IMG/VR virus record: IMGVR_UViG_3300008113_000031
Span: 29,786-93,785 of that record
DNA length: 64,000 nucleotides
Source: a virus
Strand: one strand, 5' to 3'
Notes under the pieces: model-generated
What the model was told of the DNA's origin: nothing
The model's input: the letters and a program-made list of their open reading frames with translations, nothing else
The model's database searches: none
Position numbers and translations under genes: made by a program
Part shown: piece by piece, positions 1-64,000 of the stretch
Layout: each line of letters begins with the position of its first letter
Position numbering within the stretch: the stretch's first letter is position 1

Positions 1-1548
1 TAGATAATGCAATTATAGGCGAAAGGCTTAAGCGGAGATGATATAGCTACTGCACTTCAATCTTATAAAACTGGATTTACAAAAGTAACACAAGCAGATG
101 GAGCAGTTGTTTCAGAAGAGATGTCTAAATACTCCTCAAAAATAAATGCGGCAATTACTGGCGGAGATGATATAAATAGACAGCAAGCAGTAAAAGATTT
201 ACTTGGATTAGATGCAGACAATCCTTACGCTCATGCTTCAAAAATCCTTAGACTTGGGCAGCAGGGAGACGAAGCAATGAGAGCTTCTGGTGAAGCAATT
301 TTTAGATTAAATCAAATCGCATATGCAGCGGAAATAGCTACAACTAGAGAGTCTTCTATATTAGCTTCAAATATTTTGCAAGAAGCAGAGTCAATGCTTC
401 AAAAAAACGCCGCATCTTTAAGTAAAGCTTTTGGCGTTTCACAAGACACAGCAAGTGAGTTTTCTAAATATATTAATCCAAAGATGAGAGCAGAAGTAGT
501 AGACAAAGTTCAATCTATGATCTATGAAGCAGCTGGGGGCTCAGAAGGGACAACGGTCAGACAACTCTTAGACTCCATGGAAATGCAAATGGCTGGAAGG
601 TACAAAGGTTTAAGAAAATTAATTACTTCACAGCCTGGGTATTTAGATGAAAATGGTTTAATTAATATGTTTAGCGCAAGACAACAGGAAAGGGCTGTTT
701 CTTTCCTAACTAGGCAAGAGGGCATATCAGCTTTGGCAGATCAATATGATGACATGGTTCAAAACTTTGATGCGATGTCTGTTGAAGAAAGACGAGAAAT
801 TTTAGCAATATCAGAAGATATGATAGGTAAATCTAGAAGAGGCGTCGCTGCTGTGGACGAAGATCAATTTAGGATAGCTGCAGGCCTATTGACCAAAAAT
901 GCAGAAAGGTCAATAGAAAGCCTCAATCTAGATGAGGCTACAGAAAAAGCAGTTAGACAGATGAAACTACTTCAGACAGCAAGAAGTCAACTATCTGAAT
1001 TTGGCGACGAAATGGATGAGGTGCTTTCCTTTGGGGGAAGGGCATCTGCAGCTGGATTTGCCCCTGATATGGTAGATTTAACAGACGATGAAAGAGCTAA
1101 TTTATTTAGAGGTCTTGACGGGGAAGTTATGGGGGAAACAGCAAGGCCAACAGAAACAGGATACAAGCGTATAGGTAAAGAATTTTTTGATAAGCCAATA
1201 GTTAAAAAATCAGCATACGCTGCTGCTGGTTTAATAGCTGCTAGCTTTCTATACTCGGCATCAAAAGATAGAACCCAAGAAGATGCTGCTGGTCCTCCTT
1301 TGCTACCTGGAGGTTCAGCATATGAGGCAATGTCTCAAAGAGATCCTCAAATGCCAGAGACTTCCATGTTTTCTGGCTACGATGAAGGGGTCGGGTACAG
1401 TGTTAATATAGAAGGAACAAGAGAACAAGCAGAATCTTTTTCAAGATCTATCGGATCTGTTGCTAGAGGCTCAGTTAACAGTACTATGTATAGAGGATTG
1501 CCACAGTTGGGCAAAGATCCCTATTCGCAAATTGCTAGTTCGTATTAG
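1..1548 (+). CDS. C-terminal part of a large virion protein, with a +1 shift at 33
   Basis: The gene enters from outside the window. Reading from base 3 gives an open frame up to AAG at 30-32. The next codon, CGG at 33, leads to a stop (TGA) two codons later. Skipping the C puts GGA at 34 in the frame that runs open to the TAG-type stop at 1548. Without the shift that downstream frame is blocked upstream by a TAG at 16-18. The visible part, about 514 residues, is mostly helical and polar. It has one membrane-like segment near the C-terminus (positions 1205-1260, rich in Ala and Leu) and a short Gly-Asp-Asp motif seen twice. Its place just before the giant hub fits a tail tape measure or internal virion protein. 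I do not recognise a family, so the function is inferred from position only. Confidence 0.65.
33..35 (+). other. CGG-A +1 frameshift site (AAG C GGA)
   Basis: In-frame CGG where skipping C joins the upstream frame (entering from the window edge) to the long downstream frame at a glycine codon. The unshifted frame ends at TGA two codons on. Least secure of the nine sites because the gene start is not visible. Confidence 0.6.
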
Positions 1549-1559
1549 GTTGATTTTAT

Positions 1560-2024
1560 ATGATTTTTGGTGCAGATAATCAAAATAAAAACCTTAGGGC
1601 TGCGTCAACAATTAAAGCTAATCCCACGGCCAAAACAAAAACAGCAAATCATTATTCTGCATCGATCTCTAGTTCAAAAACTACAGCAAATTCTACATCA
1701 TCTAGAACTCAGCAAACTACCGTCCATACATCTAGATCCAATATAAATGACGGTCAACCAGATCCAATAAGAGGTTCAATGGAGGGGCTTGATACAGGTA
1801 AATCAGCCCACATACAAATGGACAACAGAGGCTACGATGCAAAGAGTTTGCAAACAGCTAGATATAAAGATAAAAATAAAACTTTAAAATCAGTAATGGG
1901 AACTTCTCTTTCCTTTACAAATCTTCAAAATAAGAGTATAATGAATAACTATAGCGGAATTACAATGAGTGGTTCTTCCAGCGATAGAATGTCAAAAAAC
2001 TTAAGACTAAATAGAATGTTCTGA
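1560..2024 (+). CDS. Ser/Thr/Asn-rich small protein, unknown function
   Basis: A 154-residue protein placed 11 bases after the preceding virion gene and 6 bases before the giant hub gene, so probably in the same late operon. It is rich in Ser, Thr, Asn and Lys, with no membrane segment or cysteine motif, and looks largely disordered. A small disordered protein next to a tail hub could be a chaperone, a connector or a minor virion component. No family is recognised. The start ATG at 1560 has only weak ribosome-binding sequence. Confidence 0.7.
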   Translation: MIFGADNQNKNLRAASTIKANPTAKTKTANHYSASISSSKTTANSTSSRTQQTTVHTSRSNINDGQPDPIRGSMEGLDTGKSAHIQMDNRGYDAKSLQTARYKDKNKTLKSVMGTSLSFTNLQNKSIMNNYSGITMSGSSSDRMSKNLRLNRMF

Positions 2025-2030
2025 TAAATT

Positions 2031-5000
2031 ATGGCTAAAGTATCTATAGAAAAATATTTAACCGCCTCTATGGCAACAATGTCAAAAGCAAAATATGATT
2101 CTGCCCTTAAAGAAGTAAGTACAGCTTTAACAACCGCTCTTAGTGTATATTCTGAACTCAAGCAAAAAGTTCAATCAGATCCGAACAAAAGATTTGCAAA
2201 TAGTTTTAATACAATTAACCCTGTCAACTATTCAGAAGAAAGCGGTGGAAACCTAGGTCTGCATAACTTTTGGTATATTGCATTTTCTGAAATAGAAAGA
2301 GGTTATGACGAGGAATTTGGAGGAGGAAGTGGCGGACAAGATGGTCGTGGCAATAACGTATGGGGGAAGCCAAATACTCCTAGCGTAGCTACTCAAAATT
2401 ATATAAAAAATACAATTTGGCCAAAAGTTGAAAAACTTTTAGATATAAAGAATAAATACGTAAATGACGAACCCAATGGAGAAAACACTATCATTAATGC
2501 GTATGACGTTGATGCATTCTTTAATAGTTATGCGGCTATGGGTGGTCAATACAATTATTATGAATGGGAAGACGTAGACCCAGCAGCACTTTTGGCTGGT
2601 GGAACATTTCTCTGGCAAACTATATTTGAAACTACTTCTAACGAAGTTGGCGCTAAGGCTGGAATTTACATCAAAGCCTTAGCTAAGGTAAAGATTTTTG
2701 GTATTGCGGGCAAAATAGGTGGCGCCTCTGTCTTATATGGAACTTTAGCTGGAATCATTGCCTTGCTTCAAGGCGTAAAATATAAACTGGAAAATTTTGA
2801 TCCAATTACGCATACATTTAAGACAACTTTTGCAGAAGATTTAATTAATCAAGCTCAATCAGAAATTACCCTAGCAAACCAGTTAGATGCAATCTTATCT
2901 AAGTATGGAATAGTTTTTAGTATAGATCAAGAGTTATCCAGAAAATACGGTCAAGTTTTTAGTGCAAATATAACAAAATATAAATCATCATTCTTTAGGG
3001 TTATGGCCCCAAATGATGTTCTTTTAGAAAAAGATCAGACTTACATTAAGGGTATTTGGGACAGGATTAGAACAAGTGGCTTATTAGACCTTGCATTAAG
3101 CGCAACTTCTATAGGTGAATTCGCACGAAAAAGATTCTCAGCTGGTAACAACTTACTTGACCCACAGTTAGGAAGCGCAAGTCAAGCTTTAGATCCAGTA
3201 AGAGATACTTTATGGTTAAATGACTTAGTTATTGTTACTCAAAATCTTACAAGAGACCCAATAACACTAGCTTTGGTTCAAGCATATTTTCCTAGCCTAT
3301 CAACATTATTCTTTAATGCATCAGCAGCAGCAGCAGATTACTCTGGTGGCAGTGAAGATGATCCAATTAATAATATAGATGAATTAGCTAAATCTTTATT
3401 GAGAGCTTTTGGCACCGATAAAGATGGCAAACCTATATTTAAACCAGCTTGGGAGTTAACAAACACAGCCCAAAGAATTAAAAAAGCACTTGAAGAATTT
3501 CCATTTAGAGAAAATATACCACCAAAGACTCCAGATATATTTCACTTTAGACTAGGCGCTGCAAACTTTTACGTCCCCCCAGTCTCAATTAATGTAAGTT
3601 CTCAGTTTAAAACTGGAAGTTTAACATCAGGTGCAATTAGACAAAAAAATAGCCCTAAGTTTAATGCTGGGTATAAAGAAACAACAATTAATGTTAAGTT
3701 ATTTTTCCCTAACTATGAGGAAATATGGGGCTTATCAATTGATGGAATCAAAGATGTTACAATTAATAAAGACTTTAAGATAGACTTTAAGGAAGCTGGA
3801 AACGAAGAGAAAATAGATAAGTTTTTATCTTCATTGAGAGGCTTAGTTGCAGCATTTAAATATGCGCCAATATTACCAGTTAAGAGTCACTATCTTAATA
3901 TGGTTCATGGAATTAGTGGAGTGGCATTGTCGTCAATGAGCATATCTACAATTCCAAATTATCCCTTTGCTTTAGTGGTTGATCTTGAACTTTTAAATTT
4001 CAACCACAAACCATTTCTTCCAATGATTAAAGATTTTAACCAAGCTGTTCACTGGGGTAAATTCAGGCACTATATGGGTAAAGCAGCAGGTAGTTTACAT
4101 AGTTATATTAATGAATCTTTCTTGCTTCCAAAACCAGAAGACGCAGAAGATCCAGATCCCAACTTAACAAGAGTTACTTCTCAAACACCATATTACACAA
4201 AAACATCTCCAACTAAACTTAATAATAATGTTGGAAATCAAGAATCAGAAGTAGAACCAGATCTTATTACCGATCCTTATAAGGATGATATTTTTACAAC
4301 AAATGTAATTAAAGAATATAGAAATGGAAATAATATTTCTTTATTTATACCAGAGAGAATACAGACTAAGTTATTCACCCCAGATACATCTTCGTTTAGA
4401 TCAGATGAAGAAAGAATGTTAGATGACACTGGTGAGTCTATGTGGGATTCTTTGTTGAAAAAAATTGGCATTGATATAAATCAATCAGCTGGCTATTATC
4501 GATCACTAGGTTCCGTTGTTCAAACTTCAATAGAAGGATCAGTTAGCCCCTCTGCAAGAAGAGTCGTACTAGAAAGTATAGAGCTAATAACTGCTGGCGT
4601 AAATAAAGATACTTATATGGAAAAGGTATATGATTATTTTGCAAAAGCATTCGTTGCAGAAAATAAATCTCTTTTAACACAAGATGAAATTGATTATATA
4701 TTAAAAGATCCCAATGAAAGCACTGTCCAAGATTATACTTCTACAGCACAAACTTTTAAATACAGGGGTAAAGATCTTATAATAAATAACAGTTCTTCTA
4801 CTGGCGATGAAACAAACTATAGCCTTAAGGATGTAAGACACTTATTTAAGCAGGCATCTCGCAATGCTTCTAGTGCACTAGATCAACTTGCCAATGAAGA
4901 AGCAGATAGGAAAGCAGCTACAACCGGCAAGTCAAGAGATCAGTTCATTGACCAAGCAAAAGAAGATATTGGCAGAGCATTTAATGTTCTTGTATATAAT

Positions 5001-8000
5001 AGATTTTTTAAGAGTGGACCAATCCAGCAGCTTATGGAGGCCAAGAGGGCAAGGCAGGCAAAGTACCAATTCAATGAATGGGAAGTGCCGATGTTTAAAG
5101 TGGATCTTGATCCAAAGGCGGTTATCGTCAATGGTGTTTCTGTAACACTGGGTAACAACTTGGCTAAAATGCAACTGCAAATGCAGGAAGAGCCAACTTA
5201 TCAACATATTGGTGGAAAAGATTCTTATATCAATATATCTATGACTGTTTTTGGTGAAAAAGAATTAATAAAAATTAGAAAAGTTTTTGAGCATATAAAT
5301 GGTTTAGCTAGGATAGAACACTCTACTGGCGTCATAGGTTTCATGGGTATTAAAAATATAGTCGCTGCTCTAGCTGGAGTCAAGTATGTAATGCCATTAA
5401 GTTATGAGGTTAATACAATTCCAAACTTTCCTCATGTTTATGACGTAAGAATGTCTCTTGTCGACTTTGATATTTTCCAGCAGCAAAGAGAAACTATTTC
5501 TTCTAAACAGCAAAAAGAAATGATAGAAACATTTGGAACTAAAAGAAATCCATTCTTGAGAATTAAACAACTATGGGGTGCATTTAATGCATACCCAGAT
5601 TTTCCCCTTTCCATAAAAGATTCAAGCGGGGAAGTAGTGGGATGTCTAGATCCTGATTATTATTTCAGATCTTTTGAAATGTTTGACGAAGATATTATTG
5701 AACATCTTGCACCACAGCAAGAAAAAATGAAATCTTTTTCTATAACGCCAAAACAGTTAAACACACAATCTACAACTGATCATCAAAAAAATGTCAATAG
5801 AATTTTGAACGAAATTAAAACAATGGTTCAAAATAATGAACTTAAAAAACTAAAAGAATATTTTGATAAAGAACAGATAGGATTACTAGAAGCCTCTGCT
5901 TACGTAGAGGGAGCTGTCAGAGAGTTCTTTAGTGGTCAGAAAAAGAGTCTTTTAATAGATTTTATTAAGGAATATCCAGACGTAGATGATAAGACAGCAA
6001 CATTTGGTTTAACTGCAAGTCTTGGGTCTGGCAGTATTAAGTTTAATACCGCAGTGGGAGATTTGTCATACAGTGATTCAAGCGCGACTCAACAAATACA
6101 AAATATTTTAGAGACAAAAGATTTAGTTGTATCCGAAGATGGCTACTTAAGTATTGATCCAGATGAGTTAACCATACACCATACAATTACTTATATCCCA
6201 GCAGAAGAAAATCCTTCTGATGACAAAATGCCAGCCTTTTTATATCACGCAAATGGGTATCATTTGGGATATGTAAGTAAATCAAATAATAGATTTTACT
6301 TTACTGTTGATGGAGTAAGACCAGTTAAATCTGAGTCTGGTCAAGATAATGATGGCAAATTAAGTTATGTCCCAATTTCTGTTCCTTTTAGCGACGCAGA
6401 CGATCCAAGTAAGGCTTATAAAAAGGGAGAGGGAAGCGCTCACATTGATTCACTAAAAGGCGCAGGATCAAACCTAGCTGACTTTAGCGATCCATATTCG
6501 GCTGGTTCTGGTGATGGCCCAGAAGTAATGTCTACACAAGCTGCTAATAGCAACGTCGCGAAACACTGGGAAAGAATGCTAGTAGACACCAAATACAGAG
6601 ATATATCAGGAAGAATGATTAGAGCGTTTCCTACATATATGCTATGGCTAATAGATGAGGGTGGTTATTTTTCTGGTGTTAAACTTTTTGATAATTTTTA
6701 TGGACTTCAATCAATCATAGATTTTTCTGTTGTTCAATCTGAAGATATCTTAGGGGATACTCTAATTCTTAGAGTGTCAAACTTGTATTCAAAATTAACT
6801 ACAGCCGAATCAAGTAGAATATTTGACGCAGAAGAAGAATTTCAAAATGAACAACTAACTCAGCTAGACGGAATTGAATCAGTATTAGATAAGGCGCTGA
6901 ATAGATCTAGAAATATGCTAGCCCATATGGAAAGTACATATGTGGTTGACATTAATAGTATTAGATTAAAGCCAGGTGTGAGAGTCCACTTAAGAGGTGG
7001 ATATGGTGCAAATCCAAATGCGCTGCAAACTATTTTTAACGGAACTATTACTTCTGTTGAAAACGGAGAAATAGTAACGATAACAGCTCAATCAGACGCT
7101 ATTGAATTAAGCCCAATTGTTAACTCTACAAATAAAAAAGGTGATAGTGGTAAAATAGATGGTGGTATCAACACTGGTTTTTGGCTTTCAGAACCAAGAG
7201 ACTTAATGGTAAGACTTCTTACTATGGGATCTTCAAGAACCCGTGAAGCAATAGCTCATGCTACAAGAGGTAGAATTTTTTCCGAAAACAAATTTGGCAT
7301 TAGACACTTTGGGCAGATACTTTATGAGCCACTTAATGATCTCGAGGCTGCTAAAAATGAAGCTGTAGTTTCACAAGTTAAAGACATGTATGATTCGTTA
7401 GGTGAAGCTAGTGGTAATGCATGGGGTATGGGATCGGCATTAGGCATTCTTTCTTCAGGTTCAAACCAAGGTAGCGGAACTATGTTTGGAATAGGTCCAG
7501 AAGTTAGAGCTCCAGGTGTGTCATTAATGAGAACTTTGTGGGCTAACTTTAGCGCACAAAGGGACTTTGAAATCTTTAAAAGAAATATTTACCCAGGCAA
7601 TGGAACCGGAATTGCGCAATTTTTAGGCGGAGACCTTGGTGACGGATGGTCTACAGTAGCTAGTATTACTCCAGAAGATAAGCCAAACGAAAGACTGGAG
7701 TATATCGGAAGGCTTACTGATTATTCTTGGAATGAAATGGTTTCCAAAGCTGGAAATGGAATCTTTGAAGGTAACCCAGACGCCAAGCAGTTAGTTGACA
7801 TTAATGGTAAGCCAAACGAAATAGGTAATAGCAATAGCTCAGCCGGTTTTGCAAAAGTTGCTCTTGGTGGAGCAATTGCAGCTGCAGGCATTGCGGTTAC
7901 TGGAGGGTTGGGGGCTCCAATAATAGGAGGAGTTCTTGCCACTGGTGGATTAGCTGGAGTTTTAAGTGGAAGAGGAGGAACCAGCATATTTAATGCAATG

Positions 8001-11000
8001 GGGATTACTTCTGGATCAGACGATGATCTTCCTGGGCTAGATGAAGTTTCCTTTAGAGCTCAAACATATATGAGAACAGTTTGGGACCTTTTCCAAATGT
8101 GTGCAAGATTACTTCCTAACTACATTGTTGCCGTCAGACCCTTTGAAGATAGATCAACTGTATTCTATGGTAAGCCACATTGGTTATATACATCTGGAGT
8201 TGTACCACTTACAACTGGATACCCTGGAACAAAGAGGGCTCAAGAACTTGGAATTTCTTCTCCCAAAGAACTTGACACTGACTACATTCTTGAAAGTACA
8301 ATGAAAGATATTAATGAGTCTTCAAATCCATTAGCAGACGCTGCAGCGTTTAATCAATTGGATACCTCTTTAATATCAATAAATGACACATTATCTCAGC
8401 AGTTAACTTCAACTGAAGGTGGAGTTTATATTCCTGTAGATAAAATTAAAGATGAAAATGGAAAAGGCAGAATAATAGCTTTTGGATATCAATCTACAAT
8501 GGAGTATAGAGACAATTCCGGTAATCCAATAGCTAAGCTTCCAAGCTCTCACGGTTACGCCACAGTAGGCTATCACCTTCCAGTAAGCTCAGAAGAAGTT
8601 ACTCAAGTAACTCTTGATGAAGAACAGATTAAAAATCACAAACAAATAGACCAACTACCACTCAGATATAGATTTCCATTCTTTACAGATAGAGATGACA
8701 AAATTGTATTGGAAGACTTTGCATATTATGCTATTGCGGATCAATTAGGAGCCTGGCAAAACCACCATGCAGACTACATGAAACTTGTTCGCGACAACGC
8801 TAGTTACAATGGTGTAGGTGGGACAAAAGAAGAAACTAGATGGATTGAGTTAATGAAGATGGAAACAAGCCTATACACAGGTGTTTCAACTGTGGATACT
8901 GGCGAGTTAAGAAACTTCAATGGAATACCTCTTGCGATGAAGTTGCTTTCTGGAAATATTCCAAGTTTCAAGGGTCTAGAGCAAGAAGTTGCAGATAAAT
9001 ATATATTCCAAGAAAAATTAGGGCAAGCTGGTTTATCAGGAACATCTTCAGTAGTCAGAATGCCACTGCCAGATAATCCAGCTCTTTCTTCTTCCGCAGA
9101 AACAAGAGCAGACTTGTATGATGTTTTAAAGGATCGTCCTGATTTCAATACTAACGCTGCTGGGTTAAGAGATTGGAAAGCTCCAAAAACGCCTTTAGAA
9201 GAGCAGTTCTACATTGCTATGAAATGGCCATATAAACCATCAGATGCATTTAGCGATCAAACAATAGAGCAATTTATACAAAGTCAAGGTGGATATGTTC
9301 CAGTCGGCAATGCAAAAAGTTATCAAGAAAGAAAAGTTATGGTTTACAGCCCTAGCACTGGTAAGGCCGTTGTGTGTAGACCTGCATACTATCTTTGGGG
9401 CGAACAAACAGTCAGTATTGCAAAGCCAAGTGCTAACGACTATACAGATAATGACGATCCTACAAAGAATATAGTGGGAGGATTTGATATCTTTGGAAAT
9501 CCTAGAGGTGGATCAAGCGACGACTATGGAGTACTTGATGGGGGCGGCAATGCCCTACAGTTAGGTTATGACATTGCGCTTTCTGCTTTGGTTTCACCAG
9601 ACGCAGCATATTTCTTGGGAATGCTTAATTTAACTGCAGCAGAAAAAGCAATTTGGTCATCTGGCGATAGATCTAAGAATGAAGGTGATTGGCACGGCGC
9701 AGAAGATGCAATAAAATCTTTAGCAGCTGCGGGAGTCGCACCGTTCCCAATGCCAAGAAAGTGCTACTATGCCTTTGTTCCTGATGATATGCCCCTGGGC
9801 GTAGTTCCTGATTTTGTCATGCCAATAGATGAATTCTCGCCTCCTGGTCAAGAGGTTATTCATGAATATGGTTCTGATAAAAAAATAATATCATTTGGAG
9901 CATATAAGGGTAAAAAAACAACCATTAATAACAGTAATTACAATCCAAGTGGATCTTCTGATGGAGAAAATTTCTTTGAGTTTAAACCATCTTCTGCAAT
10001 AGAAATGGAAGATGTTTTAAATTCTGTTGGAAAACTTGAAATAGCAGGAAACGTTTTAGGAACAAATGGCACATTTGGTCCTGGCACTGGAGATTATTTT
10101 GATTTGGTCAGAAATCAAGACTGGGAAGGTATTGAAAATCTAAAGAAAGTTTTAGAAGGAGAACTAAAAGATAGATCAACTTTTGCTCAAAAAAGATTTT
10201 CTGCAGTATATGATGAAGCAGAGCCAAAATCAGTAGAAGCTAGAAATTTTTATGATGAAGATTATAATCCAAGTGTTGCCGTAATAGCAGGAAATGGAAG
10301 AACTCTACAGCAGGCAATGGAAGTATGGGATCAATTTAGGGCTGGGTATCATACGTATTCAAATGTTAAAGAAGCTTTTGTTAGAGCATATGGTCTTCCC
10401 GCTGAAGGAGAAGAAAGCGAACAAGACCTTGGTACATTTTTAACTGGTGGTTTTGGTTTAGGTAAAAAACTTGGAGACAAAGGTTTGACTTCTGGTAAGC
10501 AAACACCAGATCAATATATAGATGGACTAGAAGGAAGATACTCTACTCAAACAACAGATTCGCAAGAGTCTGCCGCCGCTGCAGATAAAGATTTAAAAAA
10601 TCTATTCCAGTATTATAGTGAATCAAATAATTCTGCTGAAGATGAATTTAGTTTGGTTTTTGGAGACAGCTTCTTTGCTAATCCAGATTGGGTTGGTAGC
10701 GAAAACGCTGCTACACAAGCTGCTCTCAGAGGAAATCCGGAAAAAATAAGACAAGGTTTAGAGGCAGCTAGAAAAGATTTTATTGATAATCCAGATTCAA
10801 AAAATGGATTAATTAGTTATTTTAATGAATTACTTAATGATAAATTAGATAAGATATTATCAATAATTAGAGATTCTTTGTCATTATCTGGAGTGACGGA
10901 TAAAGAAGCTCAGGATCAGTATATAGCTTCAATTAAAACATCTAGACAACTTTTCTTATTTATGGTTGGAGCATTCAGAAACAGAATGTGGTCAGACCCA

Positions 11001-13958
11001 TATGCAAGAGCATGGTTAGTTTTGAAGCCAAACAGAAAACTTGTAGGCGATGACAAATGGGATTTTAATCCAGTACTAAAAATGTTCCAAGCTTATATTG
11101 ATCCAAATGAAGACTACGCTAAGAGTAAAGATAAGTTTACAAAGCTTTTGGCACAAAATAGATCAGAAGGAAGCAGTGCAACAAACTTTATAGGCAAATG
11201 GGGAGAAGACATTAGTGGATTCTGGGATAAGAATATTGGTCCACTTTTCAGCGCTCTAGGTGATTCCCTTAGCGGTTTAGTAAACTTGTTTAGAATGTCT
11301 ATGATGCAGTTGGGGTATGGTTTATCTCAGGTTGGTCAAATGACAAAGCAGGCAAATATTCTAAACAAGGTTCTTAATGACTCTATATATTATTCCTTAG
11401 GAAGACCTGGTTCATTACTAAGAGCTGTTGATAACCCATTTACCAGAGAGTACGCAGAGCCTGTAATAGAAATTAGACAACCTTTCCAAAGGGTTCATTA
11501 TCTAAGTTCATTTTCTCATATTATTTCTAATGGTATAACAGAAAACTTAAACGGTGTTGCAACTATGGTAACTGCTGTTTCTGATGGAAAATATCCAGTT
11601 ACGGTTGCAATGGATAAGTCTGCTCCAGCAGAAAGACAGGTTGAGAAAACTGTTGAAACTGGTTTGTTTTTTGATAACGCCACTGGGTCTGGATTGTTTG
11701 GCGCACTTCATCCAATACTTCATCCATTTGAATTTGCTAGAGGAATTTCAAAATTTGCTCAAGGTACACCAGATGAAATGTTAGCCAGGAGAGTTGCGCT
11801 GGCCCATTTGAAAGAGTCACTAAAAGATATCTATACAGGGGAAATTCTAATAGTAGGCAATGCCGATATTAGACCTCATGATATAGTTTATCTTGCTGAC
11901 GTTTATGAGAGAATGTACGGCATGTTTGAAGTTGAGCAGGTTGTACATCACTTTACTTCTGAACTCGGCTTTGTAACATCCATAACTCCCAATGCTCTGG
12001 TGACAGTTAACGACCCCGCAAAATGGTTTATGTCTTCTTGGATTGGAACATGGATGCATATGCAATCATTAAGAAATGACACTAGACTATACATGGGTTC
12101 TCTTGGTTCTGGAGTTAATTCAATGGCGCAGATCAGTGTAGACGGTTTAGCAGACGCACTTCAAACCCAAATGGTTGGCGGTCTTCAGTTTACCCACGGA
12201 GCAGCAGCGTTGACAAAAGATATAATGGCGCATTTTACCTCTGAAGGAATAAACGACATTAATACTCAAGTTAAGGCTTTAGTAGCAGAAGGTTCTGCTG
12301 TGTCTTCTGGCAAAATTGCACTCGGAGGTATGGGTGCTATGTTTGCCGGAGCGACTGCCCTGGGTGCCACTGCAGCAGGAATTGCTTCTATGGCAATACC
12401 TGGAGCCGGTTTATTGGTTGGAGGAATTTCTGCTGGCCTTGGAGCTGGAGTTGGTGGAAAGTTAGCGTGGAAGGGCTGGACATGGATGAGAGATAATGTG
12501 TTGGATCAACACGGTTGCTACATTCAGTACCTTAACAAAAACGGTAAAGCCATGGATGCTGGGCTGGGTTTAAGCGGTCAAGGAATGGTAGTGGGAAGAT
12601 ATCATACTAAGAAGCTACTCCCAGGAATATTGGGCGTAAGTTCAAAGATTAGAACAGCAGAAGGGTATTCTTACATTAGAACTAATGATTTATTATCAAA
12701 ACTTGGTTGGAAAGAAAAAGAAATTAATGATCTAGTTAGGTATATAGACTTTGAAAACGCTCTAGTAAATACTCAAGTGTTAAGATATTCTGGAATTGGT
12801 CCAGAAAAAGCTGGACTTAATAGATTCTTTAAGGTTATTTGCAAAGTTGAAGATGTGCTTGACGGCGACACTATAGACGTAGTTGACTTGTTAGACACTT
12901 CTGGTAAAAAATTTAGAATAAGATTTGACGGAATAAACACTCCAGAAATTAATATTATTAAAACAGACTTGCATGTAAGCGGAAAGATGGCAAATATTAC
13001 AAATATACAAATTTCTTCAGGTAAAGCAACAATAACAACAGAGTCAAATCATAATTTTGAAAAAGACGAAGTATGCGCAATCGCCATAGATAACCCAGGT
13101 GGTTTTTACTTGTTAAATAGTTCTGCAAAAATTGAGGCTACTCCAACAGCAAACACTTTTATCGTATCAACTGTTCTTCCCGACAATGCACAAGCTAAAA
13201 CTGGAAAAGTTAGAGTGTATGCAAACAGTTCTGGAGACTTTATCAATTCTTCTTCGCCAGGTGGTAAAGCAAAAATGTTTACAAAGAACGCATTAAAGGA
13301 TAAGATATTTGTTCTTAGAATATCTCCAGAAAATGTAACAGCTTCTTTTACTGAGTTGGATTTTGAAGCCGGCTCTGCAAAGTCATTAGAGAGAAAAAAT
13401 ATAAACGGAGAATCTCTGCCAGCTTATTATGACAAAGATGTTTTTGGAGAAAGAATTCTTGGAGTTGTTTTCTACAAAACACCTGAACAGGTAATGGAGA
13501 CAATTATTAAAGAAACTAATTCTTTATTTGAAAAATATAAAAAAGCTTCTAATTCAGATTTAGTTTCGCAACTAGCTTCTAGTTTTTCTCCAGGAGTTTT
13601 TTCAGATAGATATTCTGATCTTTTAGAGCAAGCAAAAAATATTAATAAAACTAATTACTTTGCACAATATGCAACATCGCCTCTTAGTGCAAGTTCAGCC
13701 AGTTTTAAAAATACATATAATGCATATGTTTCCTTGAGGGTTGTTCAGTATATATATGAAAAAGTTTCTGAGTGGCCAAATGTTGAATGGGACGAGTACT
13801 ATGATGACGGAACTCCAGTTTCTTTAAACTATGAGTTAATTATCAACGGATTAGCAAAAGTCTATACAAAGGGACTTTTAATGGAGCAGCCGTCCGTTAT
13901 AGATTCATATGAAAATGCCGCCCTACCAAGTAGGGTAACAGTCAGGGAAGACAGATAA
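2031..13958 (+). CDS. Giant baseplate/tail hub protein with C-terminal nuclease-like domain
   Basis: A 3975-residue protein, the largest in the window. Residues about 503-663 and 1021-1156 look like two copies of one beta-rich tail-tip domain: both end in a Thr-Ile-Pro-Asn-(Tyr/Phe)-Pro motif followed by alternating hydrophobics. Residues about 1636-1695 resemble baseplate hub proteins of the gpD/gp27 type: a proline-glycine turn, a GYG motif, then FNG and a TAQSDA-like strand. Three glycine/alanine-rich hydrophobic stretches lie near residues 185-250, 1938-1981 and 3427-3480 and could touch membrane. From about residue 3603 there is a staphylococcal-nuclease-like region: DGDTI, then RFDGINTPE, then FGERILGVVF about 165 residues later, separated by a beta-rich insert. 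No in-frame CGG occurs in nearly 4000 codons. Lying upstream of lysin, spike and wedge genes, it is probably the central hub. The enzymatic role of the C-terminal domain is unproven. Confidence 0.85.
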   Translation: MAKVSIEKYLTASMATMSKAKYDSALKEVSTALTTALSVYSELKQKVQSDPNKRFANSFNTINPVNYSEESGGNLGLHNFWYIAFSEIERGYDEEFGGGSGGQDGRGNNVWGKPNTPSVATQNYIKNTIWPKVEKLLDIKNKYVNDEPNGENTIINAYDVDAFFNSYAAMGGQYNYYEWEDVDPAALLAGGTFLWQTIFETTSNEVGAKAGIYIKALAKVKIFGIAGKIGGASVLYGTLAGIIALLQGVKYKLENFDPITHTFKTTFAEDLINQAQSEITLANQLDAILSKYGIVFSIDQELSRKYGQVFSANITKYKSSFFRVMAPNDVLLEKDQTYIKGIWDRIRTSGLLDLALSATSIGEFARKRFSAGNNLLDPQLGSASQALDPVRDTLWLNDLVIVTQNLTRDPITLALVQAYFPSLSTLFFNASAAAADYSGGSEDDPINNIDELAKSLLRAFGTDKDGKPIFKPAWELTNTAQRIKKALEEFPFRENIPPKTPDIFHFRLGAANFYVPPVSINVSSQFKTGSLTSGAIRQKNSPKFNAGYKETTINVKLFFPNYEEIWGLSIDGIKDVTINKDFKIDFKEAGNEEKIDKFLSSLRGLVAAFKYAPILPVKSHYLNMVHGISGVALSSMSISTIPNYPFALVVDLELLNFNHKPFLPMIKDFNQAVHWGKFRHYMGKAAGSLHSYINESFLLPKPEDAEDPDPNLTRVTSQTPYYTKTSPTKLNNNVGNQESEVEPDLITDPYKDDIFTTNVIKEYRNGNNISLFIPERIQTKLFTPDTSSFRSDEERMLDDTGESMWDSLLKKIGIDINQSAGYYRSLGSVVQTSIEGSVSPSARRVVLESIELITAGVNKDTYMEKVYDYFAKAFVAENKSLLTQDEIDYILKDPNESTVQDYTSTAQTFKYRGKDLIINNSSSTGDETNYSLKDVRHLFKQASRNASSALDQLANEEADRKAATTGKSRDQFIDQAKEDIGRAFNVLVYNRFFKSGPIQQLMEAKRARQAKYQFNEWEVPMFKVDLDPKAVIVNGVSVTLGNNLAKMQLQMQEEPTYQHIGGKDSYINISMTVFGEKELIKIRKVFEHINGLARIEHSTGVIGFMGIKNIVAALAGVKYVMPLSYEVNTIPNFPHVYDVRMSLVDFDIFQQQRETISSKQQKEMIETFGTKRNPFLRIKQLWGAFNAYPDFPLSIKDSSGEVVGCLDPDYYFRSFEMFDEDIIEHLAPQQEKMKSFSITPKQLNTQSTTDHQKNVNRILNEIKTMVQNNELKKLKEYFDKEQIGLLEASAYVEGAVREFFSGQKKSLLIDFIKEYPDVDDKTATFGLTASLGSGSIKFNTAVGDLSYSDSSATQQIQNILETKDLVVSEDGYLSIDPDELTIHHTITYIPAEENPSDDKMPAFLYHANGYHLGYVSKSNNRFYFTVDGVRPVKSESGQDNDGKLSYVPISVPFSDADDPSKAYKKGEGSAHIDSLKGAGSNLADFSDPYSAGSGDGPEVMSTQAANSNVAKHWERMLVDTKYRDISGRMIRAFPTYMLWLIDEGGYFSGVKLFDNFYGLQSIIDFSVVQSEDILGDTLILRVSNLYSKLTTAESSRIFDAEEEFQNEQLTQLDGIESVLDKALNRSRNMLAHMESTYVVDINSIRLKPGVRVHLRGGYGANPNALQTIFNGTITSVENGEIVTITAQSDAIELSPIVNSTNKKGDSGKIDGGINTGFWLSEPRDLMVRLLTMGSSRTREAIAHATRGRIFSENKFGIRHFGQILYEPLNDLEAAKNEAVVSQVKDMYDSLGEASGNAWGMGSALGILSSGSNQGSGTMFGIGPEVRAPGVSLMRTLWANFSAQRDFEIFKRNIYPGNGTGIAQFLGGDLGDGWSTVASITPEDKPNERLEYIGRLTDYSWNEMVSKAGNGIFEGNPDAKQLVDINGKPNEIGNSNSSAGFAKVALGGAIAAAGIAVTGGLGAPIIGGVLATGGLAGVLSGRGGTSIFNAMGITSGSDDDLPGLDEVSFRAQTYMRTVWDLFQMCARLLPNYIVAVRPFEDRSTVFYGKPHWLYTSGVVPLTTGYPGTKRAQELGISSPKELDTDYILESTMKDINESSNPLADAAAFNQLDTSLISINDTLSQQLTSTEGGVYIPVDKIKDENGKGRIIAFGYQSTMEYRDNSGNPIAKLPSSHGYATVGYHLPVSSEEVTQVTLDEEQIKNHKQIDQLPLRYRFPFFTDRDDKIVLEDFAYYAIADQLGAWQNHHADYMKLVRDNASYNGVGGTKEETRWIELMKMETSLYTGVSTVDTGELRNFNGIPLAMKLLSGNIPSFKGLEQEVADKYIFQEKLGQAGLSGTSSVVRMPLPDNPALSSSAETRADLYDVLKDRPDFNTNAAGLRDWKAPKTPLEEQFYIAMKWPYKPSDAFSDQTIEQFIQSQGGYVPVGNAKSYQERKVMVYSPSTGKAVVCRPAYYLWGEQTVSIAKPSANDYTDNDDPTKNIVGGFDIFGNPRGGSSDDYGVLDGGGNALQLGYDIALSALVSPDAAYFLGMLNLTAAEKAIWSSGDRSKNEGDWHGAEDAIKSLAAAGVAPFPMPRKCYYAFVPDDMPLGVVPDFVMPIDEFSPPGQEVIHEYGSDKKIISFGAYKGKKTTINNSNYNPSGSSDGENFFEFKPSSAIEMEDVLNSVGKLEIAGNVLGTNGTFGPGTGDYFDLVRNQDWEGIENLKKVLEGELKDRSTFAQKRFSAVYDEAEPKSVEARNFYDEDYNPSVAVIAGNGRTLQQAMEVWDQFRAGYHTYSNVKEAFVRAYGLPAEGEESEQDLGTFLTGGFGLGKKLGDKGLTSGKQTPDQYIDGLEGRYSTQTTDSQESAAAADKDLKNLFQYYSESNNSAEDEFSLVFGDSFFANPDWVGSENAATQAALRGNPEKIRQGLEAARKDFIDNPDSKNGLISYFNELLNDKLDKILSIIRDSLSLSGVTDKEAQDQYIASIKTSRQLFLFMVGAFRNRMWSDPYARAWLVLKPNRKLVGDDKWDFNPVLKMFQAYIDPNEDYAKSKDKFTKLLAQNRSEGSSATNFIGKWGEDISGFWDKNIGPLFSALGDSLSGLVNLFRMSMMQLGYGLSQVGQMTKQANILNKVLNDSIYYSLGRPGSLLRAVDNPFTREYAEPVIEIRQPFQRVHYLSSFSHIISNGITENLNGVATMVTAVSDGKYPVTVAMDKSAPAERQVEKTVETGLFFDNATGSGLFGALHPILHPFEFARGISKFAQGTPDEMLARRVALAHLKESLKDIYTGEILIVGNADIRPHDIVYLADVYERMYGMFEVEQVVHHFTSELGFVTSITPNALVTVNDPAKWFMSSWIGTWMHMQSLRNDTRLYMGSLGSGVNSMAQISVDGLADALQTQMVGGLQFTHGAAALTKDIMAHFTSEGINDINTQVKALVAEGSAVSSGKIALGGMGAMFAGATALGATAAGIASMAIPGAGLLVGGISAGLGAGVGGKLAWKGWTWMRDNVLDQHGCYIQYLNKNGKAMDAGLGLSGQGMVVGRYHTKKLLPGILGVSSKIRTAEGYSYIRTNDLLSKLGWKEKEINDLVRYIDFENALVNTQVLRYSGIGPEKAGLNRFFKVICKVEDVLDGDTIDVVDLLDTSGKKFRIRFDGINTPEINIIKTDLHVSGKMANITNIQISSGKATITTESNHNFEKDEVCAIAIDNPGGFYLLNSSAKIEATPTANTFIVSTVLPDNAQAKTGKVRVYANSSGDFINSSSPGGKAKMFTKNALKDKIFVLRISPENVTASFTELDFEAGSAKSLERKNINGESLPAYYDKDVFGERILGVVFYKTPEQVMETIIKETNSLFEKYKKASNSDLVSQLASSFSPGVFSDRYSDLLEQAKNINKTNYFAQYATSPLSASSASFKNTYNAYVSLRVVQYIYEKVSEWPNVEWDEYYDDGTPVSLNYELIINGLAKVYTKGLLMEQPSVIDSYENAALPSRVTVREDR

Positions 13959-13959
13959 A

Positions 13960-15992
13960 ATGCCAGATTTTGATTACAACATAGACGATCTATCTGATAC
14001 GTCAACACTTGCAAATAAAACTTCCTCTGCTTTTTATCCATCGGGAGAACCATTAAAGACTAGCTATTCTGTTAGCGGTGACGTAAATAGGAGCTTAACT
14101 CAAAGAGACCTGCAAAGTGTCCTTTCTCGGAGACGCCTTATATAGATCTCCAAACTTTGCATTACAGGTATCCAATCAGAATACTCAGTCTAGTATTAAT
14201 TCAATATTAGCAGCAGTTGGTGGCCCCGACGCCCAAAACTTACAGATACAAGATCCCAATAGTCAGGACCCCAATGCTACTCTGACGGGGTCAGCGGCTG
14301 CAAATACTATTGTCTCAAAATCGTCATTAGGAAAGCAGTCTCTTTCATTTGGAACTAGAAACTTTCTGGGAGAATTGCAAAATAATACACAACAAGGCGC
14401 ATCTGGATCAAGTGATCATCAAGACACATCAAACTTCCCGTTTGATCCAACAAGAGGTGGTCAGTCTGAAGTTAGGGTAGTTACAATAAAGGAAAAGCTA
14501 TCAGATGAAGAAGCTAAAATATTTGATGAAAAAATAAAAGAATTAAAAGATAAAGATATATTAACAAGTCACGCAGTTCCATATAAGGCTAATTTTCCCC
14601 AAACAAGTGTTAGTCTTAAGGCAACTGGAGCTAGAGATGTTGCAGATTACGTTTCAGCACCAGACTTTAATTTTCAAAGCTATAATGGACAAACCGTATT
14701 ACCTTGCGCTTCATTGATAGAACTAATGCTTGCATTAGAGTCTAAGATAAGAATTAGGGGATCATTTGATTTAAATAGAGGGGCTTTAATATCCGGCGGA
14801 AAAGAAATTAAAGAAGGAGCCACCCTAAATGATCACTCAACGGGAAGAGGTATAGACGTTGGTTATCTGGGGCCAAATGACACTGAGGAATACAGTACTT
14901 GGAATAAAAATCTAGATGTAAACAGAAAAGCTTTTATCCTTCTCTTGGATACGTTGAATTCTATAGATCAGTCTCTTCATCCAGATTTGATTGTATTCGA
15001 CGACAGACTTGCAGATGAATTCGGAATGGCCAGGGGAATGTATGAAATTGACAATAAACAAGCAAACTTAAATGGAATACTTCAGAAAAAATACCCCAAC
15101 CTGAGAAAGATAGACTTCTGTCCAGATGGTGGGCACCAAAACCACTTTCATATTGCTTTTTCTCCTCAAAGAGCTGGAACATATCAAGATTATACGGAAA
15201 CAACTACTCCAACTGGTGGTTCGTCGGGTGATTTTGAAGGCGTTTCTGGTGGATCGTCAGGTGAACAGGCAGAAATCTTTAAAAACTTTATGAACTCAGA
15301 TGCAAAAATAAGCAACACCAACGCTTTATATAAAGCTTTAATTGATTACGGTGGCTTTAGGCCAGAAAGTGCTGCTATTTTTATGATGATAGCAGAGAGA
15401 GAGTCTAGGTGGGGTGTTTCTTCTTTTAATGGCAATCTTAATACCGGGGATTACTCAATAGGACTATGGCAAACAAACTTCCTTCGGAGTTCCAAAGTTT
15501 TTAACTAATATTATAGAACTACCAGTAGGCACACAAGGTGGAATTGTGAAAAAGAAGTACAGGGGTTACCAATTATTATTTAAAGATTATAAAACTTTAG
15601 GAATTAAGGATCAAGAAACAGCGCTTGCAAAAATTAGAGAAGTTGGAACAAAGGGTAAACCACTTGCAGATCCTAATCTGTGGACGGCAATAGGCCAAAT
15701 AGCAATATTAAAAATGCAAGTACAAGCATACCTCAATGATCCAGGTTTAAATAAAAGAGGTTGGTACTATACCCCTTGGGGTGAATATTCTGGGGCTAAT
15801 CAATATGGTTGGATTAGACATTTAAAATTTAAAACAGCAGTAGAATTCTATGTAAAAAATAACCCAGGTAAAACTGAAGAGGATCTTATAAAGCATTGTA
15901 AACCGTTTATACATAATATGCATCCTTCGAATACAGATGGCAAAGCAGTGTACGCTAGATGGCTGGCTGGAGAGGTTTTTGGAAACGAATGA
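13960..15992 (+). CDS. Tail lysin: M15-like peptidase plus lytic transglycosylase, two +1 shifts
   Basis: One gene of about 676 residues if the C of CGG is skipped at 14128 and again at 15485; unshifted it would stop after 60 residues. Residues about 270-400 carry zinc D-Ala-D-Ala peptidase (M15) signatures: HSTGRGIDV, and HNHFHIAF preceded by CPDGGHQ. Residues about 470-560 look like a lysozyme/SLT domain, with the catalytic-type Glu in AERES and the GDYSIGLWQ motif. The second shift site lies directly after that motif, so the unshifted product loses the rest of the transglycosylase fold. A Gly/Ser-rich linker (15220-15265) joins the two domains. Such a two-enzyme protein would cut peptidoglycan peptides and glycan locally during tail penetration. 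It starts two bases after the giant hub gene, and its last bases overlap the spike gene. Confidence 0.8.
14128..14130 (+). other. CGG-A +1 frameshift site (TCT C GGA)
   Basis: Codon 57 of the lysin gene. The unshifted frame stops at TAG four codons later. Skipping C gives GGA GAC GCC and 452 open codons. Confidence 0.8.
15485..15487 (+). other. CGG-A +1 frameshift site (CTT C GGA)
   Basis: Second site in the lysin gene, inside the transglycosylase-like domain just after the GLWQTN segment. The unshifted frame ends at TAA seven codons later. Skipping C gives GGA GTT CCA and opens the frame to 15992. Confidence 0.8.
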
Positions 15993-16346
15993 TATATCCA
16001 AAGTTTGATCAAAAAATTAATGAACAAATTCAGTCTTCAAGAATGCAAGAATCGAAGACTAGAATGGCCACTGTCGCATCTTATGATAGAATTAAGAATA
16101 CACTTACTTTAATTATGGAGTCTCATTACTCTGACACCATTGGAAATATAGTTGGAGATGTCCCATGTCCGTCTATATATCGGTGTTCAAACTGTATCTC
16201 CAGAACCTGGAGATAGGTGCATAGTGGGCTTTAGCGATGAGAACGAAAGATCTCCTTATATTATAAATTTTATAAATGATTTTCCAAACGAAAAAACAGT
16301 TAATATAGGAATAGCCAATACTGGAATACCAAGGTATATGATTTAA
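15989..16346 (+). CDS. Baseplate spike/OB-fold protein (gpV/gp5 type), +1 shift at 16181
   Basis: About 118 residues when CGG at 16181 is read with the C skipped; unshifted the product ends at 16216. The ATG overlaps the TGA of the lysin gene (ATGA), a usual coupling arrangement. After an N-terminal helix the sequence resembles the OB-fold domain of phage spike and baseplate assembly V proteins: a strand with MATVASYD, then PEPGDRCIVGF and a SPYIINFI strand, like the PxxGDxVxVxF followed by a RPxIxG strand of that family. The part after the shift supplies the family's key GDR strand, which supports one gene. It probably forms the base of the membrane-puncturing spike under the hub. Family assignment is by pattern only. 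Confidence 0.75.
16181..16183 (+). other. CGG-T +1 frameshift site (TAT C GGT)
   Basis: Codon 65 of the spike gene. The unshifted frame ends at TAG eleven codons later. Skipping C gives GGT GTT CAA and restores the OB-fold strand ending in GDRCIVGF. Confidence 0.8.
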
Positions 16347-16347
16347 A

Positions 16348-17001
16348 ATGTTAAATAGAAAAACTTTAAGAAATAACGAAACTCAAAATAGAGATAACTT
16401 TAATGAGGCAGAGGAATTAAGAAAAAGAAACTCATTTTCTAGAAGAGAAGTTGGCCTTACCCATCCGGATACAAGTGCTTTTGTTAGGTTAAATGACAGG
16501 GGAGAGGTTGAAATATTTGCAGGGGAAGAATTGGGAATTATTATCAGCCCCTCTTCAAGGTCTATATCAATATTTGCTGACGTTGTTAAAATAGTTACAA
16601 AAGAAGACTATGGATTAAGATGGAATAATATGAGTTTTAATTATTCAGGGGATGAATTCCACGAACCTTCTTTAGTTAAAACTAATGAAAAAGAAATAAA
16701 TTCAGGATTTAACTACGCTGACTATTATTTGGATACATTAGACGATTTTGAGCTTTTGGATAAAGAAACTAATGTTGTTACTATTAGTGGAGAGTTTGCT
16801 TTTTCAGATAATCCAATAGATTCAGAGTCAGTTTCTGCTGCTGTAATTTCAGGAAAAATATCTGAAGAAGACTACGCTTTACTTAAAGAATATGGCTTAA
16901 CAAACTCTCAAGAAAAAGTTAATTACATGAAAAAACTGCTTGAGTCTGGCTTTACCTTTAATCAAGCTAGAGAAAAAACAATGAGGGACAAAGGTGTCTG
17001 A
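16348..17001 (+). CDS. Baseplate-associated protein, unknown
   Basis: A 217-residue protein that begins two bases after the spike gene and overlaps the wedge gene by 8 bases. The N-terminal third is charged (many Arg, Asn, Glu). A beta-rich part follows (VRLNDRGEVEIFAG, then GIIISPSSRSISIFADVVKI), which looks like a short beta-helix or a spike-tip strand array. The C-terminus is helical and acidic. The position between spike and gp25-like wedge suggests a baseplate component, perhaps a spike tip or spike-hub adaptor. No family is recognised with confidence. Confidence 0.7.
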   Translation: MLNRKTLRNNETQNRDNFNEAEELRKRNSFSRREVGLTHPDTSAFVRLNDRGEVEIFAGEELGIIISPSSRSISIFADVVKIVTKEDYGLRWNNMSFNYSGDEFHEPSLVKTNEKEINSGFNYADYYLDTLDDFELLDKETNVVTISGEFAFSDNPIDSESVSAAVISGKISEEDYALLKEYGLTNSQEKVNYMKKLLESGFTFNQAREKTMRDKGV

Positions 17002-17374
17002 TTTATTTTTAACCCTAGATGGGGATTTGATGATTACTGGCAATAAAGACATAGCCAAGGTAAATACACCCATGCAAAATGATATTCAGCAGGTTTACGT
17101 TAGACTTATGACGGAACCCGGAGATTTCCACGCCTATCCAAGGTTAGGCTTAGACTTGTCAATGCTGTACGGAATGCCTCAAACTAAATCAACTGGCGAA
17201 ACTGGCAAAAGATTAATTCTAGCAGCCCTTGAAAGAGAGGGAGTTTTTAAAGGAAAAAATATTTCAGTAGAAGCAGTTCCAACAAGTCCTGACACAATAA
17301 GATTTGACGTTCATATTCAATCAGGTTCTTCAAATCCGATTACATTGAGTATTAAGCAAAGCCTAGGAGCATAA
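16994..17374 (+). CDS. gp25-like baseplate wedge protein
   Basis: A 126-residue protein with a GTG start at 16994 overlapping the upstream gene. It has the layout of the gp25/W-like baseplate family: an N-terminal strand with DLMITGN, then NDIQQVYVRLMTEPGDFHAYPRLGLDL, written here in pieces: a helix with two Gln, a TEPGD turn and the YPRLG motif close to residue 50. In this family the small protein links the wedge to the hub and nucleates sheath assembly. The next gene is a baseplate J-like protein, its usual neighbour. This is the strongest evidence for a contractile tail. Confidence 0.85.
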   Translation: MSDLFLTLDGDLMITGNKDIAKVNTPMQNDIQQVYVRLMTEPGDFHAYPRLGLDLSMLYGMPQTKSTGETGKRLILAALEREGVFKGKNISVEAVPTSPDTIRFDVHIQSGSSNPITLSIKQSLGA

Positions 17375-18544
17375 ATGCCTACAATAAACACTAAAACAAA
17401 AGAAGAAATAATAGTTAGAATTTTAAATGCACTAGAGCAAAATGCTAACATAACTGCTACATCACCTGGATCTATTGCCAGAGCTTTTGCTGACGCTTTT
17501 GGCACTGAAATGTTTTACCTATATGAATCTTTTAAAGAGGCAATTAGTCAAACTAGTCTTTCTACAGCATCTGGTAGGGGTTTAGATCTCATAGGTGAAA
17601 TGTATAATGTAAAAAGAAAGACGCTATCTGATCAATTAGTTTACGAAAGAACAACTGCCAACATAGAGTTTATATTAGATAAACCATACACTTCCGATAT
17701 TATTATACCTAAGGATACATTGGTGTACAATGATGTTGGATCATATAACTCAACTCAATATTCCTACAAAGTAGTTAATAGTATAACTATACTAGCGGGA
17801 GCAACCAAGGCGTATGGTATGGTTTCGCCAAATTTCCAGTCAAATGACCATGTTGCTTCTGTCGGCTCATTGACTAGACACAATTTTATTACTCCACCTG
17901 GAGTTATTATATTTTGTTCTAACCCCAAAGAAGTTTATCCAGTAATTAATTCTGAGTCTGACGATAACTATAGAAGAAGAATTCTCTCTGCTGTAAAAGT
18001 AAGTGCAACTGGAACAGTTGAAGCTCTCAGATTTGCTGCATTAGCTGTTAATGGAGTTAGGGACATAAGAATTAGAGAGGCATCTTATGGACTTGGATCT
18101 TGTGAAATTATATTAGTTCCAGAAGTTCCTGGTAGGATAGGAAATCTTCCTAGTTTAGTGAATGCAGCTGTGTCACAAATTAGACCTCTTGGAATTAGAA
18201 TGAACGTCTCTGTTGCTAACGCTGTTCCAGTTAGTATCAACGCAACTATTACTTTACCATTCGGCACTGCACAGAACCTAAGAACAGGTATACAAAATCA
18301 AGCTTCTATCTTTGTAAAAAGATATTTAAATTCTCTTACCATAGGAGATACAATGTCTATCCAAGAGGTGGAAAGACAAATAAGAATATCTTCTGATCTA
18401 ATTCGAAGTATAAACGTTACAACCATTACTGCACAAGGTACACCTATAAATAGAAAAGATTTTAGGCCTCAAACAGAAAGAGATTATATAGTTTCTGGCG
18501 ATATTTCTATAAACTCTGTTATAATTGGTGTGTCTAACTACTAA
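17375..18544 (+). CDS. Baseplate J-like protein (gp6/gp47 wedge family)
   Basis: A 389-residue protein beginning directly after the gp25-like gene. The first 80 residues show the family's helical start with a GSIARAFAD motif and a GRGLDLIGE motif. The middle has the J-type signature in which a tyrosine-arginine-arginine-arginine helix (YRRRI, about residue 200) is followed by ATGTVEALRFAAL and then a VRDIRI strand. The C-terminal part is a beta-alpha domain of the wedge ring. In known phages this protein forms the wedge ring of the baseplate that opens during sheath contraction. Length fits the family. No in-frame CGG. Confidence 0.85.
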   Translation: MPTINTKTKEEIIVRILNALEQNANITATSPGSIARAFADAFGTEMFYLYESFKEAISQTSLSTASGRGLDLIGEMYNVKRKTLSDQLVYERTTANIEFILDKPYTSDIIIPKDTLVYNDVGSYNSTQYSYKVVNSITILAGATKAYGMVSPNFQSNDHVASVGSLTRHNFITPPGVIIFCSNPKEVYPVINSESDDNYRRRILSAVKVSATGTVEALRFAALAVNGVRDIRIREASYGLGSCEIILVPEVPGRIGNLPSLVNAAVSQIRPLGIRMNVSVANAVPVSINATITLPFGTAQNLRTGIQNQASIFVKRYLNSLTIGDTMSIQEVERQIRISSDLIRSINVTTITAQGTPINRKDFRPQTERDYIVSGDISINSVIIGVSNY

Positions 18545-18559
18545 AGGTTGGTTTTATAA

Positions 18560-19804
18560 ATGAGTGAAAAATACTTTTTGTTGACGAGCAAGCATATCGT
18601 CAAGGCCCCTAACATGACACAGGCCAAATTGGCAATAGAGGGTGAATCAGATTTTATCGGTGAAGTTTTAAAACAGAACGTTGATGTCAATGAGGTGTCT
18701 GATTCTGAAGCATTTAAATATGTAGGCTTTTCCGAATTAAGCAAGAGTGAACTAAGATATGATTCTAAGGACACTTTTACTGAAGACGAAGATGAGGCTG
18801 AATCATTTGACAATAAGTTTGACTGGATTAGGTCAGAAAATAGAAGATTAGCAAAAGCTGTTGATAGATATAAAAATGTAAAAGACGAAGCTGTTCAAGC
18901 TGTATACCAAGCAGCATATGAAGCCTTTACTTCTTTTGAACTACCTCCAGTTAAGATGAATAGCATTAAGTCTGTTAAGACTGGATCGCCAGAAACAGCA
19001 GTTGCCGTATTTGGTGACTGGCAGCTTGGCAAAGTAACTCCAACTTATAATAGTGATGTTCTTGCACAAAGAATAGAAACTTACACAGAAAAGCTTATAG
19101 AGATTACCGAAATACAAAGAGCAGATCATCCAGTAGATACCTTACATGTTTGGCTACTTGGAGATATTGTTGAGGGTGAAGAAATATTCCCTGGTCAAAG
19201 TCATCTGATTGACTCTGGTCTTTATAGACAGGTAGGAGTTAACGGACCAGAGATCCTTGGCAATTTCCTTAAAACAGCATTAGAAAACTTTAAGCATGTT
19301 CATGTCACTGGAGTTATAGGAAACCACGGTGCCGTAGGCGGTAGGGCTAGAAAGCAGCATGATCCAGAAACTAATATGGACAGACTTCTTTATAAGATTG
19401 TTGAACTAATCTTTAAGAATGAACCAAGAATAACCTTTAACATTCCAGACGGAAAGGGTGAAAGAAACTTCTATGCCGTAGATAATATCGGTAATTATAG
19501 TTCTCTTCTAATCCATGGCGATCAAATGCCTGCACCGACGTCTTATTATGGTTACTATAAAAAGGTAATGGGATGGAAAGATGGTGCTATTCCAGAGCAT
19601 TTTGATGATGTTTTTATGGGTCACTACCATCAGCAATTTAAGATGACAATAGGTAGTGGACTGTTAAGAATTTCTGGATCACCCGAAAGTCACAATACCT
19701 ATGCTCAAGAGTACTTCTCATCAATGAGTAGACCATGTCAGCATTTGATGTTTGTTCACCCAGAGAATGGTGTTACCTCAGAGTATTCTATCTGGCTAGA
19801 TTAA
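18560..19804 (+). CDS. Calcineurin-like metallophosphoesterase with small N-terminal domain
   Basis: A 414-residue protein. Metallophosphoesterase motifs appear in order: GDWQ near residue 152, GDIVEG near 200, GNHG near 253, HGD near 319 and GHYHQ near 353. They supply the metal-binding Asp, Asn and His residues of a two-metal phosphoesterase. The first 51 residues form a separate small domain that resembles the stand-alone protein at 48107, with an acidic linker (residues about 75-92) before the catalytic part. The substrate is unknown; phage relatives could act on nucleic acid or nucleotides. It sits inside the tail gene block with a 15-base gap before it, which is unexpected for an enzyme and may mean that it is packaged or made late. 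Confidence 0.85.
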   Translation: MSEKYFLLTSKHIVKAPNMTQAKLAIEGESDFIGEVLKQNVDVNEVSDSEAFKYVGFSELSKSELRYDSKDTFTEDEDEAESFDNKFDWIRSENRRLAKAVDRYKNVKDEAVQAVYQAAYEAFTSFELPPVKMNSIKSVKTGSPETAVAVFGDWQLGKVTPTYNSDVLAQRIETYTEKLIEITEIQRADHPVDTLHVWLLGDIVEGEEIFPGQSHLIDSGLYRQVGVNGPEILGNFLKTALENFKHVHVTGVIGNHGAVGGRARKQHDPETNMDRLLYKIVELIFKNEPRITFNIPDGKGERNFYAVDNIGNYSSLLIHGDQMPAPTSYYGYYKKVMGWKDGAIPEHFDDVFMGHYHQQFKMTIGSGLLRISGSPESHNTYAQEYFSSMSRPCQHLMFVHPENGVTSEYSIWLD

Positions 19805-19823
19805 TGCAGGAAGGCATCTGTAG

Positions 19824-22800
19824 ATGAAGCAGTTTATAATAGCTTTAAAAAGCTCAGACTTTATTAAGTCTGGAACTCAGTGGACCACAGATGCAATAGA
19901 CCTATACAATAACAAGTGGTATACAAATTATTCTGTATCTAAATCAAGATACGGTTTAAATGAATTAGATAACAGAACATTTGTTGGAACAGAAGTTATA
20001 CCTAACGCTACTCCCTCAATAGTTGTTGAGGGAAGTACGCCAGTTTCCGTCACTAATTATGGCGAAATTTTTAAAGACACAAATGTAATTACATATAATA
20101 TATTTGAGTATGATGAAATTTCTGAACAGTATTTTATATTTAACTTAATAGAAGATGCATCCCCATTTTATATTTTAGACCCTACTTCAATTAATTTAGA
20201 TTTATATAGATTTGTTGACACAAGTTCAAGAACAGACATTTTAAGTTATAAACGGAGCCTTTACCAATGTCAATACTCTTGACTCGCCAACATATACCGT
20301 AACAGTATATGAAGCAGATTCGCCAAGTGGTCCATGGTTAACATCTTCAGTATCATCAGATGTTGGAACTCTATTTATAACAAACTCTAAAAGATATGTT
20401 AAGTTTGATCTAAATATAGTATCGGAACTTAGTCCTCAAGATGTTCAAAATTATGGTTTTGTACTTTTAGTAGAAGTAGCAATAGCCAATCCAATACCAT
20501 CTGTCTTAAGTAGAACCGCTAAAAAAATATTAAGTAGGTTCCCTTCTTGGGCAAAAATGTTTGAGGACTCAGTAGACGACGCTACCCCAAGCCTACAGAC
20601 TCCGTCTACCAATGCTGGATCTTTCATCAATTCACTTGTTGCTGATTTTCCAGAAAACTTTGAAAAACAAGTTAACCAATTTGAATTAGACAGATTTATA
20701 ACAACAGCTGACGAAAGTCAAATGTCATGGATGTATACAACTTCAGATGTTCCGGTGTCCCATCTTGCAATAAAGGGAGATGGTGTTACCTTATCAAGAG
20801 TTGATACATTAAATGATTTTTATGAATCGGTAGAAAATGACTACTGCTACTATTTTGCTGCATCGGCTAGAAGAGTCTTTACTAAAAAACTTTTTAAAAC
20901 ACTAACTGTAGATGCAAGTATTTTTGCACAAGAGCCTTTGCTAAAATGGAACTGGTTTGACGAGTTTGGAGCAAGAGTTGGCTTAAACAGACTTTATCTT
21001 GAACAGAACTCAAACTTTAAAAAGAGAATTCTTGATACATACAAGAATCTTCCAGGGCCATCTATAGATGCAATTAAAAAGACCTTAAGAAGAGAACTAG
21101 ATATTTGGAGCGCATATGGTGCAACTCCTGATTCGGATTATCTTGGCGCAACTCCTGAAATACTAGAGATTGCAGATATAGAATCAACAACACCATACTT
21201 TGATTTTTCTGGCAAGCCAAACAAAGAATTTAGAAACTTTGTAAGATCATTGAACGAAAAATATCCTCTAAACTGGGGTTACGTTAAATGGGGTGAGGGA
21301 TACTGGGACTATTCTGGAAGAGACCAGAAAGGCATAGGTAGAATACCAGCGGTATATGACGATGCAACCCCGCTGGGTGGTTACTATCAGCCTGGCATTG
21401 GAGATATGTCCGATGCAAATCTTATTGTTCAAGAGCCATCAGAATCTATAGTTGATTTTAACGAAAAGTTTAGAGCGCATGGCTCGCATTATCTAGGGAA
21501 AGTGGACGACTACGCTCCAATTTTAGTAGAGTATGAATACTACGGTACATATACTCAGGACTATTACGAAAATAGTCCAGCTACCGTTAACTTTAGGTAC
21601 CTTCTTGAAATGCCAGTACACGGTTCATATACTTCTGCAAAGACTTTTTACGTAGATGTTAACCACTATCCAGTAAATTCATATGGCCCAGGTCATCCAG
21701 CAAGCCCTGAGTATGAAACAATTCCAATCTTTGACCAAGACGGATACGCATATCCTCAGTACGTTTTCAGGGACATTACAACTAATGCTGTTTATTCAGA
21801 TACATCTGCAACACCAGCAAATTCTAGGGCAAATTATTATTTTGCAACAAAAGCATCAGCGACACCAAACAGTGGTTCTGTTGATTTTAACATTTCTTTT
21901 ACTGGAGCAACTCCTTTTTCTTCCACAGTTGGTTCTCCAGTATCTCTGCTAAACGCAAGGTTCTTGAATGGTGGAGCAAACATTAAAGTTTCATCTAATA
22001 AGTATACGAAAAAAAGAGGTACCTTTGAAACTACTCCAAAGCTACCTGGCTACTTCATGCTTAATAGTGAAAATGAAATATCTTATATTAATGATGTTAT
22101 ATTGAATAAAGATTTTATTCAGCAAACTTTGCTTTTCCCTCCAGGTTCTACTCCTGTTTATGTCCATGTAGATAATGTTAAGCCTTCTGGTTATGAACAA
22201 ATTGAAAATGTTTATATAAACCCAACCTATGATGGTTACGGTGGACTTTCTTTTGACACAGACGCTTTAAAACTTGTCCCAGCTTCTCCAAACATAATTG
22301 CTCAGTATATAAATCCAAATTTTGCTACACCAACTGACCATTCAGACTATGTAAATAATGATGGTGCTACCTATAATTATTATTTTAGGCAGCTTAAATA
22401 CCCATATGGATCAACTCCAAGTGTTATTAATTTTACAACAGGACTATCTTCAACTCCAGTTTATCCATTTAAAAGAGACTCTTGGGAAAGTTTTACAGCA
22501 GATTCTACACCAATGATTAATGGCTCAATAAACAAAAAAGGAATCGTGAGAAGTAATTCAGAAAACTTTGATGACAACTTTAGTCTTAACTCAAATTATG
22601 TTGGAACATATGACTTAAATTATGATACCTTTGGCAGAAACTGGGAAACTGATTACATAGAAAAAATTGAAGTCGTTAACTCAACAGATGGAGTTATTCT
22701 TACTCCTTCTCAGCAGTTTATTACATTGGCTGGGCAGGATCCAATTTTTATCAATTCTTCTATAACCGAATTTGAAGAAGGAAAGCTTTCTCCAGTAGAT

Positions 22801-24429
22801 GTAACGGCTGAATTTGAAGGTGTATATAGTTCTTATCTTAACGTTGGATGGTATCACCAAAACGGACAAGACTATTACATATATTCATACCCTGTTACTG
22901 AAACCTTTGCAACTCCTGGTTTTCAGGTCAACCTAAGCCACGTAGCAAGACAGGGTTCTCCAATTATAGTTGAAAGAAACTCTGCAACCCCAGCAACTTT
23001 GAGAGAGGTTGCCTTTTATGATGACGCTTCGCCAACGTATGTTTCGTTAATTAATTCAGAAACTGTTAAAGCAAATAGATCAAATAATCTATATCTTGGA
23101 TATGAAGATGTATATGATGTAGAAGTTGTAGATTCCGTAACCGGTTACACATTAATACAAAATGGCAGCACAACAACAAACGTTATAGAAGTTTTTAACT
23201 CTGCAACTCCTGTTGTTTACGGTAGAGATTATTATGTTTCTTATAAGGTAAGAGACTCTTTCGCAGTAGATAATGACTATTATGATTTAAATCAATCCAA
23301 TTACGTTACTGCAATAAGATTTGATTCAACTCCATCATCATTTTATGAGTATGATATAACTTATGAAAATTCCATAGTATCTCACGCCACTCCAATATCT
23401 TTAAACGTAGATCCAATGGACCTATGGGATCAAGAAGGATTTATTTATCTAAGTCACGAAGATTATGCTTTCGCAGATGCAGAAATTAAATTGAGCCCTA
23501 CAAGTATAGTTGCTGATCAAGATGACTTTATGGTTGTCACAATAAAGTCGCTGGACCTGAATGGAAATTCAAAGCCGTATCAAACATTTACGGTGACAGG
23601 AAATAATCTTCAGTCAGAAGAATCTTACTACAATACAGATATTAATGGCTTTGCTAGTGCTAGAGTTTATTTCTCTGGTTCCAGTTCAACAACAGACACT
23701 TATGGCACGCTGACAGTCCAAGGTGTTACAAATGGTTCTGTAAATGCTCACGAAAATTCTCAAACACAAGGCTTCTCAAAGTCAATTGCATTTGAAATAG
23801 CCCAAGAATATAAGTCGGAGTATAACTTAAAGGCCATAGCTGACAACTCAGTAATTCCAGCTGATGGCATCTCAAACAACTATATTAGAGGGTTCCTGAG
23901 AAAGATTAGTGCTCCTCAGTCAAACAAGGTAATTTACTGGAGAAAGGGTAGAACCCTACAGGATGTATTTGATGCCACCCCATATTCCTCATATGTAAGA
24001 ACAGATGAATACGGCAATTTTGAAATAGGTCCTTTTGTCTCAGAAGAAAAAGATAAACCAGGATTTTGGTTGGTTGCGGTAGAGTCAGAAGGGGCAGCTA
24101 CCGTGAACATGAGTCCAATAACAGTGGCTGGAGATATAGTATTTTGGGATGAGAAGTATGACAATTTAAATTATTCATACGGAGATTCGGTATTCTACGA
24201 TCCAGATTTACTATATATAAATAGAACCGATATGTATTCAACTCCTTTGTTTACGGTTGAATACTTTAATGGAAGCTATGCAACTCCGTATTCGGCAACC
24301 CCAGATTGGCTGCCACCAAAGTGGTATCCAGTAAACAGATATGATCAGTACATAATGGGCTTACTAGGTTCTACGCCGATGCATGTTAGCGGTTACCAGA
24401 ACCTCATGAAAGATTACGAGGAAGAGTAA
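19824..24429 (+). CDS. Large tail/baseplate protein rich in (A/S)TP motifs, +1 shift at 20253
   Basis: About 1534 residues with the shift at CGG 20253; unshifted it ends at residue 152. The 303 bases between the shift and the first in-frame ATG of the long downstream frame (20557) are open and protein-like, so the two parts form one gene. The N-terminal 150 residues are beta-rich. Next comes a helical part with many aromatic residues (20640-21300), then long beta-rich regions and an Ig-like domain at about 23480-23800 (a strand pattern seen in bacterial Ig-like domains). Over twenty Ala/Ser-Thr-Pro tripeptides are scattered through it, usually in predicted loops. The context fits a baseplate-attached fibre, collar or receptor-binding protein. 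No enzyme motif is seen. Confidence 0.75.
20253..20255 (+). other. CGG-A +1 frameshift site (AAA C GGA)
   Basis: Codon 144 of the large tail gene. The unshifted frame ends at TGA nine codons later. Skipping C gives GGA GCC TTT and an open frame of almost 1400 codons. Confidence 0.8.
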
Positions 24430-27400
24430 ATGAAGAGTTTTATTGATAAGACAGAGTCACTAAAAGAACCAGCAGTAAAAACTGGTAATTATATACCAAA
24501 AGATTCTGTCAATCTACGGTTGGTTTTCTTCTAAGGAAATTACCCCAGAAAACAATTTAGCTTTTGTTGACCTATCTTCAACTATTCAAGAAAATGTTAA
24601 TGAGTCATCTTCTTTCAGTAAACTTATGTTTGCCAACGAAGTAGGAATGCTAGAGGACGAAAATGGGAATCCCTATGTTCCTTCTGATGACGTGCTGATT
24701 AGTGATATCTTCTTAAACGAAGAAGTAGTTTTACAGAATTACCAACATAGTAATCTGTCAAGCAAGCCATACGCAATGACTTATTATGTGAGCAATCACT
24801 TCACGCTACTGAGAACTGGGATGCACGTAGTAAGCGGTCTTAATCATTATATTGAAGATAGGTTTATTCCAAATAATATCAAGGTTGTTGATGCAAACGG
24901 CAACCTATACTCAGATTTAGAAACTGGTAGACTAAAATATAGAATTTCATTTGAATCTTTTATCACTGACCAAAACAATAATCTTAACGAAATACCACAC
25001 AAAATAATTATCTTCTTGGAAGATGCGTACCCTGGAAACTTAACACTAGTATATGATAAAGTTGAGGTTTCAGAAACGGGCGCTTGGTCAAAGCAAATTC
25101 TCAAATACTCTGAATCAATAAATGCAATTCCTTTGTTTAAGAAAATTCAAGAAGAAGCTGAAGTTGTAGACCCTTCCAGAATATTTGATAAAACTTATTC
25201 AATAAAAAGGGATACAAAAACAAAGTCTATTAATAATCACGTAGTTGGCTCAGAAAATAGTGTTGTATACGTAAACAAGAAGGCACTTGACGATAATAGA
25301 ATCTTTGAGGTTTACAACTGGAGAGTCGTAGCTAAAGTACAAAACTCGGTTGATTTTTCTGAAATAAATTACGGTAGAAATTTTTCTAATGACGATATAC
25401 AAACAAAAACAGTAAGAGTTGGAGTTCTATATTCCTCATCCGTAACAAGAGATTTAAGTAATATAAATCCTTATGTTTTTTTAAATCTTCAAAACTCTGT
25501 TTTTAATTTATCAAACTTTGTTTTTGAAAATCCAAATTCAACAATAACAGATAAAAGTCGTGCAAATTATTGGATGATAGATATTGATACTGTTACTGAT
25601 GAACAAATTAGACAATATGACGTTATTGCATGCTCGCTTCATTGGGAGTTAACAGATAGTCACGCTTCAAAAATTAGATCTTTCTTAAACAACGCTGGAA
25701 CGTTTATAGTGGATACCATAGGTGCTCGTGACAAGGCTCTTACGAGATTGAATCCAGCCTTAGTTACAGTTGGGGCAGACGTAAATACAACTCCAACAAC
25801 TGCTCCTGCACATGGTGATTCTGGGACTTCGGGCAATATTCTCTTAAGTTCTTCAAAGAACAATGCTTTTTCTATATCGGGATTTGCCACTGATTGCGGT
25901 ATATATGGATATGCAAAAGGCGCTAACAACTCTTATAAAAAGTATAATTACTTCACAAATGCTGGGCTAGATTCTCTTCTTTCAAGAAATAATCAAAAGT
26001 TTACAGTCCTCTTGAGAACTGTTAATAGAAACGATAGGCTAGTAGCTAGTAATATAGTTGCTTCAACTACTGGTTTTCTTAAGTATTGTAATGATCTATA
26101 CTCCGCCAGCACTGCTATATCAACTCCAAACAATGGAGAGTCTTCCATATCAGTATCTTCTGGGTCTTTGTTCTCTAATTTTGTTGAGGGTCCATATAAA
26201 TTCTTATACAACTGTGTTTCTGTTGGGATGAATGACAAGGTCGAATCAACAAGATATAAATTTGATTTGAGGTCTAGCGTTCATTATTATAGCGGCGACT
26301 GGTATAGCGATTGGGTTATTGATACAGACGCATTGTTCGAAGATGAATTGGTTTCGTATTATAGAAATGGAATTGTCAATGGAGAAAGAAAATATGTTAG
26401 AGAAACAATTGCTTCTCCAAGGGATCTATATAGAGCAGAAATATCTTCTGCGGTATCAAATTTATCAAATGTTTTTTTAGACCAAAACGATTCAAATATA
26501 ACTCTATACATTGAATATACAAACCCTAATGTTTCATGGACAAATGCTGCAGCAGTTTCCGATAGCGAAAAGAGAGAAGTTGCATCCTCTTATAATTTAG
26601 TTAAAATTACTAACAAAGATGTAGCTTGCGAAACATACACTAATAAAGTATCGCCAAAGTTTGTTGTTCCATATGGATTTGGTCCTTATGTTGTTAAAGA
26701 TAAACTAGTGCCCTCAAGAAGAAATCCATTAAGAATTGCACCAGTTGCGCCCGTAAGAAATTACTCCGTCAATATTCAGTCTGTGCAGTCTATTACTTCT
26801 GGGTCAGATGTTCCTGTAAACTTTGACGCAACTTTAAACGTAACTGCAACAGCAAAGTTTACCCAAAGCCATACTTATCTTAGAAATAATCCAGATGAAT
26901 TGGAGCAACCAGAGAAGCCTGCAGTAGAACAGGTCGTAGGACCTGGTGAAGAAACTTTTCTTGCAATAGAAGCTATTGAAACATCACAAACTGGCGACTA
27001 TTCCTTAATTGATCCAAAACTAAATGACATATCAAGCTTCTACAATGCATTCAATTACACATATGATATAGATAACGGTAATACTTGGGACGAGTATTTT
27101 CAAGGAAAAGGCAGTCCCACTTACATAAAGTATATACAATTGACCCTAACTGCCGCAGGGAACTCATTTGCAACATCTGTAGATGGAGTATTTGGTGCAA
27201 ATACTACAACTAAACTAAAAGCTTTTCAAACAGATAGAGGTCTTAAAGCCGATGGAATAGTAGACTCTCAAACTAAAATGTGGTTGGCTAGAGTTTGGCA
27301 AATTATGGGTCAAGAAAAATTTGATGATTATATTAAAAAAATAAACTCAAATACCTATAAAGATAAAACTATAGACAAATACGTTAATGCAGCAAAGTTA

Positions 27401-29911
27401 GCTAAAAGCGCAAAACTTGCGCTAGAAAATAATGAAGGGTTTAGGTTAATTAATTTTAGCGGCATTTCAAATGCAGAAAAAGATCCCGATACAATCAGAA
27501 TATGGGTTGGCTTTAAAATACCAGATTTAGAATCTATAAATGATATAACTGCAATAACTATAGAAGGTGGCGAATTTGGAACAAGTGTGGGATCACCTTC
27601 ATATCAGGGGTTTAAAGTTGTTCAATTAGACGTATCTGATAAATATGAGTTTAAAAAAAATCAAAGATCTGGGACGCTTTTTGATTATAAAAAAGGCGTT
27701 ACAACAATAAAAAATGATGGTAGACTTATAAAGGGTAGATATGTTTCAATTTTATTGCAGGGATCTAGATTGGGTGGGGCATTTGGCCCAACCGCTGAAG
27801 GTCTAGCCATTAAATCAATAAAGTGTTTGTGTAGGTTTAAAAAAGTACTTATTCCAGGTCAAGATAAAGTACCTGCAAAATATAAGACAGTACCGCCAAC
27901 AGAAGTTCCTATTACTAAAGAAGTTGAAGGAACTATATCTTTATCAGTACCTGTTAATGGAATTTCTTTTGCTCAGCAAAATATAGAAGTTGATTCAAAC
28001 TTTTTAAGAAATGCAACATTGAATTCAATATCTGTTTATAAGATAGATGGAAATCAGTTTTCTACAGATACATTGACTTACAATAACCTTTCGGTAGCCC
28101 TCAATCAAACAGAGTATAAACCTGATGCAAATAGAATAGAAAAAGTTAATATATCTTCAATAACTGCTGGGTCTATTTCCTTACAGACAGCTACAGTATC
28201 CTCTGTTAAACAAGCTGGCACAAACATTTCTTACAATACTTCTAATGTTGAATTGACAACCGCTGGAAATAATATCACTCTAAAAAGCAACTTGTCATCT
28301 TACGATTCATCAACAACGGTTGTCAGAAGTCAGAGTATTACTGGATATAACATTAGAAACGTAGATAGCTCTGAAGTTAGACCGGGAAAGAATTCTTTCA
28401 ATTATTATGATGGCGTAACATTGATCTGCAAGCCAGATGGGTCTCCTTATGGAATTAACTTAGCTTCTGGTGCTGCTGGAGCTAACTCTAATCTAGACAT
28501 ATATTATTCAAATATACAATTAATTAATACATTGCCAGCACAACCAGGTCTTCAATACGGATTTTATGATGCTCGCAACAAACAGTTTATTGGAAAGAAT
28601 ATAACTTACACAAAATATCAAGAGGTTGGTCCACAAAATCTATACATAGGACTGTATGCATATGATTATGATGGAGATCTTGCTACTCAAAGAGAATACA
28701 CTGGATCTGCAAATGGCGATACATATGAGCCAACTCAGGTTCCGTCAAAATCAGCATACCCTGTATTCAAAGTTTCTTCTGTTCCTAGAAATAAAATTCA
28801 AATAAGTAAAACTCCAGCAAAGCTGCAAAAAACAGAACCATGGCCATTGGCTATAAGTTCTGGTTCTTTTGTAAAGCCAGTTTCAATTGAACTTGAAAGA
28901 CCAAAAGATTGGTTAATCAAGTACAATGGCCAACAACTGCGAGCAAAGTATGATACCTCTGACATATCTACGGTTGGTTGGTCAAAGATATTCGGCAGGG
29001 GATACTATGATGTTTTAGATGAAACCCCTGTATACAATAATGCTCAATCAATTACAGTAAGAAGCGCTCCTATACATGTGGTTCACGAAAAATCAAATGA
29101 TTTAACGAGATTTGCTGCCGACTTTAGGCCAGTCTTAAAAGTTTATACAAGATCAAGCATTTCTGCCCCATGGCAAGAAGTAGCCTGGACAGAGTTTAGA
29201 AATGTTAATTGTAAAACTGGTTTAATTGAATTTAATTCTTCTATTATATCTTCAGACGAAAGACTAACAAAAGTTAGTTACACCACAGCGTCTTCCGATG
29301 TAATGGTTAGAAGCTCTGGCGGAATTCCTATACCGCTAAATCCATTCTTGAATAAAGATATAGTCAAAATAAATAAACCACTTTACGTATATCTTAAACC
29401 AACTGAAATCTATAAATCGGCATCTACTCCAGCAGATCAAATAAGCACTAGCGTTATGAGAGACGTTATCGTAGAAGATTATATACCTGGTTCAATCGTT
29501 AATTTTACTTATAATAATAATATATTTAACAAATACGACGTGTCAGAATATGATCCATTTGCCTTGCTAATAGGAATCGTCTACGTTGTCAATACATTCT
29601 CGGATGACAACTTCTCTTTCCAGGATCTTAGAATTAGAGGTGGAGGAATATCAGCAGCGTTTGATACTAATAAAGTTTTAAATGATATTGATAAAGCAAT
29701 TTCATACTGGGATGTATATCCAGCTCTTGGAGAAGCTTATCCTAAGGGTGGTTATGTTATAGTTAAAATTCCAAAACTTGTCAAGAAAAACTTTACAAAT
29801 CCAGATGAAGTATATACAATTGTAAGAAACAATATTACAGCTGGTGTAGTGTTTGAGCTACAAGACATGGAAGGAAAGGATTGGGGTAGTAGTGTTACGA
29901 CAACTTCCTGA
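24430..29911 (+). CDS. Large tail/baseplate protein with peptidoglycan-binding domain, +1 shift at 24517
   Basis: About 1826 residues with the shift at CGG 24517; without it only 34 residues are made. The ATG directly follows the TAA of the upstream gene. Most of the protein is beta-rich and Asn/Ser-rich like tail fibres. At residues about 880-945 (27120-27300) lies a PG_binding_1-type domain: DGVFGANTT, an LKAFQ helix, and LKADGIVDSQT, a near-textbook match. A region around 25560-25760 looks like a Rossmann-type strand-helix pattern. The peptidoglycan-binding module suggests that it holds the baseplate against the cell wall while the lysin works. The first 30 codons before the shift are hydrophilic with no signal peptide. 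Confidence 0.75.
24517..24519 (+). other. CGG-T +1 frameshift site (CTA C GGT)
   Basis: Codon 30 of the gene, the earliest shift site of the set. The unshifted frame ends at TAA five codons later. Skipping C gives GGT TGG TTT and about 1800 open codons. Confidence 0.8.
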
Positions 29912-32513
29912 AGTTTTAGAAACCTTTTCCTCTCAGAGTAGAAGGACTGTAAGTTCTCTTTTACAAAGTGTTAAAGGAGATAAAACCCAAATATCTGTTT
30001 TGGTTCAGAACTTAAGAAATTTTGACAATTCAGTAAACTATAGTCCGGCACTTGCTTTAAGTTACTCAACGATGAACGTTGAGTCCGTTCTTGAATTCTT
30101 TAGAGACTCTGGCTTACGTGTTTCTAGATTTTTTTCCGCTGCGTCTTCTATATCAAATATATTAAATTCAATGATGTCAATTTTTTCTTCAGAAATATCT
30201 AAACTAGAAAAAGATATACTATTCTTAGAAAATTTTATAGACAATTATCAATTTATAGTTGGTGAAGATGATTTGTTTAACTTTAATTATATTGAGAACT
30301 TTGATAATGATATAAATTCATTTAGCAGCGAAAGCGCTAATATGCCCTTAAACGATAGGGATGGAATTAACTTTGAACAAAATGGGAATTATAAAATAGA
30401 TACGGTGTTAAGTAAACTAACGATATCAAATGGATCTAATTTTATTAACCCAATTAATAATATTGCAAATATATCTGAGTACAATAACTATTCTGAATAT
30501 GCAACGAGTAGTACTGAATTCAATTTATTATTTAATGAAAGCAGGACTGATAACTGGTCCGTAACTGTCAAGTCTCCATTCCTACTGACCTCGTCTGTTC
30601 CACAGACTGCTAGATATATTACATATGATACCTCTTATATTAAGGGAGCGCAGTCGGTAAATACAGTTTCTTTTGTAACTCCAGTTGAAATGGACTTTAT
30701 AAGAATAACACCGAATGACTCTAGTGGCTTACAGCTCCTACAGGTTGTTTTAGAAAAAACAAATCCTATAGCATCAAATGCCTCAGGCTCAATACAAAAT
30801 GAGTATATTGACTTTCCTGTTCTTCACTCCCCACTACTTTTAAATAAACCAGTAGACGTTGTCTTTGAAAAATCAAGAGTTAAAAGTGTAAGTTTTATCT
30901 TTAATCAATCAAAATATACAAGAACTGAAAATACGCCTATTAGGCAAGAAGTAAACTCAAAAGCTTTAAGAGATATAGTTAATGCTAAAAAGAAAAATAA
31001 AAAATATAAATCGCTTACACTACAAGATATAGTATATTTTTACTTTAAAGGCAGATCAAATAACGTTGACGTAAGAAAAGATACCAGTCAATATTCTGAC
31101 TACTATTCAAATAGATATCCAATCTCTCAAGAGTATACAGATTTTGGTTTTATTGAAAAGCTGTATGGGTATTCAGACAGTGAAATAACTGCCAAGATCT
31201 CTGATATAACTGAAGAAAAAAATACAACAGCTATTGAAAACATAGTGCACAGTATTGTCCAGCATGTAATAGATGCCAGAAGTAATTTATTTAACACTAG
31301 AATATACCGCTCAACAAGAGCAAACGCAAATGATAATCTAATTTCTACAACGAGAACAGATGGGTTTATCCCTGTTAAAAATGATTATGAAACATATTCG
31401 CTTGACTTTCAAAGGCAAGATGCCCTATCTCCTGGTTTATCAGTTGAAGATGTCACTAAATACCTTGAAAGTAAAGAGATTTCTAATTCATATGAATATT
31501 CTTTTTCTTTAAATTCAATCTCATTTGGCCTTAATGAAAGTCAAACACAAAATAAAGCGTGTTTTATTTCTAAAAAAATAGAAATGAGTGGCGCTCCTTT
31601 AGGTGTCAAGGGTGTAGTTAACGTAGTAAAAGAAAGAAGAGATCTATCTTTTACTAGATATGACCTAAAGGAAGCCGGTTCATATGAGTTAAGTGTTAGC
31701 TGGAGTGATATGGTTAATTCAGAGTCGTCCTGGACACCTTTAATGGCTGAACTAGATGGAAAAATAGATTCTGAGGTTTTATTTTTTGATAATCTAAATG
31801 TCGCAACCCTAAGATTCGTTCCACTACCAGCGTCTATTAAGGTTTACAAAAATGGATTTTTAGAAAATCCAAATTTATGGTCATACTCTCAAATAGGAAA
31901 CTATATTAACTATTCAACAACAATTGACAGAAATTCTATTTATGTTGTTGAGTATGAAGTAGATTTAATTAATTATAAGCAAAATTTAGTAGACATAGAT
32001 TCTTTGTCTAATTCAAGATTTGCCGTTAGAGCGTATTCCTCGGATGGCACCCCTGGAGAAAAGTTCTTTGGAACAGGATCCGGAAACAGAATAATGCTAT
32101 CGCACATTCCTTTTATGGAAGATAAATTTGCAACAGCTGTTTATAACGATCTATACGGTACTATTAACACTACGGAGAACGTAGGTTATTCCCCCGTTAT
32201 AGTTACCCTGGATAACGGAACTGTTGCTGTAAACTTAACAAATTACACTAAGAACAGTTTTGAAAAAGGTTCTTTTTATAACACTGATCAATATTTATTC
32301 TTTCAAAGCGGAAAAGAATTGATATTTAATCAGCCTATAACAAATCAAGTTAGTGTAAAATATAGTTATATTCCTTCTTCTCTAAGATTTAGATTAATTA
32401 TAAGAAATAATATTCCTGGAATATATAATGGAATATCTGTTAATAATGTAGTTCTTAAGTGTAAGGTTAAAAATCTTGATCCATTCTCAGAAAAATTATT
32501 AAGGTTAAGTTGA
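29892..32513 (+). CDS. Large virion protein, helical stalk plus beta-rich body
   Basis: About 873 residues from the GTG at 29892, overlapping the preceding gene by 20 bases; a TTG at 29853 is the alternative start. Residues about 60-140 form an amphipathic helical stretch with heptad-like spacing and many Phe, ending in a short acidic turn followed by FNFNYIENF. A beta-rich body follows with regular aromatic strands. The same layout occurs in the next two genes and, more briefly, in the gene at 37321. A member of a tail or baseplate array is likely. No enzyme motif is seen and no family is recognised. Confidence 0.7.
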   Translation: MLRQLPEVLETFSSQSRRTVSSLLQSVKGDKTQISVLVQNLRNFDNSVNYSPALALSYSTMNVESVLEFFRDSGLRVSRFFSAASSISNILNSMMSIFSSEISKLEKDILFLENFIDNYQFIVGEDDLFNFNYIENFDNDINSFSSESANMPLNDRDGINFEQNGNYKIDTVLSKLTISNGSNFINPINNIANISEYNNYSEYATSSTEFNLLFNESRTDNWSVTVKSPFLLTSSVPQTARYITYDTSYIKGAQSVNTVSFVTPVEMDFIRITPNDSSGLQLLQVVLEKTNPIASNASGSIQNEYIDFPVLHSPLLLNKPVDVVFEKSRVKSVSFIFNQSKYTRTENTPIRQEVNSKALRDIVNAKKKNKKYKSLTLQDIVYFYFKGRSNNVDVRKDTSQYSDYYSNRYPISQEYTDFGFIEKLYGYSDSEITAKISDITEEKNTTAIENIVHSIVQHVIDARSNLFNTRIYRSTRANANDNLISTTRTDGFIPVKNDYETYSLDFQRQDALSPGLSVEDVTKYLESKEISNSYEYSFSLNSISFGLNESQTQNKACFISKKIEMSGAPLGVKGVVNVVKERRDLSFTRYDLKEAGSYELSVSWSDMVNSESSWTPLMAELDGKIDSEVLFFDNLNVATLRFVPLPASIKVYKNGFLENPNLWSYSQIGNYINYSTTIDRNSIYVVEYEVDLINYKQNLVDIDSLSNSRFAVRAYSSDGTPGEKFFGTGSGNRIMLSHIPFMEDKFATAVYNDLYGTINTTENVGYSPVIVTLDNGTVAVNLTNYTKNSFEKGSFYNTDQYLFFQSGKELIFNQPITNQVSVKYSYIPSSLRFRLIIRNNIPGIYNGISVNNVVLKCKVKNLDPFSEKLLRLS

Positions 32514-32514
32514 T

Positions 32515-34752
32515 ATGACACAACTATCTACAAATACAGTCGTATATGATCAAATCATAGCTAAAGTTTCTAAGTTTATAATTGATTATAGGGAAAATAA
32601 ATTTCCAACAAATAAAAAGTTTCTTGAAGAATATCAAAATTTAATATCATTTTTAAATCAAAGGGTTTCTGGACCACTTACTGAATTTGTACCATACATC
32701 AAGGGTGAACCGCCAATATCTGAGAAATTCAATCAGTTCACCGCCAATTATTCTGACGACATTAATATAATATCCAAGCAGCTTGATTATCTTTCCGCTG
32801 GAGTTGTTAATTCTTTTAACTTGTTTAGTTCTGAAATTGAACAAGAAAATAAGTTCATGAACAGAATTAAAAGTAAAGTTAAAGTCCTTCAAATGTATTC
32901 CAGTGGACCTTCTAATGATCTTTATTATTTTGGAAATTCTTTTGATAGCTCTGATTACATAGATTTTTCTAAACTTAAAGATTCTACTGTGATGCCATTA
33001 ATAGATAATGGTCAAATGACACTATCAATTGGAGAGGTAAAAAATTGGGTCACAAAATATGTTTATATTGAACCAGTATCAAACGGCTATGCCGGCAATA
33101 ACCATGAGGCAATTAGACTAAGAGATACCGACTTAGATTATCAATATGTATTTAAGGATACTCCAACCGCTAGAAATAAAGAAAACGTAAGAGACAATAA
33201 TCCAACTACATTTTTTGAGTACGAGCAAATTAATATAAAAAACAAACCCGCTACAGCAAGAGACTTTGAGTTTAAATATATTAATTCTTCAACTGGAGCT
33301 TCTAATACTTCCTATGACGACTGGTCAACTTTTAAGGGCAACAGTTTGACCTTATCTTTAACTATGGAAGCAGAGTACGCTCAACCAGCTAACTTCATAA
33401 ATATTCTTCCTTATTTTGGAAGCGGCAGTTCAATTACTAAAGATGTAAAAATAACAAAGATAGAAATTACTGACGAAAAAAATGCAGTTGAAAATATAAT
33501 ACCTGAACCAATATGGATAAGCTCTAGTTTTATACCATCTTCTTTGGATCAGGCAAAATACTTCTTCTATAGAGAAGCAAAAATAAGGTTTGAAGAAAGA
33601 AGTCTAAAAAAAGTTCAAATAACATTTGAGCAATCACAATCTTCTGATGTAAAAATTAAACACTTGTACTATAAGCCAGACTCAACAACTAGGGCTGGAA
33701 ATCCGTACTATGGTCAATTAAGGTTTAATCCAGAAGATCCCTCAATAGTACAAGGCCTTCTATTTCCAAATATACCATGGTCTTCAAAAGAGTATGATAT
33801 TAGGACTTTGATCCCAAGTATCAATACTCCAAATATTTTAAAGTCTGAAGTTAATAACACAAACTCTATAGACATAAGGCTTCAAAGAACTATACCAAAA
33901 TTAAATGGATACTGCGTTCAGGCTGTTGGTCTAGATGGAAAAATCTACAGAATAACAAATAGATTTTTTGAAAATTTTAACGAAGAAATATTACGTCTTA
34001 CTGACTATAATTCTATTAGCAATTCAAATAGAAGCACTTACATGTCTGACGCAAGTGTTATTAGTAATTCAACAGATGAATCATCACCATATATTAGCTC
34101 TTCTACTTCTAGCGACCTAACTCCAACACTAGATAAAATAGTGACTTGGTTTAATACATTTAATAATGATGGATCTTCTGCTGACAAGTATAGAAAATTT
34201 GATCTAACACCTGGATCAGTAAGAAGAGTAGAGACCAACAGTCAAGACACAGAAACTGAAACAAAAAGCTTTAAAGTTAATTTAATTAGACAATATGAAA
34301 TGTTGGACGCAGAAAGAAGATCAATAGGCCTAAGAGATGTTTCTATTGGACTTGAACAATATTCCGAAACTGCCCAAGTTGTATCTAAAAGATATGATGT
34401 TCCATCAGAGATAGAATATATTACACTTTCCGCAGAATCTGCTTTTTCTGGTATAGTTACAGCCGATATAAACGATTATATTGAATACAGTTTGTCTTTT
34501 GACGACGGTGCTAATTGGGTAAAAATATCGTCTATTGAAAGTCCATTTAAAAATACTCCAGAAGTATTAGCAATTAATCAAAATATTGAAGAGAGATTTA
34601 GGCTTCCTGGAGTTAGCTATTTATTCCCGCCAAAGATACCTGCTTCAGTAAAGAATTTCTTGCTGAAGATAGACATGAAAAAACCATTATCTAAAAATAT
34701 AACACCAATATTATATTCTTATAAAGTAGGCGTAAAGGTTAAGCAAATATGA
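32515..34752 (+). CDS. Large virion protein, second of a coil-plus-beta set
   Basis: A 745-residue protein starting two bases after the upstream stop. The N-terminal 110 residues are helical, with a coiled-coil-like segment (FSSEIEQENKFMNRI, about residues 104-118) followed by a turn and DLYYFGNSF, which parallels the joint between stalk and body in the neighbouring genes. The rest is beta-rich and Ser/Asn-rich. The final residues overlap the next ATG by 4 bases, which suggests translational coupling and equal supply. Likely a baseplate or fibre component of unknown role. Confidence 0.7.
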   Translation: MTQLSTNTVVYDQIIAKVSKFIIDYRENKFPTNKKFLEEYQNLISFLNQRVSGPLTEFVPYIKGEPPISEKFNQFTANYSDDINIISKQLDYLSAGVVNSFNLFSSEIEQENKFMNRIKSKVKVLQMYSSGPSNDLYYFGNSFDSSDYIDFSKLKDSTVMPLIDNGQMTLSIGEVKNWVTKYVYIEPVSNGYAGNNHEAIRLRDTDLDYQYVFKDTPTARNKENVRDNNPTTFFEYEQINIKNKPATARDFEFKYINSSTGASNTSYDDWSTFKGNSLTLSLTMEAEYAQPANFINILPYFGSGSSITKDVKITKIEITDEKNAVENIIPEPIWISSSFIPSSLDQAKYFFYREAKIRFEERSLKKVQITFEQSQSSDVKIKHLYYKPDSTTRAGNPYYGQLRFNPEDPSIVQGLLFPNIPWSSKEYDIRTLIPSINTPNILKSEVNNTNSIDIRLQRTIPKLNGYCVQAVGLDGKIYRITNRFFENFNEEILRLTDYNSISNSNRSTYMSDASVISNSTDESSPYISSSTSSDLTPTLDKIVTWFNTFNNDGSSADKYRKFDLTPGSVRRVETNSQDTETETKSFKVNLIRQYEMLDAERRSIGLRDVSIGLEQYSETAQVVSKRYDVPSEIEYITLSAESAFSGIVTADINDYIEYSLSFDDGANWVKISSIESPFKNTPEVLAINQNIEERFRLPGVSYLFPPKIPASVKNFLLKIDMKKPLSKNITPILYSYKVGVKVKQI

Positions 34753-36908
34753 GTATATCAGAAATACAAAAAAGAAAATTTCTAGAGAACCTTTATAGGT
34801 CGCTTTATTCTTCTGGGGTAAATGAATCCGATAGAGTCTCAAGGCAGCCAAATGATGATGAGATTAAAAAGGAATTTGACAGATATTTTACTGCAAATAG
34901 AATTGGTGCTCCTCTCAGAGTTGATCCAACAGTATTAAGAAATACAAGAGTCACCAATCCGGACATAATGAATGAATTTATGGCTAGATATATTTTTAAT
35001 CTTGATGTTCTATATGATTCCATAGACGACAATACTGAAAAACTCATGGACTCAATAACTTATTTAAATAAGAAAATGGATTTTTTAAAACAAAAAAGAA
35101 TTGATTTAGAAAAAAAGATAGATTCAATTCTTTTTACCACATCAAACACAGATGGATTCTTTTATTCTTTTTCAGAAAGTTTTGCAAATTTACAAAACGT
35201 AGATCTATCACTAACCAATGCTTTTGTTGATATCGAAAATAGAAAAACAACGTTACCTAAGTTTAAATCAAATGTCTTAGATTTTAATGCGCCTGGAAAA
35301 ATTAATTATTCTAATGTTCAGTACAGAATAATGTTTAACGGAAACGTTGCGGTACAAGACAGACAAATGCCAGATGTAAACAACATGTTTGACGGACTAA
35401 ATAATACTATGTCAAAAGTAGATTTTGAGTCTGACGTTATAGGCCCATGTGCTTTGATATTAAGTATACCTTTAGATGTTCCATTTGTGATATCAAAAGT
35501 AGACGGTAGAATGTCAACAGGATCTGCGGTAACTACAGTCGTAGAGCTTATTACTCAACAAGATAACAACGCTTCTCAATTTAGAAGAAAGCAGTCAAGC
35601 TCAGATTACGATAAATTTTCTTTTGATTTTGATCCACAATTATCTGGTAATTTAAGAATTACTTTAATAAAATATGAACCAGATTATGTTGATACATCTA
35701 ATTCAAGAAATAAATATAAATACTCATTCTGCATTAGAGACCTCATTGTTAGTGGGCAGTATTACGACACTAGCGCCACGTTAGTTAGCTCCCCAATTTC
35801 AATACCAGCAGGCGATGCAAATAAAATAATCGATGCGGTTAGTATTGAAGCAGCAAATGCAAATCCTAATGTTGGTAATATTAATTTCTTTGTAGCAGAG
35901 AATGTAGAAAATGCTAGTGGTTTATCAGATTTTAACTGGATTCCAATTTCGTCCTCTACATCAAACACTTCTTCATTTGATCAGGTTATTTCTTTTTCTA
36001 GATCTAATAAGATGTTTAAAAATATTAAAACATCTCCGTCAAGTAATGAGTTAAAACTATACGACCTATCTACTAGCAATAACCTTTCTTTAAAGAACCC
36101 TTCAAATTCTATTTACAATGGTATATCAGTTTACAGAATAGCAAAACTACAAGAACAACAGTCTCCGTATAACTCATATCTTTTAGACTCTGTTAACTCT
36201 TTTAGTTTTAAATATACATCTTATTCAAATGGCTTGTACTTAGATACAAATAGATGGTCTTCTATAATTAATAAAACATTAGAAAATGTTCAGGTTTTTG
36301 AACCTGGAAATATACCAATTACAAATAGTCCTTCTATACCAATATCTTTAAATCTTACTGGAATAAGCGGCTTCCTGCAAACATCTATTTTGGTTGATGA
36401 AGACACCGAAGCTGTAAATTCAATATCAAAATCAGACACATCTGTTAATTGGGATATGGCCGTTTACTTAAACGGAACACTGCTAGCGGACATACCATCT
36501 GGAGTTTCAAGGGCAGAAGTTAACTGGTCATTTAAGAAGGGCGTTAACAATATTGTCGTCACCTTTGATGCTTCAGGAACTTCTTCTGGATCAATATCTT
36601 TAATGAGCGGCGTTTCAATAACTAATTATGGAGTTCCTTTTGTTAAATATTATTCCTATGTTGATCCGTTTGACTTCAGAATTAATAGAAATGAACAAGA
36701 TTTAGTTTTCACTATAGACAATTACCTTGGAAATAATGAAATATTTTGCAGATCTCAAATAAGTAATAATTCAAGAATTGTTTTTCAGAGCAATGTAACC
36801 AATCCAGTAAAAGCAGTGCGTTTTAGAGCAGACTTTTCAAGATTCTCTAGTCCTTTTGGAACTCCAGCTCTAGAGTCTTATAGAATTAAATTTAAAAATA
36901 GTAACTAG
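34749..36908 (+). CDS. Large virion protein, third of a coil-plus-beta set
   Basis: A 719-residue protein. Residues about 75-130 form a strong coiled coil rich in Lys, Leu and Ile, followed by a Thr/Asn turn and GFFYSFSESF, the same joint as in the two upstream genes. The body is beta-rich with many Ser and Asn. The ATG overlaps the TGA of the upstream gene. Its role is probably structural, perhaps as part of a multi-chain fibre or stalk in which three related proteins assemble together. This is inference from architecture and order. Confidence 0.7.
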   Translation: MSISEIQKRKFLENLYRSLYSSGVNESDRVSRQPNDDEIKKEFDRYFTANRIGAPLRVDPTVLRNTRVTNPDIMNEFMARYIFNLDVLYDSIDDNTEKLMDSITYLNKKMDFLKQKRIDLEKKIDSILFTTSNTDGFFYSFSESFANLQNVDLSLTNAFVDIENRKTTLPKFKSNVLDFNAPGKINYSNVQYRIMFNGNVAVQDRQMPDVNNMFDGLNNTMSKVDFESDVIGPCALILSIPLDVPFVISKVDGRMSTGSAVTTVVELITQQDNNASQFRRKQSSSDYDKFSFDFDPQLSGNLRITLIKYEPDYVDTSNSRNKYKYSFCIRDLIVSGQYYDTSATLVSSPISIPAGDANKIIDAVSIEAANANPNVGNINFFVAENVENASGLSDFNWIPISSSTSNTSSFDQVISFSRSNKMFKNIKTSPSSNELKLYDLSTSNNLSLKNPSNSIYNGISVYRIAKLQEQQSPYNSYLLDSVNSFSFKYTSYSNGLYLDTNRWSSIINKTLENVQVFEPGNIPITNSPSIPISLNLTGISGFLQTSILVDEDTEAVNSISKSDTSVNWDMAVYLNGTLLADIPSGVSRAEVNWSFKKGVNNIVVTFDASGTSSGSISLMSGVSITNYGVPFVKYYSYVDPFDFRINRNEQDLVFTIDNYLGNNEIFCRSQISNNSRIVFQSNVTNPVKAVRFRADFSRFSSPFGTPALESYRIKFKNSN

Positions 36909-36917
36909 GAATTAACT

Positions 36918-37319
36918 ATGGCAAAAACTTATACTGAACTTAAAAGAATTATACAACCCTTATTTCAAAGATACCGCACTGTTTTTAGGGGTCCAAGAAA
37001 TTCTGAGCTAGAAAACATGGAAATAAACAAAATGCTTATCGACATGCACAGGCTTGATGAATATATTTTAAATATAGATAATAGAATTTATGATGAGCAA
37101 AGAATATTTATAGGGCAAATTGATCCAGAAAAAGCTCAGATACATGGGGAATATGATGACGGAAAGTACTATATATTTAGTGATGTTCAGGTTGAATATT
37201 ATGGCGACTCAGCTACTCCAGACTATTTACAAATAGACACTATCGACACAGCTGCATCAAAAATTAGTAGACTGTCTAGAAAAATAACTATGCTAGAAAA
37301 AAGAAGGCTAAACGGATAA
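36918..37319 (+). CDS. Small virion-block protein, unknown
   Basis: A 133-residue protein between two structural genes, with a short gap before it and one base after it. The first half is helical and basic; the second half has short aromatic strands (KYYIFSDVQVEYYG) and one Ser-Ala-Thr-Pro motif of the type frequent in the gene at 19824. A basic, Arg/Lys-rich C-terminal helix ends the protein. It may be an adaptor between fibre proteins. No family is recognised. Confidence 0.65.
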   Translation: MAKTYTELKRIIQPLFQRYRTVFRGPRNSELENMEINKMLIDMHRLDEYILNIDNRIYDEQRIFIGQIDPEKAQIHGEYDDGKYYIFSDVQVEYYGDSATPDYLQIDTIDTAASKISRLSRKITMLEKRRLNG

Positions 37320-37320
37320 A

Positions 37321-38574
37321 ATGTCTGAATTTATATACACTCAAAAAAGAACTAGGCAATACAATGGTCCCGTCGATAGCGCTGACCACAATGCAAGAAT
37401 AGAGGAAAACTATAAGGATCTAGTTTATTTATATAATAAATATAATGTAACTGATCAAAAGTTATCAGAAGCTTTTCAAAGAGTTTTGAAAGATCATATA
37501 TTTTTAAATCAGTATATTAAAGATATGGATGACAGAATTCTGGCGCTTGAATCATCTGAAAACCTTATATCTATTCATAGTTATTCTCAGATTGACAATA
37601 TAGCGATTCCCAATGGAGAAGGCGGCATTCAGGCTGATGAGGTTTTGTCGTATGATCCGGTTTATAATATCGTTACGCTTCCAAGAATAGATGGCGCTTC
37701 GCATTCTAAATTAAAATTTTTTACCAATATAGATGGGCAAATTATTCCTGATTTCTTTGAGACAAAGATATCAAATACTCTGCCCGGTGTTGATACTCAG
37801 GGGGCAATACTTGATAGCAACAACGTGTACAATGCGATTTTAGATAGATCAGACAAATACTGGAAGAGAAGTATAATAACAGACACAACTTCTCCATATG
37901 GTGCACAGACATACGTTTACGTTAAGATCCCAGCAGAATATACTGGATCAAAAAAGACTAATTATATAAAACTAAATCCATTTCCTTTGTTTGGTGTTGA
38001 CATTTTATCTATTGAATACACAACTAACTTAAATCCAACTATGTCTGAGTCAGATGGTTGGTACCCATTAAATAGAGACAGGCTTTATGACGGTAACACA
38101 GAGGCCGTTGGTAAAGTTCCGCCTGGCGCTTGGACAACTTTGGGTTCTGACTATATTTTAAATTCTGGACCATTAGCGTTTTATTTCCCAGAATTGGAAA
38201 TTACAGCCATTAGGTTTGTTATGAGGCAGAAAAACTATCTTATTGAAAATAATAAAAAAGTTTATACATATGGTTTAAGCGATCTTGATATAAGATATGA
38301 TAAGTTCCTACCATCTGGTAGAATGATATTTAGATTTGATGCACCAGAGGGTGATCTAATTAACTCTATTGTCAGTGTAACCCCTAGAATTTACAATGTT
38401 TCACCTGCTTTATTATCTCAGGTGTTTAATCATAGGGTGATATATCAAGATGGTTCTATCTATACCTTAGAAAACCCTGGATCTTCCAGTACCGTTTGGA
38501 TAGAAGTTACTTTAAATCAGCTTGCAGACGGAACTGCTCCCGTACTGTCTGATTTAATCGTAAATTATAACTAA
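37321..38574 (+). CDS. Tail/fibre protein, short coil plus beta body
   Basis: A 417-residue protein beginning one base after the preceding gene. Residues 20-90 are helical and end in a coil with DDRILALE, followed by a turn and IHSYSQID, again the stalk-to-body joint seen upstream but with a smaller body. The rest is beta-rich with Tyr, Pro and Gly, as in receptor-facing fibre domains. It is the last large structural gene before the abundant protein at 38632. Function is inferred from context only. Confidence 0.65.
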   Translation: MSEFIYTQKRTRQYNGPVDSADHNARIEENYKDLVYLYNKYNVTDQKLSEAFQRVLKDHIFLNQYIKDMDDRILALESSENLISIHSYSQIDNIAIPNGEGGIQADEVLSYDPVYNIVTLPRIDGASHSKLKFFTNIDGQIIPDFFETKISNTLPGVDTQGAILDSNNVYNAILDRSDKYWKRSIITDTTSPYGAQTYVYVKIPAEYTGSKKTNYIKLNPFPLFGVDILSIEYTTNLNPTMSESDGWYPLNRDRLYDGNTEAVGKVPPGAWTTLGSDYILNSGPLAFYFPELEITAIRFVMRQKNYLIENNKKVYTYGLSDLDIRYDKFLPSGRMIFRFDAPEGDLINSIVSVTPRIYNVSPALLSQVFNHRVIYQDGSIYTLENPGSSSTVWIEVTLNQLADGTAPVLSDLIVNYN

Positions 38575-38600
38575 ACATAGCAATATTCATAATTACTATA

Positions 38601-38616
38601 TAAGCTTAAGAGCTTA
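38601..38616 (+). promoter_or_regulatory. Small hairpin in the leader of the 38632 gene
   Basis: TAAGCT (38601-38606), loop TAAG, then AGCTTA (38611-38616), a perfect six-base inverted repeat. It is directly followed by a strong ribosome-binding site AAGGAGA (38620-38626), five bases before the ATG. A TATA-rich stretch (38597-38604) overlaps it and could be a -10 element. The hairpin might stabilise the mRNA of an abundant protein or overlap a promoter; the two cannot be separated here. Confidence 0.45.
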
Positions 38617-38631
38617 TCCAAGGAGACTAAA

Positions 38632-39264
38632 ATGGCTACTTTTTATGTAGGACCTCGTCCTGTACTTAAGGGTCAAAACACCGCACAAATGGTCAATCCA
38701 TATACCACAATGACTGGTAAGGCCAAGGGTGCGGGGACCTATTCATATTATCCGCTGTACAGCACCAGCCATATTCTAGATGGTGCACCAGATAACCACC
38801 ACGTTCCTGGAACTGGTCGTCATCCTGGCAACGTACTGCTTTCACAGATTTTTAATGGCACCACTCTTTATGTTCACCCACTGTCTGGCACTTTTTCTGA
38901 TGGTGTTGGCTATGATGGTGCAAGATTCCGTCCAATGGAGTACAAGGGTCTTGCAGGCTCTGCAGCATTCCCAAGTGGTTTTGGCCACGCTGATAGAGTA
39001 AGCGACTACAGCTACAATAACTATATCTTTGATGGCGTTAGTTCTGCAAATGTTTTTGCAAATACCGGTCATGCTCCAAGAACCGATGCCGAAGGCGCTC
39101 CTGCTTCATTTGGATCTTTCAGACCAGACGAGTATAATGGTTTAGCTAGCACAAAAGTTTTTACTGCTGGCTACGGACAGGCTATCCCAACTGATTATGA
39201 CAACGAATATGGCAAAAACAAAGTTCAAGAATGGAGAGGCGTACCCTCTTCAAGAGCTCTCTAA
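38632..39264 (+). CDS. Abundant virion-type repeat protein
   Basis: A 210-residue protein with the best ribosome-binding site of the virion block and more C-ending codons than its neighbours, both signs of high expression. From residue about 100 there are four imperfect repeats of roughly 30 residues with the pattern (Tyr/Phe)-x-Gly-(Leu/Val)-x-Ser-x-x-x-Phe-x-x-Gly-x-Gly-x-Ala: MEYKGLAGSAAFPSGFGHA, then IFDGVSSANVFANTGHA, then DEYNGLASTKVFTAGYGQA, and a truncated EWRGVPSSRAL at the end. Rich in Gly, Tyr and His, with no cysteine. A decoration, sheath-associated or tail-tube-like role is possible but not shown. It is the last long gene before the terminator at 39.6 kb. Confidence 0.75.
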   Translation: MATFYVGPRPVLKGQNTAQMVNPYTTMTGKAKGAGTYSYYPLYSTSHILDGAPDNHHVPGTGRHPGNVLLSQIFNGTTLYVHPLSGTFSDGVGYDGARFRPMEYKGLAGSAAFPSGFGHADRVSDYSYNNYIFDGVSSANVFANTGHAPRTDAEGAPASFGSFRPDEYNGLASTKVFTAGYGQAIPTDYDNEYGKNKVQEWRGVPSSRAL

Positions 39265-39517
39265 TTATTTTAGCTCTCCCATTAACCTAGAAAAAGACGC
39301 TAGGTTAACGGGTTTAATTGGATGGGCAGCTTTGGTAGCTTTTGTTGTTGGATATGATTTATTCGCAATTAAAAGTCAAAAAGCAGAAACTCTAACAAGA
39401 AGTTTTTGGAGACTGTCAGAGGGAAAAGTTTCTAAGTTTCCAGTTCTCGCAGCTTGGATGATCGTAACAGCTCATCTAGTTATAGAGAAAGATGTTAGAA
39501 GAAAAATAGTCAAATAG
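39209..39517 (+). CDS. Small membrane protein, DUF7427-like
   Basis: About 102 residues from the ATG at 39209 (an ATG at 39197 is also possible), overlapping the upstream gene by 56 bases in another frame. No start codon of the usual kind lies between the upstream stop and the conserved part. Two hydrophobic segments are visible: GLIGWAALVAFVVGYDLFAI and a second with AAWMIVTAHLVIE. Between them lies LTRSFWRL. This arrangement resembles a small membrane protein family common in actinobacterial phages (DUF7427). Its role is unknown; a membrane role late in infection is likely. It ends the virion operon. The overlap is not a CGG recoding case. Confidence 0.65.
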   Translation: MAKTKFKNGEAYPLQELSNYFSSPINLEKDARLTGLIGWAALVAFVVGYDLFAIKSQKAETLTRSFWRLSEGKVSKFPVLAAWMIVTAHLVIEKDVRRKIVK

Positions 39518-39547
39518 CTTTCATAGGCAAATTATTTCAACCTACGG

Positions 39548-39556
39548 TGGTATACT
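39548..39556 (+). promoter_or_regulatory. Extended -10 promoter-like element
   Basis: TGG TATACT: a TGn extended -10 followed by a close match to TATAAT. No good -35 lies 16-18 bases upstream. A transcript from here would run almost directly into the terminator at 39572-39608, so it could give a very short RNA, or reading through it could feed the downstream operon. Confidence 0.35.
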
Positions 39557-39571
39557 ATTGTAGGCGGAGGT

Positions 39572-39608
39572 AGAGAAATTCCCGCTCATTGAGCGGGTTT
39601 TTCTCTTT
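39572..39608 (+). terminator. Rho-independent terminator after the virion block
   Basis: The core stem is CCCGCTC (39581-39587), loop ATT, GAGCGGG (39591-39597), followed by TTTTT and a T-rich tail. AGAGAAA before and TTTCTCT after extend the pairing. It follows the last virion gene and precedes the nucleotide metabolism operon. Confidence 0.8.
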
Positions 39609-39627
39609 TATGAACGCTTTTATAGGT

Positions 39628-39654
39628 TTGACTAAGTTTAAGTAGAGGTATAAG
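39628..39654 (+). promoter_or_regulatory. Possible promoter for the 39661 operon
   Basis: TTGACT at 39628-39633 is a good -35 match. TATAAG at 39649-39654 could be the -10, but the spacing is only 15 bases and it lies directly before the ribosome-binding AAGGG and the ATG at 39661, which would leave almost no leader. Weak support. Confidence 0.3.
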
Positions 39655-39660
39655 GGTTAT

Positions 39661-40368
39661 ATGATAATTGAGGATCTGCAAAAGGTTGTCAGTGGAGAAT
39701 CACTGCCTACAAATGTAGCAGACATGTACCTGAGAATATATGTTTCGGACATAGACTGGAAGCCGCACATTGCTAAGCACTGGTCTAATACAAAAAATAA
39801 AATGTCAGAAGAAGAACAAGCTAAAATGCATGTTAGAAAAACAATAGCTTGCGCCAGCCTTATTCCGTTGTATGACAAAAAGGTGATTCCAGATCCTCCA
39901 CAGAACCTTTTATTCTGGTGTCCGACTTGGTCTCAGTTCAATGAAAGAGACTGGGTTGATCTGTATAAAAAAGTTATAGAAGATGATATAAAAGTCAGAA
40001 ACTATAGGAAGAAACTATTGTCTTATGGTGTTGTAGATTCAATAGATTATTTACCGCTTACCAGACAGGCTTTTAACTGGCTATATAGCAAGGCAGAAGA
40101 TGCTAGAGCTATAACAGACAATAAAGAAGACTTAATCAAAAAGTTTGAAAACCTAGTTAAGATATACGGCGGTGCAGTTATATGTAACGTGTTTGCTAAG
40201 CACGAAAATAACGTAGCAAAAGTTCTCAACTGGAGAAGTGGATATTTTATAGAAAAAGAAATATACAAAATCTACAGTCCAGAACAAATATGCAAGATAA
40301 AACAAACGGAAATATCCAGAATAGATCCTAAGTACGTAAAAAAATTAACCAAAAACAAGGAGTCATGA
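39661..40368 (+). CDS. Unknown protein heading the nucleotide metabolism operon
   Basis: A 235-residue, mostly helical and basic protein. It has no membrane segment and no recognisable catalytic motif. It is the first gene after the strong terminator at 39.6 kb and is coupled to the ribonucleotide reductase gene, whose start overlaps its stop. AAGGG lies six bases before the ATG. Its position suggests a role linked to early or middle functions. No family is recognised. Confidence 0.7.
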   Translation: MIIEDLQKVVSGESLPTNVADMYLRIYVSDIDWKPHIAKHWSNTKNKMSEEEQAKMHVRKTIACASLIPLYDKKVIPDPPQNLLFWCPTWSQFNERDWVDLYKKVIEDDIKVRNYRKKLLSYGVVDSIDYLPLTRQAFNWLYSKAEDARAITDNKEDLIKKFENLVKIYGGAVICNVFAKHENNVAKVLNWRSGYFIEKEIYKIYSPEQICKIKQTEISRIDPKYVKKLTKNKES

Positions 40369-42479
40369 TGTCTGTCGAGACAGTAACGCAAGAACAAACA
40401 ACTACAAATTTTAATTTAACAGCCACTAATAAGACCACCAATATGTTCTCTTTTAGAATTAGTGACGACTTTTTATCAACATACAAAACTAAGACCCCAC
40501 CTTTTGGTTATAAAGATGCTGGCGGAAATTCTGTTGGAGAAATTACTTTTCTTCGCACATATTCAAGACTCAAAGAAGATGGAACAAAAGAAACATGGGT
40601 TGACGTTTGTGAAAGAGTAATTAATGGAATGTATTCTCTACAGAAAGATCACTGCAAGAGAAATAGATTGCCATGGAACGATGCTAAGGCTCAAGCATCT
40701 GCAAAGGAAGCATTTGACAGACTGTTTAATTTAAAGTGGACCCCACCAGGAAGAGGCCTTTGGGTTATGGGCACTCAGATAGTAAACGTTCAGAGAAACT
40801 CCGCTGCACTACAAAACTGTGCATTTGTATCAACTGCAGAAATGAATAAATTTAATCCAGCAAAGCCTTTTGGCTTCCTAATGGAAGCATCGATGCTGGG
40901 AGTTGGCGTTGGCTTTGACGACAAAGGTGCAGATAAAGATTTTGCAATTTATGAACCATCAAAGCCATCTGTTGTTGAAGTAATAGAAGACAGTAGAGAG
41001 GGTTGGGTGCAGTCTGTAACAAACCTAATTAATTCTTATCTTAAGGTCGATCAGAATCCAATTGAGTTTGATTACTCTTTAATTCGTCCTGCTGGAACTC
41101 CTATTAAAACATTTGGGGGAACAGCTTCAGGTCCTGGTCCACTTATTAAACTTCACACCGCAATTAATAAACTCTTTAAGGGTCGCGACGGACAAAAGCT
41201 TACAAGAAAAGATATTGCGGACATTGGAAACCTAATTGGTGTTTGTGTTGTTTCTGGAAATGTTAGAAGATCAGCAGAACTTCTCATAGGTAGAATTGAT
41301 GATGAGGATTTTCTTAACCTAAAAAACTCAGAAGTATTTCCAGAAAGAAACTCTTATGATTCTGAAAATCCAGGTTGGGGCTGGATGTCTAATAACTCAG
41401 TAGAAGTGTCGGTTGGTCAAGACCTGTCTCCCATCGTTGATGGAATTGCTAGAAATGGTGAACCAGGTGTTATTTGGTTGGATATGTCTCGCAAATATGG
41501 TCGCCTAGCTGACGCTCCAAACAATAAGGACTGGCGAGTAGCTGGTTATAATCCATGCGCAGAGCAGTCCCTAGAGTCATATGAATGCTGTACTCTTGTG
41601 GAGACATATCTTAATCGCCATGAGTCTCTTGAAGACTATAAGAGAACTTTAAAGTTTGCATACCTTTATGCAAAAACCGTAACTCTTCTTCCTACACACT
41701 GGGAAGAGACAAACGCAATCATGCAGAGAAATCGCCGTATTGGTACTTCAATGTCTGGTGTTGCAAACTTTGCTGATCGTGTCGGCATGCCTGTTCTGAG
41801 AGAGTGGATGGACGAGGGTTATAAGATCGTTAAGAATTATGATACTGTTTATTCTGAATGGCTAGGCATACGTGAATCAATTAAGATGACAACTGTTAAG
41901 CCTTCTGGAACAGTCTCTATTCTTGCCGGCGAGTCACCAGGAGTACATTGGACACCAGGTGGAAAGTACTTCAATAGGACAATTAGATTCTCTAATACAG
42001 AGCCCATGCTTGAGCTATTTAAGATGGCTAATTACATTGTTGAGCCAGCTTCTGAGTCACCAGATACAACATCTGTTGTGTATTTCCCAATTAAATCTGA
42101 AGCAGAAAGATCAGAAAAAGAAGTAACAATCTTTGAGAAGATGGCTTTAGCTGCTGCAGCTCAGAGATATTGGTCAGACAACTCTGTTTCTGTAACGATT
42201 TCTTTTGACGCAGAAAAAGAAAAAGACTACGTAGGTACTGTTTTGCACATGTATGATGGTCAGTTGAAAACTGTATCATTCTTACCAGAAGGCAACGCAA
42301 CGTACCCACAAATGCCTTACACTCAAATCACTGAAGAAGAGTACGAATCATATAAGGGTAAGTTATTCCCTATTGATTTCTCTGGAGTATATGCTGGAAT
42401 GGCTTCCGACGCTATTGGTGAAAATTACTGCACAACTGATGCATGTGAAATTAAGTTTATTAAGGAAAATAGTAAGTAA
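40368..42479 (+). CDS. nrdJ: Adenosylcobalamin-dependent ribonucleoside-triphosphate reductase (class II, monomeric)
   Basis: About 703 residues from the ATG at 40368, which sits five bases after AAGGAGT; the ATG three bases earlier would be too close. Class II RNR features are visible: TPPGRGLWVMGT near residue 125, NCAFVS with the first redox cysteine near 151, and NPCAEQ with the thiyl-radical cysteine and glutamate near 397. A second redox cysteine pair follows in YECCTL, then KPSGTVS, and a C-terminal CTTDAC pair that shuttles electrons to the active site. The length is near that of the monomeric Lactobacillus-type enzyme (about 740). It makes dNTPs from rNTPs without oxygen dependence but needs vitamin B12, so the host must supply or import cobalamin. 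The next genes, ThyX and dCMP deaminase, continue the same pathway. Confidence 0.92.
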   Translation: MSVETVTQEQTTTNFNLTATNKTTNMFSFRISDDFLSTYKTKTPPFGYKDAGGNSVGEITFLRTYSRLKEDGTKETWVDVCERVINGMYSLQKDHCKRNRLPWNDAKAQASAKEAFDRLFNLKWTPPGRGLWVMGTQIVNVQRNSAALQNCAFVSTAEMNKFNPAKPFGFLMEASMLGVGVGFDDKGADKDFAIYEPSKPSVVEVIEDSREGWVQSVTNLINSYLKVDQNPIEFDYSLIRPAGTPIKTFGGTASGPGPLIKLHTAINKLFKGRDGQKLTRKDIADIGNLIGVCVVSGNVRRSAELLIGRIDDEDFLNLKNSEVFPERNSYDSENPGWGWMSNNSVEVSVGQDLSPIVDGIARNGEPGVIWLDMSRKYGRLADAPNNKDWRVAGYNPCAEQSLESYECCTLVETYLNRHESLEDYKRTLKFAYLYAKTVTLLPTHWEETNAIMQRNRRIGTSMSGVANFADRVGMPVLREWMDEGYKIVKNYDTVYSEWLGIRESIKMTTVKPSGTVSILAGESPGVHWTPGGKYFNRTIRFSNTEPMLELFKMANYIVEPASESPDTTSVVYFPIKSEAERSEKEVTIFEKMALAAAAQRYWSDNSVSVTISFDAEKEKDYVGTVLHMYDGQLKTVSFLPEGNATYPQMPYTQITEEEYESYKGKLFPIDFSGVYAGMASDAIGENYCTTDACEIKFIKENSK

Positions 42480-42487
42480 AGATTAAT

Positions 42488-42856
42488 ATGTCAGAGTTTG
42501 AAGATGACGATATAGATAAAATATTTGAACAAATAATAGGATCGGACGGCATGGAGTCCTTAGACGTTCATCAAGTTGATGCTATTATAAGTATTGAAAA
42601 AGTATCTACTGAATCTCTTTTAAAAGAATTTAATTTTATTATACAATCTTTATCTAGGGCTATAAATCACGTATCAGATTTAGGTTTAAGCTTCATGTCA
42701 ATAGAAGGATATGGTTTAGACGACGATTTGCGAGATTTATTGGGAACTATATATAAACTAACAGAGGATTTAGATGAGTATATGGTAGAATTAATGCTTG
42801 AAGAGTCTGATCTACTAGAGGACGAAGAAAACGAAAACGATGAAGAAGATGAGTGA
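42488..42856 (+). CDS. Acidic helical protein, unknown
   Basis: A 122-residue protein with very acidic ends: an Asp-rich start and a C-terminus that is nearly all Glu, Asp and Asn. The middle is amphipathic helix. It overlaps the start of thyX. Such acidic proteins can bind basic partners or mimic DNA, but there is no further evidence here. No family is recognised. Confidence 0.65.
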   Translation: MSEFEDDDIDKIFEQIIGSDGMESLDVHQVDAIISIEKVSTESLLKEFNFIIQSLSRAINHVSDLGLSFMSIEGYGLDDDLRDLLGTIYKLTEDLDEYMVELMLEESDLLEDEENENDEEDE

Positions 42857-43556
42857 AGATAATATAATTGAAGTTTTAAATAACGGATATGTACGATTAG
42901 TTGATTACATGGGCTCCGACCTATCCGTAGTCAACGCAGCAAGAGCTTCTTTTGCAAAAGAAAGCAAAGAGTTCTCCACAAGTGATGCTAGACTTATAGA
43001 CTTTCTTGCTAGAGAAAATCATATGTCTCCATTTCGTCACGCATTTATGACCTTTGAATTCAAGGCTCCATTAATGGTGGCTAGACAGCATTGGAAATAT
43101 GTTGTTGGCTCAGATCACACTATGGACTCTTGGAATGAATCATCAAGAAGATATGTGACTATGGAGCCAGAGTTCTATGTTCCACAATCTAATCAGTGGA
43201 GACTGGCTCCAGAGGATAAAAAGCAGGGCTCTGCTGGTTTATGTGATCCATTTACTGGGGCGGCATTATCTGAGCAGTTAATTAGATATATAGAACAAGG
43301 CGAAGCCTACTATCGTCTTGCTATGGAATCCGGTATAGCGCCAGAGCAAGCAAGATTATTCCTTCCAGCTTACTCTATGCACGTCGTATACAGATGGTCC
43401 TGTAGCTTGCAGTCAGCCTGTTTATTCTTGGTTCAGAGACTTGAAGAACAAGCTCAAGAAGAGATTAGGGATTACGCAGAAGCGGTCTTGATGTTAATCA
43501 AGGACATCTATCCAGTATCAATTAAGGCTTTGGTTGGCAAATACTCTTATGCTTGA
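42849..43556 (+). CDS. thyX: Flavin-dependent thymidylate synthase ThyX
   Basis: About 235 residues; an ATG nine bases upstream (42840) is an alternative start. It overlaps the acidic protein gene. ThyX hallmarks are the FRHAFMTFEFKAPLMVARQHW segment (given in parts: FRH, then a strand, then ARQHW) and SWNESSRRY, the variant signature found in phage ThyX where the classical RHRxxSxNExSxRY is spread by an insert. Later comes LFLPAYSMHVVYRWS, typical of the C-terminal half. The enzyme methylates dUMP to dTMP with methylene-tetrahydrofolate and FADH2. With the deaminase just downstream supplying dUMP, it serves dTTP production for phage DNA. Confidence 0.92.
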   Translation: MSEDNIIEVLNNGYVRLVDYMGSDLSVVNAARASFAKESKEFSTSDARLIDFLARENHMSPFRHAFMTFEFKAPLMVARQHWKYVVGSDHTMDSWNESSRRYVTMEPEFYVPQSNQWRLAPEDKKQGSAGLCDPFTGAALSEQLIRYIEQGEAYYRLAMESGIAPEQARLFLPAYSMHVVYRWSCSLQSACLFLVQRLEEQAQEEIRDYAEAVLMLIKDIYPVSIKALVGKYSYA

Positions 43557-43713
43557 TGTACTGTATATAGTTTTATTTTCAGTTTTGATAAACTGGATGA
43601 TTAGTTTATCTATACTTTTTCAGGTATCAAGTGATACAAAAATTAAGATTAGATCTGGTATACTGTTGTTTCTATCGGGAATTATTAGTGGGTATATAGT
43701 TTATCTGTTATGA
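43549..43713 (+). CDS. Small two-helix membrane protein
   Basis: A 54-residue gene. The ATG at 43549 overlaps the end of thyX by 8 bases, and the TGA overlaps the ATG of the deaminase gene (ATGA), so it is closed in on both sides like a real operon member. Two hydrophobic segments can be read: LYIVLFSVLINWMISLSILF and, after a short basic linker, GILLFLSGIISGYIVYLL. It probably lies in the inner membrane. Function unknown; small phage membrane proteins of this kind often act in superinfection control or lysis timing, but nothing here shows that. Confidence 0.7.
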   Translation: MLDVLYIVLFSVLINWMISLSILFQVSSDTKIKIRSGILLFLSGIISGYIVYLL

Positions 43714-44168
43714 CTTATGGTGATTTAACAAGAAAAGATTTGCAGTATATGCAGATGTGCTATAGTGCAGCTACAATATTTTCAACATGTGGAAAGAAAA
43801 AGTACGCTGCCATATTAGTTGATGAGTATGGGCATATTGTAGGCTTTGGTTATAATGGTGGACCAAGTGGGTCTCTTCACTGCGAAGACGGCGGATGTCC
43901 TAGATTCAAAGAGATGTCCCCAAGTGGATCAAACTATGACAACTGCATTTCTATACATGCAGAAGCAAATGCACTGCTACATTCAGACTACAGCTCTAGG
44001 GCTAAAAAGCTTTATGTCAACGGTCCCCCATGTCTTTCTTGTGCTAAGCTAATAGCAAATAGTACAATCACTGATGTATACTATGTTACTGATAGCGACT
44101 ATGAAAACTGGGAATCAGTTGAACTATTTCTTAACTCCGCCGGAGTTTCAACACACAAGATCAAATAA
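43710..44168 (+). CDS. Deoxycytidylate (dCMP) deaminase
   Basis: A 152-residue cytidine-deaminase fold protein. Zinc ligands and the catalytic glutamate are in HAEANAL (His83, Glu85) and PPCLSC (Cys108, Cys111). An additional Cys/His-rich loop (HCEDGGC, residues 57-63) lies in the position of the second zinc site known in phage T4 dCMP deaminase. It turns dCMP into dUMP, feeding ThyX encoded just upstream. The start overlaps the stop of the small membrane gene and the stop touches the next gene. Confidence 0.9.
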   Translation: MTYGDLTRKDLQYMQMCYSAATIFSTCGKKKYAAILVDEYGHIVGFGYNGGPSGSLHCEDGGCPRFKEMSPSGSNYDNCISIHAEANALLHSDYSSRAKKLYVNGPPCLSCAKLIANSTITDVYYVTDSDYENWESVELFLNSAGVSTHKIK

Positions 44169-44413
44169 TGGCAGCATCTAAAGTAAATTACGTAGTATTG
44201 TATTCTGGACATAGTCAAGTCTATGGTTGTTCTTCTAAGAAAATTGCTTTAGAATCACCGCCTCCTGAGGGCTGTTCACTATCTGATAAAAAAATCTTAT
44301 TTATAACTTTTGAGCCAGACACTAATCAACTTTCTGTACATAAGGTTGATGACGAAGAGGTGCAAGGTGCAGATATTAAGGTAAAAAAAGAAAAGAAAAC
44401 GGAAGATGAGTAA
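44168..44413 (+). CDS. Small unknown protein
   Basis: An 81-residue protein with an N-terminal beta-rich half (NYVVLYSGHSQVYGC) and a lysine/glutamate-rich C-terminus. Its start coincides with the end of the deaminase gene and its end overlaps the next start by 8 bases. No family is recognised. Confidence 0.65.
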   Translation: MAASKVNYVVLYSGHSQVYGCSSKKIALESPPPEGCSLSDKKILFITFEPDTNQLSVHKVDDEEVQGADIKVKKEKKTEDE

Positions 44414-44639
44414 AGGGATCAAAAAGAAAGTAACTGTTAAGCTCCTACCAGGGGAGGCATTTTTTGTGGCAAATGTTGAGGTACTTCAGCACATAGCCCA
44501 AACGTATGCTTTCCTATCAGAGGGGTGCGATATACAGGAAGACAAATTATTGTGGCTTGCGGTATCTGAAGATATAGCAGGTTGGATTAGTGAAACATAT
44601 TATTCTGGTCAGGAAAATGAACAAGAAGAAGAATGGTGA
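44406..44639 (+). CDS. Small unknown protein
   Basis: A 77-residue protein. It has a basic start, a short beta-hairpin (VTVKLLPGEAFFVANVEVL) and a helical end with many Glu and Gln. It overlaps genes on both sides. No membrane segment and no recognised family. Confidence 0.65.
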   Translation: MSKGIKKKVTVKLLPGEAFFVANVEVLQHIAQTYAFLSEGCDIQEDKLLWLAVSEDIAGWISETYYSGQENEQEEEW

Positions 44640-44901
44640 AGTACTTGTATTTTTACTTGCGTGTTTTTCCGTAGGTATAATTGCTGGTAGTATTTCAAAA
44701 AATAAATTGAAAAAAAATATTAGTCAAAATTCTTTGACAATACAAAACTATGTTAATAGATTATCTGAGTTTGATCTTACTGAAACTAAATCAGCTTCAG
44801 AATTATTTTTTGACTTAATGTCCACAGGGTTTCATCCACAATCTGCTTTTGATATAGTGGCTAAAGAATGTATTGATGTTGGAGAAAAATTTAATGATTG
44901 A
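44617..44901 (+). CDS. Small membrane-anchored protein
   Basis: About 94 residues from the ATG at 44617, four bases after AGGA and overlapping the upstream gene. Basic residues (MNKKKNGE) are followed by one hydrophobic segment (VLVFLLACFSVGIIAGSI), then a polar helical domain. This is the layout of an N-terminal signal anchor with a cytoplasmic or periplasmic tail. The segment LACFSVG could also be read as a weak lipobox, but no clear lipoprotein motif is present. Function unknown. It overlaps the glycosyltransferase gene by 8 bases. Confidence 0.65.
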   Translation: MNKKKNGEVLVFLLACFSVGIIAGSISKNKLKKNISQNSLTIQNYVNRLSEFDLTETKSASELFFDLMSTGFHPQSAFDIVAKECIDVGEKFND

Positions 44902-45709
44902 TTTATGTGTAGTTAATTACAACACAAGACCACTACTGCAGAGATTTTTGGACACGCTGCACTCAGATTTATATAGTCCAAATGGCGCGCTCGTAAAAAA
45001 CTGGAATCTATATATCACTGATAATGATTCTACTGATGATTTCATTCCGTGGATTAGACAAAATGAAGAGCGATACCTTATAAATAGAACTTATCTTAGA
45101 CAAAATATTGGTTACTCAGCAGCCATTAATATGATGGCTAGCAAAAGTGATGGAGATATAATCGGCGTTCTTAATGGTGACGTATGGATGACATCAGAAG
45201 ATTGCGTTAAGATAGAAAATATTTTTAACGATAATCCAGATGTTCATATTCTTGGTCCAAAGCAAAGAGATGAAAATGGCTTCATCACACACGCTGGCAT
45301 TATTGGAACAAACATTACTCCCAAGCACAGAGGGTGGAGAGAACATGATCCGCAAGATCTTTTATATAAGGACAGAATTAATTGCGTAACGGTATCCGGT
45401 TCTGCTTATTTTGTTAGAAGAGATGTTTGGAATGACCTTACAAATAATCCAAAATACAGAGAAATTTACCCTGATGCAATAGGAGCATTCTTGCCAACTC
45501 CTCATTATTATGAGGAAACTTGGTGTTCGTACTTTGCTAGACATCTTGGTTACAATGTAGTATATGATGGCTCTGTGTCAATAGGTCACAGTTGGCACGC
45601 TTCTACTCCAAAACCAGGACAAGGCGTAAGTCATGCGGATAGATACTTTCCAGTGTCTAGAGAAATTTTTAGAAAAGCCTGTGACCATATAGGAATAGAA
45701 AGAGATTAA
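44894..45709 (+). CDS. Family 2-type glycosyltransferase
   Basis: About 271 residues from the ATG at 44894, eight bases after GGAGA; upstream in-frame codons lack a ribosome-binding site. GT2-fold signs are the N-terminal VVNYNTR strand, the nucleotide-binding DNDSTDD, GYSAAINMM, and a DxD-like LNGDVW. A tryptophan/histidine-rich acceptor side follows (YYEETWCSYFARHLGY, then GHSWHAS). It would transfer a sugar from a nucleotide-sugar to an unknown acceptor: a modified base, a virion protein or a host surface glycan. A second GT2-type gene lies at 48359. Confidence 0.85.
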   Translation: MIDLCVVNYNTRPLLQRFLDTLHSDLYSPNGALVKNWNLYITDNDSTDDFIPWIRQNEERYLINRTYLRQNIGYSAAINMMASKSDGDIIGVLNGDVWMTSEDCVKIENIFNDNPDVHILGPKQRDENGFITHAGIIGTNITPKHRGWREHDPQDLLYKDRINCVTVSGSAYFVRRDVWNDLTNNPKYREIYPDAIGAFLPTPHYYEETWCSYFARHLGYNVVYDGSVSIGHSWHASTPKPGQGVSHADRYFPVSREIFRKACDHIGIERD

Positions 45710-45710
45710 A

Positions 45711-46109
45711 ATGAGTGATAAATTAAATCCATGGATTTACAATGCAGAAGTTAAAAAAGTTGTTGATGGAGATACATTTGATATCGTCATCGACCTTGGC
45801 TTTGATACCTTGAGAAAGGGAAGAGTCCGACTTTATGGTGTAAATACACCAGAAAGCAGAACTTCTAATATAGAAGAAAAGAAGCAAGGTTTAGCTGCAA
45901 AAGAATTTACAGAACAGTGGCTTGCAAAGGCTCAAAATTGGGTTAAGATAGAAACTATAATTGATAAAAATGAAAAGTATGGAAGAGTGCTTGCAAAAGT
46001 CTGGGACAAAGATGGAAACTGTTTGAATACCGACATAGTTTCTGCCGGCTTGGCTAGAGAATATTATGGAGTTGGCGACAAAACTTGGACTGAATTCAAA
46101 AATGGCTAA
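45711..46109 (+). CDS. Staphylococcal-nuclease-like (thermonuclease) protein
   Basis: A 132-residue protein that starts one base after the glycosyltransferase gene. It shows the SNase pattern: VVDGDTFDIVIDLGF, then RVRLYGVNTPES with the catalytic-type Arg and Glu, and KYGRVLAKVW with the second Arg. All catalytic-type residues are present, so a calcium-dependent nuclease that cuts DNA and RNA is likely. No signal peptide, so it should act in the cytoplasm, for example in host DNA degradation or repair. A related domain ends the giant hub protein at 12.8-13.5 kb. Confidence 0.88.
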   Translation: MSDKLNPWIYNAEVKKVVDGDTFDIVIDLGFDTLRKGRVRLYGVNTPESRTSNIEEKKQGLAAKEFTEQWLAKAQNWVKIETIIDKNEKYGRVLAKVWDKDGNCLNTDIVSAGLAREYYGVGDKTWTEFKNG

Positions 46110-46115
46110 CCCATA

Positions 46116-47312
46116 ATGCTTGTCAGTGAGTTGGATATTCCTTTTGTTAAAAATACATACACTAGATTTGAGCAAAGAGAAGAAACATTTGCCTTAAGAG
46201 ATCAAACTTGGATAGGCAAAAATAATATAGGCTATGTCCTCTTTAGACACGAAGATATTAATAATGTTTTAAAAGACAGTCGCTGGCATACTGCCATAGG
46301 ATTACTTGCTGAGTTAAATACCAACCTTCCTGCAGAGTTTAAGCAGAGAAGAAAAAATGGTTTAATGGCACTTAATGATAAAGCTCATTCAAGGTTAAAA
46401 AAATTAGTAGTGCCAGCTTTTACCGCTAGGCACTCCGATAGTCTTAGGCCGTTTATGGGTTTGTTAATGAATGAACTTATTGACTCATTGGCAACAAAAC
46501 AAACAATAGACTTACAGAAGGATATTTTTAACTATTACCCGATACCAATTCTATGTAAGTTATTTGGTATACCTAGTAGTGACTGGAAAATGTTTAGCGA
46601 TTGGTCCTACTTAATGTTTAATATATTTAACTTAAGCGGCGAAATTAATCAAGAAAAAGTATCAAGTGCTCAAAAAGAATTTGATGAGTATACTTCTGAT
46701 CTTATTTCTTATAAGAGAAAAAACCTAACAGATGACTTACTTTCTAGTCTAATTAAATCAGAACAAGATGGAGATCTTTTATCCACAGAAGAGCTGATTA
46801 TGCTCATAGAAATAATTATTGCTAGTGGAATTGACACCACAAGATGCCAATTGGGTTTATGCTCTAAGACAGTCTTGGATTATAATTTACAAAATAAAGA
46901 AATAAAAAATTATTTAGAAGAAATTATTAGATATGATTCAGTGCTTAGGGGAACTGTAAGAATAGCTTCCGAAGATATTTCCTATAAAGATACCGTTTTT
47001 CCCAAGGGCACTTTAGTTTATTTAAATATTGTTTCCGCAAACTTTGATTCAACAGTTTTTTATAATCCAAATGAAATAATTCTTGATAGAAAAGAATTAC
47101 ATAAAACACTATCTTTTGGTTCTGGCCTACACTATTGTTTAGGCGTAGCCTTAGCTAAGGCAGAAATTGAAGAGGGTCTAAGTGTGTTGTTTTCTAGAAT
47201 AGGTGATAGAATAGAATCATGGGAAGCAACCAGCTTGCCAGTTACATCAGTAATAAATGGATTAGACTCTTTAAAGGTAACATTAAATGCAGACATTTCT
47301 TCCGTATCCTGA
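46116..47312 (+). CDS. Cytochrome P450
   Basis: A 398-residue protein, the normal length of a soluble bacterial P450. All the signature parts are in order. KAHSRLKKLVVPAFT is the C-helix heme-propionate region near residue 90. ASGIDTT (residues 236-242) is the oxygen-activating I-helix, E269-x-x-R272 in LEEIIRYDS is the K-helix, and SANFDSTVF is the meander region. FGSGLHYCLG (334-343) carries the heme-ligand Cys341. No transmembrane anchor is present, so it should take electrons from a ferredoxin. No ferredoxin or reductase gene is in the window, so host partners are implied. It overlaps the next gene by 26 bases, and its AT-rich, AGA-type codons match the phage, which suggests an old acquisition. 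The substrate is unknown. Confidence 0.92.
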   Translation: MLVSELDIPFVKNTYTRFEQREETFALRDQTWIGKNNIGYVLFRHEDINNVLKDSRWHTAIGLLAELNTNLPAEFKQRRKNGLMALNDKAHSRLKKLVVPAFTARHSDSLRPFMGLLMNELIDSLATKQTIDLQKDIFNYYPIPILCKLFGIPSSDWKMFSDWSYLMFNIFNLSGEINQEKVSSAQKEFDEYTSDLISYKRKNLTDDLLSSLIKSEQDGDLLSTEELIMLIEIIIASGIDTTRCQLGLCSKTVLDYNLQNKEIKNYLEEIIRYDSVLRGTVRIASEDISYKDTVFPKGTLVYLNIVSANFDSTVFYNPNEIILDRKELHKTLSFGSGLHYCLGVALAKAEIEEGLSVLFSRIGDRIESWEATSLPVTSVINGLDSLKVTLNADISSVS

Positions 47313-47691
47313 TTTTGTACAGTCAATAAAAGTTCTAGACTATCGTCGGCTCGGCAAGCAACGCGTAGAAACATTCCAGGTACTTAACATTCTATTGGAT
47401 AGAACTCCAACTAAAGGATGGCGCAATCACCCAGTCACCCGTATGTGGACTGGCTACGAAGAAGCCCTAAAGCTGTATCAGAATTACACTATACTAGAGT
47501 GGATAGACAGAGGCTATAATAACACTATGAAGTTTGAAGACATAGATCATTCTTCAATTGTTTATCCATCATGGTTTGGTAGCGATGAATTTCATAGGTC
47601 TCATAGGTCTAATCTCTTAAGAAAAGATTACGAATATTATTCTCAATACTTTGACGATCCAGCAGATTTAGAGTATTATTGGCCAGTATGA
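47287..47691 (+). CDS. MSMEG_6728-like family protein, with a normal in-frame CGG
   Basis: A 134-residue protein. It starts with MQTFLPYPDF, followed by VLDYRRLGKQRVE and later GWRNHPVTRMW. This is the pattern of a small family known mainly from actinobacteria and their phages (MSMEG_6728-like), sometimes compared with pyrimidine-dimer glycosylases. The role is not established here. The codon at 47347 is CGG and lies in the conserved DYRRLGKQR motif, so it is read as Arg. It is followed by C, unlike the nine shift sites, and a shift there would soon end at TAG. Arg codons are mixed (CGT, CGC, CGG beside AGA/AGG), more GC-rich than in the neighbours, perhaps a sign of recent transfer from the host. 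Confidence 0.8.
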   Translation: MQTFLPYPDFVQSIKVLDYRRLGKQRVETFQVLNILLDRTPTKGWRNHPVTRMWTGYEEALKLYQNYTILEWIDRGYNNTMKFEDIDHSSIVYPSWFGSDEFHRSHRSNLLRKDYEYYSQYFDDPADLEYYWPV

Positions 47692-48092
47692 GTATTGCAG
47701 TTTACTTAGCTGGAGCCATGGATTATGTTGGTGACTACGCCAAGGGATGGCGTAAGTCGGCAACTGAGTCGTTAATGTTGTTGGGCTATAGGGTTTATGA
47801 CCCCACTTCTATTCCAGAAGAACCCAATATGACCCCGGATGAAATAGCTCAAAAAAATCTCTTCATGCAGAAAAAATCGGATATTTTGCTGGTAGAATAC
47901 ATGCTAGAAAACAGAGCATACATAGGAACTGATTACGAAATGGCTTGGGCAAAAATGAACAATCAGCCATGCGTAGTTATGTGCTCTAATCAAAACAAAG
48001 ATCGCCCATATATGAAATATATGGCAACAAAACTTGCAGACAACCTGCAAGATGCTATAGAATATATAGCAATTCATTATCCAACTAACTAA
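47688..48092 (+). CDS. Nucleoside 2-deoxyribosyltransferase-like protein
   Basis: About 134 residues from the ATG at 47688, which overlaps the TGA of the upstream gene. It begins with the Rossmann-like VYLAGAMDY strand-loop and has DILLVEYML in the middle, then GTDYEMAWA with a Glu that lies where the nucleophile sits in the family, and VVMCSNQNKDRPYM. The fold is shared by nucleoside 2-deoxyribosyltransferases, which exchange bases on deoxyribosides, and by nucleotide hydrolases. A role in nucleotide salvage or in supplying a modified nucleotide is possible. Confidence 0.75.
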   Translation: MSIAVYLAGAMDYVGDYAKGWRKSATESLMLLGYRVYDPTSIPEEPNMTPDEIAQKNLFMQKKSDILLVEYMLENRAYIGTDYEMAWAKMNNQPCVVMCSNQNKDRPYMKYMATKLADNLQDAIEYIAIHYPTN

Positions 48093-48106
48093 CAAAAGGA
48101 ATAAAA

Positions 48107-48289
48107 ATGTCAGAGAACAAGTTCAAGTACTTTACTGTTACCACAACCACGCTGGTTAAGGCCAAAAGCACGACCGATGCCCAGAAGCTTGCAATGGGTC
48201 GTCGTGGCGTAACTGGTGAGGTCATGTTCAAGGATGTTGAAATCGAGCGAATCTCAGCTGTTGAGGCTCGCGAGCAGATCATCGCCTGA
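48107..48289 (+). CDS. Small abundant-looking protein, shares a domain with the phosphoesterase at 18560
   Basis: A 60-residue protein with a strong ribosome-binding site (AAGGA) and codons far more GC-rich than its neighbours (for example CGT, GAG, CAG and ATC), ending in a clean terminator. This is what a highly expressed gene with host-optimised codons looks like. Nearly its whole length matches the N-terminus of the metallophosphoesterase at 18560: KYF, then a VKA after a Thr-rich stretch, KLA, GEV, and EA following an Ile/Val-Ser. No catalytic residues are seen. It may bind a partner or substrate also recognised by the phosphoesterase. No known family is recognised. Confidence 0.8.
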   Translation: MSENKFKYFTVTTTTLVKAKSTTDAQKLAMGRRGVTGEVMFKDVEIERISAVEAREQIIA

Positions 48290-48306
48290 TTGTAGTATTG
48301 TCCTGT

Positions 48307-48337
48307 GAAGGGGGGACCGTTATACGGTCCTCCCTTC
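48307..48337 (+). terminator. Hairpin terminator after the small 48107 gene
   Basis: A 13-base stem, GAAGGGGGGACCG paired with CGGTCCTCCCTTC (one G-T pair), with a TTATA loop. The tail TGTATATAG is T-poor, so termination may depend on more than a T run. It ends the nucleotide metabolism operon. Confidence 0.7.
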
Positions 48338-48358
48338 TGTATATAGAAAGAATGGCAT

Positions 48359-49051
48359 ATGTTATATGCACAAATGGTTGGAAGAAATGAGTCTTCCAGA
48401 TTTCTAGAACCTGTTCTAGAAAGACTATCTACTCAGGTAGATAAAATAATTTTTACAGACGACTGTTCAACAGATAATACGGCAGAGATTGCCGCAAAGT
48501 ATGCAGAAGTATTTAGTACACCAGAACCCCTTTTTACAAAACACGAGGGACAACTTAGAGCCCTTGCTTGGGGTAACTTAGAAAAGTTTGCCAAAGAAGG
48601 TGACTGGGTTTTGGCTATAGACTGTGATGAAAAACTTTATCATGTTGATGATTTAGATGTTAAGCAGGTCTTATCTAAGTCTGAATTTGATGTAGTCAAT
48701 GTTCGTTTCTATCATATGTGGAGCGAAACACACTATAGAGTAGACAAGCTTTGGGCTCCGAATAACTCTTCAAGAATCTTTAGATTTAAGTCTGGAGCTG
48801 GTTTCCAGAATAAAGCTCTTGCATGTGGGTCTGAACCAACGTATGTTCCTCAGTGGATTCGTCAAAGAAACTACTGGAAAGATTCAGGTCTCATCATGCA
48901 ACATCTTGGTTACACTTATGATGAGGATAAAAAGTCTAAGTATGAAAGATATTCCACTTTAGATGGTGGACAGTTTCATGCCTTAAATCATATTAATTCT
49001 ATTATAGATCCTAATCCAGTATTAATTCAATGGGGAAACTTTGGTATTTGA
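48359..49051 (+). CDS. Glycosyltransferase (GT2-like fold)
   Basis: A 230-residue protein. The N-terminus (MLYAQMVGRNESSRFLEPVL) and FTDDCSTDNTAEIA match the nucleotide-sugar half of GT2 enzymes. LAIDCDEKL is a typical DxD-like metal site. The C-terminal half contains many Tyr, Trp and His. It probably transfers a sugar to a phage or host acceptor. It opens the replication operon after the terminator at 48.3 kb and is directly followed by a protein of unknown function. Confidence 0.8.
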   Translation: MLYAQMVGRNESSRFLEPVLERLSTQVDKIIFTDDCSTDNTAEIAAKYAEVFSTPEPLFTKHEGQLRALAWGNLEKFAKEGDWVLAIDCDEKLYHVDDLDVKQVLSKSEFDVVNVRFYHMWSETHYRVDKLWAPNNSSRIFRFKSGAGFQNKALACGSEPTYVPQWIRQRNYWKDSGLIMQHLGYTYDEDKKSKYERYSTLDGGQFHALNHINSIIDPNPVLIQWGNFGI

Positions 49052-49052
49052 A

Positions 49053-49766
49053 ATGAAAGAAAATAACGTAATATTAGATCCAATTGAGTCAATTATTGAC
49101 TTAACTTTTAAGCTTGAACAAAAGAAAAAGTTTGCCTATGTGAACATTTCTCGTTCAGCAATCAACCTAATGCTTAACGGTAGCGAAAAAAAGCCACCTA
49201 AGTATTTTGTAAAATCACTTACAAAGTGTATGAATATACAAGATCCAAATTTTCTTAAGGCTGTTCCAGTAGAGTTTATTAAAGAAATTGAACTAGGAAA
49301 GCTTTCGGAGTTTGGTCTAGAAAAAGATGGAAAGTATTATGATGCAGGAATGTTTGAATACTTTTTTGCAAATAAAAAAGAAACCGTAGACATATTCATT
49401 AATCACTATATTAGGGAGTCAAAAAATGTCGTTTTATCTTTTCACGATAAGAAAACTGTTCAAAAAGTTTTTGGACAAAATCAGTATGTAGTTTCTGTTC
49501 CATATAATAATTATTACGATAAACTTGATTCTATAATTGCTCAAATATCTGAGTTCGAAGGCGGAGTAGACAGCTGTATATTAGACTGTCCAATGTTAGC
49601 TACGGCTATAGCTCCTAAGCTATGGGAAAATCTAGATATGTCTATATTGGATTTTGGAAAAATTATAAGTTCAATTAGATTCTACTCTCTGCAAAATTCA
49701 GAGAGAGAAAAGTCAGAGTCCGACAACAAAAAGAAGTTCTACAAAAAGCGCAATGAAAAAAAATGA
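49053..49766 (+). CDS. Unknown protein of the replication block
   Basis: A 237-residue protein from the ATG at 49053, placed just after the glycosyltransferase stop. It has an N-terminal helical region with a basic patch, a central mixed part, and a highly charged C-terminal tail of Lys, Arg and Glu. The centre (VVLSFHDKKTVQKVF) looks like a Rossmann-type strand-helix pattern, which could fit a second sugar- or nucleotide-binding fold. No motif allows a firm name. It overlaps the nuclease gene by 14 bases. Confidence 0.65.
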   Translation: MKENNVILDPIESIIDLTFKLEQKKKFAYVNISRSAINLMLNGSEKKPPKYFVKSLTKCMNIQDPNFLKAVPVEFIKEIELGKLSEFGLEKDGKYYDAGMFEYFFANKKETVDIFINHYIRESKNVVLSFHDKKTVQKVFGQNQYVVSVPYNNYYDKLDSIIAQISEFEGGVDSCILDCPMLATAIAPKLWENLDMSILDFGKIISSIRFYSLQNSEREKSESDNKKKFYKKRNEKK

Positions 49767-50406
49767 TTGGGATGAAGAAAAAGATAACACCGAATACATG
49801 GTTGATCTTTTGTTTGATACCTCTCTCAGTCTAAATGAAATAGCCAAAGAAGTAGGTTGGCCTCTAGCCAAAGTTAATCAAAAAATTAATCAGATAGGTT
49901 TATCTTGGTTAAAAAACTCTAGAAAAAAAATGTCTAGGGGTCAAACTTCTTTGACTGCTATTATGCAGAAACTTCTTCCTGGAGAAAAAATAGTTAATGA
50001 ATTTGTCCTTGAAGACAAGTTGAGACTTGATGTTTATTGTCCGTCTTATAAAGTCGGTGCAGAATACCACGGTAGACAACACTTTTATTACACTGGACAG
50101 TTTTTTGAATCTAGATATGAATTTGAAGAAGCGCAAAAAAGAGACCAAAAAAAGATAGAGCTATGCAAGCAAATGGGTATAGCTCTTATTATATTTAGAT
50201 ACAACGACATGCTCACAGAAGAAGCAGTCTATGATAGACTATTAGACGCAATAAGAAGCTCTCCTTATATTAAGGAAGAGAAACAAAAGAATAGTTATTA
50301 CTCAAGTAAAGCTTATCTAGACTCTAAAAAGCGTCGTTCTGAACTGAGAAAAAAAGCATACAGAGATCTAAAGCAGCTAAGAAAAAAGAACGATGGAAAA
50401 AGCTGA
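49753..50406 (+). CDS. PD-(D/E)XK endonuclease with N-terminal helix-turn-helix (DUF559-like)
   Basis: A 217-residue protein. Residues 15-55 look like a helix-turn-helix (SLNEIAKEVGWPLAKVNQKI). Residues about 75-150 match a DUF559/VSR-like nuclease: LRLDVYCPSYKVGAEYHGRQHF with the Asp and a Glu-x-x-Gly-x-Gln-His, then RDQKKIELCKQMGIALIIFRY. The C-terminus is very basic. A DNA endonuclease acting in recombination, repair or restriction-like cleavage of host DNA is likely. It overlaps the helicase gene. Confidence 0.8.
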   Translation: MKKNDWDEEKDNTEYMVDLLFDTSLSLNEIAKEVGWPLAKVNQKINQIGLSWLKNSRKKMSRGQTSLTAIMQKLLPGEKIVNEFVLEDKLRLDVYCPSYKVGAEYHGRQHFYYTGQFFESRYEFEEAQKRDQKKIELCKQMGIALIIFRYNDMLTEEAVYDRLLDAIRSSPYIKEEKQKNSYYSSKAYLDSKKRRSELRKKAYRDLKQLRKKNDGKS

Positions 50407-51847
50407 AGAATACCAAGATACACCAATTGAATATCAAGTATTTGCACTGTCGTTAAGACAAGACGGTGCAATAGACTACTTTGCAGAAAATTTACCTCAA
50501 GAGATTGTTGGTATTAACCATGGCCAAAATGGTATTCATGAATTCTATCTTGCGCTGTTAGCTTATCGTTCTGCTACCCAGCTATCAATAGTTGACCCGG
50601 TTGGTTTTAGAAACTGGCTTGAGTCAGAAACCGACATAAGAGAAGGTTTAGGTGGCAATGCTGGAGTAGATATCATTATGGATGTTCTCTTCTCGCTTGA
50701 GTTATCAACAGTAGATTCAGTTGTCCAACTTATTAAACACAAGGCTAATAAAAAGAAGCAGATTGATTACCTGCAAGAACTACAGGTAATTCTAAATCAA
50801 AAAGGTGTTAAGTCAGAAAAAGACTTAGCAAGAATATCTTTAATTACTTCTGAGATTAGAGAGCTTGAAAATCAGCTTAATTATGATCCACTAGAAAAAC
50901 TTACAACCGCTATCGACATATCCAACAGAGCAGAGTCGCTGTTGGATATACCAAGTTTTCTTCCTACACAATTTAAGTCTTTAAATAGGGCTATGGGATA
51001 TACAAATGACGGAGGCTTTTACAAGGGAGCAGTTCACGCAATTATTGCCCCATCAGGTAAGGGTAAAAGCACATTTGCAAAATGTTTAGCCAATAATTGG
51101 GTTGAGACTGGGCATACTGTTTTATATGTGAACTTTGAAGAAGCTGTAGGGCACTGGGAGAGAATTCTAATGACACAGGTTATAGGCAGAAATGTTTATG
51201 CCGAGGCAGAAAGTTGGACTCCTAGTGAAAGACATAAGTATCTATCTATGTTTAGGTCTAAACTAGAAGAGTGGGGCAACAGATTAATGGTCAGACATGA
51301 CCCAGAAACTCCTTACTTTGAGGATCTAGAAAGATGGCTTAGAGATATCATCGACTATGCTGAAACCCCTGAGGTAGTCATTATAGACACAATACAGTCA
51401 ATGTTTACAAAAGGCGGTAAAGGTAAACCTAGATGGGGTGAGTTTGAAGAGATGATGGTAAAGCTAGAAAAGCTAGCTAGAGATATGAATTGTGTCTTGA
51501 TAATTACCGCTCAAGAAAACTCTAACAGAATGAAAGAGAGAAGAGAAGTTGTACAACAATCTGACACTGGTGGATCCTTGGCCATTCAGCAGAAGTGTGC
51601 AGTAACAATCTTTATAACTGAAAAGAAGCTTATCAGTGGCGATGACGCAGAAGATGAAAATATTATGCAGCTTCAAATACCAAAGAACAGAATCACTGGT
51701 TCTAGCTTTGTTTACAATCCACCACTTGTAAAGTACGTTGACTCAAGAAAAGCTTACGAAGAATATGAGCCAGTCAACCAAGAAGACTATGATGATACTA
51801 GTTCTTTACTGGATGATCTATTAGATGATGAGGATTTTGACATATGA
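50393..51847 (+). CDS. DnaB-like replicative helicase
   Basis: A 484-residue protein. Walker A is APSGKGKST near residues 219-227, and Walker B-type VVIIDTIQSM lies near residue 327. The RecA-type core is complete, with an upstream helical N-terminal domain and an acidic tail (DDLLDDEDFDI). The arginine-finger region and final strand are recognisable. It would unwind DNA at the phage fork. Its neighbours encode a nuclease-like protein, an HD protein and an AEP primase, and DNA polymerase III follows, so this is a replisome operon. It overlaps genes on both sides. Confidence 0.88.
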   Translation: MEKAEEYQDTPIEYQVFALSLRQDGAIDYFAENLPQEIVGINHGQNGIHEFYLALLAYRSATQLSIVDPVGFRNWLESETDIREGLGGNAGVDIIMDVLFSLELSTVDSVVQLIKHKANKKKQIDYLQELQVILNQKGVKSEKDLARISLITSEIRELENQLNYDPLEKLTTAIDISNRAESLLDIPSFLPTQFKSLNRAMGYTNDGGFYKGAVHAIIAPSGKGKSTFAKCLANNWVETGHTVLYVNFEEAVGHWERILMTQVIGRNVYAEAESWTPSERHKYLSMFRSKLEEWGNRLMVRHDPETPYFEDLERWLRDIIDYAETPEVVIIDTIQSMFTKGGKGKPRWGEFEEMMVKLEKLARDMNCVLIITAQENSNRMKERREVVQQSDTGGSLAIQQKCAVTIFITEKKLISGDDAEDENIMQLQIPKNRITGSSFVYNPPLVKYVDSRKAYEEYEPVNQEDYDDTSSLLDDLLDDEDFDI

Positions 51848-52626
51848 AAGAATTAAGCGTAGAAGCAATTAAAGATTATCAAACCTGTGCTTTGCTATAC
51901 AATTATAGGTACGAAGAAAAAATAGTGGAAACAATTCACTCAAGAGAATTATTTAGTACAAAATTTGAAAACACATTAAAAAGTGTTATTAATTATTTTT
52001 TCTATAAAAAACAAGGTGGCTTTACGCCTTCATACTCATCTCTATTAAACAGATGGGAAAAGCTTTGGTTTTCAAAAGACACTACAGCTTATGACATTAT
52101 ACATGAACAGCATGAAAGTTTTTATGGCAATACGGCAAGCTTGACCTCCAAGGCTGCTGCTGCTTTGCTAGATTTTTATAATCAATTTGCAGAAGATACT
52201 GCAATACCCATGGCTATAGATCAACCTTTTTATGTTCCGGTGGGTAACAGTGTTAAAATAAAGTCTCACTTTGATCTAATCCTTTATAAAAATAATGAAT
52301 ATTATGTTTACAAATGGGTATTTAACTTTAGGACTTCTCATACGTCTCTTTATCAGATAGACTTTTCTGTTTTAAGTGAAGCGTTTAGACACAAGTTTCC
52401 GCACAAGGCACTTAAAGTGCACTTTGGTTACTACGATATATTGGCTGCTTCGCAAAAGTTTGTGGAGTACGAGGTCAATGAAGAAGATTCTAAAGCATTA
52501 AAGTATTGGTGTAGTACAATAGAAGAAGATGAAAAATATGTTCCCAGAAGAGGGTTAACATCATATTGTAAAAAATGTCCATTTGATAAACCGTGTTCTA
52601 AATGGAAAGATTGGGAAAAAGACTAA
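51844..52626 (+). CDS. PD-(D/E)XK-fold protein with a degenerate active site and Fe-S-like cysteines
   Basis: A 260-residue protein with the shape of a RecB/Cas4-type nuclease. It starts with SVEAIKDYQTCALLYNYRY and ends with YCKKCPFDKPC, which supplies the cysteines that hold an iron-sulfur cluster in that family. In the core, the strand KSHFDLILY keeps one Asp, but the usual (D/E)-x-K pair after it is replaced (YYVYKWVF), so nuclease activity is doubtful. It may be a DNA-binding scaffold for the helicase upstream, perhaps as a counterpart of the active nuclease at 58926. It overlaps the HD gene by one base. Confidence 0.75.
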   Translation: MKELSVEAIKDYQTCALLYNYRYEEKIVETIHSRELFSTKFENTLKSVINYFFYKKQGGFTPSYSSLLNRWEKLWFSKDTTAYDIIHEQHESFYGNTASLTSKAAAALLDFYNQFAEDTAIPMAIDQPFYVPVGNSVKIKSHFDLILYKNNEYYVYKWVFNFRTSHTSLYQIDFSVLSEAFRHKFPHKALKVHFGYYDILAASQKFVEYEVNEEDSKALKYWCSTIEEDEKYVPRRGLTSYCKKCPFDKPCSKWKDWEKD

Positions 52627-53297
52627 TGACAAAAGACTCAATTTTGGATGAGATCCTAAATAAAGAAAAAGACTCAATTTCTATAGGGGAAGAAAACAGT
52701 ATTCTTCAACCATTATCAGAAGAGATTGAGATGATATCTGACGATAATATTAAAAGTTTTGTTAAATCAATATTATTAAGAGCAGATTCTTTTTGGACAA
52801 TACCATCTAGTTTTTCTGGCAAGTATCATCCAGCTGATGAGCATAACGAAGGTGGCAATGTCCTTCATACTAAAAGAGTGGTTAGAGCTGCTAGTGTGAT
52901 AGCTGATTCATATTCTTTGTCAACTGAAGAAAAAGACATCGTCTATGCCGCTTGCCTATTACATGACGCCACTAAGGGAATTAAGGATAAGGATGAAGAT
53001 TTTTTTCATTACGATCCAATGCATCCATATACAGTTGGAAGACTAGTGAAACAATGTCAAGAGTATGACAAAAAGTATGCAGGGGAGCTGCAATCTTCTA
53101 CGCTTTTCTTATCAGAAGAAGTAGTTCAGTCTATTCTAAGATTAGTTAGATGTCACCTTGGTCCTTGGTCCCCAATTCCGGAAACAATACCAGTAACTTA
53201 TCTGGACATGATCGTACACATTTCTGATAACATTGCTTCTAAGCTGCATTATTTGGTTGACGGAAATCATGTAGTAAAAGACAGATGGAAATTTTAA
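52626..53297 (+). CDS. HD-domain phosphohydrolase
   Basis: A 223-residue protein from the ATG at 52626, which overlaps the upstream TAA. The metal site can be read as HTKRVV, LLHDATKG (HD pair), HCxx-type RCHLGP and a later Asp (SDN). The N-terminal 50 residues are helical. HD proteins cleave nucleotides or cyclic dinucleotides; the substrate cannot be told. The place between helicase and primase suggests nucleotide pool control or defence against host nucleotide signals. Confidence 0.8.
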   Translation: MTKDSILDEILNKEKDSISIGEENSILQPLSEEIEMISDDNIKSFVKSILLRADSFWTIPSSFSGKYHPADEHNEGGNVLHTKRVVRAASVIADSYSLSTEEKDIVYAACLLHDATKGIKDKDEDFFHYDPMHPYTVGRLVKQCQEYDKKYAGELQSSTLFLSEEVVQSILRLVRCHLGPWSPIPETIPVTYLDMIVHISDNIASKLHYLVDGNHVVKDRWKF

Positions 53298-53298
53298 G

Positions 53299-53457
53299 TT
53301 GGACGACAGAATACCGAAAAGATATTATTTGCTATCTAATATAGATTCTATAATACAAGAATCTGTTTATTATAGATCGTTTTCAGACGATCTTAAATCG
53401 GATAGAATAGTTCTATATGAGTTTGGAGAAGAGTCTGGTAAGGCTCATATAATATGA
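53299..53457 (+). CDS. Small acidic protein, TTG start
   Basis: A 52-residue gene that fills the space between the HD gene and the primase gene. TTG at 53299 lies one base after the upstream stop and its TGA overlaps the primase ATG (ATGA). It is rich in Asp, Ser, Ile and Tyr. No family is recognised. The tight coupling on both sides supports a real gene despite the weak start. Confidence 0.6.
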   Translation: MDDRIPKRYYLLSNIDSIIQESVYYRSFSDDLKSDRIVLYEFGEESGKAHII

Positions 53458-54662
53458 AAATATCAAACGATCCAACAAAGTACACTTATGCGTGGAGACA
53501 CGTGGAGCTAGCAAGACACGTACCTTCTCTGAATAGAATAATAAGAGAAAAAGTAGATGGGATACCAATACTTTTAGATGTTGACCACCTAAGTAAATAT
53601 GTTAAAAAGCATAACAATATCGGTATATATACATCTATATGGCATTACAACGACCAAGATATAGAAAAGTCCACTAGACTAGGTTCATTGTATTTTGATA
53701 TAGATAATGAGGATGTCAATATTTCTTTGTCAGAGTGCAGAACTCTTTATAATTATTTAATAAAATATATACCACAAGAATCTATTGTTGTTTATTACAC
53801 TGGTAAAAAAGGCTTCCATATTGAGTGCGAGGCAATAGCCTTAGGTATAAACCCCTCAAATAGTCTGCATCGTACATTTAGATTTATTGCAGATGACCTT
53901 TCTAAGCAACTTAATCTTACTTCTTTGGACTTCAGTGTCTACGATCAAAGAAGAATGTGGAGATTACCTGGCTCAAAACACCAAGAGACTGGGCTATATA
54001 AAACTAAACTACCGACAGAAATTATAAATTCTGATATACAGACTATTATTGAATACTGTTCAACCCCAAAAGATAATACTGTTTTAGATCAAGAGTTTTC
54101 TTACACTGCAAATGAATGGTATAGAGAATACTCTTATAAGATGGAAGAAGAAAAGAATAAACCAAAAGATATTCTTGCATACTTTAATCAATATGGTTCT
54201 AAAAGTAGAATTGATCTTCAAGACTCACAAAAGGTTTTTGACAAAAATAGACTTCTGTCCAACTGCTCAGCTTTTCAAAGAATAGAAAAAGAAGCTAAAG
54301 AAAAAAATCATCTTGACCATGAATCTAGATTATTTCTATGCTCTATTCTGACATATACAGACGATGCTATTTTATATTTAAACCAGATACTAAGTCACTG
54401 TGAAGACTACAATCCCAAAAAGTCTTCAGCTCATATTAATGATTGGATTAAAAGAAGAGAGATTGGCATTGGCGGAAGACCATACACATGTGAGCGAGCA
54501 AATGCTGCGGGTGTTGGCTGCGGTGACTGTTCTTTGGAACATAATAAAAAGTGGGTTAAAATAGGAGAAAAATATGTGGAAACAGACGAAAAAGTATCTC
54601 CTTCTCCAATAAGATTCGCATATAATGTAGTAAAGAAAGGTGGTGAGAACAAAGATGATTGA
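53454..54662 (+). CDS. Archaeo-eukaryotic-type primase (AEP) with cysteine cluster
   Basis: A 402-residue protein. The AEP catalytic pattern is clear: LYFDIDNED with Asp82 and Asp84, then the GKKGFHIEC motif with His122, then SLDFSVYDQRRMWRLPGS with Asp159. The C-terminal region (about residues 340-375) has a cysteine cluster (CERANAAGVGCGDC) typical of the accessory part of such primases. It makes RNA or DNA primers for the polymerase III alpha encoded just downstream. The mix of AEP primase, DnaB helicase and bacterial-type Pol III is of note. Confidence 0.88.
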   Translation: MKISNDPTKYTYAWRHVELARHVPSLNRIIREKVDGIPILLDVDHLSKYVKKHNNIGIYTSIWHYNDQDIEKSTRLGSLYFDIDNEDVNISLSECRTLYNYLIKYIPQESIVVYYTGKKGFHIECEAIALGINPSNSLHRTFRFIADDLSKQLNLTSLDFSVYDQRRMWRLPGSKHQETGLYKTKLPTEIINSDIQTIIEYCSTPKDNTVLDQEFSYTANEWYREYSYKMEEEKNKPKDILAYFNQYGSKSRIDLQDSQKVFDKNRLLSNCSAFQRIEKEAKEKNHLDHESRLFLCSILTYTDDAILYLNQILSHCEDYNPKKSSAHINDWIKRREIGIGGRPYTCERANAAGVGCGDCSLEHNKKWVKIGEKYVETDEKVSPSPIRFAYNVVKKGGENKDD

Positions 54663-54858
54663 AGATCCAGATGATGTTATAGGAGTATGTAGTGAGTGTC
54701 ACTCAGATCAACCAGACGCATACATGTACAGGAGCCCATTTGCACAAAGTGGTTCAAATGTACCATGTAAATATTGTGGTGGAGTAGTTGTAATAACATA
54801 CAGAGAAACACGAGATGATGCGCTAGATCAAAGCGATAGAAATAGAGGAGTAAATTGA
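54655..54858 (+). CDS. Small zinc-ribbon protein
   Basis: About 67 residues from the ATG at 54655. Two Cys pairs, CSEC and CKYC, spaced by about 27 residues, form a classical zinc ribbon. The C-terminus is charged. It overlaps the primase stop by 8 bases, and the polymerase start overlaps its own stop. It may be a subunit or partner of the primase or polymerase. Confidence 0.75.
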   Translation: MIEDPDDVIGVCSECHSDQPDAYMYRSPFAQSGSNVPCKYCGGVVVITYRETRDDALDQSDRNRGVN

Positions 54859-57800
54859 AAAACTGGACTAACCTACATAACCACACAGTCTACTCTATGT
54901 TAGATGGACACGGTAGGGTTGAAGAGTATTTGTCAAGAGCAAAGGATCTTGGCATGGTGGGCTTGGCAACAACCGACCATGGCAATATCCACTCTTGGCT
55001 TGACTTTTATGAAGCTGGCACTTCAATGGGAGTAAAGCCTATTCTTGGCTCTGAGTTCTATCAAGCTAGAAAAACTAGATTTGACAGAGACGAAGAAGAA
55101 AGAGCTGGCAAAGCAAAGAATGAATGGGAACAAAGAGGCCCATACCACATAACCATTCTCGCAAAAAACAATGTAGGCTATAAAAATATTATAAAGATTT
55201 CTTCTAGGTCATATACCGAAGGTTTTTATGTCAAGCCTAGAATAGATCACGATCTCATTGCCGAACATTCTGAAGGGATTATAGTCCTATCTGGGTGTTT
55301 GAATCGGAGAAGTCGCACAAGCTCTTCTTAGAAATGACTATGACTTTGCGCTTAATGCCGCATTAAAAATGCAGGACATTGTTGGTAAAGAAAATTATTT
55401 TATTGAAATCCAAAACCATGGTCTATCTGAGCAGATTAGAATAACAAATCAGCTTGTAGAGATAGCAAATAAAATAGGTGCCAGAATAGTTCCAACTGGC
55501 GACTGTCACTACGTGCACAAAGAAGACGCACACGCTCATGACATTATGTTATGCGTTGCTACAAACAGTAACATCTACACGGAAAATAGATTTTCTTTTA
55601 GTGGAGATAATTTTTATCTTAAGTCTTATGAAGAAATGGCTTCAACTTTTGATGAATCTTGGTTAGCAAATACACTCCATGTATCTGAAATGGTTGATGT
55701 TAATCTAAGTTTTGGCGATCTTTATTTCCCTAATTATCCTATACCAGGTAGTCAAGATGTTGATTCGTATTTAAACGAGTTAGTTTGGTCTGGTTTAAAA
55801 ACTAAGTACGGCGAATCATTACCAGAAGATGTTGTGTCAAGAGCTAATCATGAGTTAAGAGTCGTCAAGGAAATGGGATTTCCAGAATACTTTTTGGTTG
55901 TTTCTGATTTAGTTAACTGGGCTAAGGATAATGACATTAGAGTCGGATGGGGTAGAGGATCTGCAGCTGGAAGCATCCTCTCCTATGCCCTAGGAATTAC
56001 TAACTTAGATCCATTAAAGTTTGGCCTTATGTTTGAAAGATTCCTTGTAGAAGGAAGAAAGTCAATGCCTGATATTGACTTAGACTTTGATGATAGGCAT
56101 CGTGATAAGGTTATTGATTACGCAAGAAATAAATATGGTCACGACAGAGTTGCGCATATATGCACATTTAATAAGACTGGCGCAAGACAGTCAATCAGAG
56201 ACGCAGCCAGAGCATTGGGTCACGACTTTGCAACTGGGGACAAGGTATCAAAGTTAGTTCCACCTCCTGTTTTAGGTATATCAAAAAACTTAGATGAATG
56301 CATGCAAGTTTCTGAATTCAGAAAAGAGTACGATTCCAGCGAAGATAGCAAGACAATTATTAATGCAGCGTTTGGCTTAGAGGGTCTAGTAAGACAGACT
56401 GGAGTTCATGCTGCAGGAGTTGTTATCTCAAGAGGTCCGCTTACAGACTATCTCCCTATCATGCAAAAGGGTTCTGACTCACCAATAGTTACCCAGTGGG
56501 ATATGGGTAGAGTTGAACAATGCGGACTGTTAAAGATTGACTTCTTGGGCTTAAGAAACTTGGGTGTAATCGATCATTGTTTGAAGCTGTTACAAAAAAA
56601 TAAAGACATAGTTATTGATCTAGATGAGATTCCATTAGATGATAAAAAGACTTTTGATGAACTATGCAAAGGGAATGCAATAGGCGTATTCCAGCTTGAA
56701 TCTTCTGGCATGAGACAGTTAATGGTTCAACTACAGCCACAAGATATTAAAGACATCATGGCCCTGATATCCCTTTATAGACCAGGCCCTATGGGATCTG
56801 GAATGGATAAGCTTTATATCAATAGAAAACATAATAGAGTTCCAATTGATTACGAGCATCCAGCTATGAAATCTGCCCTACAAGACTCCCTTGGCATCAT
56901 GCTTTACCAAGAGGATGTTTTAGCAGTAGCAAAAGACCTTGCTGGCTTTAGCGTTCCAGAAGCCGATGATCTAAGAAAAGTAATTGGCAAAAAGCAGATG
57001 GATAAAATTCCAAAGCTTAGAAAGAAATTTGTTGAAGGCTGTCTGGCTACTGTAGATATAACAAAAGAGAAAGCTGATAAAATATTCTCTGACATTGAGT
57101 ACTTTGGTGGCTATGGCTTTAACAGAGCACACGCAGCAAGTTATGCTATGGTTTCCTATATCACAGCGTACTTAAAGACCCATTACGCGGCAGAGTACAT
57201 GGCTGCACTTCTCACGTCTGTAGCCGGCAACAAAGATAAGTCTGCACTATATTTATCAGACTGTAGAAACCTTGGAATTAAAGTTGCCCCTCCTTCAATT
57301 AATCTTTCAATGCACGACTTTGAAGTAGTTTCTGATACGGAAGTATTATTCGGCCTCTCTGCCATCAATGGCATCGGTCCTGCCATAGCAGATGCGATTA
57401 TTGGATGCAGAGATTCTGATAAGCCATATAAATCAATGCATGATTTTATGCGTAGGTGTGACTCTGTAATACTTAAAAAATCAACTATAGAACACCTAGC
57501 TGCTTCTGGAGCATTTGATGAGTTGGTGACTTTAGATGAGGAGATAGAGTTAAACAGAAGAAGAGAGCTAGAAATTCTAGAAAGAGAAAAAGCCGAACTT
57601 GGGATCTATGTTTCAAAGCATCCGATTGAAGGCGTTTGGGATGCGATTAAACCAAAAATAGACTCTGAAATATTTGATTTGTCAGACTATTCAGCTGGTT
57701 CCAAGGCGAAAGTTGGCGGAGTAATAACTTCTTGTAAAAAAATGATAACTAAAAAAGGTATGAAGATGTTCAAAATGAACATTGAAGACCTAACTTCTGG

Positions 57801-58179
57801 TATAGAAGTTATTATATTTCCTAAAGAAGCCAGACAAATGGAAGATGATTTCTTTTCAGAGGGTGACATTATAATTTTAAATGGAACCGTCTCCAAAGAG
57901 GGTGACGAAGAAGCATCAACTGTTAAGCTAATTTATTCTTCTTGCGAAAAGATAGATAATGCTATTTTAACTGGAACTAGACCAATAATACTTAAAGCTA
58001 ACTCTATGATTTCTAACGAAAGTATACAATCTTTATATGATATAATTAACAACACAAATGGAGCATCGACTGTCTTTCTTGAAATGACAGATGGTGTTAA
58101 GAAGTATAGTTTTAGATTTAATAAAACTACTTCTTTAAAAATAGAAGATAAACTACAATCAATAATCAACCTAGGATAA
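54855..58179 (+). CDS. dnaE: DNA polymerase III alpha subunit (PHP type), +1 shift at 55305
   Basis: About 1107 residues with the shift at CGG 55305; unshifted it stops after 158 residues. A TTG start at 54855 lies four bases after AGAGGAG and overlaps the upstream TGA. The PHP domain begins with NLHNHTVYSMLDG and TTDHGN. The polymerase palm has PDIDLDFDD near residue 406, and a conserved helix reads RGSAAGSILSY. The C-terminal OB-fold begins near VGGVITSC. The unshifted product would stop inside the PHP domain. Skipping C joins LSGCLN to GEVAQALLRND, the segment the family has at this place, with no extra residue. It is the replicative polymerase of the phage. A separate tau, beta or epsilon subunit is not seen in the window. 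Confidence 0.9.
55305..55307 (+). other. CGG-A +1 frameshift site in dnaE (AAT C GGA)
   Basis: Codon 151 of the polymerase gene. The unshifted frame ends at TAG eight codons later. Skipping C gives GGA GAA GTC and the conserved Gly-Glu-Val of the DnaE family. Confidence 0.9.
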
Positions 58180-58182
58180 GAT

Positions 58183-58545
58183 ATGATAAGTCAAGTAACA
58201 ATTAATCCAACCCATAAACCTTGCTGGGTATTTTGTTCATCTTGCAACAGATGTCAGGACAAGGGTAGATACAGTAAGTGTCAAGACTGCAGTGGAAGAT
58301 ATGATCCAAACTTAAAGATACTTCCACATCCAGATGATTTTTGCGACTGCAAAAATGGTGTTCTCAGATGGAGAACCCAGGAAGGCAGAATAATCATTAC
58401 TAGATTTAAGTCAAATCCATTTAAGGGTCAAGTGACTTATCAAAAAAAGACAGAAGATGAAAGAGATTGGGATTCTTACGTAAGAGACATGAGAGAAAAG
58501 CTCAATGACCCTAACTGGAATCCAATTACAATTGTAGAGGATTGA
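58183..58545 (+). CDS. Cysteine-rich zinc-binding protein
   Basis: A 120-residue protein starting three bases after the polymerase stop. Its first 50 residues contain clustered cysteines (FCSSCNRCQ, SKCQDC, FCDC), enough for two zinc sites. The rest is basic with an acidic patch (KKTEDERDWDSY). Such small zinc proteins may work with the polymerase or bind nucleic acid. No exact family is recognised. Confidence 0.7.
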   Translation: MISQVTINPTHKPCWVFCSSCNRCQDKGRYSKCQDCSGRYDPNLKILPHPDDFCDCKNGVLRWRTQEGRIIITRFKSNPFKGQVTYQKKTEDERDWDSYVRDMREKLNDPNWNPITIVED

Positions 58546-58548
58546 TAA

Positions 58549-58776
58549 ATGTTAAGTGAATCAGGAAGAATACAAAAGGGTTCAGCTACCCTAATAGAAT
58601 ACATGGAGAATGAAAACTCCGTGCCAAATAAATTTTTCTTACAAAGTGGCGTTGTTGGCATGTACGCCTCTCTGGAGGAATTAAAAGATCTTTATACCAT
58701 CCTCCACTACTATATTAACATAGACGATCTGACTAAGTGCAAAATAAAAATTGGAGATGAGTATGTCGACATTTAA
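58549..58776 (+). CDS. Small unknown protein
   Basis: A 75-residue protein with mixed alpha/beta content and no clear motif. It follows the zinc protein by three bases and overlaps the next gene by 14 bases, so it is coupled in the operon. Confidence 0.65.
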   Translation: MLSESGRIQKGSATLIEYMENENSVPNKFFLQSGVVGMYASLEELKDLYTILHYYINIDDLTKCKIKIGDEYVDI

Positions 58777-58939
58777 CAATGATGATTACATGGAAATAAC
58801 AGAGACCGGCTGGATGCCAGTTGGTGGAGGCTGTTATCTAAACAAATTTAACGGACATACAATAGACCAAATAGGTAGAGAATATGACCAAGATGGCAAT
58901 CTAGTCTATGATCCAGAAGGAAATAATGACACAAATTAA
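58763..58939 (+). CDS. Small unknown protein
   Basis: About 58 residues from the ATG at 58763, seven bases after GGAG; ATGs a few bases upstream are alternatives. It is rich in Gly, Asp and Asn, with an acidic C-terminus. It overlaps the nuclease gene by 14 bases. No family is recognised. Confidence 0.6.
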   Translation: MSTFNNDDYMEITETGWMPVGGGCYLNKFNGHTIDQIGREYDQDGNLVYDPEGNNDTN

Positions 58940-59730
58940 AATTAGATCTATAGACGAATTAGATCCATTAGAAAAACTATGCTTGACTGACTTCTCGTAT
59001 TCAAGGCTTGATACCTATAAAATGTGTCCAGCAAAATATTTCTATAGCTATATTCAAAAAGAGCCAAGAACTTTTAACGATGCTGCGGTACTCGGTAATA
59101 TAGTCCACTCCGTGCTGGAAGAGTGCTTAGATAATAACACTGAGCTTAATTTAGAGCAGCTTCAGGAAGAGTATGTAAAACAAAAAGAAAATTATGATCC
59201 GACTGGTCATATACCAGAAGACCTAATTTCCGTCGGTGCAGAAATAATTAATGAGTTTTACGATAAGCATTACGATGATTCTTTTGATATATATGATAAA
59301 GAATTTGGTTTTAGCTTTGTCCTAGGCAACTATTTAATCAATGGCTACATAGATAGAATCGATATCTTTGATGACAACACAATAAATATTATTGACTACA
59401 AGACTCGGAAAATGGGAAGTAACCCAAAAGGACGTTCCCACTAATCTTCAGCTGGGCATATACGCCTTGGCTGTGTCGCTGGCATTTCCTGGCAAGGATA
59501 TTAGAGCGGAACTTTACTACCTAAGATCTGGTAGAAGAAAAGCTCATACTTTTACCAAAGAAGATATTGAACAAGTTAAAATTAATCTCCTTGAAAAGAT
59601 TAATCAGGTTGTTGAGGATAACTCTTTTCTTCCAACCTCAAACGAAAGAAACTGTACTTTCTGCGATCACGCTAAATCTAAAGCTTGCCCAACTGGAGTA
59701 GCTAGATTAAAAAGAATGGGTAAAATATAA
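58926..59730 (+). CDS. RecB/Cas4-like PD-(D/E)XK exonuclease, +1 shift at 59406
   Basis: About 267 residues with the shift at CGG 59406; unshifted it ends at 59444. The ATG at 58926 follows AAGGAA. Features in order: SYSRLDTYKMCPAKYFYSY (first Fe-S cysteine), GNIVHSVLEE, GYIDRIDIF (metal-binding Asp), the IIDYKT strand completed by GK after the shift, NLQLGIYALA, and CTFCDHAKSKAC (the remaining cysteines). DYKTGK followed by the Gln-x-x-x-Tyr helix is the classical signature of the family. Skipping C recreates it exactly, so this is one gene. It likely resects DNA ends in recombination or degrades host DNA. Confidence 0.9.
59406..59408 (+). other. CGG-A +1 frameshift site in the nuclease gene (ACT C GGA)
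   Basis: Codon 161, in the middle of the DYKTGK active-site motif. The unshifted frame ends at TAA twelve codons later. Skipping C supplies GGA AAA, the expected Gly-Lys, without an inserted residue. Confidence 0.92.
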
Positions 59731-59732
59731 AA

Positions 59733-59753
59733 GCCAGGGCGTTAAGCCCTGGC
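59733..59753 (-). terminator. Terminator of the minus-strand gene, usable in both directions
   Basis: A perfect eight-base stem, GCCAGGGC with GCCCTGGC, and a GTTAA loop. On the minus strand it is followed by TTTTATATTTTA, a good rho-independent tail that ends the gene at 59780-59959. On the plus strand it follows the nuclease stop. A second small hairpin (59763-59778, TGAGCT with AGCTCA) lies between it and the minus gene. Confidence 0.75.
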
Positions 59754-59779
59754 CAATATATTTGAGCTCAAAAGCTCAG

Positions 59780-59959
59780 TCAGAATGACTCTACTGGAGT
59801 CTCCATTGCGTCATCGGTGAGGGAGAAGCTGTTCTCAACCACAAGCTTTGTTGCTTCCTTGTGGCTGAAACCAACCTGAGAAAGCCCCTCAATGACGTTC
59901 TCGTTGATGTTCTGACTGATGCTGTTGATGATTGTGTTTAGTGTGTTCATGGCGGTCAT
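59780..59959 (-). CDS. Small minus-strand protein with GC-rich codons
   Basis: A 59-residue protein, the only credible minus-strand gene. AAGGAGAT on the minus strand lies 12 bases before the ATG at 59959, and codons such as ATC, AAC, GAG and CTC differ clearly from the AT-rich neighbours. It is mostly helical, with ISQNINENVIEGLSQ followed by FSHKEATKLVVENSF and an acidic tail. The codon use matches that of the gene at 48107, so it is probably very highly expressed. No promoter is recognised upstream, although the A/T-rich 60000-60040 region is divergent. Function unknown. Confidence 0.75.
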   Translation of the reverse strand: MTAMNTLNTIINSISQNINENVIEGLSQVGFSHKEATKLVVENSFSLTDDAMETPVESF

Positions 59960-60005
59960 ACTACCATCTATCTCCTTGGTTTGCAACCTGTTGGTTGGAT
60001 TTTTT

Positions 60006-60034
60006 TTGTATTTTTATTTGTTGTAAAGTATAAT
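60006..60034 (+). promoter_or_regulatory. Sigma70-like promoter
   Basis: TTGTAT at 60006-60011, a 17-base spacer and TATAAT at 60029-60034. Transcription would start near 60041, giving a leader of about 26 bases to the ATG at 60067. This fits a start for the operon carrying the endonuclease, the sigma-like factor and the nucleotide genes. Confidence 0.65.
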
Positions 60035-60066
60035 ATTAATAACATCTAGTAGGCCTTGAGGTTACC

Positions 60067-60636
60067 ATGAAGGACCCCCAAATAACAACTCCAGAAAGTT
60101 TTTTCTTGGAGAGATCTAAGCTTAAAAAACATCCTAATTTTTCTAAGCTCAAAAATGACTACATTGACTCTCGTATTCTAGAAGAAGAAGATAAAAAAAC
60201 AACCTCTACTAAAGGAAATGCGTACAAAAATACCAAGTCTGGGTACAGGCCAGATCTTGGTCTTAATCTCAGGTCTAATTGGGAAGCAAACTTTGCAAGA
60301 ATACTGAACGCTTATAAGATCAATTTTGATTTTGAACCAGTTGTTTTTCCTTTTCCAATAAAAAAAGGAACTAAAGCTTATACTCCTGATTTTTATATAC
60401 AAAAATCTTCTGAGTGGGTTGAGCTTAAGGGTTACCTAGATGATAAGAGTAAAATAAAACTTAAAAGGTTTAAGAGATATTACGCAGAAGAATTCAGTAA
60501 ACTAACATTTATAATCAGTAAATATTCTGGCGAAGCCAAAAGGTTCGCAGCAGAAATTGAAATACCAAATGTCGTTTACTACGAAGATATAAGAAATTTT
60601 TATGCAGATAAGATACCCTGCTGGGAAGGAAAATAA
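60067..60636 (+). CDS. PD-(D/E)XK-type endonuclease
   Basis: A 189-residue protein with GAGG before the ATG. The core reads RSNWEANFARIL, then EPVVFPFP, YTPDFYIQ and WVELKGY, the pattern of PD-(D/E)XK enzymes in which Glu, Asp and Glu-x-Lys make the site. The arrangement resembles TnsA-type and phage endonuclease I-like proteins. A basic N-terminus may bind DNA. Likely acts on DNA junctions or on host DNA. It is the first gene after the promoter at 60006 and ends at the sigma-like gene start. Confidence 0.78.
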   Translation: MKDPQITTPESFFLERSKLKKHPNFSKLKNDYIDSRILEEEDKKTTSTKGNAYKNTKSGYRPDLGLNLRSNWEANFARILNAYKINFDFEPVVFPFPIKKGTKAYTPDFYIQKSSEWVELKGYLDDKSKIKLKRFKRYYAEEFSKLTFIISKYSGEAKRFAAEIEIPNVVYYEDIRNFYADKIPCWEGK

Positions 60637-61494
60637 TGGCATCCTATAAAGAGCAATACTACTCTTTAAGTGAAGAGGAAATGCAAGACCTTATAGCAAA
60701 AGCTAAAAAAGGCTATTCAAGTGCACAGTATGAACTATTGAAAGTTTTTAATAATTTTCTAACGAAGTATGTGACAATGCTATATTACGGGAAATACAAT
60801 CTATCTGATTATGACATAAGAAGATTTACTTCTTTGTTTGTAAAAGATAATTTTGTTAGATTTAATCTGATGAAAAATCAACTAAATCAAGCCGGCTACA
60901 AACATGTAAATGAATGTCTGCGACGGTATAACATATATGGCAAAAAGATATGGTGACGAAGAAGATGTTAGACAGACTGTCAATATGACATTTTTCCAAT
61001 GCATAGCAAGGTATCAAAGAAGAGATTCAGAAAAAGGTCCAATTCCTTTTAGTGGTTTCTTGTATAGCTATTTCTTTTATCTGCTTAAAAAGAACGTTGA
61101 TACATTTTTAATTGATCAGTTGGGAAGAAAAACTTTCCCACTACTTGCTGATGATGATAATTCAGATGACGAAGAAGAACCACAACCCGGTTTCAAAGCT
61201 CCACCAGTAGAGTATACTATAGATCAAATGCTAGGCACTCAGGAAATAAATGAATTGTGGGTATTAGGTCAGGACTGTTATCCGCCATATGATGGCCTTT
61301 CCGTGCAGGAAAGACAATTGATTAAATGGCGTTATGTGGATAATATGAAGTCTTCTGAAATAGCAGAGATAATTACGGAGCATCCCAATACTGTCAGAGA
61401 CCACATATCAAAGGTCAAACTGAAGATAAAAGATGCTATAATAGAGAACAACATGGAAGATTTAATTTCTATATTCAAACTGGAAAGTGAATGA
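60636..61494 (+). CDS. Sigma-70-like transcription factor, +1 shift at 60924
   Basis: About 285 residues with the shift at CGG 60924; unshifted it ends at 60956. After the shift GITYMAKRYGDEEDVRQTVNMT continues, given here in parts: a GITYMAKRYG helix followed by DEEDVRQTV, the region-2 DxxDxxQ-like pattern. It is followed by a further helix and, near the C-terminus, by LSVQERQLIKWRYVD, then SSEIAEIITEHPNTVRDHISK, a region-4 helix-turn-helix. An acidic linker (DDDNSDDEEE) joins the two. It probably redirects RNA polymerase to phage promoters. A recoded sigma factor would tie the transcription programme to the shift. The assignment is by pattern; sequence similarity to classical sigma factors is low. 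Confidence 0.75.
60924..60926 (+). other. CGG-T +1 frameshift site in the sigma-like gene (CGA C GGT)
   Basis: Codon 97. The unshifted frame ends at TGA ten codons later. Skipping C gives GGT ATA ACA, which restores region 2. The codon before it is CGA, another arginine codon. Confidence 0.85.
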
Positions 61495-62006
61495 ACGTTC
61501 AATCAATAGAAAAACTAAATGATCTACTTTCTGATTTCCTGAGCCCTCAAATCACCGAGATACTCAACGCTTATGGCTCTGGTGAATCTTCAGATCAATA
61601 CTTTGTCAATATACCAGAGTCTGATGCTATTGACATGACCATGGCAGACCTTGCATCTCTTGTAGCTAGAACCTCAAACGTATACGGAAGAGTTACTAGG
61701 TTTGCTGGAATGGCCAGAGCTCACTATAAAATTTGTGAGGGTAAATATAAAAAAGTTTACAAGTCAAATAGAACTGGTAAGAATGAAGCAGAAAGAGAAG
61801 CTAACGCTTTAGAGGCAGCAGAAGAACAGTACACGGCAATGATAACCGCAGAGTCTATAGTGCAGCTAGCGGAATCAATGGAAGGTGCCGCCAGAATAGC
61901 TTCAGAGTCTGCAAGAAAACTACTGGACAAAGCTCAGTCAATGCAAATAGCTTCATATAGAGAGGAGAAGGGGTCGTATCTAGATAGCGACTTCAGTACT
62001 TATTAA
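61491..62006 (+). CDS. Helical protein, unknown
   Basis: A 171-residue, mainly helical, Ala/Glu-rich protein. It overlaps the sigma-like gene by 4 bases. The centre is basic (GKYKKVYKSNRTGKNEAE) and the end is acidic. It resembles phage recombination or ssDNA-binding accessory proteins in overall composition, but there is no motif to support this. The role is unknown. Confidence 0.65.
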   Translation: MNVQSIEKLNDLLSDFLSPQITEILNAYGSGESSDQYFVNIPESDAIDMTMADLASLVARTSNVYGRVTRFAGMARAHYKICEGKYKKVYKSNRTGKNEAEREANALEAAEEQYTAMITAESIVQLAESMEGAARIASESARKLLDKAQSMQIASYREEKGSYLDSDFSTY

Positions 62007-62009
62007 ATT

Positions 62010-62216
62010 ATGTATTTAGCTCACTATAAATCAGTATCATCTCCAGAGGAATTCTTTTCGTCTACTAGAGAAAATTTAGATTTTCCTACTCAAGTAGAGT
62101 TTAATAAAAAAAGATACCTATTAAATGCAACACATCAAGTATCAACCAATTCTCAACTCAATAGAATAATAAACTTTGCTAAAGAGAATAATATCAGATA
62201 TGACGTTAAGGTATGA
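62010..62216 (+). CDS. Small unknown protein
   Basis: A 68-residue protein, three bases after the preceding stop and overlapping the RNase H start by 4 bases. It is polar, with a basic patch (EFNKKRYLLNATHQV). No family is recognised. Confidence 0.6.
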   Translation: MYLAHYKSVSSPEEFFSSTRENLDFPTQVEFNKKRYLLNATHQVSTNSQLNRIINFAKENNIRYDVKV

Positions 62217-62656
62217 ACATAGAAGTTTTTTGCGATGGAGCTTCTAGGGGGCAGGGTCAAAAAAAATTTGGAGAAGCAGCTTGTGCCGTCGTGGTATATA
62301 AGAACAGAAAAAAGATAGCACAGTTTGCAAGAGGTCTTGGTGCTAGAACTAACAACGAAGCAGAATACGAAGCCGTTATTGCAGCTCTTTTGATGTGCTC
62401 TATGTCAGATCTAGTAGACCCAATTATTTATACCGATTCAGCCGTAGTGGCAAATCATATCAACGGAAAGTGGCGCTGTAAAAACGCTGCACTAGTACCA
62501 CTACTGATGACCATACAAGACATTAAAGAAGAGTATAAGTTTAGAATAGTTCAAGTTCCAAGAGCTTTTGTTTGGGAACCAGATTCTTTAGCAAATGAAT
62601 TTCTAGATCAACTAGAAGTTCAAAAAGGTGAAACCACAAATACTGTGGTAGAATAG
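62213..62656 (+). CDS. Ribonuclease HI
   Basis: A 147-residue protein that shows the RNase HI active site: Asp8 in FCDGASRG, Glu51 in NNEAEYEA, Asp75 in YTDSAVV, and a final Asp near residue 124-132 in WEPDSLANEFLD. Its length matches the bacterial enzyme. It removes RNA primers and RNA-DNA hybrids, fitting the primase and polymerase in the replication block. The ATG overlaps the upstream stop. Confidence 0.9.
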   Translation: MNIEVFCDGASRGQGQKKFGEAACAVVVYKNRKKIAQFARGLGARTNNEAEYEAVIAALLMCSMSDLVDPIIYTDSAVVANHINGKWRCKNAALVPLLMTIQDIKEEYKFRIVQVPRAFVWEPDSLANEFLDQLEVQKGETTNTVVE

Positions 62657-62660
62657 TGAA

Positions 62661-63458
62661 ATGAGTAGAATGTATAATCCAGATTATCCAATAGTCGTTG
62701 GCTTGGCTGGAAAAGCTGCAACTGGCAAGACTTCAGTAGCAGAAGCCATAGTCCCCAAAGCTTCTTTTGATAACTTTAGATCCGGTATATACTGGGATCA
62801 TATTTTTTTCGCGATGCCACTGTATGAGCTTCTTGCCATTAGGACTAAAATAGAAGGTGTTAATTCTCAGTCTAGAAAACTATTTGCAATACACGAGACT
62901 CTATATGACCTATATGGAAACACCACTCTTGGTAGCGTTCCAGACTATCATTCTTTTATCAGTCTAGTGGATAACATAGGAAGAGAGCCTCTAGATTTAG
63001 AGGGGGCAAAGCCTAGATCTTTCTTGCAGAAAGCAGGAGATATGTGTAGGGCACACGACCCTAAGTGCTTTGCCAAGTGGGGAGTAAAAAAGAGTTATGA
63101 ACTACATAGGGAGTATGTAAAGTCTTTAGAAGAGGATGAAGAGTCTAAACCATATTGTGTTTTGATATCTGATGTTCGTTTTGAGAATGAAGCAGAAGCT
63201 ATCCTTAAGCTTCCTAATAGCATGCTCATTATGTTTGATGCCTCTGATGAAGTTAGAAGAGAAAGAATCTTCTCTAGAGACGGCGTCTACATGACTGATG
63301 CACAAATGTCTCATAGGTCTGAAAAAGAAATAGATAACTTTGCCCATACAGCTTCTGCTACAATTGATTCATCTTCAATGTCTGTAGAAGATCAGGCAGT
63401 AAAAACAATAACACTTATAAAAGAAAAGTTTGGTCTAACAAGCTATGCCCAAAATTAA
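62661..63458 (+). CDS. Deoxynucleoside monophosphate kinase-like protein
   Basis: A 265-residue protein. Walker A is GLAGKAATGKTSVA near residues 14-27. DHIFFAMPLYELLA and SDVRFENEAE fit the nucleoside and lid regions of the dNMP kinase family found in phages (T4 gene 1 type). It would turn dNMPs from host DNA breakdown or from ThyX into dNDPs for DNA synthesis. It overlaps the next gene by 14 bases. Confidence 0.85.
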   Translation: MSRMYNPDYPIVVGLAGKAATGKTSVAEAIVPKASFDNFRSGIYWDHIFFAMPLYELLAIRTKIEGVNSQSRKLFAIHETLYDLYGNTTLGSVPDYHSFISLVDNIGREPLDLEGAKPRSFLQKAGDMCRAHDPKCFAKWGVKKSYELHREYVKSLEEDEESKPYCVLISDVRFENEAEAILKLPNSMLIMFDASDEVRRERIFSRDGVYMTDAQMSHRSEKEIDNFAHTASATIDSSSMSVEDQAVKTITLIKEKFGLTSYAQN

Positions 63459-63765
63459 TAAAAGCGCACAAGAAGAGAGCTTAGGCTCACCAATAGAACA
63501 GGTGGTAAATTTAGTGTCAGGAGAAATATCAGTATCCTCTAGTCCAGTTTTTATTTGCGGTGTTAACAGAAAAGTTAATATTGGCAACTTTGAGAACATA
63601 GATATATATGCTGGAATTACAATTCCATTAGCTGGAGTAGATCCAAGCGATAAAGAAGCTCTCAATGAAGCTGTAAAGGAAGCGGCTGCATATGGGTTTT
63701 CTTTGGTCTCTAAAGAAACTGGAGAAAGATATATGCTGATTAAAGAGGGTCAGCAAGGTAAATAA
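63445..63765 (+). CDS. Small unknown protein
   Basis: A 106-residue protein. The centre is beta-rich (FICGVNRKVNIGNFENIDIYAGI in parts, a strand pair with Asn and Ile) and the second half is helical. The first residues are polar and acidic. It may be a nucleic-acid-binding accessory protein of the OB type, but nothing here proves that. It starts before the end of the kinase gene. Confidence 0.65.
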   Translation: MPKINKSAQEESLGSPIEQVVNLVSGEISVSSSPVFICGVNRKVNIGNFENIDIYAGITIPLAGVDPSDKEALNEAVKEAAAYGFSLVSKETGERYMLIKEGQQGK

Positions 63766-63806
63766 GATTACTATAACCAACTAGTCTACTGTGTCTGGGT
63801 GGTTGT

Positions 63807-64000
63807 ATGGATAATTATTACAGCGTTATAGTTGCTGTCATAGCTTCACTTTCCTCTTTTTTAACTTATTTTTTAACAACATCCTTTCAAAAAAAGGCTC
63901 TTTTAAAACAAAAAGAATTAGAATTTTATAAAGTTAAAATAGAAAACCTGACGGTAGAAAGAGAAATATTAACAGCGGAGGAAAAAAATCTGCGAGAAAT
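63807..64000 (+). CDS. N-terminal part of a membrane-anchored coiled-coil protein (runs off the window)
   Basis: The ATG at 63807 opens a frame that is still open at the window edge, about 64 residues. The first 30 residues hold one membrane segment (VIVAVIASLSSFLTYFLTT). Next come Lys/Glu-rich helical residues with heptad-like spacing, the look of a membrane-anchored coiled coil (spanin-like or a tail-length control protein). No CGG frameshift site is present. The class cannot be settled without the remaining sequence. Confidence 0.6.
   Translation, partial: MDNYYSVIVAVIASLSSFLTYFLTTSFQKKALLKQKELEFYKVKIENLTVEREILTAEEKNLRE

Follow-up and report, generated by a model that had tools for sequence, protein, structure and literature searches.

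The window analysed here, a stretch of 64,000 nucleotides, is a section of a 93,785-bp virus record that carries contractile-tail, replication and nucleotide genes. An initial annotation had reported a complete cytochrome P450 gene in it, which raises the questions of whether a phage possesses this enzyme, from where the gene was acquired, and what the protein may oxidise. The gene is located in a cluster that includes genes for ribonucleotide reductase (RNR), ThyX, dCMP deaminase, two family 2 glycosyltransferases (GT2), and a deoxyribosyltransferase-like protein. The features of the window relevant to these questions are the following.

40365 to 42479, plus strand: class II RNR, 80% identical to the RNR of the predicted actinophage DSL-LC01
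44873 to 45709, plus strand: family 2 glycosyltransferase (PF00535), a core gene of the window clade irrespective of the P450
45711 to 46109, plus strand: SNase-like nuclease (PF00565, 6e-14), 5' border of the P450 slot
46116 to 47312, plus strand: cytochrome P450 gene of 398 amino acids in a single unbroken ORF, recognised with PF00067, phmmer, AlphaFold2, and Foldseek
46824 to 46841, plus strand: I-helix oxygen-activation motif S-G-I-D240-T241-T242 with the acid-alcohol pair, from the alignment of phage P450s
46920 to 46931, plus strand: ExxR motif E269-I-I-R272, which varies elsewhere in the phage clade (DxxR, KxxR, ExxA)
47115 to 47144, plus strand: heme-binding loop FGSGLHYCLG with the thiolate ligand C341, invariant in the alignments
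47287 to 47691, plus strand: pyrimidine dimer DNA glycosylase (Pyr_excise; PF03013, 3e-23; junction DNA), 3' border of the slot
47679 to 48092, plus strand: deoxyribosyltransferase-like protein (weak match that does not reach the Pfam cut-off), found irrespective of the P450
50393 to 51847, plus strand: DnaB-like helicase, the query that recruited phage relatives with and without the P450

The Pfam model p450 (PF00067) matched the window protein with an E-value of 7e-21 and 74.9 bits, above the curated cut-off of 22.8, and the best phmmer match among solved P450s was MycG (E 4e-43). The comparison with PHROGs returned no match for the protein. The signatures of the superfamily were all identified, namely the pattern FxxGxxxCxG in the heme loop (F334-G-S-G-L-H339-Y-C341-L-G343), ExxR (E269 and R272), and the acid-alcohol pair (D240-T241) within S237-G-I-D240-T241-T242. 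An AlphaFold2 model built from a diverse alignment of 29 sequences reached a mean pLDDT of 88 and a pTM of 0.88; a model from only 13 close homologs had a pLDDT of 53 and was discarded. With Foldseek, the retained model aligned to solved P450s, such as AurH, MycG, and CYP109, with TM scores of about 0.8-0.86, and the predicted fold is that of the P450 superfamily. Positions 46116-47312 therefore encode a complete bacterial-type P450, and the heme cysteine, ExxR, and I-helix threonine (C341, E269/R272, and T241) named in the initial annotation are present.

The window P450 recurs in fourteen other viral contigs with 72-100% identity, one of them an end fragment of 60 residues. Where flanks are present in these contigs, the gene is always found between the SNase-like gene and the gene for the pyrimidine dimer glycosylase. 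Since it recurs at the same junction, the P450 is not an assembly artefact. Relatives recruited with the helicase gave 80 loci that were compared for presence or absence of the P450, and close relatives such as L031 and L034 (helicase 89-90% identical) lack it. In P450-less relatives the site is empty, with the SNase stop abutting or overlapping the glycosylase start (TAATG or TAGTG). In the window, the last 26 bp of the P450 gene are the first 26 bp of the glycosylase gene. All records are metagenomic contigs from uncultured viruses, which leaves an artefact or contamination from a host contig conceivable in principle; nevertheless, other contigs in which phage genes flank the P450 at this junction, together with the relatives possessing an empty site, refute this explanation for practical purposes and reduce its probability to almost nothing.

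Other relatives possess different genes in the same slot, including a 2OG-Fe(II) oxygenase (L094), C5-methyltransferases, GlcNAc-type glycosyltransferases or an AIPR protein, and the slot is thus a hotspot for cargo. The AIPR-family protein, of the abortive-infection type, is encoded in L065:4182-5471 and L069:4179-5477, and the Pfam run was carried out on L065. In L040:2633-5490, which lacks the P450, a C5-methyltransferase and paired GlcNAc-type glycosyltransferases, the first of them matching PF11397, are located between the GT2 and SNase genes.

The initial annotation had considered the neighbouring glycosyltransferase, SNase, and deoxyribosyltransferase-like genes as a possible base-modification set. 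In such a pathway, the P450 would oxidise a nucleotide or DNA base for hypermodification, in cooperation with the glycosyltransferases and nucleotide enzymes encoded nearby. The position of the gene within the nucleotide cluster and the C5-methyltransferases in related cargo slots fit this idea. Nonetheless, the GT2, SNase, and deoxyribosyltransferase-like genes stay in place with or without the P450, and therefore provide no evidence for a base-modification pathway. Among the relatives recruited by the helicase, the presence of these genes did not follow that of the oxidase, and the P450s of other phages are located in quite different contexts. To our knowledge, no P450 acts on DNA. We consider a role in base modification very unlikely.

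The initial annotation had also described P450s as very rare in phages. A tblastn search of the window P450 against 50,697 phage records gave no match, in agreement with that statement, but further phage P450s, 34-47% identical, emerged from a pattern search whose alignment included bacterial homologs, and a later search added a few. Altogether, members of the phage P450 clade were found in about 38 viral contigs in addition to the window record. These belong to several types of phages. The P450 of L105 occupies a slot identical to that of the window. In L107-L112, L114, L115, L225, L270, and L281, the P450 forms the end of a module with 2OG-oxygenase and tryptophan-halogenase genes, L225 being an extra case found beside a halogenase. 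A third phage type comprises L116-L120, L133, and L293. The contigs L113 and L121 represent a fourth context, and are identical over the stretch of sequence available.

The gene appears to pass between phage lineages and genomic slots. A comparison of helicase and P450 illustrates the exchange between lineages: the helicase of L009 is only 72-74% identical, as expected of a distant relative, but the P450s of L009 and L013 share 81% identity. Between L013 and the window, identity reaches 92% in the helicase and only 74% in the P450. These identities indicate recombination around the P450. Similarly, L120:7944-9137 and L133:7989-9224 occupy the same slot with upstream flanking proteins 91-100% identical, but their P450s are only 33% identical, which corresponds to an allelic replacement of the P450.

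Concerning the origin of the gene, a profile of the close phage homologs did not match the genome contigs searched. With the phage-wide profile, the nearest bacterial relatives were detected in metagenome-assembled genomes (MAGs) of Acidimicrobiia and other Actinomycetota, and in one MAG labelled Acidobacteriota. In eleven out of thirteen such genomes the top gene scored 320-443 bits, and their other P450s scored about 201 bits or less. The profile singles out one gene per Acidimicrobiia genome (about 390-443 bits, and to 476 bits in a wider sample of the class, where 35 out of 296 genomes match at E 1e-75). In a phylum-wide sample, every genome with a match above 380 bits had been part of the class sample as well. 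The other matches scored about 270-310 bits, and most of them came from genomes containing at least 50 P450 candidates.

In the maximum-likelihood tree, sixteen phage P450s group together in a single clade (bootstrap/SH-aLRT 100/100), whose sister is P450 L147 of genome G236 (100/98). The clade is placed inside a branch of 46 rows (100/99) with P450s of Acidimicrobiia and phages, and one divergent paralog of G236. It persists after addition of four more phage sequences (20 representatives, SH-aLRT 99). Several rows were flagged by the tree program for long branches and skewed composition. The P450s of L122-L125 (GC 65%) were excluded from the phage clade, as their GC content and neighbours look bacterial. 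The actinobacterial affinity for which the initial annotation had proposed a phylogeny is thereby recovered. As the phage P450s form a single branch nested among those of Acidimicrobiia, one capture is the simplest reading, and the gene was probably acquired once, from an Acidimicrobiia-type actinobacterium.

Similar to the phage P450s, the stand-alone P450s of Acidimicrobiia, such as those of Desertimonas flava (L138), Acidimicrobiaceae (L134), and G236 (L147), are single-domain and soluble, and share the I-helix sequence DTTRxQL. The window protein is 33-39% identical to ten Acidimicrobiia-type proteins and 38% to that of G236, with a best segment of 40%, and the threshold usually applied to a CYP family is at least 40% identity. 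Unlike their bacterial relatives, the phage members are AT-rich, are surrounded by phage genes, and possess a variable ExxR motif. The GC content of the window phage (36%) differs from that of the sampled bacterial P450 loci (51-65%), a point against capture from this source. In the window clade, 6-7 residues that other family members possess between the I helix and ExxR are missing. No conserved gene neighbourhood naming a substrate was found among the bacterial orthologs.

The host of the window phage is suggested by a second gene. After the RNR of DSL-LC01, a metagenome-assembled phage with Actinomycetia as predicted host, the next match to the class II RNR of the window is that of Mycobacterium phage Gaia, with 58.5% identity. 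Taken together, the kinship of the RNR and the origin of the P450 point to an actinobacterium as the probable host. A search for helicase matches in about 790 sampled actinobacterial genomes, performed without a positive control, gave none.

Between divergent alleles of the P450, dN/dS was 0.11-0.18 (NG86), ratios that are approximate because dS is near or above 1. Purifying selection on the phage P450 is clear. With its cellular origin, its location in phages, and its maintenance by selection, the gene is a candidate auxiliary metabolic gene, which would change host metabolism during infection. The residues required for oxygen activation are also maintained. C341 is invariant in all 29 aligned P450s and in all twenty phage P450s; in the latter, T241 is likewise invariant, and residue 240 is either D or E throughout. 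The ExxR motif is near-universal in P450s, and it is replaced in some members of the phage clade, by DxxR in L003 and L011, by KxxR in L120, and by ExxA in L116-L119. The P450s of L116, L118, L119, and L120 retain the heme cysteine and the acid-alcohol pair, and lack the canonical ExxR. The pattern of motifs in the clade reads as oxygen chemistry that was probably kept while the structure near the K helix was relaxed.

These variants could also be taken as signs of drifting cargo, that is, of a protein that still folds and perhaps binds heme without being a monooxygenase any longer, acting for example in binding or scavenging. Besides the altered ExxR, about 15 residues are missing before the heme loop in L116-L120, and the allele L014:4917-5984 has lost 43 residues in frame (about 69-111), although this loss may be an assembly fault, since other ORFs on the L014 contig are also broken. 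Against such a loss of function stand the low dN/dS, the retention of the heme cysteine and the acid-alcohol pair, and the presence of all motifs in the window copy, so that we regard it as improbable. The evidence instead supports a working, presumably ferredoxin-dependent monooxygenase.

Neither Fer2 and Fer4_15 ferredoxins nor flavodoxin were detected in the record of the window, in accordance with the initial annotation, which had found no redox partner in the window and assumed a host ferredoxin. Nonetheless, this absence does not extend to the phages of the clade in general. The phage of L118 (G694) possesses a Fer4_15 ferredoxin (E 1.3e-16) adjoining an SNase gene. Fer4_15 ferredoxin is also present in the P450-less relatives G009 and G010, in a region without homologs in the window record. 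This region is therefore probably missing from the record, and the absence of a redox partner cannot be transferred to the whole phage. The ferredoxin of the P450-carrying phage is encoded in L296:1592-1852 on the minus strand, and its relatives occur in hundreds of viral contigs. A ferredoxin dedicated to the P450 was rejected as an explanation for this group, as it is widespread and a P450 was found within the flank of none of the best 80 Fer4_15 loci.

We consider it likely that the window encodes an active, soluble P450 of bacterial type, captured from an Acidimicrobiia-type actinobacterium and kept by lake phages as exchangeable cargo. During infection, the enzyme would take heme from the host and be supplied with electrons by a Fer4_15-type ferredoxin together with the corresponding reductase, either those of the host or, in some phages, with their own ferredoxin. 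Oxygen would be activated via the acid-alcohol pair and the cysteine-ligated heme, and the substrate oxidised may be a small hydrophobic host metabolite. This class of substrate is our first choice by analogy, as soluble bacterial P450s usually act on small hydrophobic metabolites.

The best rival to a host metabolite as substrate is suggested by a module in the tail region of the same phage genome, located upstream of the window (L016:5957-10179, record G000). Its products are a 2OG-Fe(II) oxygenase, a protein resembling tryptophan halogenases (PF04820, E 8e-100), and two further proteins that match no Pfam family. The P450, the flavin-dependent tryptophan-halogenase-like protein, and the 2OG-Fe(II) oxygenases of the tail region could together form an oxidative-tailoring set for the decoration of a small molecule, a virion protein or a component of the cell surface. 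The halogenase is present in seven out of nine large P450-carrying records of the clade, and the window phage has the module at record positions 5957-10179; a 2OG oxygenase can replace the P450 in its slot (L094), and P450s at the end of the module are found on either strand and are divergent, roughly 29-52% identical between lineages. However, P450 and module are about 69 kb apart in the window clade, a P450 is nearby in only five of the best 80 halogenase loci, and a shared insertion hotspot would produce the same adjacency. The P450-less relative G010 also possesses the halogenase, and no halogenase was detected in the P450-bearing phages of L113 and L121; strict dependence of the P450 on the halogenase was rejected on these grounds. 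A joint tailoring function is accordingly possible but rather unlikely, and oxidation of a host metabolite remains our preferred reading. Equally tentative is a broader scenario, in which one actinobacterial capture gave rise to a P450 family of lake phages, alleles swapped in slots diversify its specificity, the halogenase and 2OG oxygenase belong to the same kit, and some members without ExxR are functional.

Lamb et al. 2019, as cited in PMC9405906, describe virus-encoded P450s, with Mycobacterium phage Adler among the carriers as well as a frog herpesvirus and giant viruses. The models of giant-virus P450s match the window P450 at only 12-19% identity. The best structural match in the viral library was A0A6J5NCR8, a CypX-annotated P450 of an uncultured Caudovirales phage (TM 0.76-0.79), which shares only 22% identity with the window P450 and is outside the sampling of the tree. 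Viral flavin-dependent halogenases are known from cyanophages (Gkotsi et al. 2019, cited in PMC10452541). Similar to these, the window phage genome possesses a tryptophan-halogenase-like gene, which adjoins the P450 in sister lineages; its product is 25-37% identical to the isolate-phage halogenases listed, and belongs to a different enzyme class than the P450.

Phage P450s as such have already been reported, and the novelty is a phage-specific P450 clade and its behaviour, of which we found no description in the open literature searched, only part of the whole literature. The related work found there was limited to phage Adler, giant-virus P450s, and phage flavodoxins. Earlier reports of phage P450s are isolated; here a clade is present whose bacterial source can be identified, whose insertion sites are clean, and whose alleles are swapped, with a tie to viral halogenases in some lineages. 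Its natural variants are available for expression, and the set with altered ExxR could test the purpose of this motif. Phage P450s also offer a way to ask what oxidation chemistry benefits a virus infecting lake bacteria.

Phage P450s outside the clade were found as well. In the tree, L126, L129, and L131 are representatives of separate lineages (L126-L130 and L132; L131), with the genes at L126:7908-9110, L129:7845-9008, and L131:3123-4277, in records of up to 206 kb. Some of these regions hold several 2OG-oxygenase-like genes. Elsewhere in the window, positions 2031-13958 contain an ORF of 3,975 amino acids, which is large for a phage protein.
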